From contig NZFO01000010.1 in the NCBI GenBank assembly GCA_002690705.1, positions 74,305-138,304 of the forward strand: a DNA stretch of 64,000 nucleotides. Direction: 5' to 3'. The notes beneath the pieces were generated by a model, which did no database searches, was not told the DNA's origin, and saw only the letters and a program-made list of their open reading frames with translations. Source of the DNA: Magnetovibrio sp. (lineage in GTDB: Bacteria; Pseudomonadota; Alphaproteobacteria; Rhodospirillales; Casp-alpha2). A program made the position numbers and the translations under genes. Shown piece after piece: positions 1 to 64,000 of the stretch. Within the stretch, counting starts at the first letter, position 1. Each line of letters opens with the position of its first letter.

Positions 1-570
1 CCGGACGTTCGCCCGCCGGCCTTAAATTGGCGAAATAAAGAGCCCTATATTACAGAGGGAAAAACTTATGCGGTGCTTAATCCCGGTTCTAATGAACATG
101 GAAGACGCTGGCCATTGGTCCAATTTGTTGCCCTCGCTACATGGCTGGCTGACAAGGGTTTATGTGTGGTTTTTATTGGTAAAAGCGAGGAAAAGGTTGG
201 CGGTAACCTAGTGAGCGCCGTTGCTGATGGAGAAAAAATAATTGATTTGACGGGTCAAACTGATTTGCCCGAAACATTTGATATTATGAAACACTCGAAG
301 CTTGTGGTCAGTAATGATACTGGTCCTGCGCACGTTGCGATTGGTCTTGGTGTCCCCACAGTGGTTGTTGTTGGTGGCGGGCATTTTGGATGTTTTGTCC
401 CCTATCCAGAGAGTGCCCGGCCAAAAACTGCGCGGTTCGTATACGAATATATGGAATGTTATCATTGCTTTTGGCGGTGCCATAAGCGGGAAGATCCAAG
501 CGCCCCATTTCCCTGTGTTGCTAGCGTGAGTAGTGAGAAGGTTCGCCGCGCGTGCGAAGAACTTATTTAA
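1..570 (+). CDS. Glycosyltransferase family 9 (ADP-heptose:LPS heptosyltransferase-like), 3' part
   Basis: The reading frame is open from the first base, so this is the C-terminal part of a gene beginning upstream; the GTG at 73 lies inside the fold and is not a start. The visible 189 residues carry GT9 features: the strand LNPGSN followed by RRWP, which begins the ADP-heptose-binding domain, then NDTGPAH near base 313, the nucleotide-sugar-binding signature, and a cysteine-rich tail (CYHC, PFPC). Family members transfer heptose from ADP-heptose to the LPS inner core at the cytoplasmic face of the inner membrane. The acceptor cannot be told. It ends 6 bp before the AmpG-like permease, so the two are probably co-transcribed. 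A heptose-1-phosphate adenylyltransferase domain at the far end of the window belongs to the same pathway. Confidence 0.85.
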   Translation, partial: PDVRPPALNWRNKEPYITEGKTYAVLNPGSNEHGRRWPLVQFVALATWLADKGLCVVFIGKSEEKVGGNLVSAVADGEKIIDLTGQTDLPETFDIMKHSKLVVSNDTGPAHVAIGLGVPTVVVVGGGHFGCFVPYPESARPKTARFVYEYMECYHCFWRCHKREDPSAPFPCVASVSSEKVRRACEELI

Positions 571-576
571 AACGAA

Positions 577-1866
577 ATGTTAAATAAAGCTCAAGACTGG
601 TTGGTATCAGCCAGAATATACTTGGACAGACGAGTTCTTGCTCTTTTTTTTCTGGGCTTTGCAAGCGGGTTGCCATTTTTATTGGTTTATTCGACGCTCT
701 CTTTTCGCTTACGACTTAATGATGTGTCACTCACTGACATCGGTTGGTTCTCATTAGCTGGGTTGGCTTATGGATTAAAATTTGTCTGGGCACCTTTGGT
801 CGATCATCTACCTATTCCATTCATGACCAAGGAGTTTGGCCAACGTCGTGGATGGCTAATCGCATCTCAGCTTGCGGTTTTTGGAGGCATTCTCTGCTTG
901 GGGACAATTGATCCGGCTGAGTCGTTAATTTTAACGGCTTTTGCTGCAGTTGGATTGGCATTTTTTTCTGCGACACAGGATATTGTTGCTGATGCTCTTA
1001 GAATTGAAGTTTTGAGTGAGGATGAGCAGGGTGGAGGCGCTGCAAACTTCGTCAATGGATACCGAGCTGGCACGCTGGTGGCAGGTGCTGGGGCACTGGT
1101 TATAGCGGAGCATTATGGGTGGTTTTGGGCTTATGTGGGTATGGCGGGCTTTATGCTGCCGGGTATACTTGCTGTCTCCTTCTTACCGGAACCCGAACAG
1201 GTAAGCACTAAAAACCCATTGGGTACGCCTGCTCGTTTGTGGGATCGGTTGCATTGTGCAATTGTTACACCTTTTAATGAGTTTGCTCAGCGTGAGAATT
1301 GGTTGCTAATCCTTATTTTTATCACTTTATACAAATATGGTGATGCTCTTTTGGGCGCCATGGCGAATCCATTTTACGCAGACCTTGGTTTTTCCGGCTC
1401 AGAAATTGGCATCATCACTAAGGGATGGGGATTGGCCATGAGTTTTTTCGGTGCGTTTATTGGTGGCCTAATTTGTCTCAGAATTGGCCTTTTAAGGGCG
1501 TTATTTGTGACAGGAGTTGCGCAGTTGGCGGGCAATTTTGCATTTGCCGCGCTTGCATTTTATGGGAAATCTTTAGGTCTTCTGACGCTCGCAATAGCCG
1601 TGGAGAATTTGTCAGGAGCAATGGCAACAGCGGCGTTTGTTGCGTACCTATCGAGCCTTTGTAATTTAGGTTTCACTGCTACTCAATATGCACTTTTGAC
1701 ATCATTGACGGCGCTAGCGCGGACTGTCTTTACCGCAGGTGGGGGGTGGTTGGCAGACGAGCTAGGCTGGGTAAACTTCTTTCTGGCCACAACAATTGCA
1801 GCTGTCCCTGGGCTGGTATTGCTTGGGTGTTTAATGCGGAGGGGTCGGGAAACATCCGAATGGTAA
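577..1866 (+). CDS. AmpG-like MFS permease (muropeptide transporter family)
   Basis: A 429-residue protein made almost wholly of hydrophobic helices (about 12) with short polar loops, as in the major facilitator superfamily. The N-terminus (LALFFLGFASGLPFLLVYSTL, followed by WFSLAGLAYGLKFVWAPLVD) is characteristic of the AmpG/PAT subfamily, which imports anhydro-muropeptides for peptidoglycan recycling. A strict AmpG function is inferred; some alphaproteobacterial paralogues have unknown substrates. It lies 6 bp after the GT9 gene and 200 bp before murJ, in a cell-envelope context. The start ATG at 577 has only a weak ribosome site. Confidence 0.8.
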   Translation: MLNKAQDWLVSARIYLDRRVLALFFLGFASGLPFLLVYSTLSFRLRLNDVSLTDIGWFSLAGLAYGLKFVWAPLVDHLPIPFMTKEFGQRRGWLIASQLAVFGGILCLGTIDPAESLILTAFAAVGLAFFSATQDIVADALRIEVLSEDEQGGGAANFVNGYRAGTLVAGAGALVIAEHYGWFWAYVGMAGFMLPGILAVSFLPEPEQVSTKNPLGTPARLWDRLHCAIVTPFNEFAQRENWLLILIFITLYKYGDALLGAMANPFYADLGFSGSEIGIITKGWGLAMSFFGAFIGGLICLRIGLLRALFVTGVAQLAGNFAFAALAFYGKSLGLLTLAIAVENLSGAMATAAFVAYLSSLCNLGFTATQYALLTSLTALARTVFTAGGGWLADELGWVNFFLATTIAAVPGLVLLGCLMRRGRETSEW

Positions 1867-2070
1867 GGTTCGCCCAACCTTTTGTTGCTGGTTGTGCGGC
1901 CAAAAAAATCTGTGTTTATCATAAAAATAAAAACCTATGTGCTAGGTTAGAATTTGGGGCGGTTTGGGTTTTGTAAAAATTGGCGATAATTTCTGACCGT
2001 AATGTCCTAAAGTCACCGAAGTGAAGCTCCGCTCAACATTTAAAGAAGAATATGACATAGTTCCAAGGCC

Positions 2071-3639
2071 ATGAATTTATTAAGAGCCATTGCCACTATT
2101 GGGGGCCTTACGATGATGAGCCGCGTATTTGGATTTGTACGCGACGTTCTTATTGCTGCTCTTATTGGTGCTGGCGCGGTAGCGGATAGTTTTTTTGTTG
2201 CGTTCCGGCTACCGAATTTGTTTCGCAGGTTGTTCGCTGAAGGCGCATTCGCGGCCGCCTTCGTTCCAATATTCTCTCATCTTTTGGAGAAAAATGGTCG
2301 CGAGATGGCTCGTCGGTTTGCAGAGGACGCGCTTGGCGTATTGGCCCTTGGATTAATTATTTTTGTATGTGTAATTGAATTAGTGATGCCTTGGGCCATT
2401 TGGATATTGGCACCCGGATTTGATGCTGTGGAAGGTAAGATGAAGCTAGCCACAGAACTCTCGCGAATCGCTCTCCCATATTTACTCTTCATCTCTGTGG
2501 TTTCGCTGCAGTCGGGAGTGCTGAATTCGCTGGGTAAATTTGCTGCTGCCGCCGCTGCCCCGGTTTTGCTTAATCTCACGTTGATCGCCGCTATGTTGGG
2601 TTTCGCAGACTACGGAAAAACGGTCGGCCACGTATTGGCGTGGGGTGTTTTTGCCGCAGGAATTGTGCAGATGGCCTGGCTCACCTATCACTGCCGTAAA
2701 GAGGGGGTTTCCCTGCACTTCTTGCGACCAAAGTTGACAACTGATGTTCGCTTGCTTGGCAGGCGAATACTACCTGTTGTTTTTGGTGCTAGTCTCTACC
2801 AGATCAATATTTTGATCGGTACAATTTTAGCTACACTGATCGCGGATGGTGCTGTTTCGTATCTCTATTATGCAGATAGGGTGACTCAATTACCATTAGG
2901 TGTGGTTGGTGTTGCTGTGGGCACGGCGCTTCTCCCGAAGCTCTCCCAGCAATTAGCTGCAGGTAACAATGCTGCTGCTGCAACCAGTCAAAACCGAGGA
3001 ATTGAATTAGCTTTATTACTTACGTTGCCGGCCGCAGTAGCGCTTTTTGTTATTGCACAGCCGATTATTAGCGTCCTTTTTGAAAGGGGGGCTTTTGGCG
3101 CTACTGAGACGGAAGCCACCGCGCGAGCGCTTATGGCGTTTGCGACGGGATTGCCTGCGTATGTAATGATACGTGTCCTGACGCCGGGTTTTTTTGCTCG
3201 GGAGGATACCAAGACCCCTGTTAAGATTGCTGCGCTTGCCATGGTGTTAAATATTACCCTCAATATTATTTTAATGCGTGTTTGGGGGCATGTGGGTATC
3301 GCTGCCGCTGCATCAATATCGGCGTGGCTAAATGCAAGCCTTTTGGCATTAACGCTCAGCTGGCGAGGGCAGCTAGCACTTGACCAGCGTATGCGCACTC
3401 GGTGGCCCAGAATCATATTAGCCAGTTTGGGTATGGGCGGGGTTCTGTACTTTTCTTGCGCTGTTTTAGCCCCTTTTTTTGAAACCACGTTATATTTCAG
3501 CGAGCTGATCCGAGCCCTTGCCTTGACGGCTTTGATTATTATCGGCCTGTTGGCTTTTGCACTGCTTGCCAATATTTTAGGCGCGGCTCACTGGCGTGAC
3601 CTGAAAACATTAAGGCGCGCATCTACGCCACCAACTTGA
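2071..3639 (+). CDS. murJ: Lipid II flippase MurJ (MviN)
   Basis: A 522-residue polytopic membrane protein of normal MurJ length. The N-terminal block (MSRVFGFVRDVLIAALIGAG, then DSFFVAFRLPNLFRRLFAEG) is diagnostic of the MurJ/MviN family in the MOP superfamily, and about 14 membrane segments can be counted. It flips lipid-linked peptidoglycan precursor across the inner membrane. The ATG at 2071 leaves a 204-bp spacer after the permease. trpS follows 60 bp downstream, an order often seen in alphaproteobacteria. The gene looks complete. Confidence 0.95.
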   Translation: MNLLRAIATIGGLTMMSRVFGFVRDVLIAALIGAGAVADSFFVAFRLPNLFRRLFAEGAFAAAFVPIFSHLLEKNGREMARRFAEDALGVLALGLIIFVCVIELVMPWAIWILAPGFDAVEGKMKLATELSRIALPYLLFISVVSLQSGVLNSLGKFAAAAAAPVLLNLTLIAAMLGFADYGKTVGHVLAWGVFAAGIVQMAWLTYHCRKEGVSLHFLRPKLTTDVRLLGRRILPVVFGASLYQINILIGTILATLIADGAVSYLYYADRVTQLPLGVVGVAVGTALLPKLSQQLAAGNNAAAATSQNRGIELALLLTLPAAVALFVIAQPIISVLFERGAFGATETEATARALMAFATGLPAYVMIRVLTPGFFAREDTKTPVKIAALAMVLNITLNIILMRVWGHVGIAAAASISAWLNASLLALTLSWRGQLALDQRMRTRWPRIILASLGMGGVLYFSCAVLAPFFETTLYFSELIRALALTALIIIGLLAFALLANILGAAHWRDLKTLRRASTPPT

Positions 3640-3699
3640 CCGGGTATCTCTAAGACGCCATAAAGCGGCGCGAGCTGCAGCCCAAAAGGGATAAAAATC

Positions 3700-4701
3700 A
3701 TGAAGCGCATTTTTTCCGGCGTTCAGCCGACAGGCAATCTGCATTTAGGCAACTATCTTGGGGCTATTCGAAATTGGGTGCGTTTGCAGGATGATTTTGA
3801 TGACTGCCTTTTCTGTGTGGTTGATATGCATGCCATCACCGTCTGGCAGGATCCGGACCATCTCCGCGCAAATACTTTGGAGACGGCGTCAGCAATGATG
3901 GCGGCTGGCGTTGATGCCTCGCGCAACGTAATTTTTAACCAGAGCCAAGTTGCTGGGCATGCTGAGTTAGCGTGGATTTTTAATTGTGTTGCCCGACTAG
4001 GATGGCTTGAAAGGATGACACAGTTTAAGGAAAAAGCAGGCAAAGACAAAGAGCGCGCCTCGGTAGGGCTTTATGCTTATCCAAACCTGATGGCAGCAGA
4101 TATCCTCCTTTATAAGGGAACCCACGTTCCCGTCGGCGAGGATCAAAAACAACATCTTGAATTAGCGCGAGATATTGCAGCAAAATTTAACCATGATTAT
4201 GGACAAGAGACCTTCCCTATTGTTGAGCCTATGATTTTAGGGACAGGAACGCGGATCATGTCGCTTAAGAATGGGGCATCCAAAATGAGCAAGTCAGATC
4301 CATCAGATTTATCGCGTATTAATATGACAGATGATGCGGGGTCTATTATCCGGAAAATTAGGAAGGCGGTTACTGACCCCGATGGTTTGCCAAGTGAGGA
4401 GGTGGGGCTAGAAGGTCGCCCTGAGGCCGCGAACCTTGTCGGGATTTTTGCGGCTTTAGCAGGACGTGATATAGCCGATGTCCTCTCGCAATTTGGTGGC
4501 CAAGGCTTTGGCACGTTCAAGCAAGTACTTGGTGAATTGGCCGTTGATAAACTCTCGCCCATACAAGATGAAATGCGACGTTTGATGGCAGATCAAACAT
4601 ATGTAGGTCAGGTGCTTACTGATGGAGCGGTGCAAGCAGGTGCCATTGCTGGGCCTGTAATAGAGGAAGTTAAAGATAGGGTTGGATTTTTCAGATCTTA
4701 A
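3700..4701 (+). CDS. trpS: Tryptophan--tRNA ligase
   Basis: A 333-residue class I aminoacyl-tRNA synthetase of typical bacterial TrpRS length. It shows the family opening [16 protein letters not shown], which holds the HIGH-type ATP motif, then [15 protein letters not shown] and the KMSKS loop at residues 195-199 followed by DPSD. It charges tRNA-Trp in the cytoplasm. ATG 3700 follows an AAAGGGATAA ribosome site. It lies after murJ and before the Nfu gene. The universal-stress-protein gene I often expect between trpS and nfu in relatives is absent. Confidence 0.97.
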
Positions 4702-4877
4702 GTGTTTTTTACTACTGGAGACAGTAAAGGCGTTCGATCATATTTCGGGGTGTATTGACCGAAGCACATCATGGCCCCATGTTATGTGTATCCTACTGTT
4801 AAACTAAGAGGGGACGTCATTGAGATGGTGCTCGCAGCACGATCTTGGCCGCGCCCTGAAGATCAAAGGTACAACAT

Positions 4878-5426
4878 ATGTTTATTCAGACTGAAACTAC
4901 GCCTAACCCAGCAACGTTGAAGTTTATTCCAGGGTGTGCAGTAATGGCTCGTGGCACGGCAAATTTTGCGAACGTTCAAGAGGCCGACGGTTCGCCTTTG
5001 GCTCAATCATTATTCTCTAATGATGGTGTGATGGGCGTGTTCTTTGGGACGGACTTTATCACCATTAGCAAAGCGACAGATAAAGATTGGGACACAATGA
5101 AACCTCTAATACTTGGTGTCATTATGGAGCATTTTCAGTCAGGCCGGCCAGTAATTGAGAGCGATTGTGATGAGGATAGAGGGGACGAAGCCGAGAGCGA
5201 TGTCATCAGTCAGATTAAGGAATTAATTGACACCCGAGTTCGGCCGGCTGTTGCCCAAGATGGTGGCGATATTGTTTATAAGGGCTTTGAAAATGGGATT
5301 GTTTATCTCCACATGCAAGGCGCTTGTGCGGGCTGTCCAAGTTCTACGATGACGCTCAAGCACGGAATAGAAAATATGTTGCGGCATTATGTTCCGGAAG
5401 TGCAGGAAGTGAGGGCGGTTGAGTAG
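4878..5426 (+). CDS. Nfu-type Fe-S cluster scaffold/carrier protein
   Basis: A 182-residue two-domain protein. Residues 1-90 form the Nfu N-terminal domain (opening MFIQTETTPNPATLKFIPG), and the C-terminal NifU-like domain carries the cluster-binding CxxC at C150 and C153 (GACAGCPSS). It is a cytosolic late-acting Fe-S carrier delivering 4Fe-4S clusters to apo-enzymes. A likely client in this window is the radical-SAM enzyme MiaB, but that is inference. The start ATG 4878 is fixed by the conserved N-terminus. The 176 bp in front holds no gene. Confidence 0.93.
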   Translation: MFIQTETTPNPATLKFIPGCAVMARGTANFANVQEADGSPLAQSLFSNDGVMGVFFGTDFITISKATDKDWDTMKPLILGVIMEHFQSGRPVIESDCDEDRGDEAESDVISQIKELIDTRVRPAVAQDGGDIVYKGFENGIVYLHMQGACAGCPSSTMTLKHGIENMLRHYVPEVQEVRAVE

Positions 5427-5752
5427 AGGCGCTGATAAGGCCCTCGCTTTTTAGCCCTAAAAGGGGTTGGTAAGCTGCTAAATTTTCAATTTATTGCGCT
5501 AAATTGCAACTGGCAAGAAAGTAGGTTGCAAGGGATTAATTCTAATTATGAATCTGTCTCCTATGTGTTGAATATAAAAACGTGCAGTCGGCCTGCGACA
5601 AAACAGATTAAGGCGTTATTAACGAGAATTAAAACCGCTTGGTTATTTCCCAAGGGTAACATCTATATAATTATGTGCGGCTAGTGCTGATCTCGAAGCG
5701 GTTTTTTGTACCGCGCAGAAAACTTGGAAAAGATCGTCGCGGAGAACACAAT
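5427..5752 (+). other. Gene-free leader between the Nfu gene and the Bax-like gene
   Basis: This 326-bp AT-rich interval has no credible coding frame. A reading frame that runs into the next gene from 5675 lacks a ribosome site and is replaced by the ATG at 5753. Near its 3' end lies a set of overlapping inverted repeats at 5631-5707, listed separately. Confidence 0.6.
5631..5707 (+). promoter_or_regulatory. Attenuator-like overlapping hairpins before the Bax-like gene
   Basis: The arms AAAACCGCTT (5631-5640) and AAGCGGTTTT (5696-5705) are perfectly complementary over 10 bp and are followed by a T run to 5707, which resembles an intrinsic terminator with a long loop. The 3' half of the first arm is also part of a smaller hairpin, CTTGG (5638-5642) with CCAAG (5650-5654). 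The two folds exclude each other. The element ends 46 bp before the start codon at 5753. It could be an attenuator, or the 3' end of a small RNA. Confidence 0.4.
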
Positions 5753-6820
5753 ATGCTCGGTAAATTTGAAAAAAGCATTTTATTAGCTGCATCGGCTTCG
5801 GTGTTAAGTCTAGTCGCCTTGGCAGCTTTTGATCCGCCGAAGCCTGATACTGAGAGACCAAGAGCTATTCTGGACGGGAACCAGAAAGCGCGGCCTGTAG
5901 AGGCTTCTGCTGGCTTAGCGGGGACCTTGAGCTTTCAGCGTTCTGGTGCGACGGGGGATCCAGTTGAGAAAATATTGGGTGCTAGGGGTAGCGATCAGTT
6001 AAGCAAAACATCTCAATTACAAAGTCACACGGCCGAAAATTTAAATGATACATTTGATCAACTGGGCTATGATTTACAAGCTGTGACTAAGGAGGGGGTC
6101 GGGGTGCCCCGTATATTCTTAGCTACTTTACCTTCTGACATGGCAAAGGTAGGACAAGCGGAAAAGCGAAAAGCGATTTTTGTAAGATCGATCTTACCGC
6201 TAGTCCTGCAAATAAACGAAGAAATTAGTGCAGACCGAGAGCGGCTCTGGCGCCTTCACGTCAAGGTCAGGTCGGGTCAAGTGGTATCAGCGGTGGATCG
6301 CCTTTGGTTATTGGTTCTGAGTGAGCGTTACAAGATGAAGGGGGGTGATATTGCCGAGCTGTTGATGCGCGTAGATATTGTGCCTCCCTCACTGGCGCTG
6401 GCTCAATCTGCCGAGGAGAGTGGGTGGGGAACATCTCGTTTCTCTCGTCAAGGTAACGCTATCTTTGGAGAATGGACGTTTAATAGTGCCGAAGGTTTAA
6501 TTCCAGCGGAACGTGAGGTAGGGAAAACTCATAGCGTAAAGGTATTTAAAACATTACTGGACTCGGTTCGTGCTTACGCGCGTAACCTGAACAGCCATCG
6601 CGCCTACCGAGAATTCCGAGCCAAGCGCCATGTTTTGCGTAGTCAAGGGGCTTTAATTAGAGGGAAGAATCTTGTTGATACCTTACGTCGTTATTCGGAG
6701 CGCGGCGTCGGCTACGTCAAGACACTCAGATCAATTATAATCATTAACAAGCTGGACCGCCTTGATGGAGCTAAGCTTATTGCTAGTGCTCAAACTAATT
6801 TTGCGCGCTCAGCTATTTAA
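5753..6820 (+). CDS. Bax-like glucosaminidase-domain protein
   Basis: A 355-residue protein whose start I place at ATG 5753, behind GGAG at 5741-5744, rather than at an in-frame ATG at 5675 with no ribosome site. Residues 8-25 form one hydrophobic segment, a signal anchor or signal peptide (LLAASASVLSLVALAAF). The C-terminal half is a Bax/FlgJ-type glucosaminidase domain with the hallmark AQSAEESGWGTSRFSRQGN (acidic residues E221/E222) followed by FGEW. Such domains cut N-acetylglucosamine linkages in peptidoglycan in the periplasm. Its target is unknown. It converges on the deacetylase gene. Confidence 0.85.
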   Translation: MLGKFEKSILLAASASVLSLVALAAFDPPKPDTERPRAILDGNQKARPVEASAGLAGTLSFQRSGATGDPVEKILGARGSDQLSKTSQLQSHTAENLNDTFDQLGYDLQAVTKEGVGVPRIFLATLPSDMAKVGQAEKRKAIFVRSILPLVLQINEEISADRERLWRLHVKVRSGQVVSAVDRLWLLVLSERYKMKGGDIAELLMRVDIVPPSLALAQSAEESGWGTSRFSRQGNAIFGEWTFNSAEGLIPAEREVGKTHSVKVFKTLLDSVRAYARNLNSHRAYREFRAKRHVLRSQGALIRGKNLVDTLRRYSERGVGYVKTLRSIIIINKLDRLDGAKLIASAQTNFARSAI

Positions 6821-6833
6821 AGTGAGAACCCAC

Positions 6834-6855
6834 TTGATAGAGCTTAGGCTATCAA
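6834..6855. terminator. Hairpin between convergent genes
   Basis: Arms TTGATAG (6834-6840) and CTATCAA (6849-6855) are perfectly complementary with an 8-nt loop. The hairpin sits in the 38 bp between the stop codons of the two convergent genes. There is no strong T run on either strand, so termination is only a suggestion. Confidence 0.35.
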
Positions 6856-6858
6856 AGA

Positions 6859-7947
6859 CTATGGCCTAAAAAATTGACGGCCATACCAGCGCCATCGTCC
6901 ATCCGGGGTTCGCATGGTGCAATTTAGGCGAGTTCGACCCCGCGGAAAAGCAGACTGGACTCTGATTTCTACGCGCGTTGCCCCGAGTTTTTCAACATTC
7001 GCCCGACCAGCGTGGGACAAAAAGCACGATAAACTGTTTTGCTGTTTGATATCAGCATTAATGGTGAAGCCTATAGCAGGAGGGTTTCGAGCTTCGGAGC
7101 CTATAAAGTGATCGGTTGGCGTGATGTCAGAGACGACCAGAGGTAAAGCGTTAATAGCCAATTTTAGACGGTCGAGATCACCGTATTTATCACTCATAGA
7201 AAATCGTGGTAAATAGAAATTTTCCGCTGAACTTCCTATAACGCCGGAGTGTTGTCCGAAAGCAGCCATGAATCCCGCTTGCTTTATTCTCTCGATAATG
7301 GCGGCACTGGCTTCGCCATAAGGGTAAGCGAAGAGCTCTGGTTTATAGCCAAGCTCAATCTGAAAACGCTCGTTGGCTCGTGTAATTTCTTTTTCAAGCC
7401 TCTCCCCCGAGGCAACGGGCATGTGTGGATGTGAAACTGTGTGGTGCCCTACATCTGCCCCTTGAGCGTGCATTTGGCGCAATTGTTCCCAAGTCATATT
7501 AGTGGCAGACCTTTGATCAAGGCGGGCAGTTGGCGCAAAGATTGTAAATGGCAATCCAGCAGCCTTCAGTCTTGGCCAAGCTTCAGTGTACACGGACAAA
7601 TAAGCGTCATCGATGGAAATGCCTAAGGTTCTGTCTGGGAGTGGCCTCCCTTCCCTCATTCGTGCAGTTATTTCCACTAAAGGAAGAACATTATATTTCC
7701 CTGATGACAATTCTGCAATATGAGCTTCGAATTGTTTAATCCTTATACTAGTTGAAGGAAAGTTATCTTCACCAAAGCGATGATACATTATGACAACAGC
7801 CGAATTTGCCGCCTCAGCGGAATGCCAAAACATTGGCCCGATAGGACAAAATAGAGTTGTTAGAAAAAAAATTGTACACAACCGACGTAACCAAAACTGA
7901 GTGAGGGGTTGTATAAAATTAACTGTAAAAATTTTCTTATTGCTCAT
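6859..7947 (-). CDS. Exported polysaccharide deacetylase family protein (NodB domain)
   Basis: A 362-residue protein with a hydrophobic N-terminal export segment at about residues 19-46. A NodB homology domain follows: the opening strand VVIMYHRFG at 51-59, the SIDDAY motif with D113 (catalytic base) and D114 (metal ligand), the metal histidines of HTVSH (H169, H173), and FAYPYGE near 206-212. Family members remove acetyl groups from N-acetylated polysaccharides outside the cytoplasmic membrane; the substrate cannot be told. A tail of roughly 100 residues follows the domain and has no motif I recognise. Its promoter region faces tsaB. Confidence 0.85.
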   Translation of the reverse strand: MSNKKIFTVNFIQPLTQFWLRRLCTIFFLTTLFCPIGPMFWHSAEAANSAVVIMYHRFGEDNFPSTSIRIKQFEAHIAELSSGKYNVLPLVEITARMREGRPLPDRTLGISIDDAYLSVYTEAWPRLKAAGLPFTIFAPTARLDQRSATNMTWEQLRQMHAQGADVGHHTVSHPHMPVASGERLEKEITRANERFQIELGYKPELFAYPYGEASAAIIERIKQAGFMAAFGQHSGVIGSSAENFYLPRFSMSDKYGDLDRLKLAINALPLVVSDITPTDHFIGSEARNPPAIGFTINADIKQQNSLSCFLSHAGRANVEKLGATRVEIRVQSAFPRGRTRLNCTMRTPDGRWRWYGRQFFRP

Positions 7948-8159
7948 GCCCCAATTGTACTATTACTACATTTTATGCTCAATCCCCAATTATCACCCTC
8001 GACCGTGCAACTTAAAACTGCACCACTTAATGTGACAAATTGAAACGTGAGAGCTTTTAATTAGTTTTTACTGTGCATTTTGCCTATACTTTACCTTGTA
8101 AAACACCTTAAATCAGTATCTTGTTTTAAAGCATAATTCACCCGTCTTGAGAAACTCAG

Positions 8160-8858
8160 ATGACTATGGTTCTCGCACTTGATAGTTCTACCGCAGCTTG
8201 CTCTGTTGCAGTTTGGCATGATGGCGTTATTGTCGCGCATTGCTTTGAGGTGCTTGATCGAAGCCATGCCGAACGTCTGATACCGATGGTTGATGATGCG
8301 ATTAAATCGTCAGGTCATAAATTTGAAGAAATAGACTTAGTTGCGGTGACAGTTGGGCCGGGCGCCTTCACAGGGCTGAGAATTGGCATATCAACCGCTC
8401 GTGGTCTAGCGCTTGCATTGAATATTCCATGCGTAGGGATTAGTTCGATGGAGTGCTTATGTGCTTGTATCGATGGGGCTCGTGATGGTGATGTAATACT
8501 AACTGTTTTGGATACAAAAAGAGGTGATTTATTTGTCCAAATCTTTGATTTTTCCTCTAAAGCGCTGTGTAACGTAGCCATCATTCCGTCTGACGGGGTG
8601 ATAAATTTTATTGAGGGTATAGCTAAAAAAACTCGATGTATTGTTGCAGGAGATGCTCTGGAACCCATTCAAGAGGCCTTAACAACCCAGGGGTTAGTTT
8701 TAGTCAGCAGTGGCACAAAATTCCCAGACGCTACGCAAGTGGCAAACATAGCGGCATGGCGCTTGGAGGCTGGCCGGGCGCAGTTGCCGCCCAAACCAGT
8801 CTACTTGCGTTTGCCCGACGCTAGCATTCCATTGAACGTTGATGGGCTCCGGGCTTAA
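8160..8858 (+). CDS. tsaB: tRNA threonylcarbamoyladenosine biosynthesis protein TsaB
   Basis: A 232-residue ASKHA-fold protein with the TsaB opening LALDSSTAACSVAVW and the conserved block VGPGAFTGLRIGISTARGLA. TsaB partners TsaD and TsaE in making the t6A37 modification of ANN-decoding tRNAs; it has no catalytic metal site of its own. An alternative start two codons later (ATG 8166) is equally possible. In many alphaproteobacteria rimI follows directly; here a TusA-like gene lies on the other strand 5 bp downstream and rimI is missing from its usual place. Confidence 0.93.
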   Translation: MTMVLALDSSTAACSVAVWHDGVIVAHCFEVLDRSHAERLIPMVDDAIKSSGHKFEEIDLVAVTVGPGAFTGLRIGISTARGLALALNIPCVGISSMECLCACIDGARDGDVILTVLDTKRGDLFVQIFDFSSKALCNVAIIPSDGVINFIEGIAKKTRCIVAGDALEPIQEALTTQGLVLVSSGTKFPDATQVANIAAWRLEAGRAQLPPKPVYLRLPDASIPLNVDGLRA

Positions 8859-8863
8859 GCGCA

Positions 8864-9124
8864 CTATTTGGCTTTTCGAAAAACCAAGCGATGAATGCCG
8901 TCTATGGGTTGTGAGGCGTCTTCTGCTGTAAGATCTAATATCTGGTGCCCGTGATACGTTATATTCCGTGGAACGTTATCGAGTGGTTCGCGTCCCTTTA
9001 GTCTTACCTCTACTGTCTGTCCAATGGCAGCACGTTCAAAAAGTAGCTTGGTTTTGACAAAGGTCATCGGGCAGATTTCGTCGGTGATATCTATGAAAAA
9101 GTCAGCGTCACTTTTTTGTTTCAT
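8864..9124 (-). CDS. TusA/SirA-family sulfurtransferase-like protein
   Basis: An 86-residue single-domain protein with the TusA signature DITDEICPMTFVKTKL near the N-terminus. The cysteine is the family's persulfide carrier, and the usual CPxP motif is CPMT here. TusA-like proteins pass sulfur as a persulfide in the cytoplasm for tRNA thiolation, molybdenum cofactor or Fe-S metabolism. The variant motif suggests a subfamily different from TusA of the mnm5s2U pathway. It converges on tsaB. A DsrE-like and a ThiF-like gene, also sulfur-transfer families, occur elsewhere in the window. Confidence 0.8.
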   Translation of the reverse strand: MKQKSDADFFIDITDEICPMTFVKTKLLFERAAIGQTVEVRLKGREPLDNVPRNITYHGHQILDLTAEDASQPIDGIHRLVFRKAK

Positions 9125-9273
9125 AATTGCTCTGTATACTGTTGCAGTAACGTTAGGTTAAATTGAGCTTTATTATAAACGGGTCTCGATTAAAGATTAT
9201 AGGTAAATCATTACTAATGACATTTTAAACGCTGGTAACGAGCCGCAGGGTGATATTATTGGGGAACAGAGTT

Positions 9274-9639
9274 ATGACGGAGCAGCCAAATGTCGGTGAG
9301 TTGTTGGCATTCACGACTGAGATTGTCTCCGCTCATGCTGGCAATAATTCGGCGCAAGCTGAGGATTTGCCAAACCTGACTCAGGAAGGTTTTAAGACTT
9401 TGTCGTGTCTGGGCGGTGCAGCATTGAGTGGGGGTCGACCGAGGTCGGCGGTTTCAGCCAATAAATCGATCTTTCCTGATTATCTGGTGTGCCTCGAGGA
9501 TGGTAAGAAGCTGAAGATGCTAAAACGGCATTTAAAAACTTTATACAACATGACACCGGAGGAATACCGAGATCGGTGGGGCTTCCCACAGACTACCCCA
9601 TGGTTGCTTCAAATTATGCAAAACATCGCAGCCAATTAG
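9274..9639 (+). CDS. MucR/Ros family transcriptional regulator, zinc ligands degenerate
   Basis: A 121-residue MucR-like protein. ATG 9274 is chosen because GGGGAA at 9261-9266 lies at the right distance; an in-frame GTG at 9250 has no ribosome site. The C-terminal DNA-binding region reads LVCLEDGKKLKMLKRHLKTLY followed by NMTPEEYRDRWGFP, clearly the Ros/MucR zinc-finger frame. MucR proteins silence AT-rich targets and control exopolysaccharide, motility or cell-cycle genes. One Ros zinc cysteine is Asp, as in many MucR proteins, and the T-H-(H/Y) segment that supplies the distal histidine reads T-L-Y. The domain probably folds without zinc. Confidence 0.88.
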   Translation: MTEQPNVGELLAFTTEIVSAHAGNNSAQAEDLPNLTQEGFKTLSCLGGAALSGGRPRSAVSANKSIFPDYLVCLEDGKKLKMLKRHLKTLYNMTPEEYRDRWGFPQTTPWLLQIMQNIAAN

Positions 9640-9652
9640 CAAAAAACTGGTT

Positions 9653-9726
9653 TGGGGACTAGGCCGCAACGATGGAAGATTTAGATAATTTTATTGAAGA
9701 TTAATAATTAGCTTCTTTAGTCCCCA
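9653..9726 (+). repeat. Long-range inverted repeat with internal direct repeats downstream of mucR
   Basis: Arms TGGGGACTA (9653-9661) and TAGTCCCCA (9718-9726) are perfectly complementary and enclose 56 AT-rich bases. Inside, two imperfect direct copies begin GAAGATTTAGATAATT and GAAGATTAATAATT. The block lies after the mucR-like stop codon and 85 bp before the fur-like start. It could be an operator region, since MucR binds AT-rich DNA, or a folded RNA. A 10-codon acidic frame starting at 9672 is embedded but has no clear ribosome site. Confidence 0.4.
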
Positions 9727-9810
9727 GATACTCGGTATAACGATGACTTAAGTCTTTAACATGGAAGCGTATGACTAAAGCTTGTTGATAATCTAAGTTT
9801 GAGAGCGAGA

Positions 9811-10236
9811 ATGTTTGAAAATAGAATTGAAGAAATGTGTGTCGAGAAGAATATAAAGATGACAGACCAACGGCGGGTCATCGCAAGAGTGCTCTCGTTG
9901 GCTGAAGATCATCCTGATGTGGAAGAAGTTCACAAGCGCGCGAATAAAATCGACGCACGGATATCCATCGCCACAGTCTATCGCACTGTTAGACTTTGGG
10001 ATGAAGCAGGAATTCTTGATCGACATGATTTTGGGGATGGGCGTGCACGATACGAAGAGGTGAAGGAAGAGCACCATGATCATTTGATTGATGTTAAAAA
10101 CGGGACAGTTATCGAATTTCAAAATGCTGAAATTGAAGCTTTGCAAGAAAAAATTGCTCGGAAACATGGCATGCGTTTGATTGATCATCGTCTAGAGCTG
10201 TATGCTGTACCTTTGGGTAAAAATTCTGACTCTTGA
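9811..10236 (+). CDS. Fur family metal-responsive regulator (Fur/Mur-like)
   Basis: A 141-residue Fur-family protein starting at ATG 9811, behind GAGAG; a TTG four codons earlier is possible. The winged-helix domain reads MTDQRRVIARVL followed by ISIATVYRTVRLWDEAGIL. The metal-binding dimerisation domain contains HHDHLIDVKNGTVIEF, the canonical regulatory-site motif. The CxxC pairs of Zn-containing Fur proteins are absent, as in many alphaproteobacterial Fur/Mur proteins. It represses iron or manganese uptake when loaded with metal; which metal cannot be told. It lies 126 bp upstream of miaB, a conserved neighbourhood. Confidence 0.9.
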   Translation: MFENRIEEMCVEKNIKMTDQRRVIARVLSLAEDHPDVEEVHKRANKIDARISIATVYRTVRLWDEAGILDRHDFGDGRARYEEVKEEHHDHLIDVKNGTVIEFQNAEIEALQEKIARKHGMRLIDHRLELYAVPLGKNSDS

Positions 10237-10362
10237 CCCACTATGTTGTTATAATGGCATTGATTGAATTATATGCGGAATGATACCACAAAATCTTTAC
10301 CGAGGCTGGTGATTCTGTAAAATGACGGACAGGATTGTGATTAGGCGTTTTAGCGAAGCATC

Positions 10363-11727
10363 TTGAAACGTAAACTTCATATCAAATCATATGGCTGCCA
10401 GATGAATGTGTATGACGCTGAGCGCATGGCAGATATGTTATTCCCGATTGGGTATCAGGTTGTTAATACGCCCGACGAGGCTGATCTTGTGATATTGAAC
10501 ACTTGTCACATCCGAGAAAAGGCGGCTGAAAAAGTTTATTCAGATCTTGGGCGACTACGCAAAATGAAAGCAATGCGCTCAACGAACCCTCTAATAGTGG
10601 CGGTAGCTGGCTGTGTTGCGCAAGCAGAGGGAAGGGAAGTTTTTCGTCGCGCACCGCATGTGGACATGGTTTTTGGCCCGCAAAGTTATCATCGGTTGCC
10701 AGAGATGGTAGCCCGTGTTCATCGGCAAAAGGGCCCAGTTTTAGATACAGATTTTCCACCAGAGTCTAAATTTGATTTTCTTCCTGCGCCAAAAGCATAT
10801 GGCCGCAGTGCTGCATATTTAACTGTGCAGGAGGGGTGTGATAAGTTCTGTACCTTTTGCGTTGTTCCGTATACTCGAGGTGCAGAATTCTCACGTTCTG
10901 TTACTAGTGTGATAGCGGATGCTGGTAATTTAATCGCTGGTGGGGTCAGAGAGGTGATTTTGTTGGGGCAAAACGTAAATGCATACCACGGGGAGGCCCC
11001 AGATGGTGAGGCTAATCACACCGAGTGGGGTTTAGGGCGTTTAATTAATCAATTAGCGGAGATAGATGGTTTGGATCGGATTCGCTATACCACCTCTTAT
11101 CCAGCTGAAGTGGATGAAGAACTTATTTTAGCTCATCGAGATGTTCCGGAACTAATGCCCTTTTTGCATTTGCCAGTGCAATCAGGATCTGACCGTATAC
11201 TTTCTTCCATGAATCGACGCCATAATAAGGGTCAATATATTGAGTTGGTTGGGCGTCTCCGGGCTGCGCGTCCAGACATCGCCCTTTCATCAGATTTTAT
11301 AGTAGGCTTTCCCGGTGAGACAGACCGGGATTTTCGCGAAACAATTGATCTTGTCGAGGAGATAGGGTTTGTTGGAGCATACTCATTTAAATATAGTGCT
11401 CGTCGAGGAACCCCGGCAGCTGCGTTGCCGGCTCAGGTGGAGGAGGCTGTCAAGACTGAACGTTTACAAATATTACAAAATTATTTGAACGCGGCTCAGA
11501 CGGCATTTAATCGCAAATGCGTGGGGACAGACATGCCGGTTCTTTTGGAGAGGCGAGGGCGTCATCCGGGCCAACTTGTTGGCCGGAGTCCTTTCATGCA
11601 AGCAGTCCATGCGACTGCTCCTTCACATATGCTGGGCGAAATTATTTCTTTGCGAATCGATTCCGCACACCCAAACAGTCTTGCTGGTCGAGTTGTCGAT
11701 TATAATTCCGAGGTGAGTCCCGCATGA
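10363..11727 (+). CDS. miaB: tRNA-2-methylthio-N6-dimethylallyladenosine synthase MiaB
   Basis: A 454-residue methylthiotransferase in three parts. The UPF0004 domain has C12, C48 and C83 for the sacrificial 4Fe-4S cluster, the radical-SAM domain has the C159-x3-C163-x2-C166 triad, and a C-terminal TRAM RNA-binding domain follows. It adds the 2-methylthio group to i6A37 in tRNAs reading UNN codons. The start must be TTG 10363: an in-frame stop lies at 10351 and no ATG or GTG falls before the conserved SYGCQMN motif. Its stop overlaps the phoH start by 4 bases (ATGA), implying translational coupling. Confidence 0.96.
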
Positions 11728-12830
11728 GGCGTTCGTCTGTGCGCAGAGGTGGGAGGTCTAACACCAAGGGCAATGCACAATCTGTAGCGAATTTTGATAA
11801 CACGAATGTCAGGCAAGATAACTCCGTTTCGGCAGAACGAACTTATGATGACAATGGAATAGCAATAGAGCTATTTGGGCCTCACCACGAACATTTGACG
11901 CGCATTGAGCACGCCTTAAGTGTGCAACTTATTGCGCGTGGCAATGAGGTAACAATTTTAGGGGCTAGCGACGAGGTCGAGGAAGCCTGCATAGCGCTTG
12001 ACCATCTCCACGCCCGCCTTCTGACAGGCCTTCGAGTGGATGTGGCGGAAGTTGATGCAGCGATTAGAATGTCAAGCCAGCTCGAGAATATCGAGGCTCC
12101 TAATGCTCGAACTGTGCACACACGAAACCGAACTATTTCGCCACGTTCTGCAAATCAGGCGGCATATTTAAAAGCTATTGACGAGATGGAGTTGGTTTTC
12201 GGTCAGGGACCGGCGGGGACTGGTAAGACCTACCTTGCGGTTGCTAAGGCGGTGGAGAGGTTGGTCAGGGGTGATGTAGACCGCGTGATTCTGTCACGAC
12301 CAGCAGTCGAGGCCGGTGAGCGGTTGGGTTTTCTGCCGGGTGATATGCGGGAAAAAGTTGACCCGTATCTGCGGCCACTCTACGACGCGCTTTATGATAT
12401 GCTGCCGGGCCCTCAAGTGATCAAACGGCTGGAGAACGGTGAAATAGAGGTTGCGCCATTGGCATTTATGCGTGGTCGGACCCTTGCAAATGCTTTTGTA
12501 ATTTTAGATGAGGCCCAAAACACTACGGCAGTACAAATGAAAATGTTTTTGACTCGACTTGGGGAGCATTCTCGGATGGTTATCACGGGTGATTTATCGC
12601 AAGTTGACCTGCCGCGCGGTGTGCGGTCAGGGTTACGTGACGCCACGGACGTTCTTGGAGAAATGAAAGGCGTGCAATTTATTAATTTTGATGAGAGAGA
12701 TGTCGTGCGCCATCCATTAGTAGGGCGGATCGTCACAGCTTATGGTAGAATGGAGAGCAAGCGCCGCACTGGCGAGCGGTACCAAACGGATCGGGTTTTG
12801 CGTGATGATGACTGTCCCGATGAGGCCTGA
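11724..12830 (+). CDS. PhoH-like ATPase
   Basis: A 368-residue protein with an N-terminal region carrying a KH-like fold (about residues 45-110) and a PhoH P-loop ATPase domain: Walker A GPAGTGKT at 162-169, then [19 protein letters not shown] and a Walker B of the form FVILDEAQN. The cellular task of PhoH proteins is not fixed; its constant place beside ybeY suggests RNA or ribosome metabolism. It overlaps miaB by 4 bases and ybeY by 11, so miaB-phoH-ybeY is one tightly coupled unit. Confidence 0.93.
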
Positions 12831-13401
12831 CCTTATCAATTTGACGATTGATATCGAAGTTGTCTCTTCCAAGTGGAGTAATGCGCTGCCTGACCTTGAG
12901 GCTACGTGTCGTCAGGCCATTATCGCTTCTTTTATGGCTTCCGACACGGTACTTAGTACGGCGGTGTGCGATCGTCCAACTGAGGTTTCAGTCCGTCTCA
13001 GTGATGATGATGAGGTTTTTATCTTAAATAAAAAATTTAGATCCAAGCCAAACCCTACAAATGTCTTATCATTTCCTGGAATTAGCGAGCTAGAGTTGGA
13101 GGGCTTGCCGGTTGGGGCTCCCATTCTACTTGGCGATGTTATTATGGCGTTTGGCATGATTCAAAATGAAGCTCGGCAGGCAAAGAAGCCACTTATTGAT
13201 CATTTTCGTCACATTTGCATCCATGGTATACTTCATTTGTTGGGTTATAGTCATACCGAAGACTATAATGCGAGGGTTATGGAAGAGTTGGAGTCAGCAG
13301 TTTTGGCAGAGCTAAAAAAGCCTACCCCCTGCGCTGCTATCCAAGCCGGTGACAAGTCCAGCCAAGATCAAATCGATGCTGGAGGAACCTCATATGAGTG
13401 A
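12820..13401 (+). CDS. ybeY: Endoribonuclease / rRNA maturation factor YbeY
   Basis: A 193-residue UPF0054 metalloprotein. I choose ATG 12820, inside the end of phoH; in-frame ATGs at 12805 and 12808 are alternatives. The zinc motif is HGILHLLGYSH near the C-terminus, with the three histidines intact; the usual Asp before the last His is Ser here. It acts in 16S rRNA 3'-end maturation and ribosome quality control in the cytoplasm. The N-terminal segment is longer than in E. coli. It overlaps the corC-like start by 8 bases. Confidence 0.93.
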   Translation: MRPDLINLTIDIEVVSSKWSNALPDLEATCRQAIIASFMASDTVLSTAVCDRPTEVSVRLSDDDEVFILNKKFRSKPNPTNVLSFPGISELELEGLPVGAPILLGDVIMAFGMIQNEARQAKKPLIDHFRHICIHGILHLLGYSHTEDYNARVMEELESAVLAELKKPTPCAAIQAGDKSSQDQIDAGGTSYE

Positions 13402-14305
13402 CAGAGACTCATTGCCCCATACCTTTATAGCCGATATTGACGAACGGCCATTTCGTTTAAGTGATGCGCTGAAAAACTGGCTGCGGGGTCTTCGCAGGTC
13501 GCGCAACGGTGAGGCGACTGTCCGTGAAACTCTTGAGGAAATTATCGAAGAGCGGGGCGAGGCAGATGCGCCTATTAATGAAGATGAGCGGCTACTTTTA
13601 GCTAATATTTTGGAGCTAAGGGACCGCACCATCCGAGACGTTATGGTGCCCCGTGCCGACATTGTTGCCGTGGAATTCTCCACTAGCTTGAAAGATGCGA
13701 TAGCGCGCGTGACTAAGGAGGGGCACTCGCGGCTCCCTGTTTATCGGGAAGCTTTAGATGATGCTGTGGGCTTTATTCACGCTAAGGATATGTTGTCTTG
13801 GCGTGGTGCAGACGAGCAGTTTTCACCTGAGAAAATTATCCGTAAGGTGTTGTTTGTTGCCCCATCGATGCAGGTTCTTGAGCTTCTATTGGAGATGCGT
13901 GTTAAGCGCGCTCACATGGCGTTGGTAGTTGATGAATTTGGTGGTGTTGATGGCTTGGTGACGATCGAAGACTTAGTCGAAGAAATAGTTGGTGAAATAG
14001 AGGATGAGCATGATCAAAATGATGACCCGCGTCTTGAATCCAATGGGAAGGGCACTTTTGTAGCTGACGCTCGATTGGAGATTGAAAGCCTCGAGGACAC
14101 AATTGGCGTTTTTATTGAGGATGAAGAGCGTGAAGATATTGATACCCTTGGTGGCTTGGTATTCTCTGTGGCAGGACGGGTCCCAATCCGTGGTGAGTTG
14201 GTGCGTCATTCCTCAGGCGTTGAATTTGAGGTTCTTGAAGCGGACCCCCGCCGAATAAAGAGGTTGCGTATCCGGACTACGAATTTCAAGCCAGTAGCTG
14301 TATGA
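13394..14305 (+). CDS. CorC/HlyC-type CBS-domain protein
   Basis: A 303-residue cytosolic protein started at ATG 13394 behind a strong GGAGGA (13381-13386). Domains in order: a short acidic N-terminal region, a tandem CBS pair (VMVPRADIVAVE, then VVDEFGGVDGLVTIEDLVEEIVGEIEDEHD), and the C-terminal CorC_HlyC transporter-associated domain (about residues 215-295). There are no membrane segments, so it matches CorC rather than the membrane-bound CNNM relatives. The family is linked to magnesium/cobalt homeostasis, and its mechanism is unsettled. It is coupled to ybeY and is 1 bp from lnt. Confidence 0.9.
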   Translation: MSDRDSLPHTFIADIDERPFRLSDALKNWLRGLRRSRNGEATVRETLEEIIEERGEADAPINEDERLLLANILELRDRTIRDVMVPRADIVAVEFSTSLKDAIARVTKEGHSRLPVYREALDDAVGFIHAKDMLSWRGADEQFSPEKIIRKVLFVAPSMQVLELLLEMRVKRAHMALVVDEFGGVDGLVTIEDLVEEIVGEIEDEHDQNDDPRLESNGKGTFVADARLEIESLEDTIGVFIEDEEREDIDTLGGLVFSVAGRVPIRGELVRHSSGVEFEVLEADPRRIKRLRIRTTNFKPVAV

Positions 14306-14306
14306 T

Positions 14307-15890
14307 ATGTCTCCGAGGCGACCACCTACTCAATGGTTACCCTCCATTATAAGCATGAAATCGATGCCACGTTTTTTTTTGGCAATGGGATTTGGGGCGT
14401 TGTCCGCATTGGCGTTACCACCTGTCGGGTGGGTTATTCTTTTGGTTCCGGGTTTTTCGGGGTTAGTTCTTTTAGTAGAGCGCTCATCGTGGCAGGGCGC
14501 TTTTATGATGGGGTGGTTTTTTGGGCTGGGTCACTTTATAACCGGGTTTTATTGGATTTCCTACGCCTTCCTTGTGGATGCTCCAACTTATGGGTGGCTA
14601 GCACCGATTGCAGTTTTTATTCTCGCTGCTGGCCTAGCGTTGTTTCCAGCTCTCGCGCTTGGTTGTGCTAGCGAGTTCGCAAATCAGTTATGTCTCCGAC
14701 CGTGGGCCCGAGTTTTGGCATTGGCGGGATTTTGGACTTTTACTGAATGGTTGCGAGGCGCGGTATTGACTGGGTTTCCTTGGAACCTCATAGGCTCTGT
14801 ATGGGTCAGTTCCGATTCCATGATGCAAAGTGTTGCATGGATCGGTGTATTTGCCCTGGGATCCTTGACGGTTTTTGCTGCAGGTGCGCCCGCGGTCTTG
14901 ATACGAGGCATTACCTCCCGTCATATTTGCGCAGCATTAAGCGGGATAATATTGCTCTCTGGATTTTGGGTCGCTGGTGGAACGCGATTGAAAAGTGGTG
15001 CAGTGGAGAATGTTCCAAACGTGCGGTTAAGGTTGGTACAGCCAAATATTCCCCAACATTTAAAGTGGCAACCTAATTTGCGAATGAGACATATACAAAA
15101 ACAACTTAAAATGAGTCAGCAAATATCGTCAAAAGGTCAGCCACCCACACATGTGATCTGGGCCGAAACAGCTGTACCGTTTAATCTGTCAAAAGATCGG
15201 TCGCTGCAAAAGTTAATAGGTGCTGCCGCACCAGCTGGCGGAGTATTAATTACTGGTGCACCGCGTGCGTCGCCCTCTCAGGACGGTGCTCAAATACTAT
15301 GGAATAGCGCATATGCGATAACATCTTCCGGTATTGTCATAGCAACGTATGATAAGCAGCATTTGGTCCCATTTGGAGAATATATGCCACTACGTGATAT
15401 TTTGACTCTCTCAAAATTAACATCGGGGCGGACTGACTTTACGCCCGGAACCGGCCCCAAGAATTTGGTCTTACCCGGATTGCCCCCTGTTGCCTTGTTC
15501 ATATGTTATGAGGTAATTTTTCCGGATAAAGTTGCTATGAGCACGGAAACTAGTGAACATAAACCCGCTTGGTTTCTGAACATAACCAATGATGCGTGGT
15601 TCGGCATTAGCTGGGGCCCATACCAGCATTTAGCGGCCGCCCGCATGCGAGCCGTCGAACATGGCTTGCCTGTGATTAGAGTGGCTAATACTGGAATTAG
15701 TGCCGCCATTGACCCTTTTGGCCGAGTTGTTGACTCTCTGAGTCTCGGACAAATCGGCGTGCTAGATGTAGAATTAGCACGACCTTTACCGAGGACCTTA
15801 TTTGGGCGGTTCGGCGATATGATTACATGGATTATTTTACTTTTAACGCTTGTTTTTGCTGCATGTGCGGGGCGTTACCGAGGCAGTTGA
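14307..15890 (+). CDS. lnt: Apolipoprotein N-acyltransferase
   Basis: A 527-residue protein with about six N-terminal membrane helices, a periplasmic nitrilase domain and a final membrane helix (MITWIILLLTLVFAACAG). The Glu-Lys-Cys catalytic triad is visible as E287 (WAETAVPF), K350 (YDKQHLVPFGEYMP) and C400 (FICYE). It transfers the third acyl chain onto the N-terminal cysteine of lipoproteins, completing their maturation. The start may be ATG 14307, 1 bp after the corC-like stop, or ATG 14355. Relatives often have an HTH gene before metK; none is present here. Confidence 0.95.
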   Translation: MSPRRPPTQWLPSIISMKSMPRFFLAMGFGALSALALPPVGWVILLVPGFSGLVLLVERSSWQGAFMMGWFFGLGHFITGFYWISYAFLVDAPTYGWLAPIAVFILAAGLALFPALALGCASEFANQLCLRPWARVLALAGFWTFTEWLRGAVLTGFPWNLIGSVWVSSDSMMQSVAWIGVFALGSLTVFAAGAPAVLIRGITSRHICAALSGIILLSGFWVAGGTRLKSGAVENVPNVRLRLVQPNIPQHLKWQPNLRMRHIQKQLKMSQQISSKGQPPTHVIWAETAVPFNLSKDRSLQKLIGAAAPAGGVLITGAPRASPSQDGAQILWNSAYAITSSGIVIATYDKQHLVPFGEYMPLRDILTLSKLTSGRTDFTPGTGPKNLVLPGLPPVALFICYEVIFPDKVAMSTETSEHKPAWFLNITNDAWFGISWGPYQHLAAARMRAVEHGLPVIRVANTGISAAIDPFGRVVDSLSLGQIGVLDVELARPLPRTLFGRFGDMITWIILLLTLVFAACAGRYRGS

Positions 15891-15994
15891 GCCGGAAGCG
15901 TATGAGAACGATATGAGCCGAATAACCATTTTAACGACATCTCTCACTAGCTAACTTGCTGAACTTGACGCGTCGATGAAAGCCTGCAAAAAGG

Positions 15995-16000
15995 TATAAT
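15995..16000 (+). promoter_or_regulatory. Candidate -10 element of the metK promoter
   Basis: A consensus TATAAT lies at 15995-16000 in the 216-bp lnt-metK spacer. A TTGACG at 15965-15970 is 24 bp upstream, too far for a standard -35, and no good hexamer lies at 17 bp. This would give an untranslated leader of about 115 nt. The leader has a short stem possibility, AGGCT (16069-16073) with AGCCT (16100-16104), just before the ribosome site. I could not match it to any SAM riboswitch class. Confidence 0.35.
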
Positions 16001-16121
16001 ATGATGATATTGAGATGGTTTTCTACGATGTCAAAATTTGAGCGCTTCGCAGGGGTAGTTTTACCTGTAGGCTAATATTTTAGAATCGATCGCCACACCA
16101 GCCTTTATGGAGGATCCCATC

Positions 16122-17318
16122 GTGAGCCAGGGCACCTATCTTTTTACAAGCGAATCTGTATCCGAGGGCCATCCGGATAAAATTTGTGATCGGATTTCGG
16201 ACTCAATTCTTGACCGATTTATGGCAGCGGATCCTGATAATTCACGTCTCGGATGTGAGACGTTTGTAACTACCAATAAAATCGTTGTGGGGGGTGAGGG
16301 ACGATGTGTCTCACCGCTGGTTGTGAATGGAGAGGTTGATGTGCAAGAAATCGAGTCGATAGCTCGCGAGTGCGTGAGAGATATTGGCTATGCTCAAGAT
16401 AACTTTCATTGGGAAAAGGCTAACGTTGATATCTACCTGCACGCTCAATCGGCAGATATAGCTCAAGGTGTTGACGCCGCTGGCAATAAAGACGAGGGCG
16501 CAGGAGATCAAGGTATTATGTTTGGGTATGCCTGCCTTGAGACAGCAGAGTTAATGCCGGCCCCAATCCAGTTTTCTCATGAAATTCTTCACTCGTTAGC
16601 CCAAGCGAGACATGAGGATATCAACTTAGGGCTCGGGCCAGACTCAAAAAGCCAGGTTACCCTGCTGTATCAGAACGGTAAGCCTATCAGAGCAACCTCT
16701 GTTGTTGTGTCGACCCAGCATGACGCAGCATTAAGCCAAGACCAAGTTCGAGAAATTGTTCGACCCCACGTTCTTAAAGTATTACCCGAAGGTTGGATGT
16801 GTTCGGAAGACGAGTTTTACGTCAATCCGACCGGGAGGTTTGTTATTGGTGGTCCTGATAGCGACGCTGGTTTGACGGGTCGTAAAATCATTGTTGACAC
16901 CTACGGCGGGGCAGCTCCGCATGGAGGCGGGGCGTTTTCCGGTAAGGACCCGTCGAAGGTTGATCGCTCTGCGGCCTATGCCGCGCGGTACGTTGCGAAA
17001 AATGTTGTGGCGGCCGGTATGGCTGAGCGATGTGTCATTCAACTCGCTTATGCAATTGGGGTCTCGAAACCTCTTTCAGTATATATTGATACGCAGGGGA
17101 CAGGAGAGGTGGACGAGGCTCAACTTTCCTCTGTGATTCAAGAAATCATTGATCTCAGCCCCCGAGGTATTCGAGAACACTTACAGCTTAATAAGCCAAT
17201 TTACGCTCGCACATCTGCGTATGGCCATTTTGGCCGAGCCCCAGAGGAGGATGGGGGCTTTTCGTGGGAGCGGACTGATTTGGTCCAGTCGTTGAAGTCG
17301 GCATTTGGTGCTAGTTGA
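16122..17318 (+). CDS. metK: S-adenosylmethionine synthetase
   Basis: A 398-residue enzyme of standard length. The start is GTG 16122: GGAGGA at 16109-16114 is spaced 7 bases from it, whereas the in-frame ATG at 16107 overlaps that same ribosome site. Signatures are [16 protein letters not shown] (substrate and metal), [12 protein letters not shown] (ATP motif) and [19 protein letters not shown] (P-loop-like motif 2). It makes S-adenosylmethionine from methionine and ATP in the cytoplasm. SAM feeds MiaB, TrmB and UbiE, also encoded in this window. Its stop codon overlaps the trmB start. Confidence 0.97.
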
Positions 17319-18079
17319 TAGTTAACTCTTCCGATGGAGATTGTGATTGGCGATGGTACGGCCGACGCTCTGGCCGAAAGCTCCGGCCTCAGAGAAGGGT
17401 GTTAATGGAAAGGCTTCTTCCAAAGCTAAAGATAGCCGACCCGGATGGTCATGACTTAGTTGAGATTAAAAGCCAATTCCCGGCAGGTAAACGCTCAATA
17501 TGGATGGAAATAGGTTTCGGTACAGGAGAGCACCTAGCTGGTTTGGCCACGCGGCATCCTGACGTGGGCTTTCTAGGGTGTGAGCCATTCGTAAACGGGG
17601 TCGCCGCTCTATTGAGTAAGGTCGATGCGGCTGCTCTTCACAATATACGAGTGTTTGATGACGATGTGAGGCTTTTATTGCCGCGCTTGCCAGAGGCCTC
17701 AATAGAGCGCCTATTTATTCTTTTCGCAGACCCGTGGCACAAAGTACGCCATCACAGACGGCGGATAACTGTAAGCAAAAACTTAGATGCTTTTGCTCGT
17801 GTTCTCTCGGATAATGGTACAGTAATATTTGCTAGCGATCAGCATGACTTTGCAGCGTGGTCTTTGGCCAATTTTCTTGATCATCCAGCTTATACGTGGA
17901 CGGCTCGTTGCCGAGCTGATTGGACAGAAGAGCCTAAAGGCTGGATCACTACACGGTATCAGCGAAAGGCTAGAGAAGTTGGCCTAGACCCGGTATTTTT
18001 AACCTTCCGTCGCTGTATGCGGAGTTGTGTGACAAGGGGTGGGAAAGTCTTGAATTCCCCAAGTGATCAGTGTATATGA
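17315..18079 (+). CDS. trmB: tRNA (guanine-N7-)-methyltransferase
   Basis: A 254-residue class I methyltransferase with the SAM motif [15 protein letters not shown] and the TrmB signature [15 protein letters not shown]. It makes m7G46 in tRNAs. The conserved alphaproteobacterial N-terminus ([17 protein letters not shown]) must be included, and the only start codon before it is TTG 17315, which shares bases with the metK stop (TTGA). This tight overlap suggests coupling to metK, which supplies its methyl donor. An intrinsic terminator follows at 18137. Confidence 0.94.
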
Positions 18080-18136
18080 GTATAGTGTTGTTTATTTAAC
18101 GCGCTCGTTAACTCCGCTAAAGTACAGGATTTGATG

Positions 18137-18163
18137 AGGTGGGCGTCTCGCCCACCTTTTTTT
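18137..18163 (+). terminator. Rho-independent terminator after trmB
   Basis: A 9-bp perfect stem, AGGTGGGCG (18137-18145) with CGCCCACCT (18149-18157), has a 3-nt loop and a run of seven T residues (18157-18163). It closes the metK-trmB transcript and insulates the rimP-pnp operon. Confidence 0.93.
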
Positions 18164-18236
18164 GTTTTGGTGCGATTGGTAATAGTTAATCCCGTTGCGA
18201 ACTATTGGCTTGGATGTGATAGGTAGGAGAATTTTC

Positions 18237-18722
18237 GTGCACGACAATAATCGGGTTTTGGAGATCATAGAACCTGTGGTCAACGACCTTGGATTCGAGA
18301 TTGTACGAGTGCTATTAATTGGAGAAAAAGATTTGCGATTGCAAGTTATGGTGGAGCCTGAGGATAAACGCGCGATGACAGTTGATGACTGTGCTAATAT
18401 CAGCCGTGCGGTTTCTGCGTTTTTAGATGTGGAGGATCCAATTTTTGGGTCTTACACACTGGAAGTATCCTCTCCCGGGCTCGACCGACCCTTGGTTCGA
18501 TTGTCACACTTTGAGGAATTTATAGGATTAGAGGCCCGTATTGAGATGATTGAGAGCATAGGTGGGCAAAAGCGGTTTCGAGGCCGTTTAGCCGGGGTTA
18601 GTAGAGGTAAGGTATTGATGGACGTGAATGGTGTGGCTCGGTCATTTCCCCATGCTGATATCCATCGGGCAAAACTAATAATGAATGATGAATTGTTGGC
18701 GAAAGCGGAAGGACGGAATTGA
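18237..18722 (+). CDS. rimP: Ribosome maturation factor RimP
   Basis: A 161-residue RimP/YhbC protein. GTG 18237 is preferred because AGGAGA at 18225-18230 is spaced 6 bases from it; an upstream in-frame TTG at 18195 lacks a ribosome site. Conserved features are EIIEPVVNDLGFEIVRVLL at the N-terminus, the central YTLEVSSPGLDRPL motif and the C-terminal Sm-like domain. It binds the 30S subunit during assembly. It is the first gene of the rimP-nusA-ylxR-infB-rbfA-truB-rpsO-pnp operon, and its stop touches the nusA start region. Confidence 0.95.
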   Translation: MHDNNRVLEIIEPVVNDLGFEIVRVLLIGEKDLRLQVMVEPEDKRAMTVDDCANISRAVSAFLDVEDPIFGSYTLEVSSPGLDRPLVRLSHFEEFIGLEARIEMIESIGGQKRFRGRLAGVSRGKVLMDVNGVARSFPHADIHRAKLIMNDELLAKAEGRN

Positions 18723-18724
18723 AC

Positions 18725-20314
18725 ATGAATAATACAGCCATGAACACCGAGGCCCTGCATGCCAGACCGGAACTATTGCAGGTTGCGGAGACCGTCGCCC
18801 GCGACAAAGGGATCCAGAGGGACGAAGTGCTTGAAGCGATGGAGCAAGCAATCCAGAAAGCAGGTCGATCCAAGTATGGTCAAGAGCATGATATACGTGC
18901 TCATATTGACAGGTCGTCGGGTGCAATTTCCTTGGCACGTTACACGGAAGTGGTCTCTGCTCGCGAAGAGATTGAAAATGAAATAATACAGATTGATTTG
19001 GAGTCGGCTCGCAATAAGAAGGGGGATGTGGTTCCGGGCGATTTTCTCGTGGATCCCCTGCCGCCCATTGATTTTGGTCGAATTGCTGCGCAGACAGCAA
19101 AGCAAGTAATTGTTCAAAAAGTCCGTGAGGCAGAGCGGACCCGACAGTATGACGAGTATAAAGATCGCATTGGCGAAGTGGTAAACGGGTTAGTAAAACG
19201 GATCGAATATGGAAATGTGATAGTGGACCTTGGGCGCGCAGAGGCGCTATTACGTCGTGATGAGTGCATTCCGCGGGAACACTTTAATAATGGCGATCGA
19301 GTTCGCGCGTATATCATGGATGTGCGAGAAGAAACGCGCGGGCCGCAAATTTTTATGTCACGTACCCATCCCCAGTTTATGGCTAAGCTTTTTACTCAGG
19401 AAGTACCGGAAATTTATGATGGTGTGATTGAAATCAAAGCTGTGGCTCGTGACCCTGGTTCACGAGCAAAAATTGCAGTACAATCCCACGATTCGAGTCT
19501 TGATCCGGTCGGGCCATGCATTGGTATGCGAGGGTCCCGAGTTCAAGCGGTTGTTGGTGAGCTCCAAGGTGAAAAAATAGATATTATTCAGTGGTCGCCA
19601 GATGCTGCCTCTTTCATCGTGAACGGTCTGGCGCCAGCGGAAGTCGCGAAGGTGGTACTCGATGAAGAGAAAAATAAGATTGAGGTTGTGGTACCAGATG
19701 ATCAGTTGTCTCTGGCGATTGGACGTCGCGGTCAGAATGTGAGGTTGGCCTCACAATTGTCAGGTTGGGACATTGATATCTTGACTGAAGCGGAGGAATC
19801 TGAGCGAAGACAACAGGAATTCCAGCAGCGGTCCCTGATGTTTGTCGAGGCATTGGATGTTGATGATGTAATTGCGCAACTTTTAGTAACGGAGGGTTTT
19901 TCTTCCGTAGAAGAAGTTGCTTTTGTTCCAGTCGACGATCTTTTGATGATTGAAGGTTTTGATGAGGATGTTGCTGAAGAGCTGCGAGTGCGGGCGCACA
20001 ATCACCTTGAAAAACGCGAACAGGAGATGAATAAACGTCGGGTTGAGCTTGGAGTAAAAGATGACCTAGCCGGTGTAAAGGGTTTGACACCAGATATGTT
20101 GGTTGTGCTCGGTGAAAATGGAATTAAGGAACGGGACGATCTCGCCGATCTAGCAACTGATGAGCTGCAGGAGATGTTTGAAACAGCGCCACTGAGCGTT
20201 GATACAGCCAACACTATTATAATGGCGGCACGAGCACATTGGTTTGCTGGCGACGAAGACACGGGGTTTGGTGGTGTGGCTCCTAATTCAGAGACATCGA
20301 AGGTTGAGGTGTGA
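18725..20314 (+). CDS. nusA: Transcription termination/antitermination factor NusA
   Basis: A protein of about 529 residues starting at ATG 18725, 2 bp after the rimP stop; a TTG two codons earlier overlaps that stop and ATG 18740 is another option. Domains in order: the RNA-polymerase-binding NTD (1-130), S1 (about 140-205, GEVVNGLVKRIEYGNVIVDLG), KH1 and KH2 (about 230-350, with CIGMRGSRVQAV and AIGRRGQNVRLASQL), then two C-terminal helix-hairpin-helix repeats (about 375-500) as in proteobacterial NusA. It modulates pausing, termination and antitermination. The gene is complete. Confidence 0.97.
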   Translation: MNNTAMNTEALHARPELLQVAETVARDKGIQRDEVLEAMEQAIQKAGRSKYGQEHDIRAHIDRSSGAISLARYTEVVSAREEIENEIIQIDLESARNKKGDVVPGDFLVDPLPPIDFGRIAAQTAKQVIVQKVREAERTRQYDEYKDRIGEVVNGLVKRIEYGNVIVDLGRAEALLRRDECIPREHFNNGDRVRAYIMDVREETRGPQIFMSRTHPQFMAKLFTQEVPEIYDGVIEIKAVARDPGSRAKIAVQSHDSSLDPVGPCIGMRGSRVQAVVGELQGEKIDIIQWSPDAASFIVNGLAPAEVAKVVLDEEKNKIEVVVPDDQLSLAIGRRGQNVRLASQLSGWDIDILTEAEESERRQQEFQQRSLMFVEALDVDDVIAQLLVTEGFSSVEEVAFVPVDDLLMIEGFDEDVAEELRVRAHNHLEKREQEMNKRRVELGVKDDLAGVKGLTPDMLVVLGENGIKERDDLADLATDELQEMFETAPLSVDTANTIIMAARAHWFAGDEDTGFGGVAPNSETSKVEV

Positions 20315-20392
20315 TCCGGGTATTGGGCAAAGCACTCGATAGAAAACTGAAAGACAGATGTGGCGATTGAACTAGCCGAAGAGAGAAAAACT

Positions 20393-21019
20393 ATGGGTAA
20401 GCAGTTGGACGGTCTGCGGACCTGCCTAGTTAGTGGCATGCGAAAGCCTAAGGACTTGATGGTCCGATTCGTTATAGACTCGGAGGCTCGGCCTGTCCCT
20501 GACCTTGAAGAAAAGCTTCCCGGTCGTGGCCTTTGGTTAAGCGCTGAGCGAGAGACTGTCCAAAAAGCTTGCATGAAGAATTTATTCTCTAGACGTGCTC
20601 GCCAGAAAGTTAATGTGGATACTGAGCTGCCATATCGTGTTGAAGAGTTGTTAGCAAAGCGATGCGTGAAATGGCTTGAGCTTGCGCGGCGCGCAAGCAA
20701 AACAGGCTTTGGCTTTGATGAGGTTCGAAGGCGCCTGAGCACGGAACATTGCGGATTGCTTCTTTCTGCGCACGATAGTGGCGTTGACGGTCGCGGTAAG
20801 TTGCAAAGATTAGTTAGAGAATTAGGTGTGAAAAACCATCGCACTGCGGCCATGGTGACTGCTATGACTGCTGCAGAAATTGGCATGGCTTTTGGACGAG
20901 AGAGAGTTGCGCACGCTTGTGTCGCTCGAGGGGGGCTTTGTGATAGCTTGGTTCGTGATACGGCTCGTCTGGGAGGATTACGTTCCCTCAGACCAAATAG
21001 TTACAATGAGGTTGATTGA
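20393..21019 (+). CDS. ylxR: YlxR-type RNA-binding protein with C-terminal L7Ae-like extension
   Basis: A 208-residue protein from ATG 20393, behind GAAGAGAG; a GTG at 20360 is the alternative. Residues 1-80 are the YlxR/DUF448 domain (RTCLVSGMRKPKDLMVRFV, then PGRGLWLSAERETVQ). The C-terminal half resembles the L7Ae/L30e-like fold often fused to YlxR in alphaproteobacteria (LLLSAHDSGVDGRGKLQRL). Nucleic-acid binding is expected, but the exact role is unsettled. Its place between nusA and infB is the conserved one. The terminal 40 residues have no motif I know. Confidence 0.88.
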   Translation: MGKQLDGLRTCLVSGMRKPKDLMVRFVIDSEARPVPDLEEKLPGRGLWLSAERETVQKACMKNLFSRRARQKVNVDTELPYRVEELLAKRCVKWLELARRASKTGFGFDEVRRRLSTEHCGLLLSAHDSGVDGRGKLQRLVRELGVKNHRTAAMVTAMTAAEIGMAFGRERVAHACVARGGLCDSLVRDTARLGGLRSLRPNSYNEVD

Positions 21020-21135
21020 AGATGACATGGGAAACCGCTAGAAGATAGTGGATATTAGAAGACAACGAAAATGAGAGGGCTGAGTAAGCCTAATATGGAA
21101 ATGGCCTCAATGGCCTAGAATTGGAATGGTAGCGG

Positions 21136-23727
21136 ATGACTGAGACGACGGATAAAGGCAAGTCAGGTAAATTGAGTCTATCAAAGCCCGGCACGCTTGA
21201 ACTAAATAAAACCGTCGAGAGCGGCCAAGTCCGGCAGAATTTCTCGCACGGTCGATCCAAAATGGTGCAGGTAGAGCGCCGCACCAAACGTACTTTTGCG
21301 CTCGATTCCGGCGGTAAAATGTTGGAAGTTAAAGCTAGGGCGGCTGAGGCTGAGGAGGCTCTAAAAGAGACAATTAAAACGCCTGACCTCGTCTCTATGA
21401 CTCCTGTGGAAGGCGAAGCTGTGCCTGACAAAGGCCCAGCTGATAATTTTACGACTGAAGAGCGTGCTGCGCGGGACCGAGCTCGGGCTGATGCAGAAAA
21501 ATTTGAGGTGGACCGCCAGCGACAGGTGGAAGAAGACGTAAGGCTTGCTAGGCGGCGTAAAGAAGGAGAAGAAGATCCCAAGGTCAAAGGGGAGTTTTCA
21601 GAGAGAGTAGCGGTACAAACAGAGATAGAGGCAGAGGAAGCACTTGTTGCGGAATTAGCGGCTGAGGCTGGTAACGTCCCTGAGCCTTCTACGCCCGAAG
21701 CCGCAAAGGCCCGAGAAGCACGTGCGCGTGCAACCCGGCTCGAAGAAGAGGCGGAGGAAGGGCGTGCGCGCAGTAAAAAGGCGCCGCGAGGTGAAAAAAG
21801 GCCTAGTCCGTCAGCCCGGAAAGGTGACTCGCGGCGGCGATCTGGCAAATTGACTATTTCAGAAGCCTTGGAAGAACGTGAGGAGCGTCAGGCTAGCGTT
21901 GCACGCTATAGACGAAAGCTAGAGAGAGAGCGTCAAAAGGGACAACAACTTCGTTCTGAAGGGCAGCGAGTCATTAGAGACGTAACTGTGCCAGAGGCGA
22001 TCACCGTGCAGGAGCTGGCGAATCGTATGGCGGAACGTGCGGCTGATGTTATCAAGACCCTTATGGGCATGGGTGTGATGGTGACGGCGACTCAAACCAT
22101 CGATGCGGATACTGCAGAGCTAGTTATTGAAGAATTCGGTCATAAAATTAAGCGCGTTTCAGAAGCTGATGTGGAGGACGGTCTCGGTGGGGGTGACGAT
22201 GATCAGGGAAACGTTATCCCACGTGCTCCCATCGTCACGGTTATGGGTCACGTCGATCACGGGAAAACATCTCTACTGGATGCACTTAGAGAGAGTGATA
22301 TTGCTGGCGGAGAAGCGGGTGGTATTACCCAACACATCGGTGCGTACCAAGTAGAGATTGCATCTGGGGATAAAATTTCTTTTATTGATACCCCGGGCCA
22401 TGCGGCATTTACAGAGATGCGTGCTCGTGGCGCGCAGGTGACAGATATTGTAGTACTGTGCGTCGCGGCGGATGACGGTATTATGCCACAAACAATTGAA
22501 GCCATACATCATGCTAAAGCGGCAGGGGTACCAATAATTGTTGCAATAAATAAAATTGATAAAATTGAGGCAGATGCCAATCGTGTGAGGACTGAATTGC
22601 TGCAGCACGATCTACAGGTTGAAGAAATGGGGGGCGATATCCTCTCCGTTGAAGTTTCGGCTCTGGAAAAAACTAACTTGGATAAGCTCGGGGAAGCCAT
22701 TTTACTACAATCTGAACTGCTTGACCTAATGGCAAACCCAGACCGAATGGCTGAGGGCGTCGTTGTTGAGTCAAAAATGGAGCAAGGCCGTGGCTCTGTC
22801 TCAACGGTTCTGGTTCAGCGCGGTACGTTGCGTGTCGGTGATATTTTTGTTGCTGGTTCTGAGTGGGGTCGGGTGCGCGCCATGGTCGACGCTCATGGCA
22901 AGCATATGGAATTCGCCGGTCCTTCAGTTCCGGTCGAAGTGCTTGGTTTGAACGGGACCCCTGATGCGGGCGATGAAGTAGTTGTTGTCGACAGTGAGGG
23001 TCGGGCGCGTGAGATTTGTGAATTTCGGGCACGACGGAAGCGAGATGCTAATACAGCTGTTGCTGGGCGGGGAACAATCGAGCAAATGTTTGAGAAGATT
23101 AAAGAGGGTGAAGCGCAAACTTTACCTGTTGTTCTCAAAGGAGATGTGCACGGTTCTGTTGAGGCAATAGCGATGGCGCTTCAGAACATTGCGAACGACG
23201 AAGTTCGGGTCCAGGTGTTGCACTCTGCGGTAGGTGGTATTAATGAGTCGGATGTGACTTTGGCGCGTGCGTCTGGAGCACCGATCATTGCGTTCAATGT
23301 TCGGGCTAACCCTCAGGCTCGTGACTTAGCCAAACGTGATGGCGTTGATATTCGCTATTATTCGATTATCTACGATCTGACTGACGATATGAAAAAAATG
23401 CTGTCAGGCATGCTGGCGCCAGAAGTGCGCGAAACCTTTCTTGGGTATGCGGAAATCAAAGAGGTGTTCTCCGTCTCAAAGATCGGTCGGGTGGCCGGGT
23501 GCTTGGTAACGGAGGGACAAGTTAAACGGGGCTCTGCTGTTCGTTTAATCCGCGATGAGGTAGTTATACACCAAGGTGACTTAAGCCAACTCAAGCGCTT
23601 TAAAGACGATGTCAAAGAAGTTATTTCTGGGACGGAATGTGGGGTGGCTTTTGCCAATTATCAAGATATCCAGTCAGGTGATATTATTGAATGCTTTGAT
23701 GTTGAGGAAGTGGCCCGACAGCTTTAG
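21136..23727 (+). CDS. infB: Translation initiation factor IF-2
   Basis: An 863-residue GTPase. The N-terminal 250 residues are highly charged (Glu/Arg/Ala-rich, probably extended or coiled coil). An IF2-N domain follows ([20 protein letters not shown], near 290), then the G domain: G1 GHVDHGKT at 371-378, G3 DTPGH, G4 NKID. The C-terminal beta-barrels and the fMet-tRNA-binding domain complete it. It brings initiator tRNA to the 30S subunit. Start ATG 21136 matches the usual alphaproteobacterial opening. It sits between ylxR and rbfA. Confidence 0.97.
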
Positions 23728-23834
23728 GTTATTTCTGTGATTAAACATTTTTTGCGACTCTCAAATAAAAAGTGAGGGCAGGCTTCGTAACCCGTCAGGT
23801 ATTTGGTGCCTTAATCCAAGGAATGCAGTGTCTA

Positions 23835-24266
23835 ATGAAAACTCCCAGCCAACGTCAACTTAAAGTCGGTGAGGAACTCCGTCATGTTCTCGCTTGGGCT
23901 CTTGAAAGAGGTGAAGTTAGAGACCCAGCGGTTGCAGGGACGCCGCTCACAGTAACAGAGGTTGCAGTTAGCCCAGACCTTAAAAATGCGACGGCTTATG
24001 TGGTTCCTTTGGGGGTGGTAATAGGCGAAATCGGTGGTGATTTTAAAGATATCTTAGTTGGTCTAGATCGGGCAGCGCCATTTTTACGACGCTATGTTGC
24101 GTCGCGCGTTCGATTAAGGTTTGCGCCAAAACTCTCTTTTGCTGCAGATACGGCATATGATAATTCTGAACATATTGAGCGGTTACTGCGCCGACCCGAT
24201 GTCGCTCGGGATTTGGAAGAGGTTATTGACGGTGAACATAAAACGGGCCCAGAAAAGAAAAACTAA
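23835..24266 (+). CDS. rbfA: Ribosome-binding factor A
   Basis: A protein of about 143 residues from ATG 23835, directly before the conserved PSQRQLKVGEELRHVLAWAL; in-frame starts at 23772 and 23823 would add a tail not usual for RbfA. AAGGA at 23818-23822 is the likely ribosome site. The single KH-like domain includes VTEVAVSPDLKNATAYVVPLG. It acts in late 30S assembly and cold adaptation. Its last 35 bases overlap the proposed truB start. Confidence 0.93.
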   Translation: MKTPSQRQLKVGEELRHVLAWALERGEVRDPAVAGTPLTVTEVAVSPDLKNATAYVVPLGVVIGEIGGDFKDILVGLDRAAPFLRRYVASRVRLRFAPKLSFAADTAYDNSEHIERLLRRPDVARDLEEVIDGEHKTGPEKKN

Positions 24267-25176
24267 AGGCCTCCCAATACATGGTTGGCTCAACTTAGAA
24301 AAACCAGCTGGAATGAGTTCCAGCAAAGTTGTGAGCCTCGTGCGTCGATTTACGGGCGCTGCTAAGGCGGGCCATGGGGGTACCCTCGACCCGCTGGCAA
24401 CCGGGGTGCTTCCGGTTGCGTTAGGCGAGGCTACCAAGACCGTTTCATTTGTGATGGACGGGTTTAAGACTTATGTCTTTGTCGTCCGTTGGGGGATTGG
24501 CACGGCGACCGATGATAGGGAGGGTGAGGTCATTAAAATTACTGATGGCCGTCCCACAATTAGAAATATTAAGAGGGTCTTAAGTCAATTCACAGGCGAA
24601 ATCAGTCAAGTGCCGCCAATATTTTCGGCGATAAAGGTTAATGGTAAACGGGCCTATGATCTCGCTCGAAGTTCTAAAGACGTAGTGCTTCAGCCCCGCT
24701 CGGTCAAAGTGACTGCATTGTCTATTACCGACACACCTGATCGCGATCACACAGCCTTTAAGGTTAAGTGTGGAAAAGGGACCTACATCCGTGCTTTGGC
24801 GCGCGATATGTCGCTCGCATTGGGGACTTGCGGACATATCTCTAGCTTACGTCGAATTTCTGTGGGTGCTTTTAGAGAAAAAGAATCAATTTCACTGGAT
24901 AAACTGGAGAGCCTCGGGCATATTGCGCCCGGCTCAAAGGTCCTGTGGCCAATTGAGACTGTGCTGGACGACATCCCGGCATTAGCTCTAACGGTGCAGG
25001 AGGCTAAAAGGCTTCGGCAAGGACAAGGGGTCCCTGCTTTGCCTGTCGCCAGCCGAACTAGTGCCGAAGATATCGCCCCGGGCGATTTAGTTTGCGCAAT
25101 TTCGGAGGGTAAGCTGGTAGCTTTGGCTAAAATAAACGGGGGCGAAATCCGCCCGGTACGTGTTCTAAACCATTAA
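24232..25176 (+). CDS. truB: tRNA pseudouridine(55) synthase
   Basis: A 314-residue enzyme. I place the start at GTG 24232, inside the 3' end of rbfA and behind GGAAGAGG; the frame is open further upstream but those residues are not TruB-like. Signatures are [33 protein letters not shown] with catalytic D53, and [14 protein letters not shown]. It makes pseudouridine 55 in the T-loop of tRNAs. A C-terminal PUA-like part follows. It runs 13 bp into rpsO, whose AAGGAG ribosome site lies at its end. Confidence 0.95.
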
Positions 25177-25189
25177 AAAAGGAGCTCCG

Positions 25190-25459
25190 ATGTCGATAAC
25201 TGCGGAACGCAAGCAAGAGCTTGTAAAAGAATATGCAAAAACTGAGGGTGATACTGGATCACCCGAGGTTCAGATAGCAATTCTGACCGAGCGGATCATC
25301 AACCTCACGGATCACTTGAAAACCCATATGAAGGATTTTCATTCTCGCCGCGGATTATTAATGATGGTTGGTCAACGCCGCCGACTTCTAGACTACTTAA
25401 AGGGGAAAAATGCTGAACGGTATCATGGCCTAATCAAGCGCCTAGGTTTGCGCCGATAA
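25190..25459 (+). CDS. rpsO: 30S ribosomal protein S15
   Basis: An 89-residue S15 of the usual length, with the conserved [15 protein letters not shown] and [20 protein letters not shown] blocks that bind 16S rRNA at the central-domain three-way junction. The ribosome site AAAGGAG precedes ATG 25190. In many bacteria S15 represses its own translation through its leader; I see no clear autoregulatory fold in the 13-bp spacer after truB. Confidence 0.97.
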
Positions 25460-25562
25460 CTTTGGCAAGGCCCTTTTCACACGGATGGCGTGATCTGTAT
25501 TACTGTTGTCGCCTGCGTCATAGGGGTGTGGGCCAGCAACGTATGAGAGGAAGTAACAAGTT

Positions 25563-27716
25563 ATGTTTCAAGAATATCGGAAAGAGATCGAATGGGGTGG
25601 GCGTAAGCTTGTTTTAGAGACAGGCAAGGTTGCTCGGCAAGCCGATGGCGCAGTGGTCGCCACATTAGGCGATACAGCGGTTCTGTGTACCGTAGTGGGC
25701 GAAAAATTACCGAGGCCTGGCCTCGATTTTTTCCCACTGAGTGTCCACTATCAGGAGCGCGCGTATGCTGCTGGAAAAATTCCAGGGGGATTTTTCAAAC
25801 GTGAAGCGCGACCGAGTGAGAAAGAGACGTTAACTTCGCGCTTAATTGACCGCCCAATTCGACCTTTATTTGTCAAGGGTTTTAAGAATGAAACACAAGT
25901 TATTTTAACTGTATTATCGCATGACCAAGAAAATGACCCCGATATAGTGGCATTAATTGGTGCGTCAGCGGCGTTAACGATTTCGGGTCTTCCATTCTTA
26001 GGACCCATTGGCGGGTGCCGTGTTGGCTATATAGACAACGAATTTGTTCTTAACCCCCAATTAGATCAAATGGCTGATTCGGACCTTGATCTAGTTGTTG
26101 CCGGCACGCGTGAAGGTGTTCTGATGGTTGAGTCAGAAGCTGCAGAGCTATCTGAAGAGGTTATGTTGAAAGCAGTTGCCTACGGTCATTCTGCGTTTCA
26201 ACTTGTGATAGATGCTATAATTGAACTCGCGCAGGCGTGTGCCAGAGAACCCATGGAATTGTTAGGCGCACCCGAAGGGAAAGAAGAACTTACGGAAAAA
26301 GTTCGAGCGTTGGCCGAATCCGGCCTTCGTGATGCTTATACCGAGACCGTAAAGCTAAGCCGGCAGAAAAAAGTTAGCGATGTAAAGGCGACAGTTTTAG
26401 AGGCTTTGATATCTGATGAGAGTCAAGACCAGGAGTTAGTTGATGCGACGCTCGGGGATATATTCAAGTCTGTTGAGCAAGACATCGTCCGGCGTGGCAT
26501 TATAGATACCAAAGTACGTATCGATGGTCGCACCACATCTGATGTTCGTCCAATTGCGGTTGAAGTGGGAGTGCTTCCTCGCACCCATGGTTCGGCGCTT
26601 TTTACTCGAGGCGAAACACAAGCGTTAGTGACTGCTACGTTGGGAACTGGGCAGGATGAACAGATCATTGACGGCCTTGCGGAAGATTATCGACAACATT
26701 TCATACTGCACTATAATTTTCCACCATATTCTGTGGGTGAAGCCGGCCGCGTTGGGTTTACGGGCCGACGCGAAATCGGCCATGGTAAGCTGGCCTGGCG
26801 CGCGCTACATCCTTTGATGCCTGAAAAACTGTATTTCCCGTACACGGTACGCGTTGTCTCTGAAATAACGGAATCTAACGGCTCGTCTAGCATGGCCTCG
26901 GTTTGTGGTTCTTCTCTAGCAATGATGGATGCGGGTGTGCCGCTTGCCAAACCTGTCGCTGGTATAGCAATGGGATTGATCAAAGAAGATGATGGTTACG
27001 CCGTTTTGTCTGATATACTTGGTGATGAGGATCATTTGGGTGATATGGATTTCAAGGTTGCTGGAAGTGCAGATGGGATCACGTCTCTGCAGATGGATAT
27101 AAAAATTACGTCAATCACAGAGCAAATAATGCAAATTGCCCTTGAGCAGGCGCGAGATGGCCGTTTATTTATCCTGGGTGAAATGGCTAAGGGAATTTCG
27201 CAATCGCGTGAAGGAGTTAGTTCACACGCCCCGCGGATAGAGAGTATTACAATTAACAAAGACAAGATACGCGACGTGATTGGCCCAGGCGGAAAGATGA
27301 TTCGTGAAATATGTGAAACTACGGGTGCCAAGGTCGACATTGAAGATGATGGGACCGTAAAGGTTGCCGCGGTAGATGAAAAAGCCATGCGACAGGCTAT
27401 TGAATGGGTGGAAAGTCTTACTGCAGAGCCAGAGCTCCATAAAATTTACAACGGTAAGGTTGTAAAGGTTGTTGATTTTGGTGCCTTTGTGAATTTTATG
27501 GGAAATCGAGACGGCTTAGTGCATATCTCCGAATTAAAGCCAGAACGTGTGGGTAAAGTAACGGATGTCTTGAATGAGGGTGATGAAGTTAAGGTGAAAC
27601 TGATTGGCATAGATGACCGGGGTAAAGTAAAATTATCTATGAAGGTGGTCGACCAAGAGAGTGGGAAAGACATAACGGACCAAGTTAAGTCGAAGCCGCG
27701 TGGCGAGGTAAACTAA
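25563..27716 (+). CDS. pnp: Polyribonucleotide nucleotidyltransferase (PNPase)
   Basis: A 717-residue phosphorolytic 3'-5' exoribonuclease. It has two RNase PH domains (about 10-220 and 320-530), joined by an alpha-helical linker, then KH (about 550-615, [19 protein letters not shown]) and S1 (about 620-690, [17 protein letters not shown]). It degrades mRNA as a trimer and associates with RNase E in degradosomes. GAGAGGAAG precedes ATG 25563. A perfect 17-bp tandem copy of the last bases, including the stop codon, lies just after the gene. Confidence 0.97.
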
Positions 27717-27733
27717 GTGGCGAGGTAAACTAA
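27700..27733 (+). repeat. 17-bp tandem duplication across the pnp stop codon
   Basis: Positions 27700-27716 and 27717-27733 are identical (GTGGCGAGGTAAACTAA). The first copy encodes the last codons and stop of pnp and the second is untranslated. It looks like a recent slippage or duplication event with no effect on the protein. Confidence 0.95.
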
Positions 27734-27786
27734 TATGTGTGCTTATCGTTAAATCCGTTTGGGCGACATGCGATAATGTTGTTATA

Positions 27787-27818
27787 TCGGTGGTGCTCTC
27801 GGGCACCACCGATTTTTT
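27787..27818 (+). terminator. Rho-independent terminator after pnp
   Basis: A 10-bp perfect stem, TCGGTGGTGC (27787-27796) with GCACCACCGA (27803-27812), has a 6-nt loop and a run of six T residues (27813-27818). It ends the rimP-pnp operon. Confidence 0.94.
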
Positions 27819-27926
27819 AACACGGCTATGTTCTCTGGCGTCAGTCTGGGTTATAACTGATTTTTAAGCGTGCCTTCTGCGCGAGTCTGTCTATTATTTA
27901 AGCAAGTCAATGGGAAGGCGATCGAC

Positions 27927-28445
27927 GTGGCAGATAAGAAAAATAACTATAACCGTAATGACCTCCTCGCCTGCGGTCGGGGCGAGCTTTTCGGACCCGG
28001 CAATGCGCAGCTGCCATTGCCGCCAATGCTGATGTTTGATCGAATAACAAGTGTGTCGGCTGTTGGCGGAAGCTATGGTAAGGGCTATATCGTTGCCGAA
28101 TTAGATGTGAAGCCTGATTTATGGTTTTTTGGGTGTCATTTTCAGGGAGACCCTGTAATGCCCGGGTGTTTGGGATTGGACGCACTATGGCAATTGCTTG
28201 GGTTTTATCTTGCGTGGACTGGCGCGCCCGGTCGTGGCCGTGCCTTGGGTGTAGGCGGTGTTAAGTTTATCGGCCAAGTCCAGCCGGGTGCCCAGCTAGT
28301 GACCTATAAGATAGATATAAAACGTGTTATGAACCGCCAAATTACTCTAGGGATTGCAGACGGCATTATGGAGGTTGACAATGAATTGGCATATGAAGCG
28401 GAGAGCCTGCGTGTTACGTTGTTTGGCAGCGAAGATAAATCTTAA
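27927..28445 (+). CDS. fabA: 3-hydroxydecanoyl-[ACP] dehydratase/isomerase FabA
   Basis: A 172-residue enzyme, the same length as E. coli FabA when started at GTG 27927, which lies behind GGGAAGG (27912-27918). A frame open upstream to 27870 has no ribosome site. The active-site histidine H71 and aspartate D85 lie in [21 protein letters not shown]. It dehydrates 3-hydroxydecanoyl-ACP and isomerises the product to cis-3-decenoyl-ACP, the branch point to unsaturated fatty acids. fabB and fabI follow, the standard anaerobic-type unsaturated fatty-acid unit of alphaproteobacteria. Confidence 0.96.
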
Positions 28446-28525
28446 AAAATCGAGGCGATATTATCGGCATAGGAGCCCTGTAACAGGTTAAATATTGACC
28501 TAACGCATAGGATGGTGAGGGATTG

Positions 28526-29749
28526 ATGAGACGCGTGGCGGTAACTGGGGTCGGGATCGTCTCCTGCATTGGGAATAACAAAAACGAGGTGCTTGCATCA
28601 CTTCGAGAGGGACGGTCGGGTATTACCTTTAGTGAGGAATACAAAGAGATGGGGTTCCGCAGTCAAGTCCACGGCAAGCCAACTATTGACTTAAATGAAT
28701 CAGTAGATCGTCGTTGGCGCCGCTTCATGGGTGACGGAGCCGCCTATAACTACGTGGCAATGCAACAGGCTGTTGAGGATGCGGAATTAGATAGTAGCGA
28801 AGTATCAAATGAGCGGACGGCAATGATTATGGGCTCAGGGGGGCCATCTACATCTAATCAAATTGCTGCTGCTGACAGCGCTCGGACTCGTGGGCCGAGA
28901 AAGGTAGGCCCATTTATGGTGCCTCGCACCATGTCATCCACTAATTCCGCGACTTTAGCCACCGCTTTTCAAATCAAGGGGCTAAGCTACTCGATCAGTT
29001 CTGCCTGTTCGACAAGCGCTCACTGCATTGGTAATGGTGCTGAATTAATTCAATTAAATAAGGCTGATGTTGTTTTCGCTGGTGGCGGCGAGGAGCTTCA
29101 TTGGAGCCTTTCGGTGCTTTTTGATGCCATGCCTGCTTTGAGCTCAGCTTATAATGATGTACCCGAGCGAGCGTCTCGACCCTACGACGCTAACCGAGAT
29201 GGATTTGTCATCGCGGGTGGTGGCGGTGTTGTAGTGCTTGAGGAAATGGCTCGTGCTAGAGCGCGCGGCGCCACGATCTATGGTGAATTGATGGGTTACG
29301 GTGCAACCTCAGACGGGTTCGATATGGTACAACCGTCTGGCGAGGGGGCTGCGCGCTGTATGCGGCTAGCTATTTCGAACCTTGATCGCCCAGTTGACTA
29401 TATCAATACGCATGGGACTTCGACACCAGTTGGAGACATTAAGGAGTTGGAAGCGATCCGTGAGGTATTTACGGACTGCGATCAGATACCGTATTTTGGT
29501 TCTACAAAATCCTTAACTGGGCACTCATTGGGAGCGACAGGTGTTCAAGAAGCAATCTATAGCTTATTGATGATGGAGAATAATTTTTTAAGTGCCTCAG
29601 CCAATATTGAGCAATTGGACCCAAGTGTGGGCGAGATGCCACTTTTACGTGAGCGCCTTGATGATGCAGACGTGAATTGTGTTTTATCCAACAGTTTCGG
29701 TTTCGGCGGTACAAATGCAAGCCTAGCGTTTGCCCGGGCAGAATATTAG
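28526..29749 (+). CDS. fabB: 3-oxoacyl-[ACP] synthase I FabB
   Basis: A 407-residue condensing enzyme with the Cys-His-His triad C161 (SACSTSAHC), H296 ([11 protein letters not shown]) and H333 ([12 protein letters not shown]), closely matching E. coli FabB numbering. ATG 28526 is preferred over the TTG directly before it. It elongates cis-3-decenoyl-ACP, committing chains to unsaturated fatty acids. It lies 80 bp after fabA and 30 bp before fabI, so one transcript is likely. Confidence 0.96.
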
Positions 29750-29779
29750 ATAATGTTTGATGTTTAAATAGGTCTTCAA

Positions 29780-30664
29780 ATGACTTCGGAACCACAACAA
29801 CTACAGAACCAAGATCTTGGCACGACTGAGCGCAACGCTCGGGGTTCGAAGGAAGATTGGGATGCCCCACAGCCAGGCCCTCTTATGGCAGGTAAACGAG
29901 GCTTGATTATGGGTGTTGCAAACCGTAACTCTATCGCTTGGGGAATTGCGCGCTCTCTTTCTGAACACGGCGCTGACCTTGCTTTTACTTTTCAGGGTGA
30001 GGCCCTTGAGCGCCGGGTGCGACCCCTTGCGGAGCAGGCCGGCTCAAATATGGTGTTCCCATGTGATGTTGAGGATTCGGGAAGTATTAAAAAAGTTTTT
30101 AATATGCTTTCCAGTAATTGGGTAGGGCTGGATTTTGTGGTTCATGCTATTGCCTATTCCAATAAGCAGGAACTCAAAGGTCGGTATGTTAATACTACGC
30201 GAGAGAACTTTCTACGAACCCTCGACGTGTCATGTTACTCTTTTACAGCTGTTACCAAACAGGCTGCTCCCCTTATGTTAGCTGGCGGAAGCCTCGTGAG
30301 TTTGAGTTTTTTGGGCGCTGAGCGCGTGATGCCAAATTATAATGTAATGGGCGTAGCTAAGGCTGCCCTTGAAGCCAGCGTAAGGTATTTAGCAGCGGAT
30401 CTTGGTCCAAAAAATATACGGGTTAACGCAATTTCTGCAGGGCCAATGCGCACTCTTGCGGGAAGTGCGATCGGTGGAGCGCGGGAGATTTTGAAGTTTA
30501 GTCAAGACGCCTCTCCTATTGAGCGGCAGCTCAACCAAGCCGACCTTGGCGGTGCAGCTTTGTACCTTTTATCAGATTTATCGCGGAGTGTAACTGGCGA
30601 AGTACTTCATGTTGACAGTGGCTATCATGCCGTGGGAATGCCGCCATTCAATCCTCAGGCTTAA
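29780..30664 (+). CDS. fabI: Enoyl-[ACP] reductase (NADH) FabI
   Basis: A 294-residue SDR-family reductase. After a polar N-terminal extension of about 35 residues (ATG 29885 could be an alternative start) comes AGKRGLIMGVANRNSIAWGIA, the FabI cofactor motif. The catalytic pair Y187-x6-K194 is in NYNVMGVAK. The second tyrosine found ten residues earlier in most FabI proteins (Y146 in E. coli) is F177 here (LSFLGAERV). It performs the last step of each elongation cycle, and is the third gene of the fabA-fabB-fabI run. Confidence 0.94.
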   Translation: MTSEPQQLQNQDLGTTERNARGSKEDWDAPQPGPLMAGKRGLIMGVANRNSIAWGIARSLSEHGADLAFTFQGEALERRVRPLAEQAGSNMVFPCDVEDSGSIKKVFNMLSSNWVGLDFVVHAIAYSNKQELKGRYVNTTRENFLRTLDVSCYSFTAVTKQAAPLMLAGGSLVSLSFLGAERVMPNYNVMGVAKAALEASVRYLAADLGPKNIRVNAISAGPMRTLAGSAIGGAREILKFSQDASPIERQLNQADLGGAALYLLSDLSRSVTGEVLHVDSGYHAVGMPPFNPQA

Positions 30665-30770
30665 TTTTATTTTCAGATAAGGTAGACAAACACATTGATA
30701 ATGTAGTTTTCTAGCATTAAGTGACTAGGTGATCGGCGGCTCTGTAATTAACTCAATCATCGTATATTAA

Positions 30771-31184
30771 ATGTCTACAAACGATTGCTTAAGCGGGACT
30801 ATTAGACATCTTCTCGATGCAGGGGTGCGGCCCACAAGACATCGCCTAGCCCTTGCTGAGCTTTTGTTTGATGGACGTGAGCGTCACGTCAGCGCAGAAA
30901 TGCTGAATGTTGAAGCACGGGAGCATCTGGTTAGCATATCTTTAGCTACTGTTTACAATACTTTGCACCACTTCACAGCTGCGGGGCTCCTACGCGAGAT
31001 TGTAGTAGACTCACGTCGGGGATATTTCGATACCAATACTAGCGATCATTATCACTTTTTTTATGAAGATTCTTTATGCCTTGTAGATATACCGATTGAG
31101 GCCTTGGAAATAATGCGTTTGCCTGCTACCCCCGCTGGTAAAACTATTCGGCGTGTTGAGGTAGTGGTAAGAGTTTCCGGGTAG
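30771..31184 (+). CDS. irr: Iron response regulator Irr (Fur family)
   Basis: A 137-residue Fur-superfamily regulator with the Irr-like N-terminus (LLDAGVRPTRHRLALAELLF), the recognition helix SLATVYNTLHHFTAAGLLREI and the segment YFDTNTSDHYHFFYED. Irr is the alphaproteobacterial regulator that senses iron through haem and binds ICE (Irr-box) operators. The HHH cluster involved in haem binding and degradation in rhizobial Irr reads H-Y-H here. It lies after fabI, near the fab genes as in many relatives, and 177 bp before rubrerythrin, whose promoter holds a perfect Irr box. Confidence 0.92.
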   Translation: MSTNDCLSGTIRHLLDAGVRPTRHRLALAELLFDGRERHVSAEMLNVEAREHLVSISLATVYNTLHHFTAAGLLREIVVDSRRGYFDTNTSDHYHFFYEDSLCLVDIPIEALEIMRLPATPAGKTIRRVEVVVRVSG

Positions 31185-31213
31185 GTTCGACCTTCATTTG
31201 AGAAAAAGCGATT

Positions 31214-31230
31214 TTTAGAATCATTCTAAA
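31214..31230. promoter_or_regulatory. Irr box (iron control element) before rubrerythrin
   Basis: TTTAGAATCATTCTAAA is a perfect 7-3-7 inverted repeat that fits the published Irr-box/ICE consensus TTTAGAA-N3-TTCTAAA at every fixed position. It ends 5 bp before the -35 hexamer of the rubrerythrin promoter, 30 bp after the irr stop codon. Regulation of rubrerythrin by Irr is therefore likely. The position just upstream of -35 leaves repression and activation both open. Confidence 0.85.
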
Positions 31231-31235
31231 GGGTG

Positions 31236-31266
31236 TTGACTTTTGCAAAAGCCAACAACATATAAA
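31236..31266 (+). promoter_or_regulatory. Candidate sigma-70 promoter of the rubrerythrin operon
   Basis: TTGACT (31236-31241) and a TATA-rich -10 (TATAAA 31261-31266, or CATATA 31259-31264 at 17-bp spacing) form a promoter. The -35 region also lies in a near-perfect palindrome, arms TTGACTTTTG and CAAAAGCCAA (31236-31255, one mismatch), which could be a second operator. The transcript would have a leader of about 90 nt. Confidence 0.6.
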
Positions 31267-31360
31267 AGAGTGTCAAAATGTAACGCCCGCAATCGCCGCT
31301 GGTGCGGACATAACGGGTTTTATTTAATTAACATTTAATGATACCAAGGAGTTAACGATC

Positions 31361-31777
31361 ATGAGCTTGAAGGGAAGCAACACCGAGCAAAACCTTAAAG
31401 ATGCCTTTGCTGGAGAATCTCAGGCTAATCGCCGCTACCTGTATTTTGCCCAAAAGGCAGATATAGAGGGTTACAATGATGTTGCGGCCGTCTTCCGTTC
31501 TACTGCTGAGGGCGAAACTGGCCACGCGCACGGCCATTTAGAGTTTCTTGAGGAATGTGGTGACCCGGCAACCGGGCTAGCCATTGGCGGTACCGGTGAC
31601 AATTTGAAAGCATCCGTTGCTGGGGAGACACATGAATACACTGATATGTACCCCGGCATGGCTAAGACAGCTCGCGATGAGGGTTTTGATGAAATCGCTG
31701 ATTGGTTCGAGACTTTAGCAAAGGCCGAAAAGTCCCATGCGGGCCGCTTTCAAAAAGCTTTAGATTCTATGGAATAG
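31361..31777 (+). CDS. Rubrerythrin (di-iron domain only)
   Basis: A 138-residue four-helix di-iron protein. Likely ligands are E19 (GES), E52-x2-H55, E89/E92 and E123-x2-H126. There is no C-terminal rubredoxin domain, so electrons must come from a separate partner. Rubrerythrins reduce hydrogen peroxide to water in the cytoplasm. AAGGAG precedes ATG 31361. The gene lies downstream of an Irr box and is followed by an Fe-S protein and a DUF3501 protein, a neighbourhood I have seen as a conserved trio in proteobacteria. Confidence 0.92.
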
Positions 31778-31821
31778 GACTTTTCTGCGTTTGCGGGATG
31801 TAGGATATTATTCACTTAAAA

Positions 31822-31845
31822 AAGGGGAGGCTTGGCCCTCCCCTT
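31822..31845. terminator. Strong hairpin after rubrerythrin
   Basis: The 9-bp perfect stem AAGGGGAGG (31822-31830) with CCTCCCCTT (31837-31845) has a 6-nt loop. On the plus strand it is followed only by ATTCC, so it may act as a partial terminator or 3' stabiliser that keeps rubrerythrin mRNA in excess over the downstream genes. On the minus strand it would have a good T run. Confidence 0.5.
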
Positions 31846-31945
31846 ATTCCGTAGCACCCAATTATGAATATTTGCTTTTGTTAACGTCAAATAAGCCGGT
31901 AACAAGAGCGTTTCGCAGAGGGCTAAATCCTATAGGAGTGGTATT

Positions 31946-33292
31946 ATGAAAGAGGGCGGTATTGATGCACCTGTGCGGCACCCAATACAATGGAAGGACG
32001 CGGATTTTTTGGATGAGACAAAGATCGATGCGGAAATGCGTCGGGTTTTTGATATTTGTCATGGCTGCCGTCGGTGCTTTAACCTTTGTGACAGTTTCCC
32101 GCGCCTTTTTGATTTAATAGATGAGTCTGAAACGGGTGAGTTGGACAGTGTACAAAGTGAGGGTTTTGAGCCGGTTGTCGATGCTTGTACACTGTGTGAC
32201 ATGTGTTTTTTGACCAAGTGCCCGTATGTGCCACCTCATGAGTTTAATCTCGATTTCCCCCACCTGATGGTGCGGTATCGTGCTTTGCAGCTAAAAAAAG
32301 GTAAAATAAAAAGGATGGAACAGCGCCTTACTGAGACTGACGTCAATGGACAGTTAGGGTGCAATTTTAGTAAGCTCACCAACTGGACTTCAAAACGTGA
32401 GAATGGGCTTACACGCCCAGTCATGCAGACCCTCCTTGGAATTCACAAAGAAGCCTCGTTGCCAAAATTTGAATCAAAACGATTTTCAGTTTTGAGCAAA
32501 GATTCACCACCTGTCAGGGATAAAGCGGCACCTGCTAAAGACCGTAAGGCTGTAATATTCTCTACATGTTTTGCTGAATACAACAATGCCTCAATTGGCA
32601 CGGCTACTCAGGGGGTTTTGGCAAAAAATGGTGTTAAGACTGAAGTCGTTTACCCAACGTGCTGTGGTATGCCGCAACTAGAGCACGGGGACCTTAAACG
32701 GGTTGCTGGAAACGCTGAGACCGCGGCCGCAGAACTATTGCCTTGGATAGAAGGAGGTTATGTTGTTGTGGCGCCAATACCTTCCTGCGCGTTGATGTTG
32801 AAATTTGAGTGGCCTCTGATTGTTCCAGACAGTGAAAATATAAAAAAATTAGCTGCAGCTACCTTCGATATATCCGAATATGTTGCTGACATTGCTAGAA
32901 ACGAGGGGCTTGCAGAAGGACTCAGCTCTGTTGGTGATGTAACAATACATATTTCGTGCCACTCACGTGCTCAAAACATGGGCCAGAAAGGAGCAGAAAT
33001 GCTCCGGCATGTGCCGGGAACGAGAGTTAATGTCATAGAGCGATGCTCCGGGCACGGCGGGTCTTGGGGGGTTATGAAGGATAACTTTGATACCGGGTTA
33101 AAGATTGGAAAACCTGCTGCGCGACAAGGTCTGAAAGCTGTCGAGGCAGGCACTAAAAATCTCGTTTCAGAATGTCCTTTGGCGCGCGAACACATGCTGC
33201 AGGGAATAGAGGTATTGACGAATGGACAAAAGCCAGATGTGAGTGAGGCCCAGCACCCTATTGAGTTATTGGCAAAGGCTTACGGTTTGTAA
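31946..33292 (+). CDS. GlpC/HdrD-like Fe-S oxidoreductase with CCG domains
   Basis: A 448-residue protein. The N-terminal ferredoxin-like part binds two 4Fe-4S clusters (C38, C41, C44, C48 and C81, C84, C87, C92, with proline after C92). The C-terminal half has two CCG-type cysteine-rich repeats as in GlpC and HdrB/HdrD: the first is intact (PTCCGMPQLEHG), the second is altered (ERCSGHGGSWG). No membrane segment is seen. It probably passes electrons between a donor and rubrerythrin or a disulfide substrate; that is inference. AGGAG precedes ATG 31946, and DUF3501 follows 26 bp later. Confidence 0.85.
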   Translation: MKEGGIDAPVRHPIQWKDADFLDETKIDAEMRRVFDICHGCRRCFNLCDSFPRLFDLIDESETGELDSVQSEGFEPVVDACTLCDMCFLTKCPYVPPHEFNLDFPHLMVRYRALQLKKGKIKRMEQRLTETDVNGQLGCNFSKLTNWTSKRENGLTRPVMQTLLGIHKEASLPKFESKRFSVLSKDSPPVRDKAAPAKDRKAVIFSTCFAEYNNASIGTATQGVLAKNGVKTEVVYPTCCGMPQLEHGDLKRVAGNAETAAAELLPWIEGGYVVVAPIPSCALMLKFEWPLIVPDSENIKKLAAATFDISEYVADIARNEGLAEGLSSVGDVTIHISCHSRAQNMGQKGAEMLRHVPGTRVNVIERCSGHGGSWGVMKDNFDTGLKIGKPAARQGLKAVEAGTKNLVSECPLAREHMLQGIEVLTNGQKPDVSEAQHPIELLAKAYGL

Positions 33293-33318
33293 GGCAGAAA
33301 ATCAGGGGAAATAGAAAA

Positions 33319-33909
33319 ATGTTGAAGACTGCAATCACTCGTGAAGATATTATGGATCTAAAGGTCTATGCCAATGTCCGCAAGAAACGTCGCGCTGCAA
33401 TGACAGAAAAGAAAAAGAGTCGACGTCTTCATTGTGGTCCACACGCAACGTTCTCTTTTGAGAATTTTGATACAATGTGGCATCAAGTGCACGAGATGCT
33501 TTTCATTGAAAAGGGCGGCCCAGACCAGATTGAAGACGAGCTCACTGCCTATAATCCGTTAGTTCCAAACGGGTCAGAATTAACGGCAACGTTGATGTTT
33601 GAGATTGAGAACCCGGTCATTCGTGCAAATTTTTTGAGTGGTTTGGGTGGCATCGAAGAGACAATTTTTTTTGATCTTGAAAATGAAATTGTTAGGGGAA
33701 TTCCAGAAGAAGACGTTGACCGAACCAATGCTGAAGGGAAGGCATCCAGCGTACAGTTTCTGCATTTTCCATTTACGGCCGCACAGATAACAAAATTTTG
33801 TGATCTCAGCGTCCGGGTCGGCTTAGCTATTGAACATGATAAATATTCGCATGTTGCCGTTTTGCCTGCTAATGTGAGAGAGGCTTTGGGTGATGACTTT
33901 GCCGTTTAA
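33319..33909 (+). CDS. DUF3501 family protein
   Basis: A 196-residue soluble protein whose sequence (MWHQVHEMLFIEKGG, then ELTATLMFEIE and a C-terminal EHDKYSHVAVLP) fits the DUF3501 family. No enzymatic motif is evident. The histidine-containing helices and the constant association with the rubrerythrin/GlpC-like pair suggest a structural or assembly role in that redox unit, but the function is unknown. GGGGAAA precedes ATG 33319. It ends 14 bp before the convergent epimerase gene, with no clear terminator between. Confidence 0.8.
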   Translation: MLKTAITREDIMDLKVYANVRKKRRAAMTEKKKSRRLHCGPHATFSFENFDTMWHQVHEMLFIEKGGPDQIEDELTAYNPLVPNGSELTATLMFEIENPVIRANFLSGLGGIEETIFFDLENEIVRGIPEEDVDRTNAEGKASSVQFLHFPFTAAQITKFCDLSVRVGLAIEHDKYSHVAVLPANVREALGDDFAV

Positions 33910-33923
33910 GTTCGGTAGTCGAT

Positions 33924-34865
33924 TTAAATAAACCTCGTGAAATATGGAATGGTCATTTCTAAACCGCGAGCGAGGGCAATATTGGGTTGCCAATCTAGCA
34001 GAGATTGGGCGAGAGTAATATCTGGGCAACGCTGTAAGGGGTCGTCTTCGGGTAACTCATGAAACGTTAATTTTATATTGGCTTTTGTTTGTGCAATGAC
34101 CAATTCGGCTAGTTCTTTTATTGTAAACTCTCCCGGATTGCCGAGATTCACGGGTCCCGTGACAGTGTCACATGAATTCATTAGCCGCACGAATCCCTCG
34201 ACTAAGTCATCGACGTAACAAAAAGAACGGGTCTGCGAACCGTCACCATAAATAGTAATATCTCTACCTGATAGGGCCTGAACGATAAAATTGGACACCA
34301 CCCGACCATCGTTAGGATGCATATTAGGCCCATAGGTATTAAAAATTCGAGCCACCTTGATACCAAGTCCGTGCTGACGGCGGTAATCAAAAAATAAAGT
34401 CTCAGCGCAACGTTTACCCTCATCGTAGCAAGAACGTGGGCCAATTGGGTTGACGTTTCCCTTGTAGCCCTCTGGTTGAGGATGTATCTCTGGGTCACCG
34501 TAAACTTCACTGGTTGATGCTTGTAAAATTTTAGCCCCGGTGCGCTTAGCCAAGCCCAGCATGTTTATCGCGCCATGGACGCTGGTCTTTGTTGTTTGTA
34601 CTGGGTCGTGTTGGTAGTGAACTGGAGATGCAGGACACGCTAAATTATAAATTTCATCTACTTCGACATATAGGGGAAATGTTACGTCGTGACGCATAAA
34701 TTCGAATTGTGGGCTCTCGAACAAGGTAATGATGTTATTTTTTGTACCTGTAAAAAAATTATCGACGCATAAAACGTCGTGGCCGTCCTTAATTAGTCGC
34801 GCGCAGAGATGGGACCCTATGAATCCAGCCCCCCCAGTAACCAGGATACGCTTTTTAAGATGCAT
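33924..34865 (-). CDS. NAD-dependent epimerase/decarboxylase (UDP-glucuronate decarboxylase-like)
   Basis: A 313-residue extended SDR started at the ATG ending at 34865, behind GAAGGG; an earlier in-frame ATG at 34895 lacks a ribosome site. It has the Rossmann motif [10 protein letters not shown] at the N-terminus, the catalytic YxxxK in SCYDEGKR, and UXS-specific stretches ([18 protein letters not shown] and [21 protein letters not shown]). UXS converts UDP-glucuronate to UDP-xylose for surface polysaccharides. Related dehydratases share much of this, so the exact product is not certain. It stands alone, convergent with DUF3501. Confidence 0.85.
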
Positions 34866-35123
34866 GGTCTGATACCCTTCACGTGTCATCGCCACTAGAA
34901 ACTAACATTGGCTCAATGTGCATTCAACGTCTCCGCAGACTCATAACCTTTTTGCATTTTTTAAAACGAAAATTCCAATGTTAAAAGTTGAGCTCTCGAT
35001 TTACAGTCTTTTGGAGAATCGGTTGGCTAATATTTTTTTTGAAGTCCATAGATTGGTCCGTTGACAAATTAAAAAGCTAGAACGGGGGACTTCTCGGCAC
35101 TTGGCTTATTAACCGCAAGTATT

Positions 35124-36179
35124 CTAGCGCTTCCGCTTCTCTTCTGTAGTAGTCTTGCGGCCACTAACAGCTGCTTCTGTGAAGGTTGCCATGCCATTAT
35201 GGCATGCGCAAGCTGCGCGGAGGAGCGGTATAGCGAGAGTTGCACCCGATGCTTCACCGAGCCGCAAACCTAAATCCAAAAGTGGTTGTTTGTGAATTTT
35301 TTTTAAAAGCCGTCGATGTCCGGGTTCGGCGGATACGTGCGCTGCCATGCAATGGTCGAGAGATCCCTGTTGAACAACGTGCAGAGGTGCTACTGCTGCA
35401 CCTGCTACAAATCCATCCAACAAAACAGGTATCCGTTTTATCCTAGCAGCTAAAACGGCCCCTGCCATGGCCACGAGCTCCAAGCCGCCGAGGCATCGCA
35501 ATATCTCAAGGCCGCCTGCATTTTTTTTGAGACGAGTTTTTACAGCTGTTTCAATAATTTTGGTTTTTTTGGCAAGGGCTATGTTATCAATGCCAGTTCC
35601 TCGCCCTGTCCAATCTGTCGGCTGACCTCCGAAGAGACCTAAGCAGATGGCTGCTGCGCTAGTCGTGTTGCCAATTCCCATCTCCCCTATGCAAAGCAGG
35701 CTTGCTCTGGAAGGAACACTTTTCATACCCTTCTGTATGGCGCGCATAAACCTCTCCTCATCTAGGGATGGCTCTTCAGTAAAATCACTACTTGGCAGGT
35801 TAAGATCAAATGCAACTACGCTTAACTCCGCATTTGCATCAATAGCTAATTGATTAACGGCGGCGCCACCTGCTTTGAAGTTTGCAACCATTTGTGCGGT
35901 TACTTCGGGTGGGAATGCGGAGACGCCGTGTTTAACTACACCATGATTAGCTGCGAACACTCGAACTTGAATGTTTTCAGTGCGGGGAGGATGCTGACCT
36001 TGCCAACTTGACATCCACTCAGCAATATCCTCAAGGCGCCCGAGCGCACCCTGAGGTTTTGTTAATTTTAATTCCCGCGCTCTTGCGGCGGCGGCAGCGG
36101 ACTCATCTGGCCCAGGCAATCGGCTAAGCAAGTCTTGCAATTCTGAGATAGTTGCAGGAGATGTAAGTTTATAGGCCAT
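35124..36179 (-). CDS. cobT: Nicotinate-nucleotide--dimethylbenzimidazole phosphoribosyltransferase
   Basis: A 351-residue enzyme. The ATG ending at 36179, behind GAAGG, gives the usual length; the frame is open 50 codons further but that part is not conserved and runs into cobS. Signatures are TKPQGALGRLEDIA, VFAANHGV, GEMGIGNTTSAAA and the C-terminal GLRLGEASGATLAIPLLRAA with the catalytic glutamate. It makes alpha-ribazole phosphate for the lower ligand of cobalamin. It is divergent from cobS across a 108-bp spacer. I see no cobalamin riboswitch in that spacer. Confidence 0.95.
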   Translation of the reverse strand: MAYKLTSPATISELQDLLSRLPGPDESAAAAARARELKLTKPQGALGRLEDIAEWMSSWQGQHPPRTENIQVRVFAANHGVVKHGVSAFPPEVTAQMVANFKAGGAAVNQLAIDANAELSVVAFDLNLPSSDFTEEPSLDEERFMRAIQKGMKSVPSRASLLCIGEMGIGNTTSAAAICLGLFGGQPTDWTGRGTGIDNIALAKKTKIIETAVKTRLKKNAGGLEILRCLGGLELVAMAGAVLAARIKRIPVLLDGFVAGAAVAPLHVVQQGSLDHCMAAHVSAEPGHRRLLKKIHKQPLLDLGLRLGEASGATLAIPLLRAACACHNGMATFTEAAVSGRKTTTEEKRKR

Positions 36180-36287
36180 GAAATAGCCTTCGCACTCTGC
36201 TAAGTAACCGTCAAGGGTCATCTTCAGATTTTTAAATTGAAGAGGTTGGTGTTTTCCTTCCTTCGTTGAATTCCTTATAACCAGAGG

Positions 36288-37085
36288 ATGAAAAATATTG
36301 ATTCTAATGTCAATGCAATGGTGCACCATATCTCGAGAGGTTGGATTCGGGATATCAGTTTAGCCGGGCAGTTTCTGACACGGTTACCGTTCCCATCAAA
36401 TCTTCAGCATATGCCTAGTGACTTGGCAAATGCATCACGTGCATTTCCGTTATTGGGTGCGTTGATAGGCGGTTTATCTGGTGGTGTGATATGCTTGGCG
36501 ATGCTAAGCGGCTTGCATCCATTAACGTGTGCGTTTGTGGGCCTTATTGGTGCCATTGCCCTGACCGGTGGATTGCACGAGGACGGTTTGGCGGACTGCG
36601 CTGATTCGCTGGGGGGAAATGATCGATCCCGTAGGTTAGAGATTATGCGAGATTCTCGTGTGGGTGCTTATGGAGTTCTCGCACTGATTTTTGCCATTGG
36701 TTTGAAGGCGGGAATAATCTCGGGGTTGACTAGTCCAGGCATGGCGTGGAGCGCCTTTTTAACGGCGGCTATCCTATCGCGCGCGGTTATGGCCCCATGC
36801 ATGTTCATTCTGCGGCCCGCACGCTCAGATGGCCTTGGGTATAACGCTGGGCGTCCTAGAGGCTCAGTTGTTATTCAGGGTTTGATTTTGTCGCTCGCTT
36901 TTGCAGTCATCATTTTAGGCTGGTCATACGCCTTGGCAGCAATGACCGCAGCGCTTATTGGAGCATTAGTTGTGGGGTGGCTTGCTTGGCGGCGGTTAGG
37001 TGGTTATACGGGCGATGTGCTTGGTGCTGCGCAACAAGTGGCAGAGATCGCCGTACTTCAATTGGTGGGAGTTTTTTTGACATGA
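36288..37085 (+). CDS. cobS: Adenosylcobinamide-GDP ribazoletransferase (cobalamin synthase)
   Basis: A 265-residue polytopic membrane enzyme with LAGQFLTRLPFPSN near the N-terminus and the signature HEDGLADCADSLGGNDRSRRLEIMRDSRVGAYG. It joins adenosylcobinamide-GDP to alpha-ribazole (phosphate) in the inner membrane. ATG 36288 is adjacent to a GAGG that is too close to be ideal, and ATG 36318 is an alternative. Its stop overlaps the next start by 4 bases (ATGA), the first of a chain of overlaps running to cobW. Confidence 0.94.
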   Translation: MKNIDSNVNAMVHHISRGWIRDISLAGQFLTRLPFPSNLQHMPSDLANASRAFPLLGALIGGLSGGVICLAMLSGLHPLTCAFVGLIGAIALTGGLHEDGLADCADSLGGNDRSRRLEIMRDSRVGAYGVLALIFAIGLKAGIISGLTSPGMAWSAFLTAAILSRAVMAPCMFILRPARSDGLGYNAGRPRGSVVIQGLILSLAFAVIILGWSYALAAMTAALIGALVVGWLAWRRLGGYTGDVLGAAQQVAEIAVLQLVGVFLT

Positions 37086-37735
37086 CCAGCGTTACCCGTT
37101 GGTGGCTGATACGCCATGCACCAGTCCTTGGCATGAAGGGCCGCCTGTATGGATCTAGAGATGTTCCTTGCGATACGTCGAACACAGCAATGTTTGTGGC
37201 ACTAGCGAAAAAGCTGCCTGCTGAAGCCCTCTGGATAACCAGTCAATTAAACCGGGCTATCGAAACCGCAGCGGCTATTCGGGCTGCGGGCCTTGACGCG
37301 CCGCTCCCAGAGATCGAGCCTGATCTATGCGAGCAGAATTTTGGAGACTGGGCGGAGTTAACATGGGATGAGATGGAAGAGAGGTCGCCTAAAAAATATC
37401 GAACGTTCTGGGAAGATCCTGCCCGCAATGCTCCTCCCGGTGGTGAGAGTTTTGCGGAAGTTGTAATCCGAACATCTTGCGCACTTAAACGCCATACCGC
37501 TAATAATTTAGGCCGCGACATTGTTGCCGTATGTCATGGCGGCTCTATACGTGCGGCATTAGCTCATGCTATGGGGTTGTCGCCTGAACGTGGTATGGCC
37601 ATTGTGATAGATACACTCTCACTCTCCCGCATTGACAATGTCGAAGGCGGGATGTTGCGCGGTAAGGGCTCTGCTTGGCGCATGCTGGCGGTTAATCATC
37701 CACCTGCAAGTCCTTTACCACAGGGCCATTCTTAA
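37082..37735 (+). CDS. Histidine phosphatase family protein (CobC-like alpha-ribazole phosphatase)
   Basis: A 217-residue protein started at ATG 37082, which overlaps the cobS stop; the open frame upstream is cobS shadow. It has the phosphohistidine motif LIRHAPV near residue 10 and the second histidine in AVCHGGSIRAAL. Family members remove phosphate from small molecules. Beside cobS, cobU and cobT, the likely substrate is alpha-ribazole 5'-phosphate, the CobC role in Salmonella. The name rests on context, because sequence alone cannot separate this family's members. Confidence 0.82.
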   Translation: MTSVTRWWLIRHAPVLGMKGRLYGSRDVPCDTSNTAMFVALAKKLPAEALWITSQLNRAIETAAAIRAAGLDAPLPEIEPDLCEQNFGDWAELTWDEMEERSPKKYRTFWEDPARNAPPGGESFAEVVIRTSCALKRHTANNLGRDIVAVCHGGSIRAALAHAMGLSPERGMAIVIDTLSLSRIDNVEGGMLRGKGSAWRMLAVNHPPASPLPQGHS

Positions 37736-38259
37736 TGAGTGAGTTACGCCGCGTAACTTTGGTACTTGGTGGGGCTAGTTCTGGCAAGAGTGAGTATGCT
37801 GAGCGCCTATTAGAAACGGTTAAAGAGAGGATTTATTTGGCAACCGCTACTCCTAATGATGGAGAAATGGCGGAACGTATTAAAAAGCATCAATGGCGGC
37901 GTGGAGTGGGTTGGCTAACCATAGAAGAGCCCTTAGATATTGCCGGAATAATTTCAGAAAAAAGTGGTGTCTGCCCGATTCTTGTTGATTGTTTGACACT
38001 TTGGGCGATGAACGTGGTTACCGGAGGAGCCGATGCCAGTAAAGAATTAATTCGGCTTCATGAGGCTTTGCAAAAAACTGCAGGTCCTGTGATTCTAGTT
38101 AGTAATGAAATCGGACTAGGGGTAGTGCCAGGTGATAGGCTTTCGCGAGGCTTCGTCGAATTGCAGGGCCAAATTAATCAATCCGTGGCGCTGGCAGCAG
38201 AGTGTGTTGTTTTTATTTCGGCTGGACTACCCCTAATTATGAAGGATAAAAAGATATGA
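37735..38259 (+). CDS. cobU: Adenosylcobinamide kinase / adenosylcobinamide-phosphate guanylyltransferase
   Basis: A 174-residue bifunctional enzyme (CobU, called CobP in the aerobic pathway) with the N-terminal P-loop LVLGGASSGKSEYAE, the histidine region IKKHQWRRG that accepts guanylate, and LVSNEIGLGVVPGD. It phosphorylates adenosylcobinamide, then attaches GMP. Its ATG shares one base with the previous stop (TAATG), and its own stop overlaps cobW by 4 bases. Confidence 0.95.
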   Translation: MSELRRVTLVLGGASSGKSEYAERLLETVKERIYLATATPNDGEMAERIKKHQWRRGVGWLTIEEPLDIAGIISEKSGVCPILVDCLTLWAMNVVTGGADASKELIRLHEALQKTAGPVILVSNEIGLGVVPGDRLSRGFVELQGQINQSVALAAECVVFISAGLPLIMKDKKI

Positions 38260-39281
38260 AAATACCTACGACCGTGATTACCGGGTGCCTCGGTGCTGGC
38301 AAGACTACGGTTATACGTCATTTGCTGGAGAACGTTGGTGATAAGCGGATTGCTCTTATTATTAATGAATTTGGTGACTTAGGTATTGACCGTGAATTGA
38401 TTACGGGATGCGATATAGAAGGCTGTGAAGACGAAAATATTGTGGAATTAACTAATGGTTGTATCTGCTGTACGGTTGCCGATGATTTTCTACCGACCAT
38501 TGAAGCGTTTTTAGATTGGCCGACACCACCAAACCATATTGTAATTGAAACATCTGGTTTGGCATTGCCTAAACCATTGGTTCAAGCCTTTAATTGGCCA
38601 GAAATCCGCTCTCGCGTAACCGTTGATGGCGTGGTTACTATTATTGATGCGCCGGCTGTTGCGGAGGGGCGCTATGCCAGTCATCCGGGAGCTGAAAAGA
38701 GACAGCGAGAGTCTTCAGATAAGCTTGATCATGAGGCACCTTTAGATGAGGTCTTTGAGGACCAACTACTCTGCGCGGATTTAGTCCTTCTTAACAAAGC
38801 TGATCTCATTCCCAAAGATAGTCTGGAGAAAGTGAGTAAAGCTATTTCTGCCAAAACGCATCCGGCTGTCACAATAATACCAACTTTGAGAGGTGCAATT
38901 GACCCTGGCATATTGTTAGGGCTTGGCGCTACGGCCGAGAAATTTATAGAGTGTCGTCACACGCACCATGAGGGAGATGACGCGCATGACCATGATGATT
39001 TTGCGACCTTTACAGCCTCTTTAAAGGATATTTCTGACCCTGAGGACTTGGTGCGCCGCATCAAGCAGGTCGCAATCGATCACAATATTCTACGGGTTAA
39101 AGGTTTTGTAAATGTTCTGGGAAAAGAAATGCGTCATGTAGTGCAAGCCGTCGGCCCACGATTTCAAAGCTACTATGACCGACCTTGGCATGCCGATGAG
39201 TTTCGTTGTACTGAACTCGTAATTATTGGTGAAGCAGGCCTTGACCAAATAACTATTATGCAAGCTCTGAACGGAGACTGA
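38256..39281 (+). CDS. cobW: CobW-type GTPase/metallochaperone
   Basis: A 341-residue G3E GTPase with the P-loop ITGCLGAGKTTVIRHLL, the metal-binding NGCICCTV (CxCC) and NKADL. A His/Asp-rich stretch near residues 230-246 (HTHHEGDDAHDHDDF) is probably a metal-binding insert. The C-terminal CobW_C domain follows. It is thought to deliver cobalt to the CobNST chelatase, which fits its place directly before cobN (2 bp apart). Start ATG 38256 overlaps the cobU stop. Confidence 0.93.
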   Translation: MKIPTTVITGCLGAGKTTVIRHLLENVGDKRIALIINEFGDLGIDRELITGCDIEGCEDENIVELTNGCICCTVADDFLPTIEAFLDWPTPPNHIVIETSGLALPKPLVQAFNWPEIRSRVTVDGVVTIIDAPAVAEGRYASHPGAEKRQRESSDKLDHEAPLDEVFEDQLLCADLVLLNKADLIPKDSLEKVSKAISAKTHPAVTIIPTLRGAIDPGILLGLGATAEKFIECRHTHHEGDDAHDHDDFATFTASLKDISDPEDLVRRIKQVAIDHNILRVKGFVNVLGKEMRHVVQAVGPRFQSYYDRPWHADEFRCTELVIIGEAGLDQITIMQALNGD

Positions 39282-39282
39282 T

Positions 39283-42200
39283 TTGCACCTTCTCGCTGCC
39301 CAGCCCGGGGCTATAGACGATGGATCTGAAGCTGTTGATCTTTGCCAAACGCCCGGTGATATAATTTTTATATCCGCAGCAGATACTGAGCTATCAATGC
39401 TTGCAGATGCGCGTGCAGCACTGCCGGCAAAGGGCTTCCCATCTATGCGGCTCGCCAATCTAATGCAGCTTGGCCATAATATGTCGGTTGATCTCTATAT
39501 TGACGGGGTCATCACCAAAGCAAAAATTGTGATTGTGCGTCTTTTAGGGGGGCGAGGCTATTGGCCATATGGCGTTGAACAAATCGTTCTGGCCTGCCGC
39601 CGAGCTGACGTACATTTAGCTTTTCTACCCGGCGATGATGAGCCTGATCTCGAGCTCACTGAGCTCTCAACATTACCGATTGAGTCACAACACCGCCTCT
39701 GGCAGTACTGCGTGCATGGTGGCCGGGAAAACATTGCTGATTTGTTGCGTTACACGGCTGATCTAATTGGGATCAAAACGGAATGGCGGGAGCCGCGACC
39801 CTTGATGCGGGCTGGATTGTATTGGCGGGGTACTGCAAGCATAGATTTAGACGCTATTCGTAAGGATTGGAAGCCAAACCAACCTGTCGCTGCCTTGGTT
39901 TTTTATCGTGCACTGATGCAGGCAGATAATCTTTTAGCTGTCCAGGCGCTGGTCGAGGGGCTGGCCGACGTCGGCCTCAATGCATTGCCGATATTTATTG
40001 CAAGTCTTAAAGACGAGGTTTCGGCTGCGGCTTTGGATACTTTTTTTGCGGAAGAGTCTCCAGATATAATCTTAAATGCAACGGGCTTTGCTTATTCGCC
40101 TCCGGGCAAACCTCGCGTAAAGGGTCCTTTCGATATTTTTGATGACGGCGAATCTGGCCCACCCGTGTTGCAGGTTGTATTTTCAGGCGGCAATCGGGAG
40201 GGTTGGTCTGATAATACCCGGGGGCTCTCAGCACGTGATATCGCCATGAACGTGGCACTTCCTGAAGTTGATGGCCGGGTTCTTACACGGGCTGTATCCT
40301 TTAAAGGAGTGGCGCGTCGCGACCAGTTGAGCGAGACGAATGTTGTACGATATGAACCAGTCTCCAACCGCATTGCATTTGTTAGTAAGCTGGCTGCGGC
40401 TTGGGCCAAGCTTGGGCGGACACCTGCAGCAGAACGTCGGATTGCACTTGTGTTGGCTAATTACCCTAATCGGGATGGTCGGCTCGGTAATGGTGTTGGC
40501 CTTGATACGCCGGCAGGTGCTGTCGAGTTACTGCGAGCGATGAAGGATGTGGGCTATACTATTGGTGAGGTTCCTGACGATGGCGATGCGTTAGTGTCCC
40601 GGATTTTGCTTGGCCCAACTAATGATTTTGATAAGCTAGCTGACCGCAAAATCACCGAGACTTTATCACTGGCTGATTATAATCTTTTTCTGGGTGAATT
40701 ACCCTCTGGCGTCCATAACGCGGTAATAGAGCGTTGGGGAGAGCCAAAAAATGATCCTTTTTACCAAGAAGTAGCGGGCACGTGCGGACGCTTTGCTATT
40801 CCTGCGTTTCGAATCGGTAATGTTACTATAGGGTTACAGCCAGCACGCGGCTATAATATTAACCCAAAAGAGAGCTATCACGATCCTGATCTAGCTCCTC
40901 CGCACAGCTATCTTGCCTTTTATGCATGGCTACGGAATAGTTTTAGAGCGCATGCCCTGATCCATTTTGGCAAGCATGGTAATTTGGAATGGTTGCCCGG
41001 GAAGGCGTTAGCCCTCTCCGAAAATTGTTTTCCGGAAATTGCCCTGGGGCCTCTTCCTAATATCTATCCATTTATTGTTAACGATCCGGGTGAAGGCACT
41101 CAAGCCAAGCGCAGGACGAGTGCGGTTATAGTTGATCACCTCACCCCGCCATTGACCCGTGCAGAGAGTTATGGTCCGCTTAAAGACTTGGAACAACTGG
41201 TGGATGAGTACTTCGAGGCGGCAGGGGTTGACCCTCGCCGCCTCAGAGTACTTGCCCGTGATATTCTTGATCTTTGCCATGCAAATGGCTTGGGTGCCGA
41301 TTGTGGTATCAATCCAAAAGATGAAGATGCTGTGGCTCTTGGCAAACTTGACAATTATCTCTGTGAACTGAAAGAGATGCAAATTCGAGACGGCCTGCAT
41401 ATATTCGGTGTTGCGCCTGAGGGCAGGCTTTTGACTGATCTTTTAGTGGCGCTGGCGAGGGTGCCTCGTGCCGATGGGAATGCGGGCGATGCCTCTCTGC
41501 AACGCGCGTTGGCTGAAGACCTTGGACTAGAATTTGATCCTCTGAATTGCGAATTGGCAGCTAACTGGACGGGTCTAAAACCAGATATCCTTGCGTTATT
41601 AAATGATGATGTATGTCGCACCAATGGAGACATGGTTGAGCGTTTGGAAATACTTGCTGTTAAATTAGTAGCAAAAGAGATACCCGTTCAATCCAGTTGG
41701 GTTAATACTATAGCGGTTCTAGAGATAATAGAGACCCGCCTCCGTCCTGCGGTTGAGAATTCAGGAAAGGCTGAGATTGCAGGCGTCATAACGGCGCTTT
41801 CAGGTAAATTCTTGGAACCGGGCCCCTCTGGGGCGCCAACCCGAGGTAGACCAGATGTGCTGCCAACGGGGCGAAATTTTTACTCCGTTGATACCCGCAC
41901 CGTGCCGACGCCAGCGGCTTGGAAATTGGGCTGGAATTCTGCTGGGATTTTGGTCGAGCGTCATATGCAGGAACATGGGGTTTGGCCGCGCACGGTTGCA
42001 CTGAGTGCCTGGGGGACATCTAATATGCGGACAGGGGGAGATGACATCGCACAAGGTATGGCGCTCCTGGGGGTCAAGCCGACCTGGGATGTAGCGTCAA
42101 GGCGTGTTACGGGTTTTGAAGTAATGCCCGCCACTGTATTGGGTCGACCTCGGGTAGATGTCACTTTGCGGATATCAGGTTTTTTTAGAGACGCTTTTCC

Positions 42201-43080
42201 AAACTTGATAGACCTGTTTGACTCTGCCGCACGTGCGGTGGGGGCGCTTGATGAACCGAGCGAAATTAACCCGGCAGCTTGCAGTAATCGTCGGGAAAAC
42301 TTGGCGCTTCAAAAATCAGGCTTGAGTCCTGCTGATGCCCAACGACGTTCTGGATACCGAGTGTTTGGATCTATGCCAAGCGCATATGGGGCTGGATTGC
42401 AGGCTCTTATAGATGAATCTGTCTGGGAGACTGATGAGGACCTAGCACGAGCTTATATTGCTTGGGGTGGCTATGCGTACGGTGCGGGCAGCGAGGGTCA
42501 ACCGGAGCATGATTTGTTTGAGACACGCCTTAAAACTGTTGAAGCTGTTATTCATAATCAGGATAATCGTGAGCACGACTTACTTGACTCCGATGACTAT
42601 TACCAATTTGAAGGTGGTATGACGGCGGCCGTCCGACAGCTCTCGGGGACCCAGCCCGCGGCGTATCACATGGATCATTCTTGCCCTGAAACGCCACGAG
42701 CACGGACACTTGAGGAAGAGGTCGCGCGTGTTGTGCGTGCACGCGTAATAAACCCAAAGTGGATCCGGGGAGTTATGCGGCACGGCTACAAGGGTGCTTT
42801 TGAGATGGCCGCAACAGTGGACTATTTATTTGCTTTTGCTGCGACAGCACATTGTGTTGCTGATCATCATTTTGATGCTGTTTTCGACGCCTACTTGGCC
42901 AATAATGCCGTGCGAGAGTTTCTGGAGATTAATAACCCGTCTGCACTGCAAGAAATGGTTGCGCGTTTTAAAGAAGCTCAGAGTCGTGGCCTTTGGAGGC
43001 CTCGGCGTAATGATACAATAAACGCACTTAGGACAATGGAGCGAGCCTCTGAAACTATCAAATCTGATGACAAGGGATAG
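39283..43080 (+). CDS. cobN: Aerobic cobaltochelatase subunit CobN
   Basis: A 1265-residue protein of normal CobN length. The start is TTG 39283, behind GGAG at 39273-39276 with 6-base spacing; it gives the conserved opening MHLLAAQPGAIDDG. The family block HFGKHGNLEWLPGK (near residue 560) and the CobN/magnesium-chelatase-like DSDDYYQFEGG region (near 1105) are present. It is the large, porphyrin-binding subunit that inserts cobalt into hydrogenobyrinic acid a,c-diamide. CobS- and CobT-type chelatase ATPase partners are not in this window. cobU-cobW-cobN look co-transcribed. Confidence 0.96.
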   Translation: MHLLAAQPGAIDDGSEAVDLCQTPGDIIFISAADTELSMLADARAALPAKGFPSMRLANLMQLGHNMSVDLYIDGVITKAKIVIVRLLGGRGYWPYGVEQIVLACRRADVHLAFLPGDDEPDLELTELSTLPIESQHRLWQYCVHGGRENIADLLRYTADLIGIKTEWREPRPLMRAGLYWRGTASIDLDAIRKDWKPNQPVAALVFYRALMQADNLLAVQALVEGLADVGLNALPIFIASLKDEVSAAALDTFFAEESPDIILNATGFAYSPPGKPRVKGPFDIFDDGESGPPVLQVVFSGGNREGWSDNTRGLSARDIAMNVALPEVDGRVLTRAVSFKGVARRDQLSETNVVRYEPVSNRIAFVSKLAAAWAKLGRTPAAERRIALVLANYPNRDGRLGNGVGLDTPAGAVELLRAMKDVGYTIGEVPDDGDALVSRILLGPTNDFDKLADRKITETLSLADYNLFLGELPSGVHNAVIERWGEPKNDPFYQEVAGTCGRFAIPAFRIGNVTIGLQPARGYNINPKESYHDPDLAPPHSYLAFYAWLRNSFRAHALIHFGKHGNLEWLPGKALALSENCFPEIALGPLPNIYPFIVNDPGEGTQAKRRTSAVIVDHLTPPLTRAESYGPLKDLEQLVDEYFEAAGVDPRRLRVLARDILDLCHANGLGADCGINPKDEDAVALGKLDNYLCELKEMQIRDGLHIFGVAPEGRLLTDLLVALARVPRADGNAGDASLQRALAEDLGLEFDPLNCELAANWTGLKPDILALLNDDVCRTNGDMVERLEILAVKLVAKEIPVQSSWVNTIAVLEIIETRLRPAVENSGKAEIAGVITALSGKFLEPGPSGAPTRGRPDVLPTGRNFYSVDTRTVPTPAAWKLGWNSAGILVERHMQEHGVWPRTVALSAWGTSNMRTGGDDIAQGMALLGVKPTWDVASRRVTGFEVMPATVLGRPRVDVTLRISGFFRDAFPNLIDLFDSAARAVGALDEPSEINPAACSNRRENLALQKSGLSPADAQRRSGYRVFGSMPSAYGAGLQALIDESVWETDEDLARAYIAWGGYAYGAGSEGQPEHDLFETRLKTVEAVIHNQDNREHDLLDSDDYYQFEGGMTAAVRQLSGTQPAAYHMDHSCPETPRARTLEEEVARVVRARVINPKWIRGVMRHGYKGAFEMAATVDYLFAFAATAHCVADHHFDAVFDAYLANNAVREFLEINNPSALQEMVARFKEAQSRGLWRPRRNDTINALRTMERASETIKSDDKG

Positions 43081-43568
43081 CGTCAGACCTGATGATGTAT
43101 CTAGTCGAACACTCAGCATTGGTGCAGTTGAACATATATTTTAAGCGTCTATTGTCAGAGATGATATTTTCTGAATGCTAGCTAAGTGCAGTTGAGCCTC
43201 GCGTATCACTTGGTTAGACTGGACTAGTAAATCCCGAGAGCTTTTGGTCTTTGCTGAAAAATTATTTCAATATGGGGCTTAGACTGATTTGCATAAATTT
43301 CCACCCATTAATTACAGTTACAACTTGGTTGCAATTTATGTTGGCTCAAGTGTCTTTAATGGCTTGCGTGTTTCAAGAAATTTTTTGTTTTAATTGTGAT
43401 GGCATAAAACAAAGAGGACCCGGGACCTTAGCAACATGCCTTAATGGGGGCGCGTTTAGAAAGCGGTGATTTTTTAGCGACCAACGCCATATAGTAAGAA
43501 ATTGTGTTTTGACGGTATCAAAACATCTCTGAGCGAGATGGGACCAATTATATTACAGGTATATTATC
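43081..43568. other. Gene-free spacer downstream of cobN
   Basis: This 488-bp AT-rich stretch lies between the ends of cobN (+) and the SH3 gene (-). I see no gene and no tRNA. A 10-bp direct repeat (GTGCAGTTGA at 43122 and 43186) is probably chance. The only marked structure is a pair of adjacent hairpins at 43505-43540, given separately. Confidence 0.5.
43505..43540. repeat. Two adjacent inverted repeats, possible terminators
   Basis: TGTTTTGA (43505-43512) pairs with TCAAAACA (43518-43525) across a 5-nt loop, and CATCTC (43524-43529) pairs with GAGATG (43535-43540) across another 5-nt loop. The two share two bases. They lie 29-64 bp past the stop of the SH3 gene on the minus strand, where a terminator is expected, but neither has a long T run. 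Confidence 0.4.
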
Positions 43569-44063
43569 TTATTCTATAACCTCACGTTTATGGACGCCCC
43601 AGAATTCAACCCTTCTTAGCCAACCCTCTATGCCCTCTGTTCTAACTCTGCACCAAGTGCTCTCTCGAGGACATTCGAGTAGTCTTGCAATGACGCCGGG
43701 TTCAAGTTGGGCTACTGGTCTACTCTGCGATGCCGCGCGACTTCGGAGGGACCGTATTTTTTGTGTGATTACAATGGTGCGCCTGCTCGCCAGCATGCTT
43801 TGGTGTACCCAACCTCGTGTATCTTGGGGGTCTCGCAGTTTCCGCCAAGTCCCAAACTCCGCCACGACTTCCATGGGAAAGTTTCGCCGTCGATATACCC
43901 ATTCAACTGGATATTGAACCCCAGGCCCAGCTCGCATGTTGACTTCCGTAGCTCGCAGGCTGACAAAGCGTGGTAGTGGCAGACCGGAGCCTTTAATTTG
44001 TGCAACAACAACGTCAGGCAACAGTATAACAAGACACATAAACATAATTTTAAGATAACGCAT
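43569..44063 (-). CDS. Exported SH3-domain protein
   Basis: A 164-residue protein with a probable signal peptide at residues 1-21 (IMFMCLVILLPDVVVAQ), followed by two bacterial SH3-like modules. The first starts RATEVNMRAGPGVQYPVEWVY and contains the paired-tryptophan pattern TWRKLRDPQDTRGWVHQ; the second ends CRVRTEGIEGWL. Such modules bind peptidoglycan or peptide ligands in the periplasm; no catalytic domain is attached. It is divergent from the D-2-hydroxyacid dehydrogenase, a pairing often seen in Rhodospirillales. Confidence 0.8.
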   Translation of the reverse strand: MRYLKIMFMCLVILLPDVVVAQIKGSGLPLPRFVSLRATEVNMRAGPGVQYPVEWVYRRRNFPMEVVAEFGTWRKLRDPQDTRGWVHQSMLASRRTIVITQKIRSLRSRAASQSRPVAQLEPGVIARLLECPRESTWCRVRTEGIEGWLRRVEFWGVHKREVIE

Positions 44064-44224
44064 AATACGAGAATTTACCGAAAATAAAAAAATACACTCA
44101 TTTACTATAGGATGTTGTGTGGCTTAGACCAACGGAAGCTGGACAAGGCGCTTTTGGATTGCTACGCCTGACAGGGCTTCGGCTCAAGGCTAAAATAATA
44201 ATTTTAAATTAGAGGAGTTATTCT

Positions 44225-45211
44225 ATGGGCCAAGACCGCCCCAACGTAGTGGTCACTCGTAAGCTGCCTGATGCTATTGAGACCCGGATGATGGAGCTTT
44301 TTGATGTTCAGTTGAACTTGGATGACCAACCTATGACCAAGGATGAGATCATAGGAGCTCTCAAGACCGCTGACGTTTTGGTTTGCACTGTCACTGACCG
44401 CGTTGACGCAAGTATGCTATCTCAAGCTGATGAAAAATTTCGGCTGATTGCTAATTATGGCACTGGAGTTGACCATATCGATTTAGCTACAGCACGCAAA
44501 AAAGGAATAACGGTAACTAATACGCCGGATGTCCTTACAGAAGACACTGCTGACATGACCATGGCGATGCTTTTGGCCGTGCCCCGCCGCATTAATGAGG
44601 GAGAGCGACTTTTGCGCGCAGGGGACTGGAGTGGCTGGTCACCAACGGGAATGCTTGGGCACCGCATCTATGGTAAACGACTGGGCATTATTGGCATGGG
44701 GCGGATAGGCACTGCAGTCGCCCGAAGGGCGCGCGGCTTCGGTATTTCGATTCATTATCACAATCGTCACCGCGTTCATGAAGAAACTGAAACCGAATTG
44801 GAAGCGACCTATTGGGAAAGCCCAGATCAGATGTTAGCGCGCATGGACATGATATCCGTGAATTGCCCCCATACACCGGGTACTTATCATTTACTGTCAG
44901 CCCGACGATTGAAGCTTTTGCAGTCGCACGCTGTTATTGTGAATACCTCTCGTGGTGAAGTTATAGATGAAAACGCTTTAACTCGCATGCTGGTGGCTGG
45001 TGAAATTGCTGGGGCTGGCTTGGATGTTTTTGAACATGAACCAGCAGTTAACCCAAAACTCCTAGCTCTGGATAATGTTGTTTTGTTGCCGCACATGGGG
45101 TCGGCCACTCACGAGGGCCGCAACGATATGGGTGAAAAGGTATTAATAAACATTAAAACTTTCGTTGATGGTCATACCCCGCCGGACCGGGTCTTAGGTG
45201 AGGGATTTTAA
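44225..45211 (+). CDS. D-2-hydroxyacid dehydrogenase (glycerate/hydroxypyruvate-type)
   Basis: A 328-residue NAD(P)-dependent enzyme. The Rossmann motif is IIGMGRIGTAVARRARGFG. Catalytic residues are Arg in NTSRGEVIDENAL region (the substrate Arg precedes, in NYGTGVDHIDL-to-SRGE part), Glu in DVFEHEP and His in LLPHMGSAT. Relatives reduce glyoxylate or hydroxypyruvate to glycolate or D-glycerate, linking serine-cycle or photorespiratory-type carbon to glycolysis. The substrate cannot be fixed from sequence. AGAGGAG precedes ATG 44225. A weak terminator follows. Confidence 0.88.
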   Translation: MGQDRPNVVVTRKLPDAIETRMMELFDVQLNLDDQPMTKDEIIGALKTADVLVCTVTDRVDASMLSQADEKFRLIANYGTGVDHIDLATARKKGITVTNTPDVLTEDTADMTMAMLLAVPRRINEGERLLRAGDWSGWSPTGMLGHRIYGKRLGIIGMGRIGTAVARRARGFGISIHYHNRHRVHEETETELEATYWESPDQMLARMDMISVNCPHTPGTYHLLSARRLKLLQSHAVIVNTSRGEVIDENALTRMLVAGEIAGAGLDVFEHEPAVNPKLLALDNVVLLPHMGSATHEGRNDMGEKVLINIKTFVDGHTPPDRVLGEGF

Positions 45212-45231
45212 ATCGCGGCGGGGACTAAGGG

Positions 45232-45270
45232 GCTTACGTCCGAGCTAAAGGTCGAGGGATGGGCTTTTTT
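45232..45270 (+). terminator. Weak intrinsic terminator after the dehydrogenase
   Basis: An imperfect stem, GCTTA...TCC (45232-45241) with GGGA...TGGGC (45256-45264) and several G-U pairs, is followed by a run of six T residues at 45265-45270. The T run is convincing; the stem is not strong. Confidence 0.4.
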
Positions 45271-45319
45271 CTTATTTCATCATAATTTAAATAAGGACGG
45301 TAACTAATTGGAGGTAGCG

Positions 45320-45340
45320 ATGCATTATCTTCATTGGTAA
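45320..45340 (+). other. Six-codon leader ORF with strong ribosome site
   Basis: GGAGG at 45310-45314 is followed five bases later by ATG, then five codons (His-Tyr-Leu-His-Trp) and TAA. The ribosome site is among the best in this part of the window, yet the frame encodes only six residues. It lies 213 bp before the nitroreductase ATG and upstream of a long-range stem, so a leader-peptide role is possible. Chance is not excluded. Confidence 0.3.
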
Positions 45341-45404
45341 GTTTATAAGCAATAGACGGCTGTTCGCAGACTTTACTCTCGATGTGATGTGAGTGAGCCA
45401 AGCG

Positions 45405-45473
45405 CCACGGTGACGGGAATGCGCTATGTTTAAGCCCTGCGGAGTTGATGCTGTCTCGAAGTCACCAGGGTGG
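45405..45473 (+). ncRNA. Candidate folded RNA element before the nitroreductase gene
   Basis: CCAC-GGTGAC (45405-45414) is complementary to GTCACC (45461-45466) and, after a 3-nt bulge, GTGG (45470-45473): ten pairs closing a 46-nt internal region. It does not match the cobalamin, SAM, FMN or ZTP riboswitch cores as far as I can see. It may be a cis-acting element for the gene that starts 79 bp downstream. Confidence 0.3.
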
Positions 45474-45552
45474 ATTTAAGCAATAAAGATTAAACCTTTG
45501 GTTAGAATCGAAATAAAGACGATGGGCTTGAAATAGATAAAGGCAATCCGGA

Positions 45553-46383
45553 ATGTATAATGCAAAATCTCTAATGCGAGACCGTTACGGTCTAGACATC
45601 GATTTAGCCGTAAAGATTACCCCGACCATGGAGGGTATGCTCTTGCATCGGAGTTGTCGGGCCTATACTGGTCAAGATATAGATGAGGGGTTGTTAAATG
45701 TCTTACTAGCTTGCGCTCAGTCGGCACCGAGTAAATCCAACTTGCAGCAATATTCTATTGTTGTTGTGCGTGACGCAGACCGGCGGGCGGCCATCGCTAA
45801 ACTGGTTCCGGGTCTCTTACCATGGTTTGAGACAGCCCCTATATTTTTATGCTTCCTTGGAGATTTGCGGCGTATTCGGCGCTTAGCTAAACTTCGAAGC
45901 CGAAACTACCAGAATAACAATTCAGACACGTTCATGAACGCTTGTGTGGATGCTGGGCTGGCTATGCAAAATTTTGTCACTGCGGCGGAGAGTGCAGGAC
46001 TTGGGACATGTCCAATCTCTATGATCCGTGATCAAATCGCGATGTTTGCGGATATTTTACAACTACCTAATGGTGTTTTTCCGATAGCAGGCCTTACGAT
46101 AGGTTGGCCTAAAAATACTGGTGTTTCAGCCGTACGTCTCCCAGCCTCGACGGTGGTTCACCGGGAGGTCTATAATGATGCTAATCTTGAAGCAGACATC
46201 GAGGAATATGATTTGCGTGCGCATGAACGGAAGCCCATTGAGCCTGATGGTCAACGCCTAAAAGATATTTTTGGTGAGGTTGAGATTTGCACATGGTCTG
46301 ACAACGTGACGCGTCAGCTTTCTGAACCAGAGCGCCCGCTTTTTAGGGAATTTTTGCGCAGTAGGGGTATCCACCTCTCTTGA
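45553..46383 (+). CDS. Nitroreductase family protein
   Basis: A 276-residue FMN-dependent nitroreductase-fold protein. It has the FMN-binding LLHRSCRAYTGQDIDEGLL and AQSAPSKSNLQQYSIVVV near the N-terminus, and ESAGLGTCPISMIRDQ in the middle. The pattern resembles the NfsA/FRP-type branch that uses NADPH, with an extra C-terminal tail. Substrates could be quinones, nitro compounds or flavins and cannot be told. ATG 45553 has no strong ribosome site, and the long leader before it may matter for expression. It converges on the DsrE-like gene with no spacer. Confidence 0.85.
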   Translation: MYNAKSLMRDRYGLDIDLAVKITPTMEGMLLHRSCRAYTGQDIDEGLLNVLLACAQSAPSKSNLQQYSIVVVRDADRRAAIAKLVPGLLPWFETAPIFLCFLGDLRRIRRLAKLRSRNYQNNNSDTFMNACVDAGLAMQNFVTAAESAGLGTCPISMIRDQIAMFADILQLPNGVFPIAGLTIGWPKNTGVSAVRLPASTVVHREVYNDANLEADIEEYDLRAHERKPIEPDGQRLKDIFGEVEICTWSDNVTRQLSEPERPLFREFLRSRGIHLS

Positions 46384-46830
46384 TTAAATAAATAAAACAG
46401 CCCCAGTTTTGTTAACATCACCTAAAAAAGTGACAGCTCCGCCTTCCTCAATTGTTATGTCATTGCGCAGACTCTCTCGGGTTACGCTCGTGGCCTTGAG
46501 GCCCATCTCGCAGACAAGGAAACGCACCCCCATAGTGCTACAAGCACCCAGTAATTCTTCGAAGGTCGCTATTTTCTTCCTCGCGAAGTCTTTGTCGCAA
46601 TCTGCCCCAGTTCCTAGCCCACTGCTGAGTGGCATAAGCGTCCAGCCAAGATTCCCCTCTGGATTAGGTTTTAAGAGTGCGCGGCAGGCTTGCATAGTGA
46701 AAAAAAGTGTAACCGGCCTATTGAGTGCCGCCGCCGCCGCCGCCAAGACTAAAGCGTAATGCACCTTGTCGAAGTGGCAGTCATACACGATTATGGATAG
46801 CGTCTCAAAATTTGAAATCTGATTATTCAT
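46384..46830 (-). CDS. DsrE/DrsE-like family protein
   Basis: A 148-residue DsrE-fold protein (SIIVYDCHFDKVHYALVLAAAAAALNRPVTLFFTM split across its first half; later FLVCEMGLKA). The conserved cysteine in FLVCEMGL corresponds to the DsrE-type active site, so sulfur relay or a peroxiredoxin-like role is plausible. An in-frame (GCC)6 tract encodes six alanines in one helix. Its ATG overlaps the stop of the ThiF-like gene by 8 bases, so the pair is translationally coupled. Function is otherwise unknown. Confidence 0.75.
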   Translation of the reverse strand: MNNQISNFETLSIIVYDCHFDKVHYALVLAAAAAALNRPVTLFFTMQACRALLKPNPEGNLGWTLMPLSSGLGTGADCDKDFARKKIATFEELLGACSTMGVRFLVCEMGLKATSVTRESLRNDITIEEGGAVTFLGDVNKTGAVLFI

Positions 46831-47626
46831 GGATTGATAAATCTTTTATTGATGGGGCTTCACCGCAGAGTGGGCAGCTTGGGTCCGGGCTGACTTTAAT
46901 TTTTCGTATATCCGCTCCAAGTCCATCACATATGATTAAAGATCCAGACAAGCTCTCACCAATGCCCAGCAACTCCTTGATCACCTCGGTAGCTTGGAAA
47001 GATCCCATCATGCCGCAGAGGGCGCCTAAAACACCGGCTTCTGCGCAGGTTGGAACCAGACTTTCAGGTGGCGCTTCAGGAAAAAGGCAACGGTAGCAGG
47101 GCCCTGCTGCTTGCCCCTTTAAGCCTTTAAACGCTCGATAAGTAGCGATCTGAGCGTCAAACCGCAAAATAGCCGCAGATACAAGTGGCACTCGGGCAAA
47201 AAAACAAGCATCGTTGACAAGAAAGCGTGTCTTAAAATTGTCTGACCCGTCAGCCACTAGGTCGTATTGATTAATAAGGTCTGCGGCGTTAACTGCAGTG
47301 ATCCGTGCGAGGTGCGCCTCGACTTGAACGTCTGGATTAATAGCGGTGATCGCATCCTCAGCAGATTTTATTTTTGCCTTACCTACATCTGCGGTTCGGT
47401 ATAGGATTTGTCGTTGCAAGTTGGATAGCTCTACAAAGTCATCATCGATAATTCCAATCGTTCCAATTCCCGCCGCAGCAAGATAGAGAACGAGGGGAGA
47501 CCCAAGCCCGCCTGCCCCGATAACAAGCACACGAGACTCTATAAGCTTTGCTTGGCCGAGCCCGCCGACCTCCGGCAAAAGTATGTGTCTGGCATATCGA
47601 TTAACTTGTTGTTCCGTGAACTCCAT
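46823..47626 (-). CDS. MoeB/ThiF-family sulfur-carrier adenylyltransferase
   Basis: A 267-residue E1-like enzyme with the ATP motif VLVIGAGGLGSPLVLYLAAAG, DDDFVELSNLQRQILY, two zinc CxxC pairs (CYRC and CPLC) and the conserved PTCAEAGVLG. MoeB/ThiF proteins adenylate the C-terminal glycine of a small ubiquitin-like carrier such as MoaD or ThiS. There is no C-terminal rhodanese domain. No MoaD or ThiS gene lies nearby. It is followed by the overlapping DsrE-like gene, which could be its sulfur partner; that is inference. Confidence 0.9.
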   Translation of the reverse strand: MEFTEQQVNRYARHILLPEVGGLGQAKLIESRVLVIGAGGLGSPLVLYLAAAGIGTIGIIDDDFVELSNLQRQILYRTADVGKAKIKSAEDAITAINPDVQVEAHLARITAVNAADLINQYDLVADGSDNFKTRFLVNDACFFARVPLVSAAILRFDAQIATYRAFKGLKGQAAGPCYRCLFPEAPPESLVPTCAEAGVLGALCGMMGSFQATEVIKELLGIGESLSGSLIICDGLGADIRKIKVSPDPSCPLCGEAPSIKDLSIHE

Positions 47627-48094
47627 TTTCGCAGTTCCTTATTGGGCTTTTATATCAATGTCTTTAAACGATCTGTCAAAAAAATCTTTATATCGCTCCA
47701 TCGCTATATCATTTTCTCTGAACTAAAAACAAATGATGTTTGATTTACTGACTAAGGCGCTGATAAAGCTATATCACCGATTTGTGTCGATTATGCAGCA
47801 CAGCTCATACTCACTATTTTGCAGAGGCTGTCGTCTTAGCATTTATGTGCTAATAGGAATCCACGTCGTGAGGAGCCTATCCTAATCTAATTGCATTTAT
47901 GAAATAATCTTTGAGCATTTGCTCTAAATATCTCTGCAGGTCAGCCGAAAACTCATAATTCTTCCAATTCAGATGGGCTTACAGCCCTGATGTACAAAAC
48001 TTTCAAAGACCGTCTAAATGCTATAATCGGGCGGGCTTGAGAGTGATTTCAATAACTGAGCCCTAATCGTAATCTGGTAACTTATCTTGTCTTT
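47627..48094. other. Gene-free stretch upstream of the ThiF-like gene
   Basis: This 468-bp AT-rich spacer lies between dut (ends on the right, -) and the ThiF-like gene (starts on the left, -). No coding frame or tRNA is supported. It holds a pair of adjacent hairpins at 47836-47880 and a small one at 47975-47987 (GGGCT with AGCCC). The spacer is long for this gene-dense window, so a small RNA or long leader is possible. Confidence 0.45.
47836..47880. repeat. Two adjacent hairpins in the spacer upstream of the ThiF-like gene
   Basis: TTAGCA (47836-47841) pairs with TGCTAA (47848-47853). Next to it ATAGG (47853-47857) pairs with CCTAT (47876-47880), enclosing CCAC with GTG-A-GG around a 3-nt loop. 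Together they form a compact double hairpin. No T run follows on either strand. Confidence 0.35.
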
Positions 48095-48562
48095 TTAGTC
48101 GACCCCTGTGGACCCAAAGCTACCTAAACCGCGTTTCGTTATGTTTAAGGAATTTCTCTCAACCCATTCAGCTCGGGTGATTGGCGAAATGACTACTTGC
48201 GCGATGCGCATACCACGCTTTATTTCGAAAGTGTATTCTCCATGATTAATTAGTATGACACCTATCTCTCCACGGTAATCTGTATCAATCGTGCCGGGAC
48301 TGTTTAAACAGGTTACCCCATGTTTTATTGCCAAGCCGGAGCGAGGTCGTATTTGCGCCTCAAATCCTGGGGGAAGTGCGATGGCAATCCCGGTGGGTAC
48401 CAGTGTTCGCTTGCTCGGTGGCAAACTGAGTGTGTTGTCAAGTGCGGCGAGAAGGTCCATACCCGCGCTTCCCGGTGTAGCATAAGCAGGAAGGTCCATT
48501 TCAAAGCCATGCCGTAAGCGCATAATTGTCACTTGGACGCGAGCAGCTATTCCTTCATTCAT
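48095..48562 (-). CDS. dut: Deoxyuridine 5'-triphosphate nucleotidohydrolase
   Basis: A 155-residue trimeric dUTPase started at the ATG ending at 48562, two bases after the coaBC stop and behind AAAGG. All five motifs are visible: AGMDL (1), RSGLA (2), [13 protein letters not shown] (3), RIAQVVI (4) and [10 protein letters not shown] (5). It hydrolyses dUTP to dUMP, keeping uracil out of DNA and feeding dTMP synthesis. It forms the end of the ubiE-ubiB-coaBC-dut run, the typical alphaproteobacterial arrangement. Confidence 0.96.
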
Positions 48563-48564
48563 AT

Positions 48565-49794
48565 TTAGGCCTTTAATTCCGAGGTGAGGGCGCTCGCGAT
48601 GCATGTTGTTAATTTTTTTGCCACCGCGCTCTTGCTCATCGCGGGCCATTGATTGGCTCCAGCCGGGGTAATTAGATGTACGGTATTATCATCACCTCCA
48701 AATGTTTTTGTTTCCGGCGATACGTCATTGGCGATAATCCAATCGCAGCCCTTGCGTAAGAGTTTTGCCTGAGCATTCCCAACTATATTCTCGGTCTCGG
48801 CAGCAAAGCCGATGACCAAAGCCGGGCGATTTTCTTCAAGAGCTGAGAGCGCTGCAAGAATATCGGGGTTTTCTCGCAGAGTCATGGGGAACGGGGCCTC
48901 GCCACAAGTCTTCTTGAGCTTCTCCTCTGACGGGTCAGCAACATACCAATCGGAGACTGCAGCGACACAGACAGCAACATCCGCAGGGCGACCATCGGTA
49001 CAAAGTAGCTCTTTACACGCAGATAGCATATCACGCGCCGACTCAATATAAACCATGGTGACCCCGAATGGGTCGGGCAGTTTGGTTGGACCAGAAACCA
49101 AAGTAACGTCCGCTCCAAATGAAGCTAGCGCCTCGGCGATAGCGTGACCTTGCTTGCCGGATGAGCGGTTGGAAATAAAGCGCACAGGGTCTATTGGCTC
49201 CAAGGTGGGACCGCTGGTGACGATTGCTCGCTTGCCTGTTAACGGCTTTACAGTATTAAAGAAGCTATCAACAGCGGCGGCGATGTCAGCTGGTTCGCTC
49301 ATGCGACCCATACCATATTCACCGCATGCCATTTCGCCTTCGACCGGACCGATCAGATCAACACCGCGAGAAGTTATTGTTTTAAGATTGGCCTGGGTAG
49401 CCTTATGCTCCCACATGCGGACATTCATGGCAGGGGCGACTAGAACAGGCTTATCAGTAGCAAGCAGGACTGTTGCTGCTAGATTATCAGCCTGTCCTCC
49501 TGCCATCTTAGCGAGTGTATTGGCGGATGCGGGTGCCACTAGTAATACATCGGCGTCGCGACTCAATTGGATATGGCCCATCTCTTGTTCATCGGTGAGC
49601 GAAAATAAATCCTCATACACTTTATCTTCGCTAACTGCGCTAAGCGTTAATGGGGTCACAAACTCTTTTGCACCGTCCGTCATGACACAGCGAACTGTTG
49701 CGCCGAGCTCGCGAAGACGGCGGACTAATTCAGGACATTTATAAGCCGCTATGCCGGCAGTAACGATCAGTAAAATGCTTTTCCCAAAAAGCAT
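48565..49794 (-). CDS. coaBC: Bifunctional phosphopantothenoylcysteine decarboxylase / phosphopantothenate--cysteine ligase
   Basis: A 409-residue fusion started at the ATG ending at 49794, behind GGGAA; an upstream TTG at 49821 is less likely. The CoaC flavoprotein domain (about 1-185) shows [40 protein letters not shown] and the mobile CGEYGMGRM loop. The CoaB ligase domain begins at [25 protein letters not shown]-type sequence near 195. It makes 4'-phosphopantetheine for coenzyme A. It lies 2 bp upstream of dut. Confidence 0.95.
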
Positions 49795-49880
49795 GGGCTG
49801 AATTCCCGATTCAACTTCCAACGAATAGTATTAATTAGCCCGAGGAATAGCAGCACGCAAGACTATCGGTACGAGTTAAT

Positions 49881-51416
49881 TTATGAAAATGTCAACAGCA
49901 CGATTGAGCCTAGTAGTGCGATACAAATCCATGACATTATACGGTTTGTATTTTCACCTAGGTTTTTATGTGAAACAACCCTTTTGGAGCGCAGCCGTAT
50001 TTCACCGCTCGAAATGATCGCCGCACTTTCTTCTATAGTGTCCATGATCCGCGGCAGACGACTAAGCGTTTCTGCTGCCCCTTCAACAGCATTTTTAACT
50101 CGAGCCTCAGGGCCGAGATTAGCCCGCATCCAGCCTTCGATCAGTGGACGTGCAAGCATCCACATATTTGCCTCTGGGTCGAGTTTACGGGCGGTCCCCT
50201 CGGCGACTAATAAAGTTTTTTGCAATAACAGTAATTGCGGCTGAGTCTCCATTTCAAAGGTCTCGGTAATTTTAAATAATTGGCCAAGTAATTGAGCGAT
50301 GGAGATCTCATTTTGCGGTTTATCAAGGATAGGTTCAGCTATTGATCGGCAGGCTTGGGTAAATATTTCAACGGAACGATGCGGGGGCACCCATCCAGCC
50401 TCAAAATGCACTTCAGCTGCGCGACGGTAATTGCGAGTAAGGAAGGCAAGAAGCATCTCAGCTAAATACCTGCGAGTTTTTACATCAATTCGACCCATTA
50501 TACCAAAGTCAACGACTCCAATAGCGCCATCAGGCATCACAAATAAATTGCCTGGATGAACATCTGCATGAAAAAAACCGTCTCGAAAAACCTGAAGGAA
50601 GGTTGCGTTAGCGGCCTTGGTCAAAACTTCACTGGGGATTAAACCAGCATTTGATAGTGCGTCTCGATCATCAAGAGGGAAGCCGTCTAACCGCTCCGTA
50701 ACCATCACGCGCTGGCTGGTGCGACTCCAATCAATCTCAGGTATAAAAAAATCTGGGTCACCCCGGAAATTCTCACGCATTTCATCGGCGGCGGCGGCTT
50801 CGAATCTGAGGTCCATCTCCATCTCAACAGTTTCAGCTAATTTTTTAATTACTTGGACGGGCTTTAATCTGCGGAGCTCGGGACGTAAATTTTCAACTAG
50901 TTCCGCTATCCAATACAACAGATTTATGTCGCGTTGAAAGGCCTGTTCGATATGAGGTCGAAGGACTTTTACGGCTACCTTTTGACCACTTTCCGTTACG
51001 GCAAAATGTACTTGCGCTATTGATGCAGCGGCAATGGGAGTATCATCGAAAGTAAAAAATAATTTCTCAAGAGTCTGGCCTAATTCTCTCTCGATGGTGT
51101 CGCGTGCTTGGTCTGTGGGAAAAGGCGGCAAGCGGTCCTGCAGCTTTGATAGGTCCTCACACATTTCTTCACCCAAAAGGTCGGAGCGTGTAGCGAAAGC
51201 TTGTCCCATCTTTATAAAACTTGGCCCCGCCTCGGTGAGTGCTTGTGCCAGGCGCTCACCCGGTCGCCCTCCAGCCTTACGCCCCGCAATCAGCCTGACT
51301 ATGGAGACGACTGAGGGCGCTAAACCAAAAAGTTCGAGAAGGAATAGGGCATCGTGGCGTGCTAGTACGAGTGCGACGCGCATTAAGTTAGTGCTATTAC
51401 GGATAGTTGAGAACAC
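49881..51416 (-). CDS. ubiB: Ubiquinone biosynthesis accessory ATPase UbiB
   Basis: A 511-residue ABC1/UbiB-family protein-kinase-like ATPase. It has the KxGQ-type motif GPSFIKMGQAFATRSDLLG, the Ala-rich nucleotide loop AAASIAQVHFA, VAVKVLRP, the catalytic DVHPGNLFV, and a C-terminal membrane helix (IMSWICIALLGSIVLLTFS). It assists ubiquinone synthesis at the inner membrane, probably by extracting lipid precursors with ATP. The start is GTG 51416, 3 bp after the ubiE stop. The ubiE-ubiB coupling is common in proteobacteria. Confidence 0.94.
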   Translation of the reverse strand: MFSTIRNSTNLMRVALVLARHDALFLLELFGLAPSVVSIVRLIAGRKAGGRPGERLAQALTEAGPSFIKMGQAFATRSDLLGEEMCEDLSKLQDRLPPFPTDQARDTIERELGQTLEKLFFTFDDTPIAAASIAQVHFAVTESGQKVAVKVLRPHIEQAFQRDINLLYWIAELVENLRPELRRLKPVQVIKKLAETVEMEMDLRFEAAAADEMRENFRGDPDFFIPEIDWSRTSQRVMVTERLDGFPLDDRDALSNAGLIPSEVLTKAANATFLQVFRDGFFHADVHPGNLFVMPDGAIGVVDFGIMGRIDVKTRRYLAEMLLAFLTRNYRRAAEVHFEAGWVPPHRSVEIFTQACRSIAEPILDKPQNEISIAQLLGQLFKITETFEMETQPQLLLLQKTLLVAEGTARKLDPEANMWMLARPLIEGWMRANLGPEARVKNAVEGAAETLSRLPRIMDTIEESAAIISSGEIRLRSKRVVSHKNLGENTNRIMSWICIALLGSIVLLTFS

Positions 51417-51419
51417 CCT

Positions 51420-52184
51420 CTAAATCCGCCATGCTGAGTGAAGAGCGGCTATTCCCCCTGAAAGATTCCGCACTTTCACATTTCCAAGACCAGAATCCAA
51501 AATCATGGTGGTGAAACGACTCTGATCAGGGAATTGGCGGATACTCTCCGCAAGGTATTGATAGGCTGTTCTGTCGCCGGCAATCTGAGCTCCCAGCATT
51601 GGAAGTACTTTAAAGGAATATGCGTCGTATATTTTAGATAAGATCGGAGCAGTGACGTGGGAAAATTCTAGACATAAGAATCGACCCCCTGGTTTCAAAA
51701 CTCTTCGCGCCTCCGATAGCGCGCGTGCAATATGGGTAACATTCCGGATGCAAAATGCGATTGTGTAAGCATCGACTGACATGTCGTTAACAGGGAGGTT
51801 CTCAGCGTCGCCATTAATCCATTTAATACTATTAATTATTCCTCTGTTTATTGCATGTTCGCGTCCGCGCCTGAGCATTGCCGAATTTATATCAACGACT
51901 GTTATTGATCCGGGATGGGCCTTGGGCAGTCGCGCTAAGACCCTAAAGGGAATATCTCCTGTTCCCCCGCCTACGTCTAATAATGTCATACCGGGTTTTG
52001 GGGCCAGCCAATCGATCATGACATTTTTCCAGAGGCGGTGAACGCCCATGCTCATGACGTCGTTCATCAAATCGTATTTATTTGAGACGTTGTCGAATAC
52101 TTCTTTTACTAAAGATGCTTTTTCAGTTTCGCCCACCTTGCGGTATCCGAAGTATGTTGTTTGTTCGTCAATAAGTTTGCCCAT
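51420..52184 (-). CDS. ubiE: Demethylmenaquinone/ubiquinone C-methyltransferase UbiE
   Basis: A 254-residue SAM-dependent methyltransferase. The ATG ending at 52184 gives the conserved N-terminus (TTYFGYRKVGETEKASLVKEVF, shown here only in part) and normal length; the frame open further upstream is not UbiE-like. Motifs are LDVGGGTGDIPFR (SAM site), NGDAENLPV and FCIRNVTHIARAL. It adds the C-methyl group to the benzoquinone ring in ubiquinone synthesis. It is divergent from mutM across 162 bp. Confidence 0.94.
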   Translation of the reverse strand: MGKLIDEQTTYFGYRKVGETEKASLVKEVFDNVSNKYDLMNDVMSMGVHRLWKNVMIDWLAPKPGMTLLDVGGGTGDIPFRVLARLPKAHPGSITVVDINSAMLRRGREHAINRGIINSIKWINGDAENLPVNDMSVDAYTIAFCIRNVTHIARALSEARRVLKPGGRFLCLEFSHVTAPILSKIYDAYSFKVLPMLGAQIAGDRTAYQYLAESIRQFPDQSRFTTMILDSGLGNVKVRNLSGGIAALHSAWRI

Positions 52185-52346
52185 TATTAGCGGAAGATAG
52201 CTCAAGCTACCCTCAGAGGCCAGAAAACCATGATAACAAAATAAATAAACGACAAAAAAATAAATTTTGCTAGTGTCTGCTATGGACAAAGTCCGTTGCA
52301 CGCGGCATATCGATCCGAAAATATAACGAAAGTTAGAGTCTCCGCT

Positions 52347-53177
52347 ATGCCTGAACTGCCCGAAGTAGAAACGGTCTGCCGCGGCCTCCAAGATACCATA
52401 ACAGGCTCGCGCTTGGAAAAAGTCATCGCGCGACGTTCGGATCTCCGGTTGCCCTTGCCCGAGGACTTTGGCCAACGTCTCACTGGGCGCACAATAAGTT
52501 CGGTTGCTCGGCGTGCTAAATTTATTCTGATTTCGCTGGATAACGATAGCGTGTTGATTGGACACTTAGGTATGTCTGGGAGGATTCGAATTTTTAATAG
52601 CACCCCCCCGCCTGAAGAGCGTCACGACCACGTAATATTTGAGACTAACTCGGGCGTCACGATTCGGTTCAATGATCCGCGCCGGTTCGGGTTTTTAGAT
52701 ATAGTGGATGGGAGTTACCTTAATACTCATCGATATCTCAAAAATCTTGGCCCTGAGCCACTTGATGACGCCTTTGATGGGTCTTTGTTAATTTACCGAC
52801 TGGCAAAAAAAATGACGTCTTTAAAAGCGGCTTTGCTTGACCAACGCATTGTTGCGGGTCTTGGTAACATTTATGTGTGCGAGGCACTCCATTTAGCTGG
52901 GCTATCTCCCCGTCGGAGAGCGGGAACCGTCGGGACTTTGCGGGCTGCACGCCTGAGCGATGGTATTAAATTAGTTTTGAAGCGCGCCATTCAGGCTGGT
53001 GGCTCGTCGCTTCGTGATCATCGCCAGCCCAATGGGGAACTAGGATATTTTCAACATAATTTTCAAGTTTATAATCGAGAAGGCGAGGATTGTATAAAAT
53101 GTGGGTCGGGTTATTTGGTAAAACGGATCGTTCAATCGGGGCGGTCCACATTCTTTTGTTCTCATTGCCAAAGATAG
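52347..53177 (+). CDS. mutM: Formamidopyrimidine-DNA glycosylase
   Basis: A 276-residue DNA repair enzyme. ATG 52347 gives the invariant N-terminal MPELPEVE, whose Pro2 is the catalytic nucleophile and Glu3 the acid; the 17 upstream codons are not part of it. The lysine of LIGHLGMSGR region, the H2TH block (DQRIVAGLGNIYVCEAL) and the C-terminal zinc finger (C-x2-C...C-x2-C, ending FCSHCQR) are all present. It removes 8-oxoguanine and related lesions and nicks the strand. It opens the mutM-rpsT-dnaA side of the divergent region. Confidence 0.96.
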   Translation: MPELPEVETVCRGLQDTITGSRLEKVIARRSDLRLPLPEDFGQRLTGRTISSVARRAKFILISLDNDSVLIGHLGMSGRIRIFNSTPPPEERHDHVIFETNSGVTIRFNDPRRFGFLDIVDGSYLNTHRYLKNLGPEPLDDAFDGSLLIYRLAKKMTSLKAALLDQRIVAGLGNIYVCEALHLAGLSPRRRAGTVGTLRAARLSDGIKLVLKRAIQAGGSSLRDHRQPNGELGYFQHNFQVYNREGEDCIKCGSGYLVKRIVQSGRSTFFCSHCQR

Positions 53178-53192
53178 AGGAATAATGCGGTT

Positions 53193-53606
53193 TTGAGAAA
53201 ACTTGGCCGGTGGTACTTAATTTTTATGATGTGGAGTTTATCCGCGGTATTTATCACGCAGATTTGTTATGCAGATAATGCCGCTCGATTTTTGAGTGTA
53301 ATAGAGGATCTCCCATTGATGCCGGGTCTAAGCGAGGATAAAGACGCTGCAATAACATTTGACAGTATAGATGGGCGTATTGCAGAGGCCCAGGCTTATT
53401 ATAACTCCAGATTAGATAAAGGTGGTTCGGCTATTGCTGATGCTGTGCGCGCGTTTTACGCTGCATCTTTGCCACAATTGGGATGGCGGCCATTATCTGA
53501 CCACACATTTCATCGTGCCGGGGAGACCCTTGAATTATTAATTTCATCTGAAAGTGGGGTTGGCGTATCGGTTCGGTTTGCTTTGCGGCCTCAAAAACTT
53601 AATTGA
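53193..53606 (+). CDS. Small exported protein of unknown function
   Basis: A protein of about 137 residues with an N-terminal hydrophobic export segment (WYLIFMMWSLSAVFITQICYA, shown here as its core) and a mature part of about 110 residues containing FYAASLPQLGWRPL. I do not recognise a named family; similar small secreted proteins occur after mutM in other alphaproteobacteria. The proposed start is TTG 53193, since the nearby ATG 53185 is out of frame; ATG 53226 is an alternative that would shorten the signal. It sits 15 bp after mutM. Periplasmic or outer-membrane location is inferred. Confidence 0.6.
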   Translation: MRKLGRWYLIFMMWSLSAVFITQICYADNAARFLSVIEDLPLMPGLSEDKDAAITFDSIDGRIAEAQAYYNSRLDKGGSAIADAVRAFYAASLPQLGWRPLSDHTFHRAGETLELLISSESGVGVSVRFALRPQKLN

Positions 53607-53654
53607 TGTTCTGCGTAAGGGTGTCTTGCTCGTGCTATCTTGGCGCTAGAGTGC

Positions 53655-53683
53655 TTGACGATGGTTTATCGCAGCTTTATAAC
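53655..53683 (+). promoter_or_regulatory. Sigma-70 promoter of rpsT
   Basis: TTGACG (53655-53660) and TATAAC (53678-53683) are separated by exactly 17 bp. The predicted transcript starts near 53690, leaving a leader of about 80 nt before rpsT. This is the best -35/-10 pair I found in the window. Confidence 0.75.
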
Positions 53684-53769
53684 CGCGAAATTCGGGGTCG
53701 GTTTTTCAAACAAAGATACAGTGTTGCTGGTCAATTTAATCAAGTGGTATGTTCTGAGGAAATGCTATA

Positions 53770-54036
53770 ATGGCAAATCATGCTTCTTCTAAAAAACGCA
53801 TCCGGCAAAGCTCGCGCCGCACTAATGTCAATCGGTCTCGGCGCGGACCTATTCGCACGTGTCTGCGTGCAGTGGAAGAGGCTATCCTTGGGGGGAACCG
53901 TCCTCTAGCTGAAACTGCATTCAAGCTGGCAGAGCCGCAAATGGCGCGGGGCGTTAATAAAGGGCTTATCCACCGTAACACTTTAGCGCGCAAACTATCA
54001 CGTCTGTCTGCTCGCATTAAAATGATGGAAACCTAA
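53770..54036 (+). CDS. rpsT: 30S ribosomal protein S20
   Basis: An 88-residue basic protein with the S20 opening MANHASSKKRIRQSSRRTNVN and a three-helix body (TAFKLAEPQMARGVNKGLIHRNT in part). GAGGA precedes ATG 53770. It binds 16S rRNA early in 30S assembly. A strong promoter lies in front, and dnaA follows after a 563-bp spacer, the usual alphaproteobacterial order. Confidence 0.95.
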   Translation: MANHASSKKRIRQSSRRTNVNRSRRGPIRTCLRAVEEAILGGNRPLAETAFKLAEPQMARGVNKGLIHRNTLARKLSRLSARIKMMET

Positions 54037-54599
54037 CTATTTTTCTCGCCTAAAAGGATATTTTATCCGTTCTCCCAACGTCCCGGTGGCTAGGTGACTT
54101 GTACACTAAATAATCCATTATATTTTGACGGCGGGACTCATAGTGCTGTCAGAGTCAAGAACAATATTTTCAGTGTTCTCCTTACGGCCCCATTGAAAGC
54201 CATTGCAATGGCTTATAATGTCATTGTTGTAAACGTGTGTTGGAAATTGAGTGTGTGCGACCATTGCTAACTTTGGGTTAAAAACTTTATGGCATTCACA
54301 TAAGCAAGACATTTGGATGATATTGCCTGTTAATACGAATATTAGGAGATACAAACTTTTGTTGAAATGGTGTCACTTGGTTTCAAAGGGGGAGGGGCAC
54401 TGGGACGACAAGTCGATATTAATGTAATATAAAGCAGGCATTTTCGGATAAGGTTTTTTAGTAAGTAAAGTGTTGAGGCTTGAATACGGAATTTTTGAGA
54501 AAACTTGAGTTTAATTGAGCTTGCACGGGGCGGGATCGTCGCAGTCAAACGACGGACAAAATGCAGCGACAATGCTGCAGGTTAAGGGCTTGAAAAAAT
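54037..54599. other. dnaA upstream region, gene-free
   Basis: This 563-bp AT-rich spacer has no gene. It contains a small hairpin after rpsT (GGATA 54056-54060 with TATCC 54064-54068), two GANTC sites (54135-54139 and 54152-54156), a palindrome inside a candidate promoter (54193-54219), and a CtrA-like site CTAA-N7-TTAA (54267-54281). I found no consensus DnaA box (TTATCCACA), so this is not a clear replication origin. Confidence 0.55.
54193..54219 (+). promoter_or_regulatory. Candidate dnaA promoter with operator-like palindrome
   Basis: A consensus -10 TATAAT (54214-54219) lies 15 bp after TTGAAA (54193-54198). The space between is filled by the perfect 18-bp palindrome AAGCCATTGCAATGGCTT (54197-54214). 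A dimeric repressor bound there would block polymerase. The spacing is shorter than the ideal 17 bp, which may itself require an activator. Confidence 0.45.
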
Positions 54600-56087
54600 A
54601 TGGGACCAATTCGCGACAAACCAAAAAAAGTGGCGACAAACGGGGCGACTTCGAACGGGCGATTCGATACAAGAGATGAGGTTGATATTTCAGCGCATTC
54701 GGGAGCCAGTGTTGGTGGGGTAGAAGTGAGTGCAGATGAGCTAGCCACTCATTGGGAGAATGTATCCGCTATTATGCGAGCTGAAATCGGAGAGGCCCCA
54801 TACCAAAGTTGGTTGCGTCCAATGAGCATGCGTGGGATCGATGGGGGCGTTTTGACGATTGCCGTGCCAACACGATTTATGCGGGATTGGGCGGCAGCAC
54901 ATTACCAAGATCGGTTGACGGAGCTCTGGGGCGTTGAAAATGACTCTGTTAAAAGTATAATGATGGTCGTCCGTTCAGCTCCCCCTTTCGGTGATACGAC
55001 TGATATTCGTCAAAAGCGTGAAGCGGCTGATATTGTTCAACGACGTCGCGAGCGTGGAAATGACTTGAGCGCCCCCTTGGATGGGAGATTTACATTCGAG
55101 CAATTTGTTGTCGGTAAACCGAATGAATTTGCATATGCTGCCGCTCGACGTGTAGCGGAGGCTGATAGTGTTCCATTTAACCCATTATTCCTGTATGGAG
55201 GGGTTGGTCTAGGCAAGACCCATCTAATGCATGCGATTGCATGGCATATTTCTCAAAGCCAGCCTGAGCGCAATGTAATTTATCTCTCAGCAGAGAAATT
55301 TATGTATCGGTTCATTCAAGCGCTTCGGGAGCAAAACACGGTGGATTTCAAATCTCAATTCCGTTCCGTTGATGTTTTGATGATTGATGACGTTCAGTTT
55401 ATTGCAGGCAAAGACTCCACTCAGGAAGAATTTTTTCATACTTTTAATGCATTGGTCGACCAAGGCCGTCAGATTGTCATTTCTGCGGATAAATCCCCGT
55501 CATACCTTGAGGGTATGGAGGAGCGGTTGGTGTCGCGTCTTAATTGCGGCTTAGTAGCTGATATCCACGCGACTACATATGAGCTTCGATTAGGTATACT
55601 TCAGTCAAAAGCACATAAACTAGGTGTTGAGGTGTCAGTCAAGGTTTTAGAATTTCTTGCTCATAAAATTACTGCTAATGTTCGGGAGCTGGAAGGCGCA
55701 TTAAATCGGGTGGTGGCGCATGCCCAATTAGTTGGGCGTGATATTTCTTTGGAAACTACCCAAGATGTTCTTCGAGATTTGCTTCGCGCTAATGACAGGC
55801 GGGTGACGATTGAAGAAATTCAAAAGCAGGTCGCGTCTCATTTTAATGTTAGAATTTCTGACATGCACTCTGCGCGCCGAGCGCGATCCGTTGCGCGCCC
55901 CCGACAAGTAGCTATGTATCTTGCTAAGCAGCTAACCTCGAGGTCTTTGCCGGAAATTGGCCGTAAGTTTGGCGGTCGTGATCATACGACGGTAATGCAC
56001 GCCGTCCGCAAGGTTGAGGAGCTTCGCGAGCACGATACTGGCTTTAATGAGGATGTCGAATTGCTGCGCCGAATGCTTGAGGGATGA
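54600..56087 (+). CDS. dnaA: Chromosomal replication initiator protein DnaA
   Basis: A 495-residue initiator. After a non-conserved N-terminal stretch of about 45 residues comes domain I (WENVSAIMRAEIGEAPYQSWL), then the AAA+ domain with Walker A GGVGLGKTHLMHA and Walker B DVLMIDDVQF, and the C-terminal DNA-binding helix-turn-helix with the DnaA signature GGRDHTTVMHAVRKVEEL. It opens the origin and recruits the helicase. Start ATG 54600 follows AAGGG at some distance; a later start would remove only the poorly conserved extension. dnaN-recF-gyrB follow. Confidence 0.97.
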   Translation: MGPIRDKPKKVATNGATSNGRFDTRDEVDISAHSGASVGGVEVSADELATHWENVSAIMRAEIGEAPYQSWLRPMSMRGIDGGVLTIAVPTRFMRDWAAAHYQDRLTELWGVENDSVKSIMMVVRSAPPFGDTTDIRQKREAADIVQRRRERGNDLSAPLDGRFTFEQFVVGKPNEFAYAAARRVAEADSVPFNPLFLYGGVGLGKTHLMHAIAWHISQSQPERNVIYLSAEKFMYRFIQALREQNTVDFKSQFRSVDVLMIDDVQFIAGKDSTQEEFFHTFNALVDQGRQIVISADKSPSYLEGMEERLVSRLNCGLVADIHATTYELRLGILQSKAHKLGVEVSVKVLEFLAHKITANVRELEGALNRVVAHAQLVGRDISLETTQDVLRDLLRANDRRVTIEEIQKQVASHFNVRISDMHSARRARSVARPRQVAMYLAKQLTSRSLPEIGRKFGGRDHTTVMHAVRKVEELREHDTGFNEDVELLRRMLEG

Positions 56088-56185
56088 CGCTAAGCGGAAA
56101 GGTTAAGAAGGACGGATGCCAGGATATTACGAGGGCGCGGCGTACTCTCCTTTGCTTTTGGCTTCGAGCGAAAGAGCCAAGTAAA

Positions 56186-56222
56186 AAAAACCCTGAAAAG
56201 ATTTTGGAAAACAAGGGTTTTT
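56186..56222 (+). terminator. Terminator-like inverted repeat after dnaA
   Basis: AAAAACCCT (56186-56194) pairs with AGGGTTTTT (56214-56222) over 9 bp across a 19-nt loop and ends in T residues. It would end or attenuate the dnaA transcript ahead of the dnaN promoter at 56225. Confidence 0.6.
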
Positions 56223-56256
56223 GCTATAATGATGCATTCCCTCAACGGTGAGGGAA
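56222..56256 (+). promoter_or_regulatory. Extended -10 promoter and leader hairpin of dnaN
   Basis: TGC-TATAAT (56222-56230) is an extended -10 element; TTGGAA (56204-56209) is a poor -35 at 15 bp. Transcription would begin near 56237, exactly where a perfect 8-bp stem starts: TTCCCTCA (56237-56244) with TGAGGGAA (56249-56256), loop ACGG. A 5'-terminal hairpin would stabilise the dnaN mRNA. Confidence 0.5.
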
Positions 56257-56341
56257 GTGCGGGTTTTATTCAGCATTACTGGACGTAGTCTGAATCTTCG
56301 AGTTTTCAAAAAAGGTGACCTTAAACATATGAAATTTCGAC

Positions 56342-57454
56342 ATGAAACTTATTATTGAGCGTACTGATTTTTTGAAATCGTTGGGCCATGTCCAAAGCGT
56401 GGTAGAGCGGCGTAATACCATCCCGATTCTGTCCAACGTTAAAATTGATGCTGGTGATGGGGCGGTAAAGCTAAACGCAACAGATATGGATTTGGATATA
56501 GTTGATTCAACTACTGCAAAAGTCTCGACACCCGGCGCCATAACCGTCTCTGCGCATACACTTTACGATATTGTCCGCAAGCTCCCTGACGGAGCGCAAA
56601 TTGACCTTGATGCAGCTGGCGGGGAGCTAATACTAACAGCTGGACGGTCACGTTTTACTTTGCAATGTTTGCCCACGGATGAATTTCCCGTTCTCTCTGG
56701 TGGAGAGTTACCCCATACGTTTCCACTTGGGGCTGTTGAATTGCGGAAACTGATTGATCGATCGAAGTTTGCTATTTCGACCGAAGAAACCCGCTATTAT
56801 TTAAACGGGATTTATTTGCACAAAGCGGAACGTAATAGCACTGTATTTTTGCGAGCAGTTGCAACTGATGGACATCGCTTGGCGAGTGTTGAGGTGCCAT
56901 TGCCGCCGGGGGCGGGGAAAATTCCGGGGATAATCGTGCCCCGAAAAGCAGTGATAGAGTTACGTAAGCTAATTGATGAATCTGCGGATGACGTCCAGGT
57001 GTCGCTGTCGGACTCTAAAATCCGCTTTGCTTTCGATAACGCGATACTTACATCTAAACTCATTGATGGCACCTTCCCCGATTATGAACGGGTTATCCCG
57101 TCGGGGAATGACAAAACCATGCAGGTTGAGTGTAAGACCTTTTCTGAGGCAGTGGATCGAGTTTCCGCGATTTCTAATGAAAAGTCTAAAGCTGTTAAAC
57201 TAGTTTTGATGAACGGGTTATTGGTGCTGTCTGCATCTAGTCCAGAGCACGGTACTGCTACCGAGGAGGTTGAAGTCTCATATCAAGGGGAAAAGATTGA
57301 GATTGGTTTTAACTCTGCATATTTATTGGATATAACTCGGCAAATCGAAGGGGAGATGGCGCGGTTCTCAATGGCTGACTCTTCGTCGCCAACCGTCATG
57401 AGAGAAATTGATGATGATAATGCGCTTTACGTACTGATGCCGATGCGCGTGTAG
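56342..57454 (+). CDS. dnaN: DNA polymerase III subunit beta (sliding clamp)
   Basis: A 370-residue clamp of normal length with three similar domains and conserved SVVERRNTIPILSNVKI, TDMDLDI, EETRYYLNGIYLH, ATDGHRLA and the C-terminal YVLMPMRV. It encircles DNA and tethers polymerase III. ATG 56342 has no ribosome site at normal distance; AAGGTG at 56311-56317 instead suits a nine-codon frame starting at 56329 that overlaps the dnaN start, so translation may be coupled to that mini-ORF. Confidence 0.96.
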   Translation: MKLIIERTDFLKSLGHVQSVVERRNTIPILSNVKIDAGDGAVKLNATDMDLDIVDSTTAKVSTPGAITVSAHTLYDIVRKLPDGAQIDLDAAGGELILTAGRSRFTLQCLPTDEFPVLSGGELPHTFPLGAVELRKLIDRSKFAISTEETRYYLNGIYLHKAERNSTVFLRAVATDGHRLASVEVPLPPGAGKIPGIIVPRKAVIELRKLIDESADDVQVSLSDSKIRFAFDNAILTSKLIDGTFPDYERVIPSGNDKTMQVECKTFSEAVDRVSAISNEKSKAVKLVLMNGLLVLSASSPEHGTATEEVEVSYQGEKIEIGFNSAYLLDITRQIEGEMARFSMADSSSPTVMREIDDDNALYVLMPMRV

Positions 57455-57499
57455 TATGCCAATTATAACTAAGCTGAGGCAGGGAGATCTATACTGTTC

Positions 57500-58717
57500 G
57501 TGAACAGAGGAGACGGAGGTTCCAAACGGACTCATGTTGAAATGAACTCTCTTAATGGCGGTCACTTTTCTGTCCGCAGGCTGACGTTGAGGGACTTTCG
57601 TAATTACCAATCTCTGCGGGTTGAGCTTTTGCCCGGCATATCGGTTCTTATAGGAGCTAATGGAGCGGGTAAGACTAATCTTTTGGAGGCGGTTTCTATG
57701 CTGGCGCCGGGACGGGGATTAAGGCGGGCAAAGCTTGGGGATATGAGTCGACAGACAGTCGCTAATAATGTTCCGTCCCGGGGATGGGCTGTTGCGGCAA
57801 GAGTTGATACGCCAGCTGGTGTTCGCGACATTGGCACAGGCTTTTGCGGAGTAGATGGTGAGAATGTTTCTGGTGGACGTCGCACGGTTCGGATAGATGG
57901 TGAAACCATGCGTGGTCAAGCAGCCCTATCTTCAGCCATTAATGTCCACTGGTTGACGCCTCAGATGGACCAGTTATTTCAGGAGGGGTCTTCGGCGCGC
58001 AGGCGATTTTTAGACCGTATGGTATTCGGTTGGGACCCCGCTCATGCTGGACGAGTATTGTCATACGAACGGGCTATGCGTGAACGTATGAAATTATTAC
58101 GGAGTTCCCACCAACCTGATGTAGCATGGCTATCAGCGCTAGAGGAAACTATGGTGTCTAAGGGTATAGCTGTCACAGCGGCTCGTATAGACGTAGTGGG
58201 TCGGATTGCATCAGCTGCGGTTGACGGTTGGGGACCGTTTCCCGGCGCTAGAGTCTCACTGGACGGTGATTTGGAGAATTGGTTAATGGATGGGCCAGCT
58301 TTGAAAGCTGAGGAGAATTTTCGTGCTACGCTCGTGACTGCGCGGCGTGAAGATGCTCGAATAGGCCGCACTAGCGCGGGACCCCACCGGACAGACCTTT
58401 TGGTCCAACATCGGCCGAAAGGTCAAGATGCCGCGCGGTGCTCCACTGGTGAACAAAAGGCGTTGCTCATAGGCTTGGTTTTGGCCGACGCGCGAACTCG
58501 CGCGGCGGAGTCAGGGTGCCAACCCATACTCTTAATGGACGAAGTAGCGGCGCATTTAGACGAAGCGCGTCGCGCAGCTTTGTTTGAGGCTTTAGAGGTT
58601 GCGTCTGGTCAGGTCTGGTTGACCGGCACAGATCGTGCGCTTTTTGCTCCCTTAGAGGATAGAGCAAATTTTTTTACGGTAAAGGATGAGATAATTGTTC
58701 CAGATTGCGATAATTGA
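57500..58717 (+). CDS. recF: DNA replication and repair protein RecF
   Basis: A protein of about 405 residues from GTG 57500 (or 391 from ATG 57542). It is an SMC-like ATPase with LRDFRNYQSLRVEL, Walker A GANGAGKTNLLEA, the signature STGEQKALLIGLVLADAR and Walker B LLMDEVAAHLD. It loads RecA at single-strand gaps together with RecO and RecR. GGGAGA lies in front of the GTG at a longish distance. It sits 45 bp after dnaN and 24 bp before gyrB. Confidence 0.94.
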   Translation: MNRGDGGSKRTHVEMNSLNGGHFSVRRLTLRDFRNYQSLRVELLPGISVLIGANGAGKTNLLEAVSMLAPGRGLRRAKLGDMSRQTVANNVPSRGWAVAARVDTPAGVRDIGTGFCGVDGENVSGGRRTVRIDGETMRGQAALSSAINVHWLTPQMDQLFQEGSSARRRFLDRMVFGWDPAHAGRVLSYERAMRERMKLLRSSHQPDVAWLSALEETMVSKGIAVTAARIDVVGRIASAAVDGWGPFPGARVSLDGDLENWLMDGPALKAEENFRATLVTARREDARIGRTSAGPHRTDLLVQHRPKGQDAARCSTGEQKALLIGLVLADARTRAAESGCQPILLMDEVAAHLDEARRAALFEALEVASGQVWLTGTDRALFAPLEDRANFFTVKDEIIVPDCDN

Positions 58718-58720
58718 TAA

Positions 58721-61207
<2,487 letters not shown>

Positions 61208-61408
61208 TAACAAAATTACCTAGCTTGCGCGGTTTGAAGTGTATCTAGAAGAATACACGACAGTCTTTAAAAAATTTTATACGTATTGATACGCTATTCA
61301 TTTATATTTTTTCAATATATTCCAATATTTTTGGTTCGTTAAAAATTTAACATCAGCCGCCAAAAATAGCTGGATATCAAAAATAGAAAAAGCTCTTTAT
61401 TTCAGCTG

Positions 61409-61423
61409 TTAACTTCATGCTAA
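61409..61423. promoter_or_regulatory. CtrA-like site before the penicillin-binding protein gene
   Basis: TTAA-N7-CTAA (61409-61423) differs by one base from the full CtrA site TTAA-N7-TTAA. It lies 44 bp before the ATG of the penicillin-binding protein in an AT-rich spacer, where such sequences arise by chance. A perfect inverted repeat GTTAAA-AA-TTTAAC (61338-61351) lies further upstream. Confidence 0.25.
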
Positions 61424-61466
61424 CTGTCACTGGGGCATAACCAAGGTTGTGAGAAAAGAGAATTAA

Positions 61467-63380
61467 ATGAGCGGGTTATTTTCTTTACAATTGGTGTGGT
61501 CAGCGATTAAGGCTGCGGCAACTTTTGGTGTGTGGGTCACAATTTTCCTCGTCTGTATTTTTGGTTGGTTTGCTTTAGATCTCCCTGACGCAGATCAAGC
61601 ATTTCAGGCTACCCGTCGCCCTACTGTGACTATTTTGGCCTCTGATGGATCAGTTTTTGCCACCCGTGGAGACCTTTATGGATTACCGTTCCACCTTAGG
61701 GACCTGCCTGTTGCTCTGCCAAACGCCGTTATTTCAACTGAGGACCGCCGTTTTAGATCTCATTTTGGAATAGACCCGTTCGGGATTGTGCGTGCCGCTT
61801 GGGCTAATATCAAAGCCGGGAGAATCGTCCAAGGTGGGAGTACGTTAACCCAGCAAGCGGCAAAGAATTTATTTCTCACTCCCGAGCAATCCTATAAGAG
61901 AAAAATTCAAGAGATTATTTTGGCATTCTGGATGGAGCGAAAGTTTACAAAAGATCAAATTTTGACGATCTACTTAAACCGCGTTTATTTTGGAGCCGGC
62001 ACTTATGGCGTCGATGCAGCGGCGCGCCGGTACTTTGGCAAGAGCATTACGGAGGTTACAACTTATGAGGCCGCTCTTCTGGCTGGTTTACTGAAAGCAC
62101 CTAGCCGTTATAACCCAATAGCAAGTCCGATTGCTGCTGCTAAACGCACCCGGCAAGTCCTGTTGAATATGGTGGCTGCTGGGTACCTAACTGATGCCGA
62201 GGTTAACGCGATAATTCGTCGACCTATAAGACGTTATCGCCCACCAGCGGTAAACGGCCGCTATTTTGCTGATTGGGTTTTACAGCGTCTCGGTGATTAT
62301 GTAACCGTTGGAAAGCACGATCTAGTTGTACGAACAACCTTAGACCCCGGCTTACAAAGGGTCGCTGAGAGATATCTCTCGGGGGGTTTGTCAAATTCGG
62401 GTAAAATCGTTAAAGCCGGGCAGGGTGCTCTAGTTACTATGACGAGGGATGGTGCGGTTCAAGCATTGGTTGGAGGGCGTAGTCATGCCGAGAGTCCGTT
62501 TAACCGGGCGACGCAAGCAACGCGTCAGCCAGGCTCTGCATTTAAGCCTTTTGTCTATTTGGCGGCTCTTGAGGCTGGATACAAGCCCTCTAGCCCGGTC
62601 GATGACTTGCCCATTGAAATTGATGGCTGGAAACCACGAAACTTCAATGGGAGGTATAGAGGCCGTATATCACTTAGTGAAGCGCTCGCAATATCATCCA
62701 ATGCAGCCGCGGCACGAATCGGTCAGGAAATTGGCTTTGGTAAGATCGCATCTGTTGCCGCGCGTCTCGGTGTTCCAGGCAATATTTCACCCAGGCCAAG
62801 CCTTACCTTGGGTACGCACGATATGAGTTTAATTGACCTAACCGCGGCCTATGCACCTTTCGCTAATGGTGGGACTGCAGCTTGGCCTTTTGGTATTTTG
62901 CAAATTGAAAATGACAGAGGTGTAGTCCTTTTCAATAGGGTTGGCTCTGGTCTCGGACGGGTTGTAGACGCAGAAGATGCCGCGTCCATGAGCCACATGC
63001 TGTCGGGTGTGATAAAAAATGGCACGGGTCGGGCTGCAGCTTTGGCTCGGCCGGCGGCGGGTAAGACTGGCACTAGTCAAAACCATCGTGATGCTTGGTT
63101 TATTGGCTATACGGCTGATTTAATCACAGGCGTGTGGGTTGGAAATGACAATGGCGCGCCAATGGAAAAGGTTACGGGTGGCGGTTTGCCGGCCCACATA
63201 TGGCGCAATTTTATGTCAGATGCACATGCTGGCATGCGCGCAAGAGAACTTGCGGGAATTGATGGAGCAAGGCCTATTCGGCTCAGAAATTCTGCTCACA
63301 CTCAAAAAAAACCATTGGCGAAGAGGGATGAAAATGATTTTGTGGAACAGTTTTTAGGGTTCTTGTCGAGTCTAAATTAA
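61467..63380 (+). CDS. Class A penicillin-binding protein (PBP1A family)
   Basis: A 637-residue bifunctional peptidoglycan synthase. A membrane anchor (about residues 12-37) is followed by the GT51 glycosyltransferase domain with catalytic STEDRRFRSHFG, QGGSTLTQQAAKNLFL and RKIQEIILAFWMERKFTK, then the transpeptidase domain with SAFK (in QPGSAFKPFVY), SSN and KTGTSQN. It polymerises glycan strands and cross-links peptides in the periplasm. It is shorter than classic PBP1A (about 800 residues), which fits alphaproteobacterial PBP1A/1C-like members. It stands alone after gyrB. Confidence 0.93.
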   Translation: MSGLFSLQLVWSAIKAAATFGVWVTIFLVCIFGWFALDLPDADQAFQATRRPTVTILASDGSVFATRGDLYGLPFHLRDLPVALPNAVISTEDRRFRSHFGIDPFGIVRAAWANIKAGRIVQGGSTLTQQAAKNLFLTPEQSYKRKIQEIILAFWMERKFTKDQILTIYLNRVYFGAGTYGVDAAARRYFGKSITEVTTYEAALLAGLLKAPSRYNPIASPIAAAKRTRQVLLNMVAAGYLTDAEVNAIIRRPIRRYRPPAVNGRYFADWVLQRLGDYVTVGKHDLVVRTTLDPGLQRVAERYLSGGLSNSGKIVKAGQGALVTMTRDGAVQALVGGRSHAESPFNRATQATRQPGSAFKPFVYLAALEAGYKPSSPVDDLPIEIDGWKPRNFNGRYRGRISLSEALAISSNAAAARIGQEIGFGKIASVAARLGVPGNISPRPSLTLGTHDMSLIDLTAAYAPFANGGTAAWPFGILQIENDRGVVLFNRVGSGLGRVVDAEDAASMSHMLSGVIKNGTGRAAALARPAAGKTGTSQNHRDAWFIGYTADLITGVWVGNDNGAPMEKVTGGGLPAHIWRNFMSDAHAGMRARELAGIDGARPIRLRNSAHTQKKPLAKRDENDFVEQFLGFLSSLN

Positions 63381-63509
63381 TGCTTCACTTTTTAAAATGC
63401 CCGGATGAACAAAACTTAATTCGTTAGACTTTGCCCCGCTGCGAAGATGGTACTGAAAAATTCTTGAGTAATTTAAATATTCTCAGAAATTCAGAAATTG
63501 GGAATGTCA

Positions 63510-64000
63510 TTACTCTGTCTCGCTAAGTTTCTTGATAGTAGCAGTGGTACTTTGCCCGTCTATTAATTTAGCTAGTTTAACTTGACCACCCCAACTTTCC
63601 ACATCTTTACCACCAACCACATCTTCCTTTGCGTAGTCAGCTCCCTTTATTAATACATCTGGTTTTAACGCCTTAATTAGTTCCAACGGAGTGTCTTCTT
63701 CGAACACAACAATCAAATCGACATAGGATAATGAAGCCAAAACTGTTGCCCGAGCCTCCTCGTTCTGTATTGGGCGTTTCGGTCCCTTGAGGAAGGCTGT
63801 TGAGGCGTCGGAGTTTAAGGCGACGATGAGTTTGTCAGCCGCCTTTTTGGCTTGGTCCAGGAGTGATATGTGTCCGGGGTGTAATAAATCGAAGCAACCA
63901 TTGGTGAAGCTAATCCTTTGATCCTGCCGCCGCCAAATCGCGACACGGTCCAATGCCTCGGCGTGCGTCACGACCTTGGCCTTCACTTTGGAAATATTAT
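63510..64000 (-). CDS. D-glycero-beta-D-manno-heptose-1-phosphate adenylyltransferase domain (HldE/RfaE2), partial at the edge
   Basis: The frame is open to the last base of the window on the minus strand. From GTG 63986 it encodes 158 residues of a cytidylyltransferase-like fold: FTNGCFDLLHPGHISLLDQA (nucleotide site) and KGADYAKEDVVGG. It adenylates heptose 1-phosphate to make ADP-heptose precursor for LPS. The region may be a stand-alone adenylyltransferase from that GTG, or the C-terminal half of bifunctional HldE whose kinase half lies outside the window; the open upstream frame favours the second view. Confidence 0.85.
   Translation of the reverse strand, partial: NISKVKAKVVTHAEALDRVAIWRRQDQRISFTNGCFDLLHPGHISLLDQAKKAADKLIVALNSDASTAFLKGPKRPIQNEEARATVLASLSYVDLIVVFEEDTPLELIKALKPDVLIKGADYAKEDVVGGKDVESWGGQVKLAKLIDGQSTTATIKKLSETE

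Follow-up and report, generated by a model that had tools for sequence, protein, structure and literature searches.

In a 64,000-nucleotide window from Magnetovibrio sp., we identified a well-conserved predicted Irr operator, the palindrome TTTAGAATCATTCTAAA, between the gene of the iron response regulator Irr and an operon encoding rubrerythrin (rbr), an RFO-type oxidoreductase and a DUF3501 protein. We estimate at roughly 0.82 the probability that this sequence is the operator through which Irr directly controls rbr-RFO-DUF3501, more likely as a low-iron repressor that would be relieved by haem or peroxide. Since the irr-box-rbr arrangement is recurrent across Alphaproteobacteria, direct iron control of the rbr operon appears very likely, and the original prediction, which proposed direct iron/haem control of this operon by the adjoining Irr, is supported by the sequence comparisons described below.

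The box is an exact 17-mer that forms a perfect 8-1-8 palindrome, and re-scanning of its positions confirmed the proposed match to the Irr box TTTAGAA-N3-TTCTAAA at all 14 fixed positions (14/14). It starts 29 nt past the end of irr and is followed, after 5 nt (GGGTG), by the hexamer TTGACT; the distances given at the outset (30 bp past irr and 5 bp before the -35) were right within one base. In the whole genome (3,026,532 bases in 21 contigs) this is the only perfect Irr box, no site with one mismatch was present in the same 3,026,532 bases, and sites with two mismatches numbered about 20. Within the window, the scan allowing up to three mismatches returned a single other match, itself with three mismatches, where chance alone gave a mean of 0.57. 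At the same threshold 257 Irr-box sites were counted genome-wide versus 369 for the reversed control motif, and thus the motif is without general enrichment in this genome. Fourteen of the two-mismatch sites were inspected and lay mostly within ORFs; no downstream ORF was recognised by eye as an iron gene, and a large Irr regulon in the genome was rejected. Autoregulation of irr by a box of its own was likewise rejected, the best match before irr here being 9/14 and partial boxes preceding irr in some relatives only. A plasmid origin of the region was also rejected, as no match was obtained.

Features of the irr-rbr locus, with positions counted from the first nucleotide of the window and the basis of each assignment.
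Feature	Position	Strand	Basis
irr, Fur-superfamily iron response regulator, 137 aa	30771-31184	+	NCBIfam IrrA; Pfam FUR; alignment with 29 relatives
Predicted Irr box / iron control element (ICE), TTTAGAATCATTCTAAA	31214-31230	.	perfect palindrome; position kept in 27 relatives
Putative -35 element of the rbr promoter, TTGACT	31236-31241	+	TTGAC 1-5 nt past the box in 28/28 irr-rbr intergenic regions
Putative -10 region of the rbr promoter, CATATAAA	31259-31266	+	aligned with CATATT of relatives
rbr, aerobic-type rubrerythrin without rubredoxin domain, 138 aa	31361-31777	+	Pfam Rubrerythrin, 103 bits
GC-rich hairpin of 9 bp between rbr and RFO	31822-31845	.	terminator resemblance confined to the - strand
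RFO-type CCG-domain Fe-S oxidoreductase (GlpC-like), 448 aa	31946-33292	+	Pfam CCG; synteny
DUF3501 protein, 196 aa	33319-33909	+	Pfam DUF3501, 192 bits

The RBR-RFO-DUF3501 trio is the aerobic rubrerythrin cluster of Cardenas et al. 2016 (PMC5114695), and the genes of the window conform to it, with RFO and DUF3501 adjacent to a rubrerythrin gene whose product has no rubredoxin domain. Solved relatives of this rubrerythrin are 9onm and 4di0 (E ~1e-70) and sulerythrin, and the RFO protein matched the NCBIfam GlpC models below their cut-off. The stem of the hairpin between rbr and RFO is found in the + strand fold as well (z of the region -2.1); the rbr transcript could be trimmed or in part terminated by this element, which could also set differing mRNA levels of rbr and RFO.

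The gene order fabI-irr-rbr-RFO is kept in relatives, and in all 28 irr-rbr intergenic regions compared (own and 27 from the family and order) a TTTAGAA-type box stands 1-5 nt upstream of TTGAC. In the 27 relatives the box matched at a mean of 11.0 of 14 positions, against a mean of 7.2 and a maximum of 8.0 in 1000 shuffles. The original prediction had been made to depend on conservation of the palindrome at this promoter in close relatives, and the box is indeed kept before rbr throughout these 28 regions. Box columns 2, 3, 4, 6, 12 and 15 are invariant in them; the left half-site is near-invariant whereas the half adjoining the -35 is often weak, with positions 13 and 14 matching in 54% and 39%, so that the perfect palindrome of our genome represents the strong end of a range. 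Weakness of the right half-site in many relatives counts against the Irr reading, as does the altered histidine motif of the window Irr described below. A strict 14/14 site is rare in the family (3 of 48 genomes, own included), and it is the position and a looser motif that are conserved, rather than the strict palindrome. In one family member a perfect box precedes a peroxiredoxin gene, and in two further relatives (L007 and L011) no rbr was found within the 3.4-kb stretch around irr.

Furthermore, without anchoring on any gene, we screened 385 alphaproteobacterial genomes for perfect boxes with TTGAC no more than 8 nt downstream. The search yielded 20 matches, of which 14 (that of our genome among them) stand between irr and rbr, in about ten families; perfection of the box among these matches is given by construction, their genomic location is not. 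The reversed control motif with TTGAC gave 0 matches in the same 385 genomes. The remaining six matches precede sufB (four, in one genus, one of them Pfam-tested), a catalase gene and a DUF2061 gene. Coupling of the box to irr was also observed in an outside test of eighty named rbr loci, where the box stands before TTGAC in most named alphaproteobacteria whose irr precedes rbr (Magnetovibrio, Sneathiella, SAR116, Kiloniellaceae and others), the exceptions including L068, L136 and L140, and where the TTTAGAA box is absent from Alphaproteobacteria without irr beside rbr (Sphingomonadales, Phenylobacterium). Three loci of Sphingomonadales (L082, L124 and L147) display, in place of the Irr box, a TTGCGAATnATTCGCAA-type palindrome about 110 nt before rbr, possibly marking a switch to another Fur-family regulator. 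In addition, one alphaproteobacterial genome of 1.4 Mb has two perfect Irr boxes before rbr, 32 nt apart and flanking the -35 (L053, 1501-1549).

Relatives keep TTGACT and, at a spacing of 17 nt, CATATT. Our genome offers a poor -10, either TATAAA at 19-nt spacing or CATATA at 17, and the promoter scan of its own sequence did not call the rbr promoter. Measured from the +1, which like all promoter elements and start sites used here was derived from sequence, the box centre lies at about -49 to -51 in our genome and at a median of -48 (range -51 to -45) in the 28 alphaproteobacterial irr-rbr promoters, in none of which (0/28) does the box cover the -10.

The irr product passes the NCBIfam IrrA equivalog (175.3 bits, cut-off 150) and fails both PerR models (PerRA, 51.5 bits with a cut-off of 200; PerRB, 49.2 with a cut-off of 250). 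The N-terminal haem regulatory motif (Cys-Pro) is absent from the window Irr, as it is from the haem-binding Irr of R. sphaeroides, Brucella and R. leguminosarum (PMC3413700), and the motif is thus not required for haem binding. The haem-binding histidine motif of the window Irr is HYH, compared with HHH in 29/29 aligned relatives: the outer histidines of HxH are kept and the middle one is lost. Because Irr of Rhodobacter (HPH) and of Brucella (Gln in the middle) still bind haem (PMC3413700), the window Irr is plausibly functional, and its haem response may be altered relative to that of the HHH relatives. HYH was also noted in two gammaproteobacterial Irr-like proteins (L174 and L175). Besides irr, the genome contains two further Fur-family genes, one a Fur-type regulator gene in the same window (9811-10236; 98.8 bits to Fur, below the cut-off of 146, and 46.8 to IrrA) and the other encoding a very divergent protein with 24.6 bits to Pfam FUR.

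Among the eighty named loci, many gammaproteobacterial rbr loci carry the same palindrome with no irr adjacent. The prediction that the box exists beside irr only therefore failed, and the presence of a box is not enough to identify Irr. The 17-mer is identical at three of these loci (L077, L126 and L137) and others have the sister palindrome TTTAGAC-N3-GTCTAAA; the same or the sister palindrome was seen upstream of rbr in these three and in L075, L079, L085, L098, L105, L115, L116, L121, L125 and L141. The gammaproteobacterial box covers the -10 or lies shortly beyond the inferred start (-10/+1). Many of these Gammaproteobacteria encode a second Fur-family protein that scores 107-140 bits to IrrA, below the cut-off of 150, where an ordinary Fur scores about 45-68 bits. 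These Irr-like proteins mostly have the HHH motif, their genes mostly lie elsewhere than the rbr locus, and they form one clade (100/100) that joins the alphaproteobacterial Irr against Fur (100/99). When PerR was added to the tree, the solved Leptospira PerR fell inside the gammaproteobacterial Irr-like clade on a long branch; because of such long branches the place of PerR is unsure and only the split of Irr type from Fur type was used. An Irr/PerRA-like protein is encoded in 13/18 genomes whose rbr box matches at least 11/14 positions versus 4/35 others (Fisher p = 1.5e-5, without correction for ancestry).

Repression is the favoured sign of control. The converse, that Irr binds and at iron shortage activates rbr from just upstream of the -35, we consider less likely, even though a site centred near -48 leaves the -10 uncovered and would suit an activator, as the positions in the 28 promoters do. 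Irr is capable of activating (PMC7762939), and the Pelagibacter rbr, whose promoter lies outside this analysis, was up 1.57-fold under iron limitation (PMC2864753), which is opposite to simple repression. Against activation, the known Irr targets in iron storage and export, mbfA and bfr in Bradyrhizobium, are repressed (PMC4902296), and R. sphaeroides ccpA, whose geometry is similar (we place its start about 40 nt past the box), is weakly repressed, its expression being 1.8-fold higher when irr is mutated and iron is limiting (PMC3413700). Moreover, the gammaproteobacterial box over -10/+1 sits at a repressor position and is hardly readable other than as repression. The initial view that the sign is not readable from position thus stands in part: box placement in Gammaproteobacteria and the known Irr targets constrain it, and activation keeps some weight.

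It appears improbable that the palindrome is read not by Irr but by another Fur-family protein (Fur/Mur, Zur type or PerR). TTTAGAATCATTCTAAA is also PerR-box-like, the gammaproteobacterial loci carry the palindrome, three of them as the identical 17-mer, where irr is not the neighbour, and two additional Fur-family genes are at hand in the genome; however, one of these is of Fur type and the other very divergent, the gammaproteobacterial box tracks the Irr/PerRA-like protein and not Fur, and Sphingomonadales and Phenylobacterium, with no irr beside rbr, also have no TTTAGAA box. That the palindrome arose by chance, or that it is structural and belongs to the 3' end of irr, can hardly be credited. 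The short distance from irr, where no terminator was found, would fit such an element, but the box has no T-tract, has no second perfect copy in the 3 Mb, and occupies the expected, conserved position.

Irr without haem binds the ICE and can repress or activate (PMC7762939), and Irr of Bradyrhizobium is degraded on H2O2 (PMC4902296). For the repressing Irr favoured here, we infer that at low haem or iron a dimer supplied by the neighbouring gene would bind just upstream of the -35, centred at about -49, and would most likely keep transcription of the rbr operon low, which would spare iron otherwise spent on a di-iron protein and an Fe-S protein. A rise in haem, or inactivation of Irr by peroxide, would release the operon, and peroxide would be scavenged.

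Irr is best known as a global iron regulator of rhizobia and Brucella. Irr regulons were reportedly predicted by Rodionov et al. 2006, and irr-rbr sites were possibly among those predictions, which limits our claim of novelty. In Rhizobiales and Rhodobacter, the Irr/ICE regulons (bfr, mbfA, ccpA, suf) resemble the window in operator consensus, in the IrrA-family regulator and in iron/peroxide targets. They differ in that their target mbfA is a membrane ferritin (termed rubrerythrin-like there), whereas the predicted target in the window is the soluble aerobic-type rbr-RFO-DUF3501 adjoining irr, and in that strict boxes in our genome number one. The aerobic-type rubrerythrin cluster (Cardenas et al. 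2016, PMC5114695; sulerythrin, ferriperoxin) has the same three genes and no rubredoxin domain, while the cluster of the window carries, in addition, a defined, predicted operator; the words Fur and Irr are both absent from the main text of that paper (PMC5114695), and no treatment of the regulation of the aerobic rbr operon was found in the literature examined. PerR and Leptospira PerRA are Fur-superfamily kin of the window Irr, and the perRA operator was reported to be similar to Irr boxes (PMC8638967), but these proteins sense peroxide via bound metal rather than haem, and PerRA gives 51 bits with the window protein versus 175 for IrrA.

The strict boxes point to a local circuit with one target, in which an iron/haem sensor adjoins, and is apparently wired into, a peroxide-scavenging operon. 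New here is that the gammaproteobacterial rbr palindrome over -10/+1 correlates with a genome-encoded Irr/PerRA-like protein. Conservation across Alphaproteobacteria, together with the pairing of operator and Irr-like protein in Gammaproteobacteria, suggests a core ancestral link between iron status and peroxide defence; the circuit shared with Gammaproteobacteria is possibly new, and the Irr-rbr circuit may be older than Alphaproteobacteria. Tentatively, and with somewhat less than an even chance, a single Fur-superfamily lineage (alphaproteobacterial Irr, gammaproteobacterial Irr-like proteins and Leptospira PerRA) would have controlled the aerobic rubrerythrin operon by way of the same palindrome, in an association that predates the split of Alpha- and Gammaproteobacteria or was transferred, the operator having shifted from -10/+1 in the latter to upstream of the -35 in the former, perhaps with a change of sign or strength. 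As a separate observation, in lucinid-symbiont Gammaproteobacteria (L071, L073 and L080; about 1757-2321, - strand) the Irr-like gene and rbr are divergently oriented, with a box-like sequence, weak (9/14) in L080, between the two.
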